From: Hyperoplus lanceolatus
Taxonomy: Eukaryota; Chordata; Actinopteri; Uranoscopiformes; Ammodytidae
Length of the DNA: 64,000 nt
Direction of reading: 5' to 3'
Assembly (NCBI GenBank): GCA_026929865.2
Contig: CM049405.1
Location: 19,056,501-19,120,500 of the forward strand
In this document: piece by piece, positions 1 to 64,000 of the stretch
Position numbering within the stretch: position 1 is the first letter of the stretch
How the letters are laid out: every line of letters begins with the position of its first letter
Notes under the pieces: model-generated
Database searches by the model: none
Seen by the model: the letters and a program-made list of their open reading frames with translations, nothing else
Told to the model about the DNA's origin: nothing
Position numbers and translations under genes: made by a program

Positions 1-198
1 GCATTTTTGGTATTAAAAATGATAAATGCCAGCCATTTGGGGGCATATGAAGAGTGAAGTCTCTCCTCCTCGAAAGCATGCATGCCAGAGCTCATATTTC
101 CATATTTCTTAATAAATTTGTGGTGTCACTTATATTAAAAGCTTGTCTCTGCTGAGGAATATTTAATAACGTTTTTTCTGCGTGATAGGAAGCCAATG

Positions 199-245
<47 letters not shown>

Positions 246-537
246 CAGGAAGCTAGTTGGTGGCAGCTTGGGTAGCCCACCCCCCACTGTGTCACTCTGC
301 TGGTCCTCTGACCTATGAGGTGAGAAATGGACTGCCCCCCTCTGGTGAAGGGTCAATACTGCAGCGGTGGTTCAGGAAGTGCCCCTCACAGTTCAGTGCA
401 CTATTCATTCTGCAACCAAGCTTAAAAACAACACAGCCTTTTGACTTTCTCCAAAGTGAAAACTGTTTGCATGTCCATTTTTCTTAAAGTGTCGGGCACA
501 CCTTGGCTCAGGAAAGTTCAGCTCGCTGTTCCAGGTG

Positions 538-579
<42 letters not shown>

Positions 580-1045
580 CGAGAGGTATGCCTTCCCATT
601 AGAAACAAAAGAAAGAAGGCCTTGGATTATTTTAGGGAGGAGTGACCAGTTTTTAGATAGAGGGATGTTTATGGATTTGAGTAGATTATTGCTCAGGCGT
701 ATACTTTGATGTGATGAAAAATGAGTTGGAAGGTAAACTGCCACCTCCAGTCATAACAAAGAAACTATGTTCAGAAGAGCATAGATATCATACTTTTGTC
801 CCTTAAAAGACCCCATACATGAAAGGACTTGCTTGAAGTTGAAAGTACTTGTTATAGTGCTTACATATTAAATTGAATATGGCGAAAGCATTATAGTGTG
901 TTTTGTATCAAATTGGTGGCAATTGTGCATACATGAAGGTAGAATGAAATTAGAACAAATACAAAAAAGTATACATGTATACTTGTTAAACAAAAACATT
1001 AAAAAACAAGTATATGGCTGTTAATTCTTAAGTTACACTTGCACG

Positions 1046-1119
<74 letters not shown>

Positions 1120-1900
1120 TAGAGAGAGGGACAGAGAGAGAGATCATAGGGTGGGGGGACAGTCATAGGGCACACTATCTGTCCAGATGTGCAGACATAT
1201 TGTAACTCCAGCAGGCGTTCACCTTTCTCCTAAACTAGAGATCAGGCAGCAGCTGGTTCAGAAAGTAATAACCTTTTCGTCACATTGTTTCCTACGCTCC
1301 CGTTATCTTTGTTATTTTTTGCTAAAGACACACTGCAAAGTCACTTCTTCACAACTGTTACATATAGCTCAGTGAACACAATCATAACATCCAAACGTTC
1401 TATTTGACTTCTAATTTTTCTGTCATTAATACTGAGCCATCCGAGGGGAAATGGTTACCCTGGATATAAAGAGAAATTGCCTTCAACAGAAATGTACTCC
1501 GATTAGGAAAAATTGAAATCTTTGGTTAAAATGCATGAAAAAAAGACCCCCAGTCTATAATTTTGCTGTCAAAATTCCTTCTTTTCATTACCTGGGCATG
1601 CTGTTTCACAGTCTTTCACATAAAATGTAGCAACGTTAGCTAGAATGGATACATATTTAGATGCACGTGATCTACAGCAACATGACAATTTAATTCACTA
1701 CAAACCTGATATTCATGGAATATATTCTACTTGTAGGCATCACCCCCAAAGTGCATTTGCTGCCAGTTCAATTCAATATTAAATCAACAGCACTTGGCGA
1801 TAAGAGAATATATTTCATCAAATCTGGATAAGATCTACTGGAGCCCGTGAGAAAGCCACCTACAAGTGATATGCAGCTCCATTTGACCCATTACCACTAT
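1..1900. other. Upstream intergenic sequence, no gene seen
   Basis: AT-rich sequence with no supportable coding region. It contains three long dinucleotide microsatellites: (AC)n at 200-243, (GT)n at 539-579 and (GT)n at 1047-1116, the last followed by an AG-rich run to 1143. Open frames here are translations of these repeats. The stretch lies upstream of the signal-peptide exon at 2475 and may hold distal promoter elements, but I see none I can name. Confidence 0.6.
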
Positions 1901-1914
1901 ACATCTTTCTTGCA

Positions 1915-2300
1915 GCATCTATCTGTGCTGGGTTCAGTGTGGCAGGTGCAACAGAGCCGACGCACACATTCGTAGGGGTTTTGGCATCTCGTGTCAGCCA
2001 ATGGCAGGGCGCATGGCGTTGTGTCTGGCGGGGTTTGGAGTGATCGCCAGGCCTTAGTGCCAATCACCGGGTCCGTAGGAGGAGTTGGGGGCACTCGGGA
2101 GGTGTGTCTGAAGAATACGCGTCTACAGCTGCATACTGTATCCAAGTCGGGGAGTAATGGCATGAGTAGTACTGCTTTATACTGTTTAGACAAGATTTGC
2201 AGTGCGCGCGTTTGGAAACTAATATTCGACTGTTTTTTCTTTTGTTTTGCATTCACGGCCAGTCACAAATTAGGACTGCAGGCTCCTGAGAGGCGACGTG
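1915..2300 (+). promoter_or_regulatory. erbb4: Candidate core promoter region of the erbb4-like gene
   Basis: This stretch is richer in G+C and CpG than its surroundings (for example GCGCGCG near 2204). It carries two CCAAT boxes on the + strand, at 1998-2002 and 2060-2064, and lies 175-560 bp upstream of the signal-peptide ATG. There is no convincing TATA box. The CpG-enriched, TATA-less character suits a dispersed vertebrate promoter. The transcription start cannot be placed from sequence alone, and the boundary with the 5' UTR is a guess. Confidence 0.35.
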
Positions 2301-2407
2301 GAGGAGGACTGTCGGACAAACTGCGAACTTGGTCAAAAGCGACTAAAGTCCCCCAAACATAGGCTGAAGAGGCTTCAAAAAACGGCAAACGACTCATCCT
2401 TTCTTGG

Positions 2408-2443
2408 ATGTTTCAAGGAAAGGATACGTTGCTGGACATGTGA
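2408..2443 (+). promoter_or_regulatory. Short upstream ORF in the 5' leader
   Basis: An ATG at 2408 opens an 11-codon frame, MFQGKDTLLDM, ending at TGA 2441-2443, 31 nt before the main ATG at 2475. The last sense codon is itself an ATG followed at once by the stop, giving a start-stop element at 2438-2443. If the transcript starts upstream of 2408, this uORF would be expected to reduce initiation at the main start. The first ATG is in a weak context (G at +4 absent), so leaky scanning is likely. Whether it is in the mature leader is inferred, not seen. Confidence 0.4.
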
Positions 2444-2474
2444 ATTTTAAAGGAGATACTCGCCACGCACAACA

Positions 2475-2553
2475 ATGAAACCAACGACTGCCCTGTGTTG
2501 CTTCGGCTTTCTCCTGACTTGCTTCATGTGCGGCTCGAGCTCTTCACAATCAG
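2475..2553 (+). CDS. erbb4: ERBB4-like receptor tyrosine kinase, exon 1 (signal peptide)
   Basis: This exon encodes a 26-residue signal peptide: a short N-region (MKPTT), a hydrophobic core (ALCCFGFLLTCFMCG) and a small polar tail (SSSSQS). It stops one base into the next codon at CAG|GTGAGT (donor from 2554), so intron 1 is phase 1. The start has A at -3 (ACAACAATGA), a good Kozak context, and no longer in-frame start is open. From memory, vertebrate ERBB4 begins MKP, and its first exon ends SDSQS followed by the same G|TG codon split before the mature VC residues. EGFR and ERBB3 also have signal-peptide first exons but with different ends. ERBB4 is a membrane receptor tyrosine kinase for neuregulins. 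Only exon 1 is in the window; exon 2 was not found. The name rests on a short segment, so another phase-1 secreted or receptor gene remains possible, and the a/b paralogue cannot be told. Confidence 0.75.
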
Positions 2554-2581
2554 GTGAGTCAGTGAACGCCATCCGTCTGCT

Positions 2582-2601
2582 CCCCCCCCCCCCCCCCCCC
2601 C
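2582..2601 (+). repeat. Poly-C run just after the exon 1 donor
   Basis: Twenty consecutive C residues lie 28 nt downstream of the splice donor. The complementary strand is an uninterrupted G run, able in principle to form G-quadruplex structure on the template strand. Such runs are also prone to length error in assemblies. Confidence 0.9.
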
Positions 2602-3520
2602 ACCCGGTGCGCAGTTTTGTGTCGGTGCGCACTGAGCTCAGTGGCACAACTATCCACCGAACACACTTTTCCCATACCACTGTTCTCTCCGCGTATGAAA
2701 CAATGGTATTGGAGCTTGACATACACCATTCGCACCTCTTGCTGTCCTTTTGAAGAAACGTCTAAATCCCAGACTAAACATTTACCTGACAAGGAGGGGG
2801 AGCGCTGTACAACTGAGACACAGGTGTTGTTTCTAGCAGATGGCAGGTGGCATCAGGACATATCTTGTTGTGATGAGTGAATACGAGCGAGTGACCTGCT
2901 CTGTCTGTCTCCTTCGTGCACAGAGCGGCACTGTTGAATTCGGAGGGACAGGAGAGCGTTTAATGTCCATCACACGTGTGTATGTGTGCTTTAGACACAG
3001 CGTGGACAGACGCAAGACGAGTTGACAGCCTTGCTTTACAACAGGCTACTGTGCTCATATCTTCCCTCCCGTGGATTGGCAGGCTGTCAAGTGCACGACT
3101 CTGTTTGAAAAGTTGCTAGACTGTGTTCTCTCTTCACTTCGAGACTCGAGAACAATGGTACATGGAATAATAAGCTGCAACCCCTGTGTATTTTTTTTCA
3201 TTTCTTTGAATATGTTTTTAGGACAGCTGGTTGTATTAGGCAGTTACGCTTCCAAGGGCACCAATTTGAATAAATAACTTAATAAGTTGTAAGTCGTGCA
3301 GGGACTCGTTTGGAAACTATAGGCCTAGTTGTTGCATTTAAGCACTGATCGGTGTAACTCCCTAACCTAGACTCAGTTCATTTAGGAATCCTCACGACCA
3401 CAGTTTGACAGTCAGCGTTGAAGCGAACGGGGCTGACACAGTGGCAGTACCGTTTGTAAAGTGCAGAGGCGCTCTTTACGCACAGGGAAGTAGTCTATAG
3501 GTGCGCGCAGTGAGCAGAGC

Positions 3521-3539
3521 GTGTGTGTGTGTGTGTGTA

Positions 3540-3604
<65 letters not shown>

Positions 3605-3656
3605 CAGAGACACAGAGACAGAGAGACACAGAGACAGAGACACATAGACAGAGAGA
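3521..3656 (+). repeat. Compound microsatellite (GT)n-(GA)n-(GACA)n-like
   Basis: A (GT) block passes into an uninterrupted (GA) block and then into a mixed GACA/GAGACA block. The order suggests successive point mutations and expansions of one founder repeat. Minus-strand open frames across it encode only Ser/Leu/Cys repeats and are not genes. Confidence 0.9.
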
Positions 3657-3723
3657 TTGGAGGGCTCGTAAATAACAGATATTCGCCGAATAGACAAAAG
3701 CAACAACAACAAAAAAACACCTC

Positions 3724-3754
3724 CACCATCATCATCATCATCATCATCATCATC
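3724..3754 (+). repeat. (CAT)n trinucleotide microsatellite
   Basis: About nine ATC units in tandem, with one CTC variant at the 3' end. Minus-strand frames read this as poly-Met or poly-Asp; no supporting coding context exists. Confidence 0.85.
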
Positions 3755-4767
3755 CTCATGCATAATCCCCTTCAGGCAGGACAACGATTACAATTTGAAG
3801 AAAGACATGACCACAATGTATGCACGTTTACACCCTGTATGTATCCATGCACTTGTATTGACGCTCTCCACTGTGTAAAAAATTAAACAATCTCTTATAT
3901 GTTGATTGTTTGCTGTTATTGTTATACGACTAATGAGAGGAAAAATCGGAAAAAGCGCATACTCAATCATAGTAAGTTCGCTTAAGAGTCGTTGATTTTT
4001 TTTCCCGAGCCAGTGTCTATTCAGTGTCAAATTATTCAAGTTATATTTTTCTGCCTTTTTTTCTGTATGTTTGGGGAGTTCCTTCTCATTGTTCCTTGTG
4101 GGTCTTGTTTTGCTGACTTCAAATCTTAAAAGAGGTGAAACTTGTTGTATAAGCATTCTCTTTTAGTGAAAATAATTGCTGAATGAAACCCTTTGCAATG
4201 TATTCCGTCAAAGCTGATGCGCACATATTTAGGCACAGGCCAACCACGGTAACCTATGGTTATTATTAAGCTCCGTGTCCAGTTAACCTACAGCTTGAAA
4301 GGAGGCAGGTTACAATGATGGAACATTGTGAAACGAATTATTACTGTTTCTTATTATATGTATTGAAGTAATAAGCAGCATTTATATTTTGATATGGATT
4401 TTTATCTGTCAATAGAATGTTGGTCAAACACTGCTCCATGTTTTGAAAGGATCCCCCGCGTGCAAAGCAAATTGCGGTTTATTGAAATGAATAAAATGGC
4501 CAATTTGGTAGACACAATAATTTTTTTGTTGTTGTCAAGGAGGCGTTTTGCAGCTCTGCATAACAGGAAATTAAATGAAATATGAATTATATCAGAACAA
4601 ATAAAACATACAACAGTGGTTGTCTTTAGGACTAATTCACGCACCTGTGTTTCAATAACTTGCCTGAATCTAGCATGACAGCCACAATTTACATCCACCA
4701 ACTCCTGTTGCAGCTCCAGGTCTTGTAAATGTACATGGAATATACATGAACATAAAAGAGAGTCAGA

Positions 4768-4777
4768 GTGTGTGTGT

Positions 4778-4870
<93 letters not shown>
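4768..4870 (+). repeat. (GT)n microsatellite, about 100 bp
   Basis: Nearly uninterrupted (GT) of about 50 units with one early GG interruption. The 162-aa minus-strand frame over it is poly-Thr/His with no recognisable flanking domain. Confidence 0.95.
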
Positions 4871-4872
<2 letters not shown>

Positions 4873-5492
4873 GTCCGTGCATGCATGCATTTGGGTGAGA
4901 AAGAGCTATCTTAAGTGTGTTTGATTCACTTTGATGTGCATTCGAGCCACTTTCTTTACTGTTAGTCATGATGTAGGCTACCACAAGATGATTATAGAAA
5001 AAACTGTGCACTATACAATTTCTTTCTCTGAGCCTATTTCAAAACAAGCTCGCCTCCTGATTCATCGCAAACAAACTGCCCTTTCGATAAAGTGGATGAA
5101 ATTTCTATTCAATTTTATACCTCTTTTTTCTTGTATCAAAATGTCACCTCTTCAGCAACTGTGAAAACCTTTCCCTCAAGTTTTGTTAACTGCTTACACA
5201 TTATCTAACTTCCCCAGCTCACATAGGGAACCCTGCTTTCTTTGAATGGAAAACACAAAGAACCTAAACTGGAGCTAATAGGTTTTCACATTACGGCAGG
5301 CGCATATGTACCGAACGTTGCCAGTGTGCCGGAGTCCTCCTGCTCTGCACTCTACTCTCTGTCTGACTGCAGCCATACGCACTGTAGCTGTAGGATAGCA
5401 CTGGGAACTGCAATACAGCTGCCCGACTCTAAACCATATGGCCACATTCCAAAAAAAACTTTGTGTTTATGAATATTCAAATTTTTTCTGTG

Positions 5493-5493
<1 letters not shown>

Positions 5494-5535
<42 letters not shown>

Positions 5536-5538
5536 TTT
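5494..5538 (+). repeat. (GT)n microsatellite
   Basis: About 20 GT units, ending with a TATGTGTGTT imperfection. Confidence 0.9.
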
Positions 5539-5599
5539 GTGTCCGAAGTTGGGGCTTTTACAATTAGCAAGTGTATGCAACTACAGCCTTATATGACCC

Positions 5600-8550
5600 T
5601 GTTTTGCAGCTCTCAACAGCTTCTTATAGTTCGATGCAGACCAAGAGATTAGTTTGATTTCTGAAGAATTCTGATCACAACTTGTATGGACATCCTTCTC
5701 AAAATGAAATGGAAGTTGGAGCATGGTTTGGGTTTGTCCTCTACTGCATCCTCTCCATTTTATGGTTTCCCTCCTGTTAACTGGACTGCATCAGACAGTG
5801 CAGTTCTCAGATAGGAGTTCATAGTATATCAAAATGTTTACTATATGGGTGGAGTGAGACAGAGAGAAAAGAGAGAGAGAAAAATAAGGATTTGTTAGGT
5901 CTTTTTTCTTTAGTTTTCCTCTTATTTGTCATGCCCTCACCATGCGACAGACTGACTTCTTGTTCACTATTCTTCATCACATGTTTATTCTTGCTATTCC
6001 AGTCTAAGGTGTAGGGGAATAATGGTGTTACATTTAGCAGCCCACACGGCTCAGGTTGGTCACAAAACCCCTCTTACAGTCATATCTTCCTGTTTGTCTC
6101 CTGATAAAAGGCGCTCTGACCCTCCACTGCCACCAGGCTTTTTATTAGCAGAATGGCGCTCGTTGATTAGGTGGTGATCCACTTCCATTTGTTGGAGAAA
6201 AATAAGGGAATGTGAAACCTCTGTGCCTTCATCTCCACTGTCTCTGTCCGGGGGAGAGAGATGAGGAGCAACTTACAGCCATCGATCTACATGGAGAAAT
6301 CTCTTAAATGAATAGATGTTAACACCCGAGTCTTGCTGTTCTACTCATAATCAAAGTTGATCAAACCCCGATGACAGAGAAGATGTCATTATTTGGTTAA
6401 CGTGATAAATCAGAAGGTGGAGATTACAACATATTGTTGCTTTCTCCTTTCTTGTGAGTTTGTGTTGCTATCAATGTTATTGACATAGTGGTCTATTATC
6501 GTCCTTGCCTTGCTATATGTTACTTACAGTCCATAGAAAAAAGAAAAAAAAGCTTAAAGACATTTGTTGTAGAAACTAAATTCTAACTATTTTTATTGAG
6601 TTTTCCTCCCCTGGGGATTTCCCCCTGCAGCCAGATAAAGAATACAAACTTTCTGTTTAGTGTGTGTGTAATCTAGACTGTGGTTTCACTGGGAGAGTAT
6701 AGTGGAAGGCGTTATGTTTCCTATAAATCTCCCCACTTCTCAACAAACAAACTGCTTTTGAATCACTGGCATCAATAATACATCGGTACAGCAGCCGCAA
6801 GGCGGACCAAGAATCCCAAGTGAAAAATCACTGTAATATGCTTTAAAAAAAAGGCTGGAGACTCTGACCTTATTGTTCATAATTTTGTTATTTTATTTCA
6901 TTTTTAAACTGCAGTGATATTACTTTACTATTATTTAATTACTACCACAGGGACATATAACCTTTATAATATCAGATCAATCCAAAATGTATTAGATAAC
7001 AAGAGATTTATTTGTTCAGGATGACAGGAAGGAAGTGCTATCATTATTTCTTCCTGAAGACCCAACTGCCGACATTGTTTTTCCAGTTTTGACTTGTTGA
7101 TGGGCTCATAACCAGTCTCACCGTCTGCAGCCGGCAGAAATTATTGGATCATATCTTGTGTGACCTTTACAGGCATCGCACCCTCATTTATCACCTCCCG
7201 TTTCAAGTGCACCATACATGTACATGTGTTTGCCATGCATCAGTGTCAGCTCAACTATTAAATGTTCTTTTGTTTCTCTTGTAGAATGTCATAATTAGAT
7301 TTGGCCAATCGCTCATGTTTGTACATGCATAATCTGGCCAGCTGTTCACTACCACATGTGTATTTAAGATGCAAATTCTACAATTGAAGCGTGGTTTACA
7401 AGCAATTAGATTTTCCGCAGATTTGATAAGGCATTTAAAATAAAAATCCAATGCTATTTTTCATCCCTCCATGTTTCTGTGCTTTTATGTTTTCTCTTTT
7501 TTGCTTCCCGTAAATTGAGTGTGCTTTAGCATTTTTATGCGTGCGTGAGCGAATGAAAGGAAATGAGCACAAGAGAGAGTGAGAGAAAGGCACATAGAAA
7601 TCCTGATAGCCTCCGTGCAGCACAGGCCCTGGGAGCTGAATACACAGCAAACTAAGTCCTTCATTAACAAGGTAGTGCAACAAACACGAGCCACGGTCCT
7701 GCTTGATATCTTTGACAATATACCGCAGCTAGTTTAGACGGATTGGGGACTTAAGTTTCAGCAGAGGGGAAATCAATCCGATACGTTTTAATTAGGTTGG
7801 CAAATGTGCGTTTAGAGGGCGACCAAGAACAAGCTCTCAGCACCAAGGACAATAACATTGTCAGGGCTTCTGCTGCCATTCAGCCCTCTTGAGCGCTGCA
7901 AAATGGGATTGACACCAAGAAAAAAAAAGGCCAAAGGATGCTGTGTTTAGACTGATTCTGTCTGTATCTCCGTGTTGCAATGTTTAAGTCTGCTATCTGT
8001 ATATATAAGATATTTGTACAACAAAAAAAGTTCTCTATTTAACTGTTGAAAATAGCATATTTCAAACTCAACCAGCAATTCACTGAAACATTGACCAACA
8101 CTAGACCCTTACATTAGTTTTCCCAATTCAGTTAAATTACATTTGAATAAAGCTTACCTAAACAGTATACCATAGTTAAATACAGTTCAATTAGAACACG
8201 CATAACTCTTTTCCATGCAACCCCCAAACATGTTGTTGAAATCTAGCATACATAACAGAGTCCAACTTTCAACTGGTCTGCATCTGTTTACGTGTTCTCA
8301 AAACTGAAATAAAGATTCATCAACAACAATACACATACATCAGACATTCATAGAAATGGGAGAGAAAATTGGGCTGTCATCGTCTTTATGATATGAAATT
8401 TAAAACAATTTGAAAATTATGTTTGTAATTTTAACATTCTAAACAGTCACATGTGCAAGATGTGCAATGTATTTTTTCAAATGTAGTGTGTTATTTAAAT
8501 AAGATTTGCATAAAGTTGTCTGCCAGTACCGACTGGTACCAGAGTAACTC
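5600..8550. other. Unique intronic sequence; possible noncoding conserved blocks
   Basis: No gene, mobile element or long microsatellite is seen in this stretch. Two blocks, about 6100-6300 and 7760-7930, look compositionally unlike neutral AT-rich intron. They are information-rich, free of simple repeat and contain TAATTAGG- and GATTAG-like homeodomain-type core motifs. Conservation is a guess that cannot be tested here. Confidence 0.4.
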
Positions 8551-8555
8551 ACTGG

Positions 8556-8629
<74 letters not shown>
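8556..8629 (+). repeat. (AC)n microsatellite
   Basis: About 36 AC units broken once by a GC at 8581-8582, followed by a degenerate ACACTT/ACACGT tail to about 8672. Confidence 0.95.
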
Positions 8630-8630
<1 letters not shown>

Positions 8631-9111
8631 CGAGACATCATCCCACACACACTTACACACGTACCCACACACTCCTACTGGCTTCACCATGGGCCATCAC
8701 TGTGAAGTATGAGGCAATTGAGAGCGATCCCGGCCCCGTGTAAGGTGTCCAAACGCATCATGTACCTCTGCCATTTCCGTGATGACTTTTGATCCCTCAT
8801 CTTTCTTTCTTTCTTTGTTGTTGTTGCTGTTGCTGCTTTTCTCCCCTCAATGAGCTCTGTCCTCTGCATATTCCTGGAGGGCTGCAGAAAAGCTGTCAGA
8901 CACCCTACCTTTTGACAAGCACATTTTGAGGCTTTCAAAATGTGGTGACAAGAGGGTCTGGGAAAACTGTGCATGTATACTGTATGTCTGTGTGTTTGTG
9001 TGTGTGTGTGTGTGTGGGGGGGGGGTGACTGGGTCTGTCAGTTTTTGTTTGTATGGCTGCATTGGTGGAGGGGTAGAGGGTGACTGACAGACTTACCAAG
9101 CTCCAGGGACT

Positions 9112-9153
9112 CACTCTCTCTCTCTCTCTCTCTCTCCCTCTCTCTCTCCCTCT
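9112..9153 (+). repeat. (CT)n microsatellite
   Basis: CT-rich tract with CCTC interruptions. A (GT) plus poly-G block lies just upstream at 8991-9027, and another CT tract lies at 9592-9632. Confidence 0.85.
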
Positions 9154-9589
9154 GCTCCAGTGTCTGCCTGAAACAGTTCCTCTTCCTCCTCCCACCCTCT
9201 GCCTTCATCTGTGGCTTTTGTAAGCCTCCACATAATGTGGGAGCATTAAAATGACAAAAGGAAATTATGGCTAATCTGTAGTTAAGTCACAGTCATTACT
9301 GCCACATATTAGAATGAGAGTCAGTTGATAAGAGTTGGGTCTGCCATGCCCCCGCCCCCCTCTCTGAAGAGACAACCTGACACATTGGAGTGAAGTGTTT
9401 TATTCTCACTATATTTTTTTGTTTTATTTTTCTATTCTGGCTCAAAGTTAATAGCGGTGCCGGAACATATGAAAGGATGATAATAGGCTGACAACTCGGG
9501 CATGAAAGACTATAGCTCCACCTTCAAACAAGCTTTTCATGCAGTCCCGTGTGTGGGTGTGTGTTAAAGGGAGGGCTGAGTTCTCTTGA

Positions 9590-9620
<31 letters not shown>

Positions 9621-9738
9621 CCACTCTCTGTCTCCTTTCTTCTTTTAGTAATTCCCTCAATAAAATATTCATAGCTAATCTGCATTTACAATGTAATTAC
9701 AGTGGGGCTTTTGAGTGATATCGGATATGGCCGAAGGA

Positions 9739-9767
9739 ACACACACACACACACACACACACACACT
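9739..9767 (+). repeat. (AC)n microsatellite
   Basis: About 14 uninterrupted AC units. Confidence 0.9.
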
Positions 9768-9779
9768 TCACGCACAATC

Positions 9780-11700
9780 TGGATTTGGTGATTTTGCGAT
9801 TAAATATGACATTGGGATTGGGATGTTGGGTTAAGGTTTAGAGTAATTGTGCCATAAGTTAAAAACAAATTACATTCATTACAGCATTTTTTAAACCATT
9901 CAATCAGTTAGTCATTCAGACAGTACACACTGTAAGGTTACATTTCATTATTTACTCATTTGAAAGGAGAAACTTTAACAATCTTCAAATTCACTGTCGC
10001 TGTTCATGCAGTTATTATCCCACTAAACTCTCCCTTCTGTATCCCTGTGTTTACCCTCACTGTGCCCATTCTTCTGGACACTGCTGGCCTCCGTTCAGTG
10101 GAAAGGTAGTGGTGTAACCCTGTGTGCCGCTCTTGCAGGGCGATTTTTCACTTGTGTTAGAGGAGAGAGGAGGGGGCTAGTGAGGTTGCGCGGGGGGGGG
10201 GGGGGTGTCGGGGGCCTTTTTAAATGAAGCACTTGGCGTTTGTGACCTGTAATAAATGAGTTTGCAGTCAGTCATGGCAGCTGTAAGGAGACATCTGGGA
10301 GCAAGAGAAAGAGAGAGAGAGGGAGATATTCAGCCTTGACATGGGGAACACTTTATCTATGCAAGGATGAAAAATGGCTGCACCAAACCTATTATCACTT
10401 TTATGTGGAAAAAATATAAATAAATAACAGTAATGCTATTGTAAAATGTAAGCAGTTTACTGGGGGAATGACACAGAGAATGCTGCAACTGAAAGGTTAT
10501 ATGATGCCCTTACTCTTTGTAACTGTATCATTTGTAATATTAATATTACATCCATATTATGCTAAAATGTATAATGTTATTGAACAAGTGCATTTGCAAA
10601 GGAGCAAAAGCACATAGGTTAGCCTTTGTTTGCATTTAAGGCAGGGTGTTACTTTTTCATCATAGATGAAGGCAATCAGAAACTGCCATTAAGAAGAAAT
10701 AGTCCATTCAAACAGGCCAATATGAAAGTATATGAATTGCAGAAGGCATGTTCAAAGTAAACATAATGTTCAGTTTTGATTTAAGCTTACTTTTTCAGTA
10801 TTTATTCATCTGCTTTCAGCTAAATACATAGTTTTACTGACATACTACGGTGTACAACATGATTACTGGAGTGACTGTGCTAACACAAAAAGATCAGCTG
10901 ATTTTAGCAAAAGATCTCAGGAGTTTTTTTATTGAAATATTGATTTTGCAAAACAAAGAGTACGTGCCACAGAAAAACAGAAATCTCGGTGCTCGGTAGA
11001 ATAATAATTGAGTTCTTTAGTATTGATCGGCAACTTTTCCAAAGCTCACATTATGATCATTTATGCCACCTCAACACCAGTCAAAGATGCACTCCTCTAT
11101 TGCTGTGCAGAATGTTATGGTACTTTAGTCGTTTTTAAAAAAATAGAACAATGTACATTCCAATGAGCTATACATTTCACTATTATGTGAATACACGTTA
11201 ATACGTTATCATTCAACATCACAGGAAAGGTTGGGTGCTCTTTCCTGCCTGTGTTAGTGCGGGCTGTCGCTAGTCTAAAGCAGCAGTCACCTTGCAGCAG
11301 AGCAGAAATAGTGCAGCTCTTCCCTGGATGTGAAGGTACATAAAGCACAGGATGAGAGGAGCAGAAAAGGCAATTGACCTTGGCTGCTTTTGGGGGGGCT
11401 GGCTATATAGCCGTCCGGGTTGATGCCACGGTTCTGCAGTTTGGCGGAGAGAGAGAGAGGGAGCGGGAGGGAGGGGAGGAGAGGGACAATGCTGAGTATG
11501 ACAGTTATTCCTCACAGCGTAGAAAAGCAGATACTTTATTTTTTAAAATGTATGCATAATTGTAAATGTTAACCATTGTGCGAAAATGACTATCCTAGAT
11601 ATTCTCTTTGGCCATACACTCTGCTAAGGTTTATGAGAATGGAATGTCTTTAATATCTGTGTGACACGTTAGACATACAGTATTATAACAGTAAAGGGCA
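9780..11700. other. Intronic sequence, no gene seen
   Basis: AT-rich unique sequence without a supportable gene. It includes a 14-base poly-G run at 10192-10205 and a short GA tract at 10303-10322. Nothing else stood out. Confidence 0.5.
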
Positions 11701-11716
11701 CGCTTTACATTTACAT

Positions 11717-11725
11717 TGTGTGTGT

Positions 11726-11771
<46 letters not shown>
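11717..11771 (+). repeat. (GT)n microsatellite
   Basis: About 26 GT units with one CT interruption near the 5' end. Confidence 0.92.
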
Positions 11772-11775
<4 letters not shown>

Positions 11776-12405
11776 GAATTGCTGGGGCGGGATGGGAGTG
11801 TATATCAAATGTGAGAAGGAGCTGACTAAGTGCAATCCAGGTCCAAAGTCAACCCTGCCATTTTGGCCTGCTGTGCGATAGACTGTTTACCTGAGACAGG
11901 GGTGCTTTATCTCAGCCAGTCACGAGACCACATGTAAACACAAAGGGGGGTGGGGGGGTGTACACTGCACAGCTGTATATCATGCTGTTGTTTTCAGCCC
12001 CCCCTAACCCCTCTTGCCTTTGTTCAAAATCCCCCTTCCCACAGAGAGACATGATCCCCCGATGTCAAGGTGAATGGGGTGCTGATGTGCAATTATGTGT
12101 CGCAGCGCGTGAGTAACAGAGTATAGACAGGGAAAAGAGAGACCGGATGGGGGGGACAAAATTACAAAATTCTCCAAATTTTTGTACAGGGAAAGGGCAG
12201 GGGCAGGCAGGCAGGCAGCTGGATATACACAGGAGGAGAGGTGTCTTTCGGCGGGGATGGGACACGGGCAAAGCGTCTTGGGACTCTTGGTTAAAGTGCT
12301 CGCTATCACAGGAGCCGGACGGACAATTAATCAGCACCGCCCCAGAGGGTGGAACTGGGGCCCTGACAGAGACACTTCATTCTGGCACAGGACACGCAAG
12401 CACAC

Positions 12406-12408
<3 letters not shown>

Positions 12409-12463
<55 letters not shown>
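12409..12463 (+). repeat. (AC)n microsatellite
   Basis: About 27 AC units. Several open frames of around 100-130 aa cross it on both strands, but their apparent length comes from the repeat. Confidence 0.95.
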
Positions 12464-12467
<4 letters not shown>

Positions 12468-12489
12468 TGACAGCCTCACCCGTAGCTTC

Positions 12490-12940
12490 CTCTCACACTT
12501 TCTTTTTTTGCTTCCGTTCTGATGACTTCTTGAATCCTTCTCCTCCTTCTTGTCCTCCTTTCTCCTAATTCCTTTTTTCTTGTCCTCCTTCTTTTCCCTC
12601 ACTCATTTTCTGACATCTGCACATTTACCTTCCCTCCTTCACTTTCCTTTGGTTGAATCTTTTCTTTTGCCCTCATCTCCTTTTCTCACCTCTTCTTCCG
12701 TCCTTGTCCTTCCCCTCATCTCTCCTCCATCAGCTGACTGCAAACGCCGGAAGACTTTGTGCATGGTGACAGGGAGGTTGGGAGAGAGAGTAAGGGAAAA
12801 TAATAGGGTGAGAGAGAGGATGGACTGGTGGCTATACTTCACCCTCACCGTCTTCTTTTCTTCACTGTCTTCATCCCTCCATCTCTGCCTCTCCACTCCT
12901 TCTCTCTCCTTCTCTCTCATGCTCTCTCTCTCCCCTATGG
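12490..12940 (+). repeat. Polypyrimidine-rich tract
   Basis: About 450 bp strongly biased to C and T on the + strand. It is interrupted by a purine-rich GAGAGAG segment around 12780-12820 and returns to CT repeats up to about 12935. The asymmetry could allow triplex (H-DNA) structure. There is no coding evidence despite open frames on both strands. Confidence 0.6.
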
Positions 12941-14029
12941 CTGGCACTGAGTGATTGATGGATTGTGGTTTGACATGGCCCGGTTCACCGGAGGGCATCA
13001 GCAAGGACACTGGTGAGATTTAGCCAGATGCTGGGGAGAGGCAGACAGACAGACGGACAGGCAGACAGGCAATGTGAAAGACAAAGAAAAAGGAGAGGGA
13101 AAAAGAGGGTGTATACTCAACACTGTCGGCCATCATTGTCTTGACAGGGTTGCCAGGGTGAGTAAGCTTTTTTTTTTTTCTCAACAAGGGCACCTGTTCT
13201 CGTTGTTTTTTTTCTATTGCACCACCGCTTTTTTCGCCCTGTGGGCTGGAATGTAATGAACAAATATTATTGTAACTGTATGTGCCCTAAAGGTAATGAG
13301 TTTCAATTATGAACCTTATCTCTGAGTGCAAGACGTAGAGACATTATTTTTTTTGCTGGTGGGATTAGAGCCCTTTGACTCCGCTCACTGTTTTATAGCT
13401 AAACATCAGTGCATTTTTGCATTTATAATAGGGATTTTAAATGCTTTATTGCACTCGCCCAAAGGGGATTAAGACAATTAAAATGAGCGCAACATTTATA
13501 TTATGACAATGGCCACTTAATGATGCATTTACAGCACACACACAACATGGCAGGGCTTCATTCAACACATGAATCAGGTAATAGAGGATAGAGAATAGGA
13601 GATAGAGAATACAAGAATGACAGTGACTATATAAATGTGTTGAGGTTCCTCAGCTTCAGCTCTACCTCTTCTCTGTTTAAACCATTAAATATAACCCTGA
13701 GCTTGAGTTTGTGTTGTGCCTATTGATGCTAATCTGATCATAAACGTACCTACAGTAAGTCCAGTGTACACAATTTTTTTCTGAGTTGAATCAAGTGGAG
13801 GCTGTTATGCTGCGTTCCCATCTAGGGGGGTCCTGGTCCTCCTAGTAAGCAAACACCCACTTGACACGGAGCCAAGCGAAGGGGAACAAGGCCCGCAGTG
13901 TATCCCAGCTCCAAGTGCTTTGTCCTGGGGCAGGCTCGCAGCCGTGGCTCCTGGCTCCTAACCTCACGTGACACGCCTGGAGATGAGGGAAGCACAGGGA
14001 TGGGTCCTCTCCAGATCTGGGGATGTCTT

Positions 14030-14379
14030 TTAAAGGGTCAGTGTGTAAAATTGATTGGCATTTTTTCAGAACAGACTTGGTAGAAATGGAATAATATATT
14101 CATACGTAGGTTTTAATAAGTCATATGAAACACTTGAAAGTATTATTTTGTATTCCCTTAGAAGGAGCCTTTTATATCTACATAAGAGCGGGGCTTGGCA
14201 CCATGGAGGCCACCATTTTGCACTGCCATGATTGTACAGTAGCACTGAAAGGATAAACTAAGGCCACAGTATATTCTGTTATTTTTCAAAAGGGAGGGGT
14301 TACCTAGGGAGCCTTTGATTCTAGTACCTTCTGCACTGGATGCCACTAAATATTCAGATATTACACACTGCACCTTTAA
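14030..14379. mobile_element. MITE with TTAAAGG(T)GCAGTGTGTAA-type ends
   Basis: A 350-bp element. The left end reads TTAAAGGGTCAGTGTGTAA; the reverse complement of the right end reads TTAAAGGTGCAGTGTGTAA. The ends are therefore imperfect inverted repeats, with TTAA at both outer edges. I recall ends of this kind from abundant teleost MITEs. The TTAA edges could be a piggyBac-type target duplication or part of the terminal repeat. No transposase coding is present, so it is non-autonomous. Confidence 0.75.
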
Positions 14380-16134
14380 AAAAAATTAAAATAGATACAT
14401 TAAAAAGAAAATCCCTAAAAAGTTCCAAAAACTATTATGCAAATTTTTTGGAGCATGTACTGTAATAGCACATGGGCAAAGCTCTGCACCGACCACTGCA
14501 AAAACCCTTGACCAGAAACTCCACGTCCTAACCAAATAAAGTGATGGAAGTTGTATTAAAATTTTAAAGAGCGACCTGGTAGATAAAATGGTAAAACAAT
14601 CAACACTATTCCAAAGCTTATTTCATTAACTGTAATCTTCATGTGCAAGAACTGTATATATATGTATATCATTTTCAGTGAGCACAATAAGGCAAGCTCA
14701 GTTTCCCCTAACAGATGAATAAATATGACCTGTGTGGTCATGGATTTAAACAGTCCGTCCTGTACTAAATTCAATCTATTTGAAATTGTTGCCGCCAGCG
14801 TTCCTGCACAAGGCAATCTTTAATTGAATGTACAACTTTGCAAGTGCCACATTCTGATTTGTTCTTCCCCCCACACTAATGGAAAACAACACAACTCTAC
14901 ATCACGGTATTTCAGCTCTCTAAAACAGGCAATCCTAAAGCAAGCACACCCGCTTCACGCAGCAATTGGCCAGTTGTGCAGAAGTGTGTCTTTGAAGCAG
15001 AGTATTGAATGATAACCCAGCATATAGGTGTTGAGAACCAGCATGTACAGTATGCTAAAACACTAAAATAATGCATCTGGTTCATCAAATGTAATTGAGA
15101 TGTCCATGTCAAATAAAATCTAACTAACTAAATATCTGAAGGAATTTTGCTTTGATCAGTACTCATAGTTTAAATGCTACCATTTAATCAGGCAAACAGA
15201 ATGCTATAGGTTACACTGGTGTATTGAGACAAGTATATGGGAATGACAAAACCTGTGTTGGATGATCAGCTATGCTGACACTTAAAATTATTTATCACAG
15301 AAAAAGTTTGAGGTATACAAAGTTTGCATTTTTAACTTAAATGCAGCGTCTTGCCATTCTTACATCATCATTTTTCTAAATGCTACCTTTCCCCCCCTCC
15401 ACTCTGAAACACAAAGTTGCCCTTGTCAGCTTTACACACTTGGGAGAACAGTAATAGCACCTCGGTTTTCTTGTGAGAAAAATTCCAGCTTTGCACGGTC
15501 AGTAGGCCAGAATGGCAGAGAAGAAGATGCCTTTTCAAATATAGCTATACATTTTGTGATGATGTGCCTACAGTTTGCCTAAGGCATGATGCAGTGAATT
15601 TCTGAACTTCTCGAGCCTTCACCATACCTGCCCTCCTTGGGTCGTCCCAGTAAATATGCAGTTGCATCCTCTCTAGGTGCTGGCAATACCTCACACTGTC
15701 TGCATGGTGATGAGTATATTGTGTATGTCACCCGGCTGTCTCGTGGCTGCATCTGAGGCAGGTAAACGCAGGAAAAAAACAACAGGTATCTTCTGCTGTC
15801 CCTCTCACACAGACGCCAAGCACACTTTGGGCTTTTGCTGAGTGTCTGGCTTGGCAGCAATGTGAAGTCAATAGGATGAATAAAACATACCTGAATCAGA
15901 GCCCTCTACCTTGGGAAATGTCAAGCTGTCAGTATAGCTTAATGGGAAAACATAGCGCCGTTCCCAAGGGTCAAACAGTTTATTCCATAGCACCTACAAC
16001 AACAAAAAAATCAGCCAATTGTTGTCTTTGTATATCACACAAATAACACAAACTCTCAAGATTGAGTGTCAAAGACGCTGCATGTTTGCAAATGTTTGGA
16101 TCCACACAGTAATGATCAAGATGAATGAGATTAG

Positions 16135-16191
16135 TTAAGTAATTATATATGTCTTAGAACCCCACTCCACTATGGCCTAGTTATGGCCTAG
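16135..16191 (+). repeat. 57-bp tandem duplication, left copy
   Basis: The first 45 bases (16135-16179) are repeated exactly at 17123-17167, on the far side of the 927-bp element. The simplest reading is that a tandem duplication of a 57-bp unit existed first, and the mobile element then inserted at the TTAA at its junction. Confidence 0.65.
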
Positions 16192-17126
16192 TTAAAGCGG
16201 CTACGAGTAACATTTAAATATCTTTTAAACAGCCTCATGTTTCCTCTGATAATCATAAATTACCTTTAACAGCAAACGAGACCATCAGTGCAAAGAAAGA
16301 CGTTTTTATATAGTTTTTATTACTGCATTTGATCTGGTCGTACACCCAGTCCGATTTTCGGTTCACGCGTGCATGCTCTATGGTCACATATCCGTATTGG
16401 TCGCAGATTTCAGTGTGGCGCAGGAACGTGAATTGAGAAGCCTATCCCTCCAGGTGAGGGAAGGGGAGCGGGAGCCTTGTTTGAGACAGTTATTTGTCGT
16501 CATAATGACTGATAACGGGGCTGAACCATCAAAGAAAGAAAAGAAAATGCAATGAAGAAAAGCTAAAAGGGAGAGTGATAGTTGGGCGGGAGGGCGTTGC
16601 CAAGCAACGTACACACAATTTCACGCAGCGAAACTAGACTGCAGTGTTTACTCCTAAATGAATGAGCGGTAGCCTACTAAAACAAAGTTTATTTTGCCTC
16701 ACCAGCATCATCAGATGACCATTATTCATCTGAAATAGTCATTATTTACAACAACACATCACCTCATCGTGATCCATACTAACTAACTGCCATCTCTCGT
16801 TCATTCGCTTTGTGTGAGGACACGGGGACTCATTCAGCTCCGTGAGAGGTGACAATGCATCAACTCATTGCAATCAGGTGTGTTTAGCACTTACTGGCAT
16901 TAGTTGATGCTGTGTCACCCATAGACTCACGGAGCCAAAAAGAGTCCGGTGCCCTCACACTTTCAACACACGGACACGCCACGCACCATATTGCTTCCTG
17001 ATTATTTGACTCTTGCACTCCCTGGACGAGCTACGAAACAGCTTCACGACAGCTGGCGTCGTAATAATACTACCGCTTTTGTTCAAAGGTGTCGCCAACG
17101 TGCCGACTTACTCGTAGTGGCTTTAA
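16192..17126. mobile_element. TTAA-flanked non-autonomous DNA transposon, 927 bp
   Basis: The element body (16196-17122) starts AGCGGCTACGAGTAAC and ends TTACTCGTAGTGGCT, so its terminal inverted repeats match at 13 of 15 positions. Both sides carry TTAA (16192-16195 and 17123-17126), the target duplication typical of piggyBac-type insertion. The termini do not begin with the CC common in piggyBac ends, so the superfamily is uncertain. The interior has a Lys-rich coding-like patch at 16505-16580, a perfect GTTGCCAAGCAAC-type palindrome near 16600, and no transposase. Confidence 0.6.
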
Positions 17127-17167
17127 GTAATTATATATGTCTTAGAACCCCACTCCACTATGGCCTA
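17123..17167 (+). repeat. 45-bp direct repeat, right copy
   Basis: Identical to 16135-16179. See the 57-bp tandem duplication at 16135 for the proposed history. Confidence 0.85.
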
Positions 17168-17385
17168 ATGATCCAACAGAGACACACCAGAGTACGTTTT
17201 GCAGCTCATCCAAAGTAGTTTTTCCCCACTTAGCTCGACATTCAGCTTGCACTTGGGCTTTCCAGTATGAATACTTGTGCGCACTGAAAAAAACCCTCTT
17301 TGGGTAAAAACATCCTCTAAATTGCATGAGGTGTGTGCATTTCAATCAACTGGTCTGTAACTGAACAAACTATACTTTATGTATT

Positions 17386-17760
17386 TAGAACTGCAACGAT
17401 TAATCGACAAATCGATTATTAATCGATTATTAAAATAATCGCCAACTATTTTGATAATCGATTTATCGTTTCAAGTAATTTTTTAATAAAAAATGTCAAA
17501 ATTATTTTTTTTCAGCTTCTCAAATGTGAATATTTTCTGGTTTCTTTAATCCTATTATGACAGTAAACTGAAATATATGTGTGTTTTGGACATAACAATA
17601 CATTTGAGGACGTCAACATGGGCTTTGGAAAATTGATCAACATCTTTCACCTTTTTCTGACATTTTACGGACCAAAACACTAATCGATTAGTAATCGATT
17701 AATCAAGAAAATAATCGACAGATTAAGCGCTTATCAAAATAATCGTTAGTTGCAGCCCTA
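17386..17760. mobile_element. hAT-like MITE with ATCGATTA-rich subterminal arms
   Basis: A 375-bp element starting TAGAACTGCAACGATTAATC. Its right end, reverse complemented, reads TAGGGCTGCAACTAACGATT. Both subterminal regions are full of AATCGATTA/AATAATCG motifs. This is a very common vertebrate, especially fish, hAT-derived MITE layout. The 8-bp flanks (TATGTATT and CATACATT) agree at 5 of 8 positions, consistent with an old, decayed 8-bp target duplication. No coding capacity. Confidence 0.8.
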
Positions 17761-18018
17761 CATACATTACACAACCCTCATCATCTCAGCCTTCAGTGGC
17801 GGAAGCAAACTCCTACAGATAATTATCTTTGAAATTAGAGCTGAGGTCTAGGATTAATTAGGCCTATAGCCATGAGGAGGTTCCAAGCTCAACACTAACT
17901 CCAGCTACCTCAGCTGCCAAACCTCATCAGCCTAATGGAGACTCAAGCACAGAGGGCCCTCGGGGGCCCGACAGGCTTGCCTGACTCTCTGCCTTATGCC
18001 AACCAAGACCTACACACT

Positions 18019-18019
<1 letters not shown>

Positions 18020-18065
<46 letters not shown>
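18020..18065 (+). repeat. (AC)n microsatellite
   Basis: About 22 AC units. Confidence 0.93.
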
Positions 18066-18068
<3 letters not shown>

Positions 18069-18579
18069 CATTCGTACACTACTCGTCATACTCAATAATC
18101 ACGACATGATGAAGTTAGAGCGAGGCGGGTTGTGCATGAATGTGTGTCTAGCAGAGAAGTTGGACTTTTTAATCACCTCATTTGAACACGTTTTTAGGTA
18201 TAATGCTGAACTTATAGTCCTCTCTTTATTTCGAACATTCACCCTCAACAACTCATACTCCAACTAAAGCCCCTTTCACACACAAACTCTAGACAACGTA
18301 TGGAAATACTCTGCAGTGCAATACAGTACAGCCCAAAACCACCAGAATATCTCAGATCTCTTCATCTCTCCAATTTGCAGACATTTACGTTGTTGTTGTT
18401 GTTTAGAAGGACTGTTGTTCTCTAGCCTCAGACATAGTTTTTTTCCGCTCATGCGCAAGTTGCATGATATAAAGTACATGTCTTGCTTCATCAATATACC
18501 CATCCCTACTCTGGAGGGTCACCCGGATTTCAGTCAAGAGGGGTGCTGGGGTAAATTACCGGGTGAAGACCGAGTCTGT

Positions 18580-18826
18580 ATATAATATAATATAATATAT
18601 TATAATATAATATAATATAATATAATATAATATAATATAATATAATATAATATAATATAATATAATATAATATAATATAATATAATATAATATAATATAA
18701 CATAACATAACATAACATAACATAACATAACATAACATAACATAACATAACATAATATAATATAATATAATATAATATAATATAATATAATATAATATAA
18801 TATAATATAATATAATATATTATATG
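18580..18826 (+). repeat. Pentanucleotide array (TATAA)n with internal (CATAA)11
   Basis: About 245 bp of 5-bp units held in one phase. TATAA units run to 18700, exactly eleven CATAA units fill 18701-18755, and TATAA units resume to about 18826. A single T-to-C variant must have arisen once and then spread by internal expansion. The minus-strand open frames (IILYY repeats) are artefacts. Confidence 0.95.
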
Positions 18827-18829
18827 ATA

Positions 18830-21700
18830 ATAATCTGGAGTTTTCTGTTCACACATACACCTCACCCAGGTAAACTCTGGATACAGTGCATTGCATGTGT
18901 GAACGGCATGAACAGTCCAGCCTGTTTCAAATAAGTAACCTTCATATAGCTCGGGCCATTAACAGTGATGATCAATTTTCTAAGAAAAGTTTCTATGGTT
19001 GTCCTCAAACTTTATCCAGCATATATCTCCTCTTATTCAGCAAGTACAACACAAACTGGTCTGTTGGTTCTCTGTAGCCATCTGGTGTGAGGTAGGCTGT
19101 TCGCTCCCCCTCCTCTTGGATGAGAACAGGAGGCTGTAGCCAACCAGAGGACAGATCTTGCTCTTCCATGCCAGTGCCTGTTTCTTACCTTTTATTCCCC
19201 TGCCATGTCCTTCTGCTGTGGAACAACCACAACTCTGCTGTTTTTCCATTGTTTCCAAACCATGTGAGCATGAGATTTGGAAGCGACGATTCACAAGAAA
19301 AACAGACAACTCAGAATGCTTTCTTCACACCCGTCCACTGTATATACAGTATGTTTCTGTAAACACGTAGATGTTCCAATATCCGACACATGTTCGGTAC
19401 ACACACATTACAACAGGTTGGGTTTCATTTTTGCCCCAAGGCTTTAGGTTAGGGGAATGTACATATGATGTATTGTCATTTCTCCTCCTCTCCTCCACCC
19501 ACCATCTGGCCCAGCATTTCCATTGGAATTGGAACAAGCAACCCTGACAAAGCAGTCATTAGGCCCATATGAACACGCAATCAGTAGGAGAGCGCAGGAG
19601 ACATAGATACAAAAGTGCAGAGGTCAAACATTGGAGGGAGGGAGGTGAGGATGGGGAGACACCAACAAGGAAGGTTCATCTTGTGGCAGGCCATTATCTT
19701 TAATGAGCTGTACATAACACAGACAAACTTACAAGGAACAGAAAATAGTACAGGATGAGATAGGCACTGTTTTTTGGAAAACATCACGACGATCAGCAGA
19801 TGGAAACGGGGTAGAGGGAGGGGAAATAAATAATTGAAGAGGGAGGAAAAAGTAGAGAAGTATGATGAAAAACTGTGTTATTGTAAGAGACAACGTTTAG
19901 ACTGGCGTGCATCTGGTTTAATTCGAGTGATCTAACAAATACAAGGGGATGGGAGGTGAGCTGAAGACAGAAGGAGCTCCCAGGAGCCAGCATTTTTCCT
20001 TCAGTCAATCATGTATTTTTAGTCAGGAGCTGCAGGGAGAGTTCCCGAGTCAGTCAGTAGCATGAACAGTATATAAACGGCCCATACAAGAAAATTCAGT
20101 TTATGTCGTTAAAAGTTAAACCAATCTGCAATGGAAAAGCATTAAACAATAATGTGGAGGAAAGTGAAGAGTCAAATAAACACAGGACAACACAACCCTC
20201 AGATGCTATCACAGTTACATACTGGTTAGTAGGCTAGTCGTAGCTTAGAGCGGACGGAAGGCAATAATTGAAAAAAATAAAAAGGTTTTCGCTCCTTACC
20301 TTCGGAAAAACCCATTATGCTAGTTAAGTAAAAACAACTATCCAAACGTAGCATCTGAGACGGTTCCCTTTCTTTTTATTGCTCCAACACCACTGTCTCC
20401 TCATTGTTAGCGCTTCAGCTCCTTAGTTTGACAACACGTTAATGACTGTAATCAAATCCATGAACACTTTGTTATTACAAACCAGTTATTATTAGGGTGA
20501 AGGTGTTGGAGGGGGGAAACACAAATTTAATTAAAAATTTGTTTTTTCTTGGACAAAATAAATGGGTCAGTGAGTCGATGAATTTGAAAGATTTTTTTTT
20601 TCTCGCAATTTGTGCATTGACCTAGTGCATCTTGCAACAATACTTCTCTCTCCTCTACCCGTCAAGCCGCAGACAGACAGCGAATGGATAAATAAAGACT
20701 GAGCAAAAAACAATTGGCAGTGTGCATGCGTGTGTTTGTTCTGCGGTGCATGTTGGCCGCCTCTCCAACACCGACAGCCAGTCCGTCTCAGAGGAGTGAG
20801 TGACGGAGAGGGGCAACAGAGCTGGCAGGACGCTAATGCTTGTGATGCTAATGAGCTCTGAGCCAATAAACAAGCGCTCCCATCACCCCCCCCCCCCCCT
20901 CTCACCTCTGATCTCCTCTCTTGTTTGTTAAACACCCTCACAGGTAAGATGAGATGAATTCAGCCAGCTTGTTGCCAAAAGCGACAAAAAAAGAAACAGG
21001 CTTGAATAGTTATTTGGCCATAAACCAATTACTCTCTTATTTTTTGTCAGAATAGAATTTGAGGCATTGGATTTATTGAAATGTTATTACCGATGCACCT
21101 TAATGTTGAATGCCTTCAGAATGACAAATGTTCAAATGCATTTAAAATGTAAAAAAAGAGAGAAAGAGTGTACATGTACGTGACTGAATTTGACAAGCAC
21201 TGAGACTGTTTAAAACAAATCTACGACTGCTCAAGAGAGTTTTCAGTAAAAAATATTTGCACTTTTGCCACATGACTAGGACATCATGGTACACTCTACA
21301 CCTGGGGAAATGACACCAAATCGACTCGAAAATAAACTCACCCTCAACCCTTTATGCTTAGGAACACTTCACTGCATGCCTTTTAACCCTCCTTCTCTTT
21401 AACAACCTGCGATGTCTCACACTTTTGTCACCTCCTCCCAACCCGGGAGAAATGTCACTCGGGCCGACATCATCCGTCAAACTGGCATCTCTGACAGAGC
21501 GCTCGGCTAAAAGGCCATGCTCCGATTGGCATGGGATCCCCTGGCTGTATTGTGTCAGGCTGCTGTTCTCCTCTCCTCTACTCTCTCTCTCTCTCCTCTC
21601 ATCCCTCCCTCTCTCTTGCTCTCTCTCTCTTTCTTGCTGTCTAATTTAAACATGTCTGTAAAATGGTCTTTTTTTAAGACTGAAAATAAAGACTTTTAAT
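18830..21700. other. Intronic sequence, no gene seen
   Basis: No supportable gene. It contains a 14-base poly-C at 20886-20899 and a CT-rich tract at 21580-21640. The open frames on both strands lack recognisable domains and have no consistent splice context. Confidence 0.5.
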
Positions 21701-21710
21701 TATATATATA

Positions 21711-22828
21711 TAGGGGAAGGTGGGGTGATTTGTGCAACTTTTTACTCAAAGTGATTTTAAAGTGAGGCCTTGACAGTTATGTCTCCAACTCAAATATGTA
21801 CATATATTTCAGGATGTTGTGCATCCCTGGCAATAAAAACTTTGGATCTGGAATAAACTGTTTAAGAAATATAGCTTTCGGAAAAAAGTTGTCTTGTCGC
21901 ACAAATCACCCCACGTAGTGGGGTGATTTGTGCGTCTTGTGTCACAATGACAAAGTCCCATCATCATCTTTCTGGCCATCTGAACTCTCATCAGTGGTGT
22001 CGTTAAGTGGAATTGAGATGTCACCCTCTTCTGAGCTACTGTAGACAATCACTTTCTTTGGTGACCAGCGATACAGCCAGCCACTGGCACAACTCTCAGA
22101 AATGTCTTTGCACTAGTTGCTCCGTGCTTGTGGAACCAACTGCCACCTGACAAATGTGATTCCCCCTACATTTCTGCCTTTAAATCAAGGCTCAAAACCC
22201 ATATGTACACCCTGGTGTTTCCTCCCCATTAACCTCTGCACTACTTACTTACCTCTGCACTACTATCTGTGTTTATGTGGATGTATGGGCTTTACGTCTT
22301 TTATTTTGGTTATTGTTATTTTACCTTCATTGTTTACCTACTGAATGCACTATGTACAGCACTTTGGACAGTGCAAACTGTCATAAATGTGCTTTTATAA
22401 ATACATTTTACTTACTTACTTACTTATAACTCACCCAGGCCCTTGCGCACAAATCACCCCATCCCCAGAATTTTGGATAATAGGCATGATGCAGCAATTT
22501 AGGGTTGACATTGTGCTAACTATATAGACTCAAAGTATAGCATACCAAAGCACTAAAACATGTGTCAAATGTTTTCAAACGTGTCTATAATTGTTCAGAC
22601 ACAATAATCAAAAAACCTTGATCATGGAAATTTTACTTTGAAAGGCAAAACACAGTTTTTTGAGCTTAAATGTGCTTATATCTTATTCCTTGTGTCTCCC
22701 TTCTTTACAGGATGAGTCAAATGGATGGCTCTTCTTAAATATGTGGTCACATTTCCAATTTCTTCCACGGTTTTCTAGAAACAAGGGGTTTTGCAACTTC
22801 CAAAATCACAAATCACCCCACCTTCCCC

Positions 22829-22830
<2 letters not shown>
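21711..22830. mobile_element. DNA transposon copy 1, 1.1 kb, with TIRs and TA duplication
   Basis: The body 21713-22828 starts GGGGAAGGTGGGGTGATTTG and ends with its inverse, CAAATCACCCCACCTTCCCC. TA flanks both sides, and the insertion lies within a TA-rich microsatellite. A TA duplication fits the Tc1/mariner/pogo group, but the family is not identified. The same core GGGGTGATTTGTGC recurs inside: as a 37-bp palindrome at 21898-21934 and singly, inverted, near 22445-22461. A second copy lies at 32553-33668. The element is non-autonomous: it keeps only a short transposase-like tail on the minus strand, broken here, and a LINE 3' end. Confidence 0.85.
22114..22426 (+). mobile_element. LINE 3' end (L2-like) inside transposon copy 1
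   Basis: The + strand frame from 22116 reads VAPCLWNQLPPDK followed by SAFKSRLKTHMYTLVF and a stop. This is the classic C-terminus of L2/CR1-like fish reverse transcriptases (pattern APxLWNxLP...FKSxLKTHL). It is followed by a 3' UTR ending in the usual AGCACTTTGGACAG ... ATAAAT signature and an (ACTT)n tail. It is 5'-truncated. The same fragment sits in copy 2, so it was carried along when the DNA transposon moved. Confidence 0.8.
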
Positions 22831-22972
<142 letters not shown>

Positions 22973-23415
22973 TTGAAGCTTGCTTCAGTGCTGCATGTTA
23001 CAAAGAATCAATGAACTGATGAAGTGCAGCCAGCAGAATTCTCTCAGCGGGCTGACATCACTATTAATTGCTCATCTTGCTTTATCTGGTGCCTTCTTCT
23101 CATCACAATTCAGTTTGATAGGAATGAGAAGTGAACATAGAATGTTTCTAAAAGGTGGATTGAGGCCTTAAGCCCATCTCTGGATTTGCTTTTCCTTTTT
23201 TCTTTGTGTGCCAGTGATTAATATTGATTACTCACAGGAACCAATAAAGCCGAGTCTCTATGTGACTCCAAATGCAGGTTAGGGCCACTTGTATTCTTTA
23301 GGAATTTCCCTTTTAATTAAAAGTTAGCCAATGTATTTGGCCCAGCACTAAACATATAGCTCACCTGTCTCTGTAGTTTCCGAAACTAAGTCTTTATATA
23401 AAAACACCTAAATGC

Positions 23416-23606
23416 TGGAGGGGGCACCTTTGGCTCAGTTGGTAAGGCGTCCCCTCCATGGGCCTCGGACAGCAGCGGACCCGTGTTCGATTCCAGCCCG
23501 CGGTCGTTCTCTGCATGTCACTCCCCTCTCTGCCCCATTTCAACTCTGTCTCTACACTATCAATAAAGCATAAAAATGCAAAAAAAAAACTAAAATAAAA
23601 AAAAAA
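23416..23606 (+). mobile_element. tRNA-derived SINE with 8-bp target duplication
   Basis: The head resembles a tRNA with an internal RNA polymerase III promoter: A box TGGCTCAGTTGG at 23431-23442 and B box GTTCGATTCC at 23485-23494. A short body with CTCTGCATGTCACTCCC and AATAAAGCA follows, ending in an A-rich tail. CTAAATGC flanks it exactly on both sides (23408-23415 and 23607-23614), marking LINE-mediated insertion. The intact boxes and clean duplication suggest a fairly recent insertion. Confidence 0.9.
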
Positions 23607-23614
23607 CTAAATGC

Positions 23615-28879
<5,265 letters not shown>

Positions 28880-28880
<1 letters not shown>

Positions 28881-29033
28881 TTTTTCCCAGGGTTTCTTCC
28901 ACCTTTTCGCAACTAAGTGAGTTTTTTGTCAAGGCTCTATAAGATGTCATATGTTGTACAGATTGTAAAGCCTGAGGCTAATTGCTATGTGTGTTACTGG
29001 GCTATATAATTAAAATTGACATGACTTGACTTG
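28880..29033 (+). mobile_element. LINE/SINE 3'-end fragment
   Basis: The segment resembles a common fish retroposon tail. It begins with CCCAGGGTTTCTTCC and AACTAAGTGAGTTTTT, continues through CAGATTGTAAAGCC, and ends with TGGGCTATATAATTAAAATT plus the terminal short repeat GACATGACTTGACTTG. Only the 3' end is present; there is no coding sequence. The family name is not certain. Confidence 0.6.
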
Positions 29034-29254
29034 CCTTAAAAATCACTAACGCTGCTAGTTGCCAATAGCTGTCAGCTGATCAGTTGTTTGTCAGAAGACC
29101 AGCATTTATGTCACTAACAATCTGTCCTCCTTGCTATGCCTAGACAGACCAGTTACACCTGTGATGCAGGCTGCAGCACCTGCTGGCACATTCAAACCTT
29201 CACATTCCAGTTGGAGTAGTATTTGGTTCAGGCCATTCTGTGGCCAACTCTGTC

Positions 29255-29502
29255 TTAAAGCTGGGGTGGGGGATGTGGGGAGAAAATGGAAAATTAAAAT
29301 ACCTCAACTGCTCTACTTTTTCTCTTTGGTCCCTCCTCTATGGTCCCTCCCTGACACGCTCTACACCAACAAAGTCGTGCCAAAGTGAATGGACAGTCCC
29401 AACAGCCAATAAGAACAGAGAATCTGAGCCTCACTCTGATTGGTCAAAGTGTACAGCTCATGTTAACTTTGACCAATAAGAAATCATATACCCCAGCTTT
29501 AA
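29255..29502. mobile_element. MITE with TTAAAGCTGGGGT ends
   Basis: A 248-bp element. The left end is TTAAAGCTGGGGTGGGGGAT and the right end, reverse complemented, is TTAAAGCTGGGGTATATGAT. The inverted repeats match exactly over 13 bp. TTAA is present at both edges, as in the elements at 14030 and 16192. Two internal ATTGGTCAAAGT/ACTTTGACCAAT segments lie in inverted orientation at about 29440-29477. Confidence 0.75.
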
Positions 29503-30574
29503 CAAAGCAAAATGCCATGAAAATAGTACGTTTCCAATAATCACAAATTCTCCAACTCTTGCTTATAATGAGTTTGATGTTGTGGGTCGGCATACATGTG
29601 TTTTCCCTCAAATCTGCTGTTGAATATTCATGAGTTAGACATATTTGATTGTCTAAGTACTTAAATGTTATCATGCCCACAAATCCAAAATGGTTGGACA
29701 ATATGTTAGAATGCAATTGCTGATTTGAAATGGGGAACAACAGTATATTCCCTCTGGTGGTAACAATAATTTTTCAACATGAACAAGACATGTATTCTTA
29801 GATATCTGTAATTGTTATTCTTACTAGTGAATACATGATAACTGATATCATGTATACTATTAAAGATACCAGTTAATCAGTTTTGACTAGTCAGAATGTA
29901 ATTTGTATGTGAAATTATATTTGTAACATGTCAACGGAATTACGGATATCTTAAATTGATATTAAGCTAGTCAAGAAGAAATTCCAAGATGCCAAAATGT
30001 GATTTCTACTCTACTACTACTAAAAAAGTACAAGTTGTACTTCAAACTAGTAAGCCCTACTGATTCAATGTTAAAAAACGAGCTTGTTTAAGAGAGTCAG
30101 AGAGAAAGAGAGTGTGTGTATGTGTTTGTGCATGACATGTCCAAAATAGCTTTTGGTTACTGTCCTAGGAAAATCAAAGCCTTCCGGATCCCTTGGTTTT
30201 CGCTTCTCGCCTGCCCTGTTTTATTAAAAAAAAACTTCAAACTTGTTATCCCTGTCTTTTTGAATTTAATTTGCATCCATTTAGAAATAGATGAGATGCC
30301 AGCACTCACTGTCTCTTTTTTGTTTCTAAGTGATGGGCAGCTCTCAACCCCCGTTACTCTTCTTTATCCAGTAGTGATTAGTCTAGCCAAATAGCTGGAA
30401 TTAGCAATGTAAAAATCTGCTTATCCACTGCCAGCTGGAGCAGATGCTCAAATTAAGCATCGGTGCCAGGTTTCCAACTGGCATGAAGCTAAGGAAGGCC
30501 GACGCAGAGGAGGGGGAGAGGAGAAAACAAAAAATAACAGGTTGAAAAGCCAGAGATGGAAAATGTGCTTGTAA

Positions 30575-30645
30575 GAGAGAGAGAGCAGGAGAGAAACAAA
30601 GAGAAAGACAGGAATAAGAGAGAGAGAGAGAGAAAGATAGAGAGA

Positions 30646-30682
<37 letters not shown>
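30575..30682 (+). repeat. (GA)n microsatellite
   Basis: GA-rich run with several interruptions, longest pure stretch at 30651-30681. Minus-strand Ser/Leu repeat frames here are not genes. Confidence 0.9.
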
Positions 30683-30684
<2 letters not shown>

Positions 30685-30689
30685 TAGGG

Positions 30690-32550
30690 GAGAGTGAGCA
30701 TGGGAATAAGAAATGGCAAATTCTTTAGTTTCAGCCAATTAGGCTGAGAAGCCACTGGTAATTAACTCTCAAGGGACCCACTGAACAGTCATGCACCTAG
30801 TTTACATAATGAGGATGAGAGGAGAGGCTCTTTTTCTCCTCTTTCTCTTTCTCCCCGCTTTTCTCTCATTCTCCGTCTTTTGGCCTGTTGAACCAAAGCA
30901 GAACAGCCCTTCCTTCATATCCATATGACCAATGCCAAACTGCTCCCAACGACCTGGTTAACCACAACATCTAATTCAGCGGGATTCGACTCAGAAATGA
31001 CAAGATATTGTTTTTTTAACATTAGATTGTTTGTCACATGGACATCAAACACTGAAAATTGATTATCCTATGGCACGCTGCCATGTATATTAGACACATT
31101 ATACCTGTGTTCTACTCCTCTCAGATTTCCAAACTCGCTGAATATAAAGCAGAGTGTTTGATAATGTTAATTTATGATAATCCCTTTTGACTCCCTCCTT
31201 CTGGCCTTTGCCCCACTCAAATAACTTTCATTTCCTCCTTTCCAGATATGGAAAGTGACAGACCCGGACTTAAGTCCAGAAGTCTTTTGCTTCACTGAAA
31301 AGATTCTCAATATGAAAGCAAACTGCCTAGTCTTCTAGTTCTCCATAGCTACAGGTTAAGGGGGCATTCCCCCCGTAATACATTCAATTCAATGAATTCT
31401 TCCAAGCACAAATGCCTTTATCCTCCCTTCGTGCCACCACTTCTCCAAATTATATTTTTTCTCCTTGGATATTAAGATTAAAGGATTCTTACTTGGTCTC
31501 TAACTTAATTACATATCTAGTATTTCATTCTTTGTTATGAAATGCGAAAAAAAAAAAAAAAAAAAAATACTCTGACTGAGTACACAAATCCCAAAACGCA
31601 TCAAGCTGAAAACATTGTCTTGAGTGTAAAGACATCATTGAGCTGTAAATAACACAAGCGGGACATATTGTGCTCTGCTGACATATATACATACATGGAG
31701 AAGTACTTCAAAACACATTCATTATACATCAGTGTCATTCTAGAGCACACACACACACATGCACACATACACACAAGGCAGGGCTATAGGGTGCACTGCA
31801 CGTGTGTTTTTAAACCAGGCGCAGAAATAATTGCTTCCTCAAAGAAAACCCCGAGCCGCATGCAAGACGAGAAAAAGTTTGTCACGGTTTCTCAACCGTT
31901 CTGGTCTCCATGAACTCCTTCACTCTTTAAAAACTATTTACTTCTTTTTTTATTTCCGGCACGAGGTTGAATGTAGCTCAGGGGTAGCGTGAATGTAACG
32001 TAACAGGAAGAAATTCATATCTTCAGGTTGTGTGTTTTTATCCTTTGCTGCCGTATTTTTGTTCCTCTTCCTTTGATGGCGGAGTCGGGATAAAAGCGTT
32101 AAGTTCACTTCCTCTTTTATTAAAGGAGGCTTAATTTAATTAGCTTGCACTGCGTGAGCCTGCTATCAGGCCCTTCTGTTCCCATACCCAACGTTTCTGA
32201 GCAAGAGAGGGAGAGAAAAAAGGGAAACTGTCGAGTGGTCTCCAAGGAGGAAGTGTCCCTTTAATCAGACTTCTGCCCAGATCCCATTGCTGTCTCCTAA
32301 GGGAGAAACAAGGATACACACACATACATACAGAAAAGGAATATAGAAAATATTATTGGAATATTTCAATTAATATCAAGAGAACTTGATCAAAGGGCAT
32401 GGATTGCATAGTGTGGATGAATGGATGAAAAAGGCCTCATCTGTACAGAATACAATGCAGTAATACTGTATGGTAAAACTTCCCTGTCTAAAAAAGTGTA
32501 TTCACTTTTTGGTTTTATTTGATTAAAACGCTGGTATTGTATATACAGTA
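30690..32550. other. Intronic sequence, no gene seen
   Basis: Unique AT-rich sequence with a 21-base poly-A at 31547-31567 and a short (AC) run at 31746-31759. No mobile-element ends or coding sequence could be supported. Confidence 0.5.
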
Positions 32551-32776
32551 TATAGGGGAAGGTGGGGTGATTTGTGCAACTTTTTACTCAAAGTGATTTT
32601 AAAGTGAGGCCTTGACAGTTATGTCTCCAACTCAAATATGTACATATATTTCAGGATGTTGTGCATCCCTGGCAATAAAAACTTGGATCTGGAATAAACT
32701 GTTTAAGAAATATAGCTTTCGGAAAAAAAGTTGTCTTGTCGCACAAATCACCCCACGTAGTGGGGTGATTTGTGCG

Positions 32777-32983
32777 TCATTGTGTCACAATGACAAAGTC
32801 ACCATCATCATCTTTCTGGCCATCTGAACTCTCATCAGTGGTGTCGTTAAGTGGAATTGAGATGTCACTCTCTCCTGAGCTACTGTAGACTATCACTTTC
32901 TTTTGGTGACCAGCGTATACAGCCATGCCACTGGCACAACTCTCAGAAATGTACTTTGCACTAGTTGTGGAACCAACTGCCAC
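32777..32983 (-). pseudogene. Possible transposase C-terminal remnant in copy 2
   Basis: The minus-strand frame, 68 codons, includes MAVYAGHQKKVIVYSS, then an acidic, Ser/Asp-rich tail (GESDIS...DESSDGQKDDDGD) and a stop right before the internal palindrome. An acidic tail just inside a transposon end would fit the C-terminus of a transposase transcribed leftwards. No catalytic residues are present. In copy 1 the same frame is broken by several one-base deletions. The upstream part of the gene is replaced by the inserted LINE end. Not identified to family. Confidence 0.35.
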
Positions 32984-33263
32984 CTGACAAATGTGATTCC
33001 CCCTACATTTCTGCCTTTAAATCAAGGCTCAAAACCCATATGTACACCCTGGTGTTTCCTCCCCATTAACCTCTGCACTACTTACTTACCTCTGCACTAC
33101 TATCTGTGTTTATGTGGATGTATGGGCTTTACGTCTTTTATTTTGGTTATTGTTATTTTACCTTCATTGTTTACCTACTGAATGCACTATGTACAGCACT
33201 TTGGACAGTGCAAACTGTCATAAATGTGCTTTTATAAATACATTTTACTTACTTACTTACTTA
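32963..33263 (+). mobile_element. LINE 3' end inside transposon copy 2
   Basis: Same fragment as at 22114-22426, but lacking 11 bp (TGCTCCGTGCT) at its 5' junction, so the VAPCLW part of the reverse transcriptase frame is interrupted here. The (ACTT)n tail has the same length in both copies. Confidence 0.8.
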
Positions 33264-33669
33264 TAACTCACCCAGGCCCTTGCGCACAAATCACCCCATC
33301 CCCAGAATTTTGGATAATAGGCATGATGCAGCAATTTAGGGTTGACATTGTGCTAACTATATAGACTCAAAGTATAGCATACCAAAGCACTAAAACATGT
33401 GTCAAATGTTTTCAAACGTGTCTATAATTGTTCAGACACAATAATCAAAAAACCTTGATCATGGAAATTTTACTTTGAAAGGCAAAACACAGTTTTTTGA
33501 GCTTAAATGTGCTTATATCTTATTCCTTGTGTCTCCCTTCTTTACAGGATGAGTCAAATGGATGGCTCTTCTTAAATATGTGGTCACATTTCCAATTTCT
33601 TCCACGGTTTTCTAGAAACAAGGGGTTTTGCAACTTCCAAAATGCACAAATCACCCCACCTTCCCCTAC

Positions 33670-35262
33670 AAATGGGTTTCCCCAAGTCGAGAAACATCTC
33701 AAAATTATCAATAATTCAAATGGTATAAAGATGAAAACTAAAAAAAAGGAAATCAAGTATGAGAATGGAGAAAATATTAAATAGTTCAAATATGTCCGAA
33801 ATATCTTCAACACATTTCATGGAAGTGAGCAATACATATTGCGTATAGCAAAATAAAAACATAATAACTTACCTGAAACCTAAGATGTAATGGTTTTGTT
33901 TTTTTAATCGTCAAGATTAACACTTACTTTTACATTTTAATCTCTGACACAGAGTTGTCTTCACCAAAAATATAAAATGGTCATTCATTGAAAATATAAA
34001 TTAAAACATGTATTGTATATATTCTTGCCGATAACTGTCCAACACCTCTTTCGAGGCCGTTTGAAGTCAGTGTAAAATCATCCGTCTTTTTATCCATATA
34101 ACACTTTAAATCCAACTACTGACAGCCTTCCTATTAATAGTTTAATCACAGAGCCTTACAATGTTTTCAGATGGAAACTATGCTTGCCCTGTGAATATTC
34201 CTATCAGGATGGAGGGTCTATATTGAGGGGAATGGTCAGCCTCATTCTGTCAGCACTCGGACATTATTACATTACATTACGCCTTGTGATTGTCACTCTT
34301 AGCCTTTAAACTGGGCCAAAGTCATGAGTTACCATCATTGTGACTATATAGAGATACGTGGCCTTTTTTTTATATCATGATGCTATATTGCTCCAGTGCA
34401 GCAGAGACAGACAATTCAGGCCGGCCCATTGAACTTGTTACACTTAAGATCTGGATGCATAATCAGCAAGTTATTTGTTAGTTCCTTTTGGAAGCACAAA
34501 TCACAACACATTTTCATTCTTGCAAAAGAAGCCGACCCAGTGTTTAAGTTCATGGGAACATAACATACATGAGAAAAATCAGCTATGAGATAAAGAACTT
34601 TTTAGCGATAATGTTGGTTGTAATTCGTCACACGTCCAGAAGTTAGAGGAGCCAAACACAGCGTGTCCAGGAGAGTAAAAGTGAAGCATGTGATTTGTCA
34701 GGATAAATGTACTGTACTAATAAAATGATAGTCACCACAGTAGTCAAGTAGTATTAGGATCGCCTTGCAGTGCTGTCATTTTCACTGTCAGGCAATCTGC
34801 TAATGACTTGGATGATGGCAAACTGGTTTGTGTTTCATGAATTACATCATGCTTGAAAGGAGTTTTTACTTTTTTTTTACTTCAGTTGTGAGCAGTGTCA
34901 AAGCTGTCAATGTCTAAGCTCCATTGAACAGCAGACAAAAGATTCAACCTAATTTAAATGCAAACCTCTTCTTATAGAAGTGTTGTTCTGTTGTGTCCGC
35001 TCTGACCGTTAAAATGTGTGTCAATGGGGGAGTCTCCATCTGGGTCAAGTTTTAACTCTCTCCAGACTACAGTATACTCTCTGTCTGATGTATTTGCTCC
35101 CCAATAACAAATCATGAAAGACCAAAGAAAAAGTGCATACACACCTTTCTATACTGCTCGAGACCATAACGCTCACTTCTTATTTCGTCCTTTGAATTTG
35201 TTGATGGTTAATGAGTATGAATGTATCCTACAAGCGATGTCACTGCAGCCCAGTTCTGTTAC
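33670..35262. other. Intronic sequence, no gene seen
   Basis: Unique sequence after transposon copy 2. The only repeat noted is a short (ATTAC)n at 34262-34280. Confidence 0.5.
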
Positions 35263-35263
35263 T

Positions 35264-36270
35264 TAAAGCTCCCATATTGTGCAAATGCACTTTTCCGATG
35301 TTTTTGAACATAATTATGGGTCTACGGTGTGCCTACAGACTGCCAAAGTATATAAAAAAAGAAAGCTCTCTCCTTTTCTCATTCTCCCCTTTTCTGAAAC
35401 CCTCCACCTCTCCACCCAATATACTCCAGTCAGAATTCTCCCCGTTTCTGACGTCAAAAACTGGAAAGCCAGAAGCTTCCACTGTGCAGTCCACCCCCTA
35501 TTTCTTATTGGTCCACGGCCCCGAGATCCTCTCGAAAAAATATTCCTTCACCCCCATGTTGTTTGCTTGTTGCTAAGCGACAAGATGCCTGTAGTATGGC
35601 AAAAAATGATGAATGTTGCATAATCCACTAATTTATCTTAACCACAGCAGTCTATGCCTCGTTTTTAATAACACAATGGATAGGAAGCTACTTGTGCTTT
35701 TTTTTCAAACAGTGAAACTGAAATAAATGTTTTTATTGGTGTGTTTGCCTGACTGGTGTATAGCTATTAGCTTTGGGACAAGCATTCAGCTTTTGCTCAT
35801 AAAAACATATTTTTATTCCCCACACCAGTCTGGAAATGCCTCGTTTTTAACAGGACAAAGGATTGGAAGGTATACTGAAGAAGTCTGACTTTGAAGATCA
35901 TTTTTTCACAGATTTTAGTGGTATTGTTAGCAGCTAGCTCCCAAGCTAGCTTCGCAGTAGCCATCATCTTTTGCAGCATTTTTATTGTGAACATGCCGTT
36001 TCCATTAGCGTGTGGCTGTCAGTGCATCTGTATGAACATAGTCTTTCATGTAGACAAGGATAGGTCATGTCAAACTGTTCAAAGTGCGTTACAAGCACTA
36101 GACTTGGTTCTTCTCATGGGTAGGCTAAACCAAACTGTGCTAACAGGCTATACGTTATCATTGTTTACAAACAGACAGAGGGCGAGGCGTATCTGGCTTC
36201 GCTTCCAGACAGGGGGCGGGGGGAGCTCAAAGATTGTATATTTACGAGGGGAGCTGCAGCTCTTTTAAAA
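35264..36270. mobile_element. MITE-like fragment with TTAAAGCTCCCATATTGTGC left end
   Basis: The left end resembles frequent teleost elements that begin TTAAAGGTCCCATATTGTG, and the interior has the GGGGGCGGGG-GAGCTCA patch I associate with them. A clear inverted right end was not found; the similarity fades near GAGCTGCAGCTCTTTTAA at 36250-36267. Inside are two related segments, ATGCCTCGTTTTTAA at about 35655 and 35837, so part of it is internally duplicated. Probably non-autonomous and incomplete; exact right boundary unknown. Confidence 0.5.
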
Positions 36271-36279
36271 AATAGGCCA

Positions 36280-38079
36280 TTGTGAGATTAACTGAACATC
36301 AGCATAGTACAATAAATTATCTGAAAGTTTTTTTCAGCAAACAATTGAAGAAAAACGTATTCGTTATATTGCCACATTTACAATAAAAATATCACAGTTT
36401 TTTTTTCAATGGCCTTGTAGAGTTTCACATTTAACCGGGAAATAAAAAAGATACCCTCTCCATCACTATTTACTAAATGCAGCCTTATTTGACATGATTT
36501 CTCAGTACTGTATACTGTGTACGTCCCTCATGTCCTGAAATTGTTCCAATACATCTGCCCCATGTGTGTCACCCATCTGACCACATGGTAACGCTAAACG
36601 TGATCATGCATCTCCTTTGTTATTGGATGGGCTGCATGCTTGTATTATACTTCCTCTAATGAAACATGCATAGTGCGATATCTCTTTGCACCTATGGGAC
36701 CCGGGCCAGAAATCAGTTTCTGGGTTTCAATGTTTAATTTCCTATCCCTGACAGCTCTGCAGCCCTACATGTTGACCTGGCCAGGTATCAGCATCAAGAG
36801 GTTAGCATCCACATACTAGAAAGGTTAAACCGGGGACAATGTTAGATACAGAGAGGTCTGTTCGTGTGTCTTTATTTAAAAACTGTATATTGGCATTTGG
36901 CAATGGACCACTTTCATGTGAAATTGGTTATTTGTGATGAACCAAATGAGAGTGATTGGCCATCTGCAGTGCACCCCAGTTGTATGGAGGTATCATGCTT
37001 CAGTCTGGTTCTGGTCTCGATCACATACCACTGAATTTTGCCTGCACATTTTTCAGTCTCATACACAGCACGTCATTGTATGATGAATGAAGCGAGGAGT
37101 AAAGCACATGCACTGTTGAAATGGTTTTTCTTACCAGCCATGTCATGCAGGAAAACTTCACGCTTCTTGTACATTCTTCTTTTGCAAAGGTCAAGAGATT
37201 TTTGTTTTATGCCACTGTCTATCTTCTCCAAGTGCCTTGACTTTTACAGCTCAAGAGTTCCTCCATGCTCTATATCTTCTTTCTCTCCGCGCTTTCAGAC
37301 ATGGCGGAGGCCCAGGGGCATGCTGTCAGACAGACGCTATACTCCATCGTTTTGTCTGTCTGATGTCGTGAATAAGTAGCTCCACATCATCAGGTGCTGG
37401 CCTTTGTTAAGATGAGTTGATGAAGCTGATGGATTACATTTATTTCTCCTTTTCTTTTTCTTTTTTTTGCCTGTGGACAGCAGGTCAAAGCCCTCCTACT
37501 GTTTTGTCTTGAAGTAGTTTGACCTTTGTGTTGGCTGTGAGGCAACAAATGTATAGCCATGTTGAGTCAAACAGCAGTGAATGAAGTTTGTTGTGTGATT
37601 TATCACAGCCTATAGGAAACAGGTGGTAGCTCTTTAAACTTGAAGACTTGTAACATCAAAGTTCCCTGAAGCTTAAGGTCATGGGTGCGTCACATTTGCA
37701 AACTTTAGCCAGACAGTAAAGGACTCAAACCTTTTCAATGCGTTAGGTATTTTTGTTGCCAGGGTAATAAAAAAATATCATTCACAACAAACTTTTACGT
37801 CATGCAGACAGAGTATGTTATCCATACCATTCCCATTATTATTATCAAGGACATCTTTGTGATTATCATCATCAAAGTCAACATGCCTGTCTTGTGGACA
37901 ACTATTATACAATTCTCAACAAATAAGTAATATTGAGCTCTTTTTCAACTTGCAGAAGACTTCACAGAAGCACACCCGAGATCTTACAGTTTATCAGGCC
38001 AGGGACAGCATAAATGTTCCCTGACACATAATGCTCTAAAAAATGTGGTTTGTGTTATATCATGACACACACACACACA

Positions 38080-38118
<39 letters not shown>

Positions 38119-41100
38119 TTCTCATTTACTTCTGCTTTCCCTTTCATTCTTTAATTGTTTTGCACTGCCAGACCAGTTACTGAGTTATTGATTATTTCAG
38201 CTACCACTTGCGCTTTACTGCTTTCTACTTACCAGGCAGGTCAGGCTTGTATAAACTCCAGCGCTGTAGCTTATGTTGTGTTTACTTCACACACTGATTG
38301 CCATAGTTCTATAGATGCAACAGTTTCTTAAAATTGGCAGGAGTAAAGTTGGCATGCTCTCTGTCTGCAGCTTGAAGAGGAAAGATTACTGTGACTGTGT
38401 ACTGACTCACAAAAAAAAACTCTGCCTCAATCATGTTTATGCGATATTTTGCCAAATGTTCTGTCTTGTGAGGTATAATTCATCTCTGCAGGTGTGTAAT
38501 GAAGATAGTTTTGATTCAATGCAATGTGTAAAGTAAAGCCATTTTGGCATTGAATAACTTCATAGTGTATTGCTTATTCCACACAACAGTTAGAATGCTT
38601 CATCAGTTTTAGTTTAATTTTTAATTTTTTGGTTATTATGTTGTTAGTACATTTTCATAATTTTATCTAAAATTTGACATTAAGTGGTGAAGAGCGGTAG
38701 AAAAACAAAATCAGCTTTTGGCAAAATGTTTGCTATTTTATGAAACGGCAATGATCACTTGCACAAGTTGAATGAGTTGTTATCCTATCCACTTGGATTC
38801 ACTAACACTGTCCTGGTCGCTGTTTGTGTCCATACAAAACATAAATGGACCGTGGGTGCATCATTGCATCAACAATAGAAACAATACAAAACAATACTTG
38901 TTAAAGTACTATTGTGTTGCATCTGTCACCATTTGCGGTTTACAAACGAAGCAAACTCAGACTCATTTCAGTACAAAGCATATGGCAGGATGGAATGGAG
39001 ACACAAGTTTTTAATGTGTGCATATAAGTGTGAGGTGGGCTGCAGATGACCTTTGTTTGTTCTGAATTAGCATAGGATCAAGTCACCTGCATCATTGAGA
39101 ATGAGAATCCACCTCATTACATAGAGGCAGCAGATCATGAACACAATGAGTGCAAAAACAGATTTTCCTGATCATTGACTTCTGCAGGAAAAAAAGCTGC
39201 TTTTACCTGTGCCTAACCTAAGCTGATGAAATTTGGCAATGTTCAACTGAAGTGCTACAGTTTGAGTGACAAACCTCACAATGCTGATGCACACACATAC
39301 ACAAATGTAAAAGTACAATTACATAGTCTGTTTCTCATACCCTTGTTTACTGTGCCTGCCCGTAACTTGCACTTGCTGGAACTGGTGGCAGCTGCCATGC
39401 TGACATAAAGCTGCAACAAGAAGTCTCATCATTGTGCCTTTATGGGCCACTGTAAAGATATGCTCAGCTTTGCCTCATCCCATCTTACTTAACCGCCTGC
39501 GGCAATTCAGAGCAAGCTGGCTGTGACATTGACTGACAAAGTCCTCGCAGTTAGCATCCAAAGGTTTTTCTACCAGCTGCAGTGCTCAAATATAACGGAC
39601 ATAACACCATTATACTCAACCATAAGGCACTTAAACAGAGTACTTAATACATACTTTATAAGAAATATAGCCACCTGGACAGCTGAGTAAAAACTTTGAA
39701 CCCATCCAGTGCAGTATCACGAAAAGCCCACCCACGTTCTACATGGAATCAGCTGTTACAGGGACAGCAGGCTTATGCAGGTGACTCATATAAGGACACA
39801 CAGAGAATGAAGTGTTATTTAATCTGTCTGAGAATGATACAGGGGCCAACCTCACCATCATGCAAAATGATCGCCTCTACAGATTGCTATGCCAACATGT
39901 CTGGCAGTTTCATTCCCAACAACCAGGCACACAAAATAATAGGCTGCGCTGGCCAACAGTTATGATGCCATTTCCTAAATTGCAGGCACACTCGACGGAG
40001 TGTCTTGAGTTGTTTGTCACCTGGCATGGGATGCAGCAGCCCTCCTTGAGCACCCCGTGAGCCCCTCTTGGATAAAACTCATTATCCCAGTCTGCTGCTC
40101 TTCAGGAAACTCATTATCCCATCCATCACCAGTGGACTCTCAGACAACACAACAAATGTGCCCTCTCATCTCTTAATTAGCCAACTTTGCCTAGAGTTTG
40201 TGGGAGAGATCAACAGCAGCCCATTCTGCCATAGCAGGTGTAATTATCTATCCAGTTTGACACCTTTAGTTTGACACCTCATGCTACTGTTGGTTATCCT
40301 CAACTCCCTATTAGGGGTAGTGTGCACCCATTTCTTGCGACAGCAACATCGCAACTCTGTGTGGTGGCTAAAGAGCTAGATGGTCCAGCCCCTGTCCTTC
40401 TGGCACCTGTATTGGCCTTTTCATCGTTGTACTAGCTGGACATTGACTGCATGTAAACAAAGCCCGTACATTTAGTCAAGAAGGATTGTGCATCTGAACA
40501 TTCAGCAGGTTAACCTTTTAGAGTGTATAACTAGCTGAAGATAATAGCAAAGGTGGAAATAATTGATCAGCAGCAGTTTTTCTTGACATAGTCCTACTTA
40601 ACAGTAAATCTAGCTGTGTTGAAGACCAGTAAATATAAGAGGCAGAAGGGGATGGGACCTGACCCGACCTTCGCCAGAGCATATAGCTATAGGGCCTAAT
40701 GCTGGCTATGTGCGATGCTGGCTCACATTACGACCCATAATGAACTGTGACCACAAGTCGTCCGGTAGATGGATTGCTTTTGGTTTCTCAGCCCCACTAT
40801 CACCTCCCACCACTTCACTTTCTCCCTCTTTCTATTCTATTTTCCCACCCCCATCCTTCCATTCATCGTCCTTCTGCCAAACGGATGTCTAATGACAATG
40901 GAGGGCCCTTGGACGAGTCAGAGAATAGATTATTGACTGGGACCAGAGATTTACACTGGAGCCACGGGGCCAGGCGGGCCTCAGCAGAGATAAATGGGAC
41001 ATGTAATTGAGTTTGGTCACTCGGTTGTGTTGAAGTGGCTAAGGCCGGTGTCGTACCAATGGCTGTGCTGGTCGGATGGTGGTGTACTTGCAGGGGCTTG

Positions 41101-42017
41101 AGAGGCGTGGAGGTTTATGAGCCATACAAAGTGGCAGTGGAGGGTCAGGCAGAGGGCAGCTGTACACTTAAGTTGTATAGACGTCAGGACATTGTGGCAA
41201 AAGATTGAAAAGGGGAGGAGAAAAATGTGCCGTATAGATCTTAATAGATCAAATTAGGAACAGAGACTTCATTGAGGACAGAGACAGGACTGGCGCTCTG
41301 AGATGTGATGAAATGCCCTTAATATATGGAAAATAATGTTCATTGTGCATTCCAAAACCATGAACAGTTCTGCATGCATTTTGGTTCCTTTGACTTAAGG
41401 CCATACAATTCAAAGGGAATTCAAGAAATTCACAGGATTATAATTGAAACCTTCAGTGAAGCATAGGAAAAAAAATTAGGCTTGAGAAAAGTTATAGTAG
41501 TAAAGAGAAAACATTTCATTGAGAAAAGGCAAAAGTCAGATCATACACCTGAGATGGGACAACATTGAACAGAAACTGATGGTAAAACAAAGATGGATGT
41601 ATGCTTTAACAGAAAATATGCAAAAGAGATAGGAGACAAAGTGTAATTTCAATTCTACTTAAACTTGGGGAGTCAGGAAAAAATTGAAGACCAATGAAGT
41701 CACAACATTGTGTTAAAGGAAGAATGTTGAGTGTCCTTGTTCGGATTATTCCCTGTCTGAACAAAGATGTATGTGTGTTTGAAAGACTAAGGCCTACTTT
41801 AAATAATAATAGTAACGAGTATTAAATAATAGTATAAGCAATACCTTTACCAATTACAACTAAGTCAATCTTCGAGAGAGAAAGACCCTCTTATCTCCTG
41901 TGTCATCTCCATCCTATGCAACGGTGCCAGATGAGTGAAGATACACTTTACTTTTACTCTGATGTGGATTTCAGTCAGGACTTAAATCAATGGAAGATAT
42001 GCACCGTTACCACAGTA

Positions 42018-42076
<59 letters not shown>

Positions 42077-43078
42077 GGAGACTGTCGGTATAGACTCGGT
42101 TTGGTGAAGGATGGAGGATGATGCCCGTAGCATATGAATAAGCTCAGTCTACTCTTCCCCCACCAGTCCTACCACATATAGGCAAACTTGCATATATGAG
42201 CAGACATACCTGTAAGGAACACAATGATTCTGTCTTTCTTGATCTCTTTGTTAGTAGTGTTAATTAGGCTTGATCGTAGCTTAATAATGAATTTGACAAC
42301 ATGAATTTACAAGACATTTGCAATTTATAAAAGCCACCAGCCTGTAATGGCATGCAAGGTAATGTCAGTTCAGCCACATCAGCAGCGAGGGAATCATAAT
42401 AACCTCTCAAATGTGCTCTTTACCTCTGATTGGTTGATTGATGTCTGATATGAAGTGATGTAATGTGTCTCCTTTGGCCCAGTTATCTGTGTCACCTGGC
42501 ATATGTGTGTGCTAGCATGAGTGTCCAACGGATATGAATGAAAGGATTATCTGGTTGCCTACTGGGACCATATGAGCACAACCCCTCTCTCTACAAAACA
42601 CTCCAAAACATACCCCCATTTCTGTTGTTAGTTTTTTAAGACACTCTTTTATCTTTGTAGTGTAACTAAGCAGTGTACAGTGTTGTCATAATGAATAAAG
42701 CCTATTGATATTCAATAAAATCCACATTAATGATGTACGCTTTTTGCACACATTGTTGCATTAAGCATAATGAGTTATAGTAAGATGGCTCAAAACAAAA
42801 CAATTTGCTCAGGCTCTAATACCAACAAAAAGGATGAACATTGCAATCCTGTTTTGTTCTCGCTCTTAGCTTTCCCACAGGACTGTGTTCGTTCACCAGG
42901 CTGGATGGAGGCCAGGCTTAGACATGTGAATACAAGTCACAAGTGTTATTACTCACCTAGATCCTCAATGGCCACTCTGTCTGCTCGGACAGTCGGCCTG
43001 CAGAATGCTGAAGTCTCTAAAGTGGGCTTACAGAAAGCATCATGAAATCCCCCAGTGGCTATGCTGGGACACAAACAC
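36280..43078. other. Intronic sequence, no gene seen
   Basis: No supportable gene. Microsatellites are (AC)n 38064-38115, broken once by TAC, and (GT)n 42020-42073. The region 39400-40300 has several overlapping short frames without recognisable domains. Nothing else could be named. Confidence 0.5.
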
Positions 43079-43086
43079 TGTGTGAG

Positions 43087-43094
43087 TGTGTGTG

Positions 43095-43172
<78 letters not shown>
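43087..43172 (+). repeat. (GT)n microsatellite
   Basis: About 42 GT units with one CGT variant near 43101, located 64 bp upstream of the large fold-back element. Confidence 0.95.
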
Positions 43173-43173
<1 letters not shown>

Positions 43174-43228
43174 TTTTCTGTATCATTAAGGCAACACAAT
43201 ACAATTCCAAATGGGAGCAATGGAGGAG

Positions 43229-43236
43229 AGAATACT
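43229..43236 (+). repeat. Target site duplication AGAATACT, left
   Basis: Exact 8-bp match to 47848-47855, directly outside the two ends of the fold-back element. Eight base pairs is the duplication length of hAT transposons. Confidence 0.85.
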
Positions 43237-44019
43237 ATGAAGGTATTATTGTAGCATAAGTCTTTAGCACATGCAACTGCAGATTTCGAATGCGTAAACT
43301 GAAGTGACAAATGTGTAACAGTAGATTTGAAGTCGTAAATATTTGTTTTGCATGTGTACTCCAAAGTCACAAATGTGTAACAGTAAATTTGAAGTCGTAA
43401 ATATTTTTTCTACCATTGTGGACACAAAATAGGGGCTACGAGTTCACAAATCGTTGTTACGGGTGCACAAATCCTATCCTGTGCATCGCAACTTCAAAGA
43501 GTCATGCGCTTGACACTTTTGCTACAATCATTGCAGCACAGTTGGTGCAAAACACATTTGCACACCCGTGTTTCATAATGTGAGAACATGCCCAAAATTT
43601 GTGAATTCGTAAACCCAAATGTGAACTAACGCATCAGAAGTTGCACATCTGTGAAAAATGTCCTCTCAAATAAAATGATATCGAGCACAGCATTTTAATG
43701 AGCGAGCACAAATCGATGATACAACTGCTCAAATCTGTTCCTACAAGTCTCAGCTGAGGGTTTTCTCTGCTCGAATCTGCTCCTGCAAGTCTCGGCTGTG
43801 GGTTTTTTGCAGGTAGATTTGCACCACGCCCAGGTGGTAAATGTGGTGCAAAAGTGTTTCGTATGCGTAGAACAGATTTGTATCCGTAGAAGGTGGGCGG
43901 GACAACATTGTCGCATCATCCAATGAAAGCGCCGGTTGGGACCCGTGACGTCAGCATGTGAACAAACGGAGGAAAAGCCTTTTTCCTTCGTCCCTTTTCA
44001 CCAGAAATTGTAGGAAATG
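43237..44019 (+). repeat. Fold-back element, left inverted arm
   Basis: 783 bp; pairs with 47085-47847. It includes a CCAAT box at 43920-43924 and a full CRE palindrome TGACGTCA at 43946-43953. The CRE lies in a 21-bp block (43943-43963) that the right arm lacks. Confidence 0.9.
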
Positions 44020-44149
44020 ACTAAATGAGCAACAACAACTATCAAACTAATGCGAAGTAGTAGGTAGTAGTGAATTGAACTCTTTTTCTGTAGTTTTACA
44101 TAGCATTTTTTAAGTAATGGAGAATTATATTATATGTACTCCAGCCTTT

Positions 44150-45900
44150 GAGGAAAAGTAGTCCAAGGTGTCTGTAACAGTAAATAAGCCGCGTTAGCTA
44201 GCTTTGAGGTGGTTTCCCGATCATTTTAGACAGGACAGGAGGCTTATTATGTGACACGGGGAAGTTGAGGAGGGGATACCCATTAAACACCAGGACCTGC
44301 GGTGGTTTAATAAACAGTTGAGCTGCTTCACAATCTCTGTCCGGAGCCGCAGCAGTGTCTGGACTGACGGTCACGGACACAGACCTAGGGTTTAGCTAGA
44401 GCCTACAGGACACGGAGCCATCCCACGGAAACTATGAACTGTAAGTCTGGTTTTCTTATGTTTTTAAACTTCAAAGTTGGTCGGTATAATACGTTCAATG
44501 ATGAGAAGCAACGTGTGGTTATAATGTATTGCAGGCAGCATAGCTAACCACTAGCTAACAAGTCATAATGGGTATAACAGCTAATGTTCGTTAGCATATT
44601 CTTTTAAAGGATGTACCGTTTTTTAAGGCATTTGGTCACTTCTAAGGATGTTAATAATTAGCTGTTAACGTAAAATAAGAAGGCTGACCAATGAATCCTT
44701 CCGTTAATCAGTTAAAATAATCCCGGCGCTAGCCAGGGAAATATGAGTCAGCTGAATACTGGAGTCTTGTTGCTATAATAATAATCAGCGTGTCTGTATG
44801 TCTGCTTTTCTGGGACATCGGCACCTTCATACATAGCCTACTAGTTTTACATCAGGATGTAATGTTAGCATGTGTCGACCTCATATAGAGGGTTTTCTGT
44901 CTTAATAGTGGCTATGAAGATCCAAATAAACACATGTGAGCAGTATACTATTCTGCTCAGCCCGTCTCAACATCATGTTGCTGTTTCTGAATAAAAACAG
45001 GTAGACAAGCGTCCCATTATGCAAAGGATTTTTTTTGATTGTGCAGCTCCATCGTGTTTAAATCATATTTTATATCTGTTTTTCCAGCCCGAAAAAAAAC
45101 ATTTACAACTAATTTTAAAAGTCACTAATGACAAGATACCCCCCACGAAGAGAATGAATTGCAGGGCTGTTATAATAAACTATATTGATTAGTTTTTAGC
45201 TTTGTGTTCTTCATCAACTCGAACCTACATGTATTTTATTTATTTTATAAATCTTAACATTATCTTAACATCTGAATGGCACAATCTGCTTTTCCACAGA
45301 CTCATCTTGGCTGTCCTGCACAAGGCCTGCACAAGTGTCTGGGATTTCCACCCTGTCAGGGAAAAGCCATTGTACAAGTGAGCAGCTACAGTCAGTCCTA
45401 ACTATTATCCGTCATGTGTTTACTATAACATCACTAATGGGATCTAACAATTGTTTCCGTCCCCAGTGTATGCATTGCTGAGGGAAGGACACTCCAGATA
45501 ACTGAAGACTTCACTGCTCCTGCTGCCTTGAGAAGATCTCCGAAGATGGAGCAGCGTGGAACTCACCTGGCAGTCACAGCACATCAGTCTGACTCTACAC
45601 TCTACACACAATTTGTTTTCAATTTTTAGATTGTGATTATTATAAATCTAGACAAAGTCAGATCATACTCAATTCATAATCATATTGATTGCAGTAAATG
45701 AGGTGACATACTCAGTCATGTTTATTTGTTTGACATATTAAAAAGGTAGGGGAGATTTTGATTAAATATGGTAAACAGTTGGGCTACAGACCAAGGACTA
45801 AGTTACTAGTTTTATGTTTTGTTTTATAAAGTCTTGTTCCGGCACATGCCAGAGCATTTTGGGTATTTTGTTCATTTTCTCTTAATAAAATAACGCCATA
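44150..45900 (+). other. Candidate three-exon transcription unit inside the fold-back element
   Basis: Signals in order: a GC-richer stretch 44190-44440; ATG at 44434 followed by donor GTAAGT at 44441; acceptor TTTTCCACAG ending 45299; a 78-bp exon 45300-45377 with donor GTGAGC; acceptor TTTCCGTCCCCAG ending 45466; a third exon; and poly(A) signal AATAAA at 45884-45889. Joined, the ATG frame stays open across both junctions for 39 codons (begins MNYSSW) to TAA at 45499-45501. The sites match consensus well, but a 39-codon frame can occur by chance, so a noncoding transcript or captured gene fragment is as likely. The protein is not recognised. No expression evidence. Confidence 0.4.
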
Positions 45901-46739
45901 CAGAACTTTACTTGGAGGTATGCAATTGTGAGTGCATTCTAGTTTTAAACTGGTAGATTTGTATTTTTCATTTTGACCGTATGTATATGTTTAGTAAATC
46001 CACAAATATTTAAAAGTCCAAATCTTGTGATTTGTTTGTGGGAGTAAGCTTTTACAATACATTTGTACTGATTGTGCTTTGATGTGATAACTGCAAATCA
46101 TAAATATAATTGATATAGGGCATTTTTGCTTTAGCAGCATGCAAACCTACTTATTAATGCAGCACGTGATCTGAATTAACATGTTCTAAACTGCATAAAA
46201 TGTTATGGTGTGACACTTTGTGATTGTGATTAATTAAAGTAATCACTGAAATGAGGTTATATGAAGCTTTGTACCCTGTTCTTCTGGACACGTCACATGA
46301 GGTAAGGTGTATAGCAGAACTGTCTGGGGATAAGCACACAGTTAAACCTGATCATCTAATTATCAGTTTGTGATACAAGTAGTGATAATTTCACATGGAA
46401 AATGTGAGATAGAGAAACAATTATTCCAATTCAGTTTTAATGTGTCCTCTATACTTTTCTATTGCCTTGTAGAGTAGGTTACTTATTCACTTCACTATTC
46501 ACACGTTTAAATTAATTAAGCTTACAACATTTAGAAGACTAAGTGTATGATTTATAAGCATATTTCTGGATTTAGATACATGCTGAATACTCTGCAGCAA
46601 GATATGTAGGCCTACTTTATTTACTTTGGTCCTCAATGCCTGCAACGTCCTCCACCCCCTGCGTGTGGTGTGTTTTAACCATAGATAGTTTTAACAGCCA
46701 GGAGCCTTAACAGCGGCTGCGGGACAATAAACTATCGTC

Positions 46740-46870
46740 GATAGTTAGCCTGCTATCGGTGTATGAATGTGTGTGAATGGTAACGTGTAAATGGGAACAA
46801 GTCTCCCTTGCAAAAGAGTCTTCGGACTCAATGGGATATACCTGTATAAATAAAGGTTAAAAAAATATAT
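46740..46870 (+). mobile_element. Retroposon 3'-tail-like fragment inside the fold-back element
   Basis: The end CTCAATGGGATATACCTGTA followed by TAAATAAAGGTTAAAAAAA resembles a frequent fish retroposon tail (CTCAATGGGACTT...GGTTAAATAAAGGTTAAA). No coding sequence. It shows that the interior has itself collected insertions, or that it derives partly from a 3' UTR that used this tail as a poly(A) site. Confidence 0.5.
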
Positions 46871-47084
46871 AATGGAAATTCATTCTCTATTTAATAAGAC
46901 TACTTTTATTAAAATGTAAAGGTTTTAAAGAGAAAAACAGCAGGTTTAAACAGTTACACCAGTGCCAATCACACAGCAGACGTTACGCTGGCCCTTATAT
47001 CTGCTAAAGTAAACTTGTTTATGACTTTCACTACTGGCATAAGGCTCCGCTGTAGTTCCCTCTTATTCAATTCCCTTATTATTA

Positions 47085-47847
47085 CATTTCCTACAATTTC
47101 TGGTGAAAAGGGAAGAAGGAAAAAGGCTTTTCCTCCGTTTGTCCCAACCGGCGCTTTCATTGGATGATGCGACAATGTTGTCCCGCCCACCTTCTACGGA
47201 TACAAATCTGTTCTACGCATACGAAACACTTTTGCACCACATTTACCACCTGGGCGTGGTGCAAATCTACCTGCAAAAAAACCCACAGCCGAGACTTGCA
47301 GGAGCAGATTCGAGCAGAGAAAACCCTCAGCTGAGACTTGTAGGAACAGATTTGAGCAGTTGTATCATCGATTTGTGCTCGCTCATTAAAATGCTGTGCT
47401 CGATATCATTTTATTTGAGAGGACATTTTTCACAGATGTGCAACTTCTGATGCGTTAGTTCACATTTGGGTTTACGAATTCACAAATTTTGGGCATGTTC
47501 TCACATTATGAAACACGGGTGTGCAAATGTGTTTTGCACCAACTGTGCTGCAATGATTGTAGCAAAAGTGTCAAGCGCATGACTCTTTGAAGTTGCGATG
47601 CACAGGATAGGATTTGTGCACCCGTAACAACGATTTGTGAACTCGTAGCCCCTATTTTGTGTCCACAATGGTAGAAAAAATATTTACGACTTCAAATTTA
47701 CTGTTACACATTTGTGACTTTGGAGTACACATGCAAAACAAATATTTACGACTTCAAATCTACTGTTACACATTTGTCACTTCAGTTTACGCATTCGAAA
47801 TCTGCAGTTGCATGTGCTAAAGACTTATGCTACAATAATACCTTCAT
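47085..47847 (-). repeat. Fold-back element, right inverted arm
   Basis: 763 bp; reverse complement of 43237-44019, missing the 21-bp CRE-bearing block (junction near 47140) and with one extra base in a T run. Open frames in it are mirror images of frames in the left arm and carry no known domain. Confidence 0.9.
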
Positions 47848-47855
47848 AGAATACT
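47848..47855 (+). repeat. Target site duplication AGAATACT, right
   Basis: Exact copy of 43229-43236. Confidence 0.85.
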
Positions 47856-48356
47856 CCGCAGGCGTGCATTCACACAAATGATACATGAGAACGACAACAT
47901 ACGGATTAAAAAATGAACACATCAAGACAGATAGGAATTAGGGTACTGTGCAAAACCCTTCACCATATCCTAATCAGACAAAAAGTCCAAGTGGGTCATG
48001 TTTCTTCTATATACTCGGTTGGTTACTATGGGCAAAACCTTTATGATTGCCCTTATTTAATCCATTGTTAATACAAAATATTGTCTAGGGCACCTTTTAA
48101 GAACGTTTTTAATTACATCATTTTGGAGTAACTAGGGTTTTTGTATTTTTAAGTAACATAACTTTCACGAAAGTAGGAGTTCTTTTTTACTCTTGCCTTT
48201 CCTCGTGTCTCATCATTTCTTTAAATTTTGTTTTTCATCTGTTTGTTTGTTCACCACAGGGGATTTAATCACAAGCTGCTGTTTGTGCATTAGTGAGATG
48301 GATCACTGTGCTTTCCCCAACAAAGGGTCTACTAAGCCCATTGTGTCTGTGGGTGG

Positions 48357-48446
<90 letters not shown>

Positions 48447-48521
48447 GCGTGTGCGTGTGTGTGTGCGTGTGCGTGTGCGTGTGTGTGTGCGTGTGCGTGT
48501 GTGTGTATCTGTGTGTGTGTT
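48357..48521 (+). repeat. (GT)n with a 24-bp higher-order GCGTGT array
   Basis: About 41 pure GT units are followed from 48441 by a patterned block: three GCGTGT hexamers plus one GTGTGT make a 24-bp unit, repeated about 2.5 times. This shows expansion at two scales. Alternating purine-pyrimidine with GC steps is the sequence type most prone to Z-DNA. Confidence 0.93.
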
Positions 48522-48529
48522 TGCACTTG

Positions 48530-51500
48530 CCTCTATGTACTGTATCTGTAAGACAGATATTGTTTAGTGTTGGCGTGAACATGGCCTCACAGTCAGTGAC
48601 AGTGTATTCCTTTGTGCTGCATCCTTCTCGTTTAACACATGGGTGGATCAAAGAGGCGTGTGTATACTCTTTCCATCTGGGGATTTATTGTCAGATGTCA
48701 GTCGTGATTTTATAGCCTCTTTTTTTCCTCTTCACTGCCCATCTTGCATAGCAATTGCACTCCAACACTTATGTCTACTCGTCATCTGCTTATGGTTGAT
48801 TTCTTAAGACCAATAGCAGCCTTGTGAACTCTGTAAGACACATAAGCCACCCCGATTGGTCCAGTGATTGAATTACTTTAGTTTTAGTCTTTTTCTTTTA
48901 AATCAAAAGGACAATAAACTGTCAAGTAAATACAGTACAGTTATTATTTCTTGATTTTGATGTATTGTAATTTGTCTGTACAAAAGGTGAGTCCAGGGAA
49001 AGTTATGATTGGACATAATAAAAAAACAAACAGCATTCAATTAGTGATGATTGAGACGTCCTAGTGCTGTCGGTGGCAGATTGGAAGTGAACGGATAAGA
49101 GATTGAATGATTGGTTTTAAAGTAAGTGTGTCTGAAACCTTGCATAGTCCACAAGTAACGAGAGATATTCTCACAAATTAAATGTGTGTGACTTTCCAAA
49201 CAAAATCTTGGCATTTCCTTCTAATGACTATACCACCATCCAAATTCCCCCCTAGTTCTTTCACAAGTACCAACACTGTCCCACTGTGGTTAACAGCTTC
49301 CCAGCCACAGTTTTACTTACAAAAGAAAACCGCAATAGCTGCTTTGGGGAGGGATTCTTTGTGTTATTTATGAGTTGTGATTCACTATGAGTTAGCCACA
49401 CTGCCTGCTCTTTGGGCGCAATAACACCAAGGCCTGATTTACTAATTCATCACACTTATCACACTTTGCATGCACAGACCTTCCATTTTCCTCTGCAGCC
49501 AATTTTTGCTATGTCCTTTCAACTTGTTCATTTTGATACATCTTAACGTCAGTATCAGCTCTGTTGTTACTTGGACGTTGATAGCGGTTGTGGTAATGGA
49601 GTTGCTCATTGAAAATAACCTGCGTCCTACAGAAATCCATCAGCTTGAAAAAAAATGTATAAGAAGTTGCTGAGATTGCATGTAGTAAACCTCTTTTACA
49701 GAGGCTGTTTGTTGAATATTATTGACCAGTTTCAGACTCGGCTGACTTTTAATGAACCCCTGCAAACCAGCACTTGAAATACACGTCAATACTGGGAAAT
49801 ATGTCATTAAACATGATGAGGTTTTTATTTGTGAATGGTGTTGCGCTGTGCATAGATATTTGTCAGGGGAATGAGATAGAGACATGGCTTACTTAGAACG
49901 GATAGCCTTGCAAGGGTTTTCTTACATTGACTTCTGCTATGAATACTGATCTGACGCAGACATGATGGTAATACTCCTAAGGCTCGTTGAATGTTAAGGG
50001 TGCTTTTTATGCTTCCAGTTGTTTGTACAAAAATATATTGTCTCGTTGGGTTCATATTAATAAAGAGTGGTGTATATCTTGTCAATATGATTCATGACTA
50101 TATGGCTTCACATACTGAATCTTTATCAACTAGTTAATGTACATTATATAAAGACTCATCACACATTGGATTGGTTGTGTGATTCATAGCTGCCCTTCTG
50201 TTGCCAGCCTGTGATCAAGAATCATCTCATAGAGAATCATAAAGAAATGATTTGGTCTCACAATTCATGGTTCTTATATCAGCATGAGCAACAATGGTCG
50301 TCACCTGCATGTGAATTAGTTCCAATAGAGAAAAAAGGGATCTTTATATTTTCATCTGATGTCAAAGTTTCTGTGTTCTTTCATTCTATGAAGATTGCTT
50401 TTATTAAACGTTAAAGTGTATCAGTGTGGGCTGTGGCATATTAAATATCCACAGTGGCACAATGATTGCTCTAAAGATGTTCCCTGGTGTAAATCCTGAA
50501 AAAAAAGGACCAAAACTTCTACAGCATCCTCACTTTGCACAATGGCCAGAAATCTAGAGAAAGTAACAAATGTGCTCACCCATTTCCTTTCCATAACACA
50601 GTCTGTTTAATCCTCTTTTGGAGCAGATGGGGCCTCATTTGGCAGAGTTAAAAGCGCTTTCGTTTTGTAGTTATGCAGTCAGAGCTCGTTCACCAAGTGG
50701 TGTTATACTCCATTGCCTCACAAAGGTGACTTAATTGTTCTCCAATATACCTCCTCTCGTCAGTGTCTCATTTACCGTTCTACTACCTAGCTGCTGCCTT
50801 GTTGCTTACTCAACTAAATAAACTGCCCTTATTGCTGAGCTTGAGCTGGGAAATGATAGGGGTTCCTGCAGCATGCCCTCAGGGTAGATGTACAACACAC
50901 GCATGGAGCCACTCACCTACAACAAAGACACACATTGTGTGGTGTTAAGGTAATGGCCCATTCAACAGTGGATACAAAGCATGTATAATAGCAGGTTCTT
51001 TTTTTATTTTTAACTGTGATGGTACTGTTGGCAAAATCTATTTCTCTATGATTGTATAACATATTAATGCTAGTCATTCTATTCACCTCACATTGAACTC
51101 TGGTGTACAACACTGTGGTAAACTTATTTTTACTCTTAGCCATGAAGAAATGAAACTGCCTCATAAGGAATTGAAACTCAGAAGACCAGGGTCACGCACC
51201 TGGTCAGACAATTACGTGCCAGTATGGATATAAATGTTGTAACATCCCTTTCTGACTTTAGTCATTTCTCTGTTATGCTACATGTGTGTACATGATAACT
51301 GACTCAACTTGCAAGTTTTCAACTAAAGTCTCTGCGGATGATGAAATCTGACTCCTGACTCTTTGTGCATTATTTCATACTTATATTGAAATTAGACAAG
51401 TTTAGTAGCAGTACAGTTTCATTTCTTCTTTGTATTTCACACAAGAGCAGGCTTAGAAACAGACCAACTGTTTGCGGGTTCTCATTAGATTTAGAATACA

Positions 51501-53520
51501 TGGGTGGGAGAGGCAACACAGCTGGTAGAAATATGCCAATGTGAACATGTTACCAGAGCAAAAAAGAGCCATATTGAAGTCTAACGTGTCTGGTCCAGAC
51601 AGCATGTCCATTGGATATGCAGTATACCATTCATGCTCACAAACGAGTGGTATGCAGAATTCCCAAGTGTGATTCGTCACGCAGAATAATGTCGCAATAA
51701 AGATGGAATAAATGTGAGGTGGTACTTCTGGAGAGAGAAAATCACTCTCAGCACACTCACAGATCACTCACTCCTGCTACAGAGGCACTTGTTTTGATAA
51801 CCCATTACCGTTACCCCGACATCATATCTTAGAGGTCAAAGGCATTGAAGGCAGAGCAGTACGTTGTGAGTAATTTGATTTGTGGTTGGTATTGTTCTTA
51901 ACATAATTAAAAATATGTCAGTGGGAAAGTTGTCCACACCAATCAACAACACACAGTGATCTCTGGCAGTGTATCTTGCCCCCATATGGAAGATGTCTCA
52001 GTGTACGTCTAATGAGAAATGGCACCTAGTATGATTACAAACACAGATGCAAAAAAAAATAAATATCCCAACCCCTGATCCAAGCAACCCACCCCCTGTC
52101 AAACAACAACTCCTGCCAACATGGACCTGTGCCTCGTCTTCTACCTCGGAGGGCATGTACGCGGCTCAGTGAAATAATTGATCCCTGCAAAAAGCTGGGG
52201 AGATGTTGTTAGGATTTTAACAGATCCCAGCTGAGTGGAGATTGGACTAGGTGTATAATTCCCGTCTGCCTTTGTGTGCAGCTCCCTCAGAAGACTGCAT
52301 TTCTCTGTCCAAATACTCCATCTAAAGAGGCTAAAGCTGACATGGATATCGGTGTCTGTCTGTTACAATGGCATGCTGCTCTGCCGTGCTGCCAACAGAG
52401 AGTCGATGGCATCTCTCTCAAGCACATCCACTTGTATAAATAATCTATGGCCATATCCATCTGGATTACAGTATCATTACTTGATGCTTTATCAACACAG
52501 CGGGAGGGAATCGATAGCGTTTCATTCGCTTAATTGTTTGCTTGGCAAATTTGCTTTGTGTGCATTAGTAACAATTTGCTGTAAATAAGATGGTGTGGAA
52601 AGTTTGAATGTGTGTTTTCAGGGAAAGAATCACGGTATTGAATGGCTGGACTTCCCTCGCTCTTTGCCACTCTGTGACTTTTGTCTCTGAGTCAGCAGAC
52701 AGCATCTTTGAGCCCCGCTGGTTTCCAAGTTGTTTCTTCCCAGATTAGCTCAGTCATAGAATACACAATCTGTCAACACTCACAGTTGATACAGCGGGAT
52801 GTATGTATACAGTTGAGATGGAATCATCCATCTCATCCATCTCCTCATGAGGAGGGAAGCGTGGCACATCCTTCATTTTTAGCAGTCCAGCATAACGTGT
52901 TGGCACGGCCAATCTCTGCTCAAATGGATTAGATTATAGTTTGTGCAGAGAACTATTATAATTAGCACAAAGGGCTCAGTATGCGCTCCGTGCCAAACAG
53001 CACACCATCTCCACTGTGGCTGTGTGAGCACCATCCATGCATGAGTTGACATTTATTCGGTACACTTTACTGGGCACCGTTGACACATCTAAAACAATGG
53101 AAGTCAACAAAAGCATTCTTGTCCTTTAAAATAATTTGTGGACGTCTGGTGTGTTTTTGAAAGAGTTGGAAGATAAATGGATTGGCCCAGGAGTACTTAC
53201 AGTTGATGCATGCAGACCTGAGTGTATCCCATTTTAAAGGTACTATGTACAATTAGTTAATCATGGAGGTTGTGGGTACATAAAACAATACATAGTTGGC
53301 CTTGGTAGGTCTAAGTTAAAGTGAAGCTTTATGTCATCGTACTGTATTGTGACAGTGAATTCAATGTCTTTGAAAGTCCTCACAATTATAGGAATATCCT
53401 ATAGTGTTACACACACAGTGTGTTTGGGGGAATCTTATAGGGAGGACAATAATAAGCGGAATCACTTTTTGATGGGGATATGAAACCAGATAGAATCTTT
53501 CTACATCAAATTCAAAGCAT
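48530..53520. other. Intronic sequence, no gene seen
   Basis: No gene or mobile element could be supported. The block at about 52380-52600 is free of simple repeats and rich in paired AT-hook/homeodomain-like motifs (for example GCTTAATTGTTTGC), a weak conserved-noncoding candidate. TTAAAGGTACTATGTACAAT at 53234 resembles a MITE end but has no partner. Confidence 0.45.
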
Positions 53521-53522
53521 GC

Positions 53523-53571
53523 TTCCTCTCTCTCTCTCTTTCTCTCTTTCTCTCTCTCTCTCTTTCTCTGA
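53523..53571 (+). repeat. (CT)n microsatellite
   Basis: CT repeat with TTCT interruptions. Confidence 0.88.
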
Positions 53572-55023
53572 GCACTTAATGGATGTGGTTTGTAATCTGT
53601 CTCGGGGGGAACAGCAAGAGTTTGCTCAAAGCCCATCTGTCTAGCTAGGGCGTTAACCTGATGTTTAAGATTCTCTGGTGTCTTATGCTTGGTGAGCTAA
53701 GCAGAGGAAAGAACATTAGGAAAAAATGTAGGGTGAGTTAAGAGTGCATGTGTGTGCAAGTTCCTTTATTAGCCTGTATGTGTTTTAGTATATACTGTTA
53801 ATGTGATTCAGGTTGCCGTTCTGAATGAAGTCAGTCAAAACAATGGTTGACCATTCCTTGAACCATAAGTATTCATAAGATGAAGGTTTTTTTTTTGTTT
53901 TTGCAAGGTATTTCAATCAGATGCACTCTCAACTGTTCCTCTGATAACTGTTTGTAACATTAAAATGTAATGTCAACAAACTACAAGGCTTATCATTCCC
54001 CCACTGTTTAGAATATGCCAGAATGAAGGACATTCTTGAAACTAGTCAATGTTTCACTTGGTACACCAAGTACAATGTTTTGCTTTTAATTGGAGAAACG
54101 TCAGAACAGTCATTATTCAAGATTTTTTTCTTTTTTTCTTTTCATATACAGTACCTGTACTCTCCTTGGGGTTGCTTTCTTCCTCTGATTCCTTTCATAT
54201 TGATGGTTTTGAAACACTTCAGTTAAACATCAACAAGGCATCACCATACACCGTTGGGGCAGCACTGTATTCTCAACTGCGGAGCGGAATTACCTTCATT
54301 ATAACATTGATTTTGCTGTCCTGTATTGTCCACTGAGACACTTGTTTTATATTACAGCATTGGCAGAGGGGGAGCATTATATCTCCTAAGTGTCTTTCCC
54401 ACAAACATACATAAAACAGCTTTATTGCAAAAAAAAAAAAGTCACATTCACATTTGATTGTATTCAAGCGGTTGTGTGAGGGCTTCATGAAAGCAGGAAG
54501 ACAATAAAAAATCCGCCTATCACATACCTGTGCATTCGCATACTGACCACTCTGTTTATGAGGCAGCCAAAAATGTTATACAACAGTTAAGACTGTTCTT
54601 TCCCATGAGAAAAATGATTCATGTTTCCTCTTTAATTGACTGTGGTCTTTCTTTATACACAAATGATGGGAATATTGTGTCAAAAAATCTCTTAATTCGG
54701 CAGAGAGGTAATCAACTCACCGTGTTGGAAAAGTGGAGCAGATGATGGTACAGATGGCTGAGTACAGGGTGGTTGGGGGTGTTGGGGGATTTTGGGGTGG
54801 GCAGGAATAACATACCCTGTGAATGCCCAACAGGCATCATGGGCTCAGTCTTGCAGTTGATGAGGGAGCTTAGTGTAAATGAGTGTGTGTCAGTGATTTT
54901 AACAGGACACAATATTCTGTGATAAGCCATTTGACTCATGTACAGTATATGCAGCCACACACAAACAATAGCCTTCTCTCCCCACACCTGCACACATGCC
55001 CATATAGCAACACACACATATTC

Positions 55024-55025
<2 letters not shown>

Positions 55026-55084
<59 letters not shown>
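55026..55084 (+). repeat. (AC)n microsatellite
   Basis: About 29 AC units. The longest open frame of the window (182 codons, minus strand, 54712-55260) spans it; outside the repeat its sequence shows no domain. Confidence 0.95.
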
Positions 55085-55086
<2 letters not shown>

Positions 55087-56299
55087 ATTAGTCCCCCTCA
55101 GCGACTTTTTGTTTTTATTTTTCACCTGTGTTTTCTGCTCAACCTTCACACTTATCAAAGCCCATATTGCTTGTGCTCCGCTGTCTAGGGCAAAGTGATT
55201 TGTCTCGATTTCTGTGGACACACACATTCTTTTTCCTCTGCGGATGTGCTGTCTAGACACTGCGTTTTGCTGCAGGAGCGTGCTATAGAGCTAGGGCCAT
55301 CTCTGTTTTGGCCACTCTGTCAGTTTATGAAAGCGTCACACACTGTGGCCCCCCGAGGGGAAACTTGAGGAGCTGTCAGACAGCACACCGTAAAGAGTAA
55401 GCAGTGGATACTGTGTAAGTTGTTACTTGTAAGTTGGTTGTGCCAGGTCTCTTTTTCTCAGCATCATAAAAACAGAATATGCACAAATTAAAACTTAAGA
55501 CATATTCAAACTAAAAACTTAAATCACACACACTTATATAGCATTATCGGTCATTTACATTTTTCGAAATTGTGCCAAATGCACAATACGTTTTTGGTAA
55601 CTGCAGCACTAATGTGTAATGATGTAATGTCTCAATTATGCCATCATTAATAACACATCACACATCAGTCTTAATGAATGAACTATTCATCATTGTAGAT
55701 GAAAGGCCAGAAACATGAAACAGTCATGATAAGCTAATGCCGTTTTAATGATGATTACAGTGGAGTTGACAGTCAACAGAATACACAAGCTCCTTCCTGT
55801 TATAGGTCTTACTAGGTCACCTAAGTGCTGTGGTTGTTTTACTTTTCTTTTCTGCCTGCCCATGTATTGAGAAAACGCCTGAAGGCTTCTTTTCTTATGG
55901 ACATTCAGTCATTCCCTACTCACACAGGTGCGCCAAAATAGAATACTATTCATTTTTCTTTGGAATCAATATGATCTAAAAAATTTAAAAAGTGCAATTC
56001 AATGTTAAAACGTCTTAGGAGAGGAGAGCTTGGATAGTGATCGGGATTATGTCCTCAGAAATCCTCCACAGCATCCCCTTAAAGCACTATGGGTAGACAA
56101 GGCAAGCCCTATGCGGTAATTGTGCTCATAAGTGAATGAGACAGCACATCCCAAAGGGACTGTATCACTGCTTAACACAAATATGTTTCTCTGTCTAACT
56201 CTTTCTGGTTATCGATTGGCTCTGTGAAACCTGAATGACTCCAAGCCACCGCAGGTCTTATCTGCTCTGATCTTATGTCGCTCGCTCTTTCTACGTATT

Positions 56300-56303
<4 letters not shown>

Positions 56304-56358
<55 letters not shown>

Positions 56359-56392
56359 TTCTCTCTCACTCTCTCTCATATATTTCTCTCTC
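56304..56392 (+). repeat. (CT)n microsatellite
   Basis: About 24 pure CT units, then two ATATATTTCTCTCTC variants of a longer unit. Confidence 0.93.
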
Positions 56393-56478
56393 TATCCATA
56401 TCTCGCATCTACTCTCTGCTCGGTCTCAGCGATGTTTGAGTGCATGTGTGCGTGTCCGTGAGCGTATCTGTGAGCGCA

Positions 56479-56578
<100 letters not shown>

Positions 56579-56599
56579 AAGGAGAGTTTGATACCTAGC

Positions 56600-59500
56600 T
56601 GTGAAGGAATCAATAACCGTCTCTGTGTGACAGACACGGAACAATCGAGGTTAAGTGAATTAACACAGCGCTGTGTTTCTGCCGCTCACACCCCTGAATG
56701 TTCTTGTAGATAAATCAATTCCGGGCAACAATATACGTGCCATTGTGTTTGTTTAACAATCCCTGCACTCAACTACAACCTTAAGTCTTCTCTTGTATTG
56801 TCTATAGCTTCAATAAGAGGATGCATATACTTTACCTACAGAGGCATCCATCTTCTAGTTTTAATTTTGTGTTTTTTTGATGATACAATTAATTCACAAG
56901 ATTTAGAGTTTAGCATTCTACAGTGGCACTTTACTTTTAAAAATATGATCTACCCAGCTGTGAACTTGAAAGGCTGTACAATTGATGGGGAACTAAGGGT
57001 GTGAAGAGGTGGAGTCCATTATAGATGCTGTGGATTCAAGCTGACTGAAGCCAGCTTTCATGAAGCACACCTTTAACTTTGTCATCTTCTACATGTGGTG
57101 AGTGTGTTCTAATCAGACACTTATTTTCAAGGATAATATTTTAATACAAGTAAACACCTATGAGATAATCTAGTTCTGAAAGCAGTTCAAAATCTTAAAT
57201 GTCCACTGGAACAAATTGTACAGTATATACCTAAAAATGTTGTTTATTCACAATTGGACATTTCTCCCACTGCAATGCCTATGCTGGGATTGCCTTTGTA
57301 CTTTCTTATAGGAAATCCTGTGAGTCCTTCACAGAAGAGCTGAATGTTTATGACAACTGGTTTTCGCCATACAGAAGATGTAGTCTGCTCCAGAAGCTCT
57401 GGAGAGGGCCTTTTGTGTGGTTTATTTGCACTTGTGCTTTCAGAGCAGATGATTGCTGAAATGATCTACACTAACAATAATAAGAGAGTTAGACCAATGG
57501 AGGCTAATACAATTTTCTATCTGTCTCACGGGGATGTAAGCAGTGGTTCGCAGACTGTAGGAGAAACGACATGCTAATTTACAAAGGCCACCCAGCGCAT
57601 TTACAGTTGTCCCTGAATACACACTAAGCAGTGTCTCTTTTTGTCATTAACCAGGATTTTTAACCTTTTGCTGATCACCGTGGAGTCGCGACTTAACAGC
57701 TGCTGTGTGATTGATGCGACTATAGTGTTACACATCTAAATGCCACCCCGTTCCCCGGACACAATGGATAGCTAACCTTTCTACTGGAGTTACTCTATGT
57801 AATGATTGTGTATTATTGACACTCATTAGGGAGGCCTGCTAAGTGTGACCGTTCTCATCATATTGTACAGGGGGGGAACAGTGGCAGTTGTGGGCATTGT
57901 GAAAAGCAAGATCTAAATCCCCCAGACCCCGACTACTGTCTGTCTTCTTAAATTACTGGCAGCTTAGTGATAAAGGACACATTCAATAAAGTCTTACACC
58001 TTGATTAATATCTCAGTCATTGTATCCTGTTTGCTTTTGTAAAGCTTGGATGTAAGATGAGTTTGACTGTTTGACAGAAGGAAGAAGTGTCTCCCATATC
58101 ACTATAGAATAATACAACAACATTTGCGTTGTGACATTGGTGCAGATACATTTATTTGAAATGACTATCCAATTTTATAAGCAATTGTATGTTTTGCATG
58201 TAATACCCCATTATAGAATTAAATCAGTAACTAGATGTTACTTGATCAGTTGTCTGATTATACCAAATTAAGTAACACTTCAAATGCTCAATACAATGCA
58301 ATACAATACAATACAATACAACGTTTTCATTATGAGACGTTGTGATACAATGTTTGCATACAGACTGTACGTCAATGCAATGTGTGAATATTGTATGTCT
58401 GATCATCTGACCTCTTGGCTCCTTGTGTATGTGCAAGTGAATGTGTGTCAAACCGTAACAACAGCCTGGAGAGTCAAACCCATTGTATCTGCAGACAGTA
58501 CTACACATCTTTGGCCTTTTTTTTGGGTTTGTTTAGCAATCCTCAGAGGGACGTTTTGGGTGTAATCCTTTGTAATGATGGGGTCCTGTTGGGACTGAGG
58601 TGTCACACTAGTTGGTGAATGTGTGTTACAAACTCACCCACTCCACCTCGCCCCCAGCCCTGCAAGCTTATCCATTTCCCCAAGCGCATACGGGCACGCT
58701 AGGTGCCTGCTTGCCTGGCTGTCTGGAATGTACAGCTGGGGGAATTCACTTCCACCTGTTCTGCTCTGTGTGCAGTAGGTTGACCTTGCCAAAACATACC
58801 CATGTTTCTTGGCACTCGCGCAGAGCTATTACGTACTGTAAACACCCAGAGCCAAAAACAAGCACTCGGACGAGCGGTGGCTGGGTGAAGCCGGCCGTGA
58901 CCAAGTGAAAATGAAACTTTTAATGTAGATTAAGATGGTCCTTATGTTTACTGGCTGATTAATCCGTCTGGATCAACAACTGATCAACTGCAGTAAAACA
59001 AAAAAACTTCTATATTCATGATAAATAAAAGTAAATTAATGTAGGTGCCGCTTCAGTTAATGTCAGGCTTTTATTTTGTTTTGACTTCAAATTGCCAGAG
59101 TGTTTCCCTAATTAAAATGGAATCAGGGACATTTTCAGATATATTTGTTAGATTAAGCTAATAACGTGATGGAACACATCTTCTAAACATCATTAACCTG
59201 TAATTTTGTCCGTTTAACTTGGTTCTCGGGAAAGGATGGACTGTTTTTTGTGTCCATCAGTATATTGTTTTTTACTGGCCACGTGTGCATACTTGAACTT
59301 AAGCTTTTTTTTGGTTCAACATTTTTTTTAACATGTGCATTGATTTGATAGTATAATCTAAGATGTACTGACATGTTATGAATGTGATTCAGTGTATTTC
59401 AATTTGGACATAACATAAGATTTCCAACTCTGCAGATGGATACAAGCTGCCGATATTATGGATACCCAAGAGATCAATTGCTTTGCTTGAATAATCTTAT

Positions 59501-61330
59501 ATGCTTTGAAGAAGGTTAATGATACCATCGGTTTGCAATGGTGGGGTCATATTGAAGAAACCAGGCCAGTCAATTCCTTCTGAAGACATGATGTCTGCTA
59601 CATTGATTAGTCAATACTGGGACCTTCACACATTCAGGGCAGTTATATTGCCTGGTTGCTAAAATGTAGTTGTTTATCATACGGCAGTATACTACCAGGT
59701 GTGCCACAGTTTTTTCAAACATTCAACCTGAACATTTGTTAAGAGGAAGAGAATACACAAGACATTTACAGTTTAAAAAAAATCCACAGTACTAAATTGT
59801 TTGCAGAAAACATATTTAAACTAATGCACATTGCACTCAGTTGATATTTGCATTAAACACTAGCCATTTGAAATATAGAAAAAAAAGCAGATGATAGTTG
59901 TAAAGGATGATGATGATTTTGTGTGGACATGACATGACATGGTCCCACCTGTAGGAATTGATGGTGTTGAAGAATCTCTCAATCTCTATAATTACGGATC
60001 TGTTTGTGTTTTAATACTACATATTCCAATGATGTGCCTTGGGGGCTACACAAATCATTTATGCCTGGCTGGATGTGGCCTCACCAGAAGCCTCAAAGCA
60101 AGATAAAGACAAACAAATCGCTCACTTCACCTCGGCAACTCTGAAACCTCACTCCTTAAAGGCATCTTTTATTTATTTTTGAGACTCACAGAGAAAACAA
60201 CCCCTGAGAGATTTTCCAAAATACCTTTTGACAGGTCTTTGTTTTTTGCCTTGTGAAAGCCTTATTGCTATTCATGTCGCCTCTTTGGGCCTGTCACATG
60301 TTGCCACCTCAGCTGATTTGATAGACACTGTACCTGCTGTTTTTCGAATTTGAAACAATGCTTTCTTTTCGTCTTGATATTTTCCAGGACACCCCCAACT
60401 TTATAGAGCATGCGTGGGCTTATTGAAGCCACCTGGATCAACTAAAGAAGATGCAAACCTCAATGCTAATTCAAAGCTAAAGATCCCATTGAATAATGTA
60501 TGAATTAGCACAAGTGACCTGATTTAGATTCCAGTGTGCACACTGTATCTCTATTTTAGAAACTAGACTTTGAAATGTACTTTGAAATGTTGTAATCACA
60601 TTTAGCACACATTATGAGGGTTCTGGCTGGCCTTTTTTGACTTTGAAATGAAAAGCACGTCTATATCCACATTGACTTAATTTATTGGTATATCGATATT
60701 CATTTGTACTTGTATGTCTTGATCAAAGCATATGTGTGCTTATATTCTTCCCTCTGCGATGCATTTATTTTTAGACAAGTATTGCATTAATTTGATCAAA
60801 GCAGCAATATAGTGAGACTGCAATTTATTCAAAGCTCCTAATGGCAAATATGACCTCTGGTGTGTACTTTTCCCGTGATCATACAAGTTGATTTTAGGGT
60901 TCATGTCTTCTCTTCAGTATCTTCTAGTTGGTTACCAAGATAAGAATGGATGAAAAAGAAAGTATGTTGAAAATGAAATTATGTTGAATCTTTCAGCACA
61001 ACTACTGCAGTTTTTCATGACAGTGTGAAAGTTAAATAGACATTCCGTGGTTATAGATGGCCCATTTAAGTCAGTTGTATTATTTATTTTGTGAATTGTC
61101 CATAGATTATAAAAAAAACATTTGACGGCCAGTGAATATTGCACGTGCAGGGTCACGCTGAGGCTAGCCAACAAAAAACTAAAAACTAAAAGTTGTCTCT
61201 CCATTGACTCAAGTCTCTTTCACACCTTCCCAGTAAGTAACAGGGCTTACATGCCAGACCTCATGAGTGATTTTAACTATTCACACATTATTCTCCATTC
61301 TGAAAAATTGCCGTCTTGCAGATGTTCACA
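56600..61330. other. Intronic sequence, no gene seen
   Basis: No supportable gene or mobile element. A short (CAATA)n array lies at 58290-58320. Confidence 0.5.
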
Positions 61331-61339
61331 CATGACATT

Positions 61340-61510
61340 GCAATGCCGGTAATAGGTGGGGCTGAGATGTCCAGCTGGGGGCAGTAATATGCCTCGTCCA
61401 CAATGCAAAAGTCAACACGAAGAAGAAGGTCGATCAAGGCCGGATATGGGCCGACATTTATTGTACACCGCTAAAAACAACATAGCGGGCTGCGGAGAGC
61501 TGTTTTTGTA
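61340..61510 (+). mobile_element. Possible fish repeat fragment (GGGGCAGTAATATG...GAAGAAGAAGG)
   Basis: The stretch GGGGGCAGTAATATGCC followed by CGAAGAAGAAGG resembles an abundant fish repeat with the pattern GGCGGTAATGCGCC...AAGAAGAAGAAG. The following GC-richer part is interior-like. Ends and family could not be determined. Confidence 0.35.
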
Positions 61511-61799
61511 CAGAGAGGAGCTCTATTGTTTCAGCATCTGACCAATATCCAGCTATATTTGAAGAATGGAGCTTAACAAACATACATGGCACTATATCTG
61601 ACTCTGTAAAAATGTAATAACGAGGTTGGAGTCTTTATCAAAACCACCTCAGCTTTGATGGTATGAAACTCCAGCTGTTCCTATGATTGTGTTATTGTAG
61701 TATTTCCCCAGCTATGGAGGATAATCCCTTGTCATGAATACTATCATTACTAGTCTACCTTTGTATCATATGCCCTGAGGCCAACCTTTTCTGTCATTC

Positions 61800-62190
61800 A
61801 TACCTTTATAACAGACTTATTTCACCCTCTTTCACTGCTCCTTTATCACACAGTCCCCCTCTCTCTCTTTCTAGTTACCAGCATTTTTCTTTACCCTCTT
61901 TTTCTATTTCTATTTTTTGTATCCCTCCCTGTTCTCTCCCAATGCTTTCTTCCTCTCCATCCACTTTTCCAGCCAATTATTTCTGCTATTTCTCCTTCAC
62001 ACTTCTCTTCTTTCCTTTCTCTAAATACAGTTTTTCCTTTTGCTCCATCTCTCTCCCGCATCCCCCCTTTCCCTATATTTCTTTTCTTTTGCAGCCCTCA
62101 TGTGATACTCCCATAGTATTTCTTTCCAGCATGCTTGCTCTCTATATGTCTATCTCCCTGGCTGCCCCACCCTCCCTGTCTCTCTGAAAG
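61800..62190 (+). repeat. Polypyrimidine-rich tract
   Basis: About 390 bp strongly C+T biased on the + strand, without a clear repeat unit. The 81-codon frame inside is a by-product of the composition (Phe/Ser/Pro/Leu). Confidence 0.6.
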
Positions 62191-62199
62191 AAGGTGATA

Positions 62200-64000
62200 A
62201 CACCCAACGTTAGCTCGACGCTGCTCAGTCAGGGTTATCTTGTTCCTCTCCTCTTATCGCTGTAATGTGACACCACCTCTTATTCCTCCACAACAACCTC
62301 CACGTCAACTCAAATGGCTGCTTCCCTTACGCCATGCAGCAACCCATGAGTCCGGAATAATTGTTTACGATCCAGTGCCCAGTGAAATTTGCTTTCAGAG
62401 AGAGAGAGAGAGAGAGTGAGAGCCGTTTATTGAGGGGCACAGCTTGTAACATTGATATTGCTCTCAACCAGCAGAGTCTCGTGGGGGAATTATTGTAATT
62501 TTATTTTTTTGTTTGCCTCCTGCCCTCAACTGTTGTGAACGTCCTGACAGAGATTGAGAGATTAATTGATTAATCATAGTCAGTTTAGTTGCTTTGCCTA
62601 ATGTAGCTCTGCCTGGTACATGCCGTACTTTTTTTGAATCATTTTCCCATTCAGTTTGCACACAGCTTAATAGAAGAACAAATGCTCAACCCTGTGGAAA
62701 AGCAGATAAGGATTTTTTTTACTACCTATTTTTTTAACTATATTTTAACAGCGGTCCCCAAAGGTATCAAATTAATTTTCTTCCTTTCTCTTCTCCATTT
62801 ACGATCTATACACAATTTCTAAACTTAAACACTGGTCAAAGTAATGCATTCCAGTAGCCTATGTTAATACAGCATACAGGTGGGAGGTAGATTACACGTC
62901 TCTTACTTAGGGTTACTTTGGGTCTCTCCCATTGGATTTCAAAATATGTTGCCTCGTTGGCTCTTAGCTGGGTTGAGATCTGATGGCCAAGGCCATAGTG
63001 TATGATTCACACCAATTTCATCCAACCATTCAGTGACCTTGTGTGTGCTGTGTGAACGCACGTGTTGTCGTCATAGGCAAGGCCCTTCAGATCAGGATAG
63101 AAATGGAAGGTTAAAGGTGATCACTCTGAATAACTCCGCGATGACAAGTGGGACAAGTGGAACCAACCATGTCAGGAAAATGGCCCTACATAGGATAACA
63201 GCGCTATACCACACCAACCTCAATGTAAGGGTCAAGCTTTTGAGGCCCGTAGCAATCATACAAGTACAAATGCAAATGTCACTTCAGCCATTATTGCTAT
63301 TGAAACACTTGCCAGTCAAAGACTCTCAAAGATGTCTTCTTCCTGCCATCTCATAATAAGCTCTTATGTTCCTGCTTAACATGCATATGAGAGCATGATG
63401 TCATTAACTGTACCATGCAATTAACTGTACCATGCAATACATCTATATATATATATATATATATATATACATTTTGAGTTATTCAAATTCTATGTTTCTC
63501 CAATTAGCTTATTATTTAAGTTTTTTATTTCAGATTTTTTTTTATTGTATTGTATTTCATTACATTACAAAATATGCCCTATGCTCCTAACTCAGTCATT
63601 GTCTAAGTTATCAAGGCTATCAAAGTGACACAATTGTATTCTGAAGCTTTCCCATGGATTCTACCAGAATATTAGCACTGCAGAACTGAAAAACGACCGC
63701 AAAGTACACTGACTATCTTGTCTTAGGCCTTACTGAGACTATAACAATCGTCTTGATAATGATCGTGGATGTGGCTGTTTACCTGTGTGTGGGTATCTCT
63801 GCCTTGTGCGTGTTTATGTGAGAGCCAGTGTGGGCTTGCTAATGGCTTCATTATGATCAAATAACATATTCACAGCCAGCACTCCACATGATATATTTGC
63901 TTTTTTGAGGTCTGTCAGCAGGGTGGGCAGTGACAAGGCTTTTTGTTATGGCCTCCTAAATCTCAAAGGACCACATTGACTGCCTATAGTGAGCTAATTA
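62200..64000. other. Intronic sequence to window end
   Basis: No gene seen. It contains (GA)n 62398-62416, a perfect 17-bp tandem pair TTAACTGTACCATGCAA at 63404-63437, and (TA)n 63443-63469. Confidence 0.5.

Follow-up and report, generated by a model that had tools for sequence, protein, structure and literature searches.

The window that we analysed, a stretch of 64,000 nucleotides from contig CM049405.1 of Hyperoplus lanceolatus, contains one copy of a multicopy, recently active transposon family. We consider it probable that this is a recently amplified, non-autonomous fold-back family that has TATGAAGG..CCTTCATA ends, makes 6-bp target duplications and exchanges sequence between its arms, and whose likeliest helper, acting in trans, is an IS3EU/GingerRoot transposase. 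The superfamily, the helper enzyme and the cutting mechanism are in each case the most likely ones that we can infer. In kind the element is ordinary, a fold-back family that probably sits within an unusual superfamily. In the openly accessible literature we found no earlier description of a fold-back family in IS3EU.

The element occupies positions 43236..47848 of the window (4613 bp, TATGAAGG...CCTTCATA, no strand assigned), and it begins and ends with TATG..CATA, as do all 20 of the copies that we examined. The span first proposed, 43229-47855, corresponds to the element plus the 8-bp flanks proposed with it. The left arm is 784 bp long (43236..44019, + strand) and the right arm 764 bp (47085..47848, - strand), and in this copy both are of the type that we call A; on the right side a divergent type, B, is present in 14 of the 20 sampled copies. 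Inverted, near-identical arms had been claimed in the earlier note and are confirmed: a single substitution and two gaps, of 1 and 21 bases, are the only differences between the arms of the window copy, which align in ungapped inverted blocks of 581, 143 and 58 nt. The 21-bp block is present in the left arm only and is absent from the right arm; its place is approximate (43942..43963, + strand) and corresponds to the gap between aligned arm blocks. The left arm contains a pair of 62-bp direct repeats, 84% alike (43284..43407, + strand), and the same repeat pair lies within the right arm (47675..47798, - strand). When the outer 201 bases of one arm were folded alone, they folded no better than shuffled sequences (z = 0.27).

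The interior (44020..47084, no strand assigned) has no recognised coding sequence. In agreement with the earlier note we saw no transposase there–the best Pfam match, among the 10 scanned of 27 stop-to-stop frames of at least 60 aa, had an E-value of 0.063–and, leaving aside (GT)n frames, the longest has 135 aa and lies mostly within the right arm. The element shows the features of the fold-back class, with long, internally repetitive inverted arms and a middle in which the 10 scanned frames of the 27 gave no Pfam match at E 0.05. The earlier note had raised the possibility that the arms are an assembly duplication. They are not a local duplication, because differently flanked copies with distinct target duplications occur on many contigs, and the arm that lacks the 21-bp block recurs in L026, L009/L010, L020 and L027; we therefore regard an artefact that duplicated one arm as extremely improbable.

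A search of the genome for the family, as the earlier note had advised, showed that the element is multicopy. In the assembly (806.7 Mb, 527 contigs) the 27-bp end has 196 matches with up to 3 mismatches (101 forward and 95 reverse), compared with 0 forward and 0 reverse matches for a reversed-pattern control. Among the 100 of these 196 end matches that were listed, 96 are exact, and they form 43 inward-facing pairs with separations of 4316 to 10737 bp (among the matches listed) and leave 10 ends unpaired. A second end pattern, searched with up to 2 mismatches, gave 86 ends that partially overlap with the remaining 96 of the 196 first-pattern matches; its variants are TATATATG (43 ends, 17 pairs), TATTTATG (35 ends, 16 pairs) and 8 other ends (2 pairs). 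The interior has at least 40 scored matching places in the genome (211 candidates at first look).

We examined target duplications in 20 copies. Twenty regions were fetched, picked from 40 scored matches of a search with the left arm, which biases the sample towards copies that carry this arm; the L009 and L010 regions are one long copy, and the window copy brings the number of copies to 20. An exact 6-bp duplication is present immediately outside TATGAAGG...CCTTCATA, in the TATG...CATA frame, in 18 of the 20 copies–for example, the window copy has GAATAC at 43230..43235 and again at 47849..47854 (both + strand)–and shuffling the right flanks among copies gave on average 0.0 chance matches of 6 bp. 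Two copies lack the duplication. One of them, L024, has right flanks that are 99.9% alike to those of L025 over 4.4 kb and left flanks that are 98.3% alike over 352 of 536 bases; judged by these flanks the two are segmental duplicates, so that L024 is no independent insertion, and L025 does carry the 6-bp duplication. The other is L009/L010, for which we have no explanation of the absence.

The earlier note had described an exact 8-bp target duplication and a hAT-type element. Non-autonomous hAT elements have 8-bp duplications, terminal inverted repeats and no coding capacity, and our element resembles them in the last two properties and differs in the first. In the window copy AGAATACT does flank ATG...CAT on both sides, and one further copy, L020, has an 8-bp match in this frame (2/20), but both copies also fit 6 bp. 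Of the 18 copies, 8 have the extra A that precedes the site and 2 have the extra T that follows it; both together are expected by chance in about 0.9 copies and were seen in 2, so the 8-bp fit is about at chance level. The earlier note had named copies lacking 8-bp duplications at these ends as what would refute its reading, and 16 of the 18 show no 8-bp match in the ATG...CAT frame. For the copies sampled, then, a hAT-type fold-back element with 8-bp duplications is refuted, and we give that reading next to no probability. These results take the element out of hAT and place it, probably, in a small superfamily that has been little studied; the case is also a warning that a target duplication should not be read from one copy.

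According to the accessible part of PMC10045372, TA..TA termini are invariable in complete IS3EU families and 6-bp duplications are the usual length, and GingerRoot elements have 6-bp duplications and mostly TA..TA ends; fungal IS3EU elements are described in the accessible part of PMC12730594 as having 6-bp duplications and TAYGG..CCRTA ends. The family studied here shares both properties, with TA..TA termini in 20 of 20 copies and 6-bp duplications in 18 of 20. It differs from IS3EU and GingerRoot elements in that no transposase was seen within it, and from the fungal families, as far as these are described there, in its arms of about 770 bp (compared with terminal inverted repeats of >30 bp) and in the fifth base of the terminus (TATGA compared with TAYGG). 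Because both the ends and the duplications match, IS3EU fits better than Polinton or Dada.

It is unlikely, though worth weighing, that the element is a non-autonomous member of some other superfamily with 6-bp duplications, be it Polinton/Maverick, Dada or one yet undescribed, a reading that gains from the fact that no helper was found here. Polintons have AG..CT termini and are large elements coding for polymerase, integrase and capsid-type proteins. Neither these termini nor the large coding capacity fits a 4613-bp element whose 10 scanned frames gave no Pfam match at E 0.05. A non-autonomous derivative would still suit, and Polintons do make 6-bp duplications (PMC10045372, accessible part). 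For Dada, the accessible part of PMC8869645 gives 6- or 7-bp duplications and reports that many families insert within multicopy small RNA genes; against this, ARAGORN found 0 tRNA genes in the 17 of 20 fetched regions scanned, and there were 0 Rfam matches in positions 42800-48300 of the window, the one locus where snRNA genes were looked for. For this whole group of candidates, the TA..TA ends point instead to IS3EU, going by the accessible description in PMC10045372.

We sought a helper transposase among longer copies of the family and among genomic matches to the integrase profile PF24764. Matches to this profile, which we take to be the IS3EU transposase, number 84 in the genome at E ≤ 0.001 and rise to 122 when the threshold is relaxed to E ≤ 10. 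Several of the cores carry open frames of more than 250 aa, and three loci (L037-L039) are near-identical to one another (99.8-99.9% over 3.5 kb). Among the ends listed, no PF24764 match at either threshold lies within a terminus pair (56 positions standing for the 84 matches were compared by script, and the remaining matches at E ≤ 10 by eye), none lies within 30 kb of the 96 exact 27-bp ends, and those nearest to second-pattern ends are 22 to 37 kb away. When the element was compared with 20 PF24764 loci and their 1.5-kb flanks, there was no DNA likeness at E 0.01, and protein matches reached E 0.015 at best among the matches listed; we also sought ends in PF24764 loci with 1.5-kb flanks at the points where copies diverge, and saw no credible TA..TA end. 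The longer copies that we examined were L018 and short pieces from five others (L057-L061). L018 was rejected as an autonomous partner because the insertion nested within it encodes Harbinger-like proteins (Pfam DDE_Tnp_4 and Myb_DNA-bind_5), and the pieces of L057, L058, L059 and L060 show interior sequence of the ordinary kind, either by itself or next to other repeats; the piece of L061 is GC-rich DNA with no match to the compared sequences. The autonomous relative with the same ends that the earlier note had advised looking for was thus not found among the longer copies, by comparing PF24764 matches with terminus pairs, or by likeness to the 20 loci. The reading of the element as a young, non-autonomous fold-back transposon moved in trans is supported as far as tested.

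Part of our evidence for exchange comes from sites that distinguish the two arm types. We defined 67 diagnostic columns from 13 copies that had been taken beforehand as A/B (12 left arms and 13 right arms), so the typing is partly by construction, and we set aside the window copy, L009/L010, L026, L027, L017, L020 and L023 before the columns were defined; typing used the 31 columns that fall within the shared arm, at positions no higher than 758. At these sites 14 of the 20 copies are A/B, 5 are A/A and 1 is a patchwork, where the counted copies include both L024 and L025, which are one insertion, duplicated. The A/A copies are the window copy, L009/L010, L026, L027 and L020, the last of which has a right arm that is A but with 1 B site and 6 unreadable sites. 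In L011, L014 and L021 the left arm could be typed in its outer part only, and something else follows. In the right arm of L017, B sequence is interrupted by a run of 19 consecutive A sites (positions 480-643), and this copy shows that sequence is transferred between arm types. No other clear arm patchwork was found: L023 was rejected as one because, once only the sites within the shared arm are counted, it types as A/B apart from a gap.

Divergence along the arms follows a gradient. In 10 A/B copies the two arms of the same copy differ by 0.6% at positions 1-203, by 1.5% at 204-479 and by 10.0% at 480-758, whereas the left arms of these copies differ from one another by only 0.07-0.53%. It follows that the outer arms have been kept alike, and that the inner arms diverged before these copies spread. 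The end variants behave similarly: when the 186 listed ends are pooled they form 80 inward-facing pairs less than 16 kb apart (26 ends are unpaired), and 78 of the 80 pairs have the same end-variant class on both sides (43, 17, 16 and 2 pairs by class). A 2-3-base change is unlikely to have occurred at both ends independently, so arm-to-arm transfer is the simpler account. The two mismatched pairs are L020, with TATTTATG at one end and TATTATTG at the other, and C4:5959618/5967837, whose ends are one base apart. We infer that the partners in this exchange are the two arms of a single element rather than different copies, and that the process is gene conversion. The A/A copies may have arisen by conversion of a B arm or by descent from an older A/A source. 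A more specific reading, which we put forward tentatively and rate at somewhat below an even chance, is that a recently amplified IS3EU-type fold-back family has arms of about 770 bp that evolve in concert, such that arm-to-arm conversion keeps the outer ends matched, the inner arms drift, and new end variants reach both ends simultaneously and found subfamilies.

Sequence from two end-variant subfamilies is combined in the window copy, which is thus a mosaic. In comparisons by 250-base bins, its left 1.5 kb is nearest to subfamily 1 (L012 and L019, 99.6-100%, compared with 96.8-100% for subfamily 2). In the stretch between about 45.0 and 47.0 kb, most bins are nearest to subfamily 2 (mostly 99.6-100%, compared with mostly 98.0-99.2%), with a tie in bin 45486 and near ties in bins 46486 and 46736. 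This mosaic structure makes it likely, on sequence comparison, that exchange between copies occurs as well, alongside exchange between arms or instead of it.

The earlier note had called the element young. Recent movement is supported, independently of the arms, by L026 (the C8:2686779 copy), which lies on another contig with its own duplication, GAGATT, is identical to the window copy in length (4613 bp), and is 99.91% identical to it over the aligned columns. Dating from the near-identity of the arms is another matter, because related copies have divergent arms and L017 shows transfer; arm identity is not a safe clock, and we caution against using it to date such insertions. For the same reasons, we think it quite improbable that the near-perfect arms simply reflect a very recent origin with no arm exchange, a reading that would be compatible with filing the family under IS3EU. 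L026 speaks for that reading, since it is also A/A and points to a possible old A/A source. The ten A/B copies, with near-identical left arms and strongly divergent inner arms, speak against it, as do the A tract inside the B arm of L017 and the mosaic structure of the window copy.

In the mechanism that we propose, with exchange between arms, a transposase would bind the arm ends and cut the element out, the excised element would be inserted at a new site between cuts staggered by 6 bp, and the two arms would exchange sequence through gene conversion or recombination. Such exchange would keep the ends matched, and would make the arms of some copies, including the window copy, nearly identical. 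With its many closely related copies and diagnostic sites, the family allows exchange between transposon arms to be followed.

Comparable behaviour has been described in Drosophila. In the accessible part of PMC2775673, two Galileo/Newton copies each have terminal inverted repeats that match one another at >99% but differ by about 7% from those of the other copy, and Galileo also has chimeric copies produced by recombination. Galileo and our family both have long, internally repetitive arms; Galileo differs, by description rather than by sequence comparison, in belonging to the P superfamily and in making 7-bp duplications (consensus GTAGTAC) instead of 6-bp ones. Tetris of Drosophila virilis makes 8-10-bp duplications and was placed in Mutator by its authors, who state in the accessible part of PMC4079207 that most fold-back elements seemingly belong to that superfamily; our family, with its 6-bp duplications, differs in this respect. 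As described there, Tetris resembles our family in having long arms, no coding capacity, an autonomous partner that was not found, and arm repeats that have possibly been homogenised.

The fold-back family seems to insert into its own copies, because at G000:C4:32579521-32588735 (contig C4 of the same genome assembly) an end pair of subfamily 1 encloses an end pair of subfamily 3 (32580559-32585164). At L014, a family copy elsewhere in the genome, a 608-bp partial arm (L014:503-1110; G000:C2:18464702 on) lies immediately before a complete element, and the two are enclosed by a single 6-bp duplication, CGTTCG. Among the matches listed, further doubled ends are found at C23:14207894/14208481 and C13:13912268/13912574. 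One copy of the element has been carried along in a segmental duplication on C8, between regions that lie about 60 kb apart (L025, G000:C8:22167700-22177300, and L024, C8:22227700-22237300).

At G000:C6:18246949-18259203, the pieces matching PF24764, the integrase-core profile of the candidate IS3EU transposase, share one orientation, and the first 24 positions of the domain recur 12 kb away in the opposite orientation. This arrangement looks as if an exon had been placed within long inverted arms.

The interior of the window copy reads like a small transcription unit between 44434 and 45889, with an exon-like end at 44440 (ATGAACT^GTAAGT), an AG at 45299, GTGAGC after 45377, another AG at 45466, and AATAAA at 45884-45889. 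Predicted splicing at these signals would join the exon-like stretches into a 39-codon frame. A related copy (L059) appears to lack 11 bp of the second stretch, so its frame would shift.

The window also contains a distinct repeat, roughly 1.13 kb long, whose ends read TAGGGGAAGGTGGGG..CCCCACCTTCCCCTA; its two copies here (21701-22830 and 32542-33668) are 97.8% identical, share one orientation and lie 10.8 kb apart. Part of this repeat is present within a longer copy of the fold-back family on C499 (L058). A long (GT)n run (43080-43172) stops about 60 bp to the left of the insertion of the window element; similar runs are numerous throughout the window.
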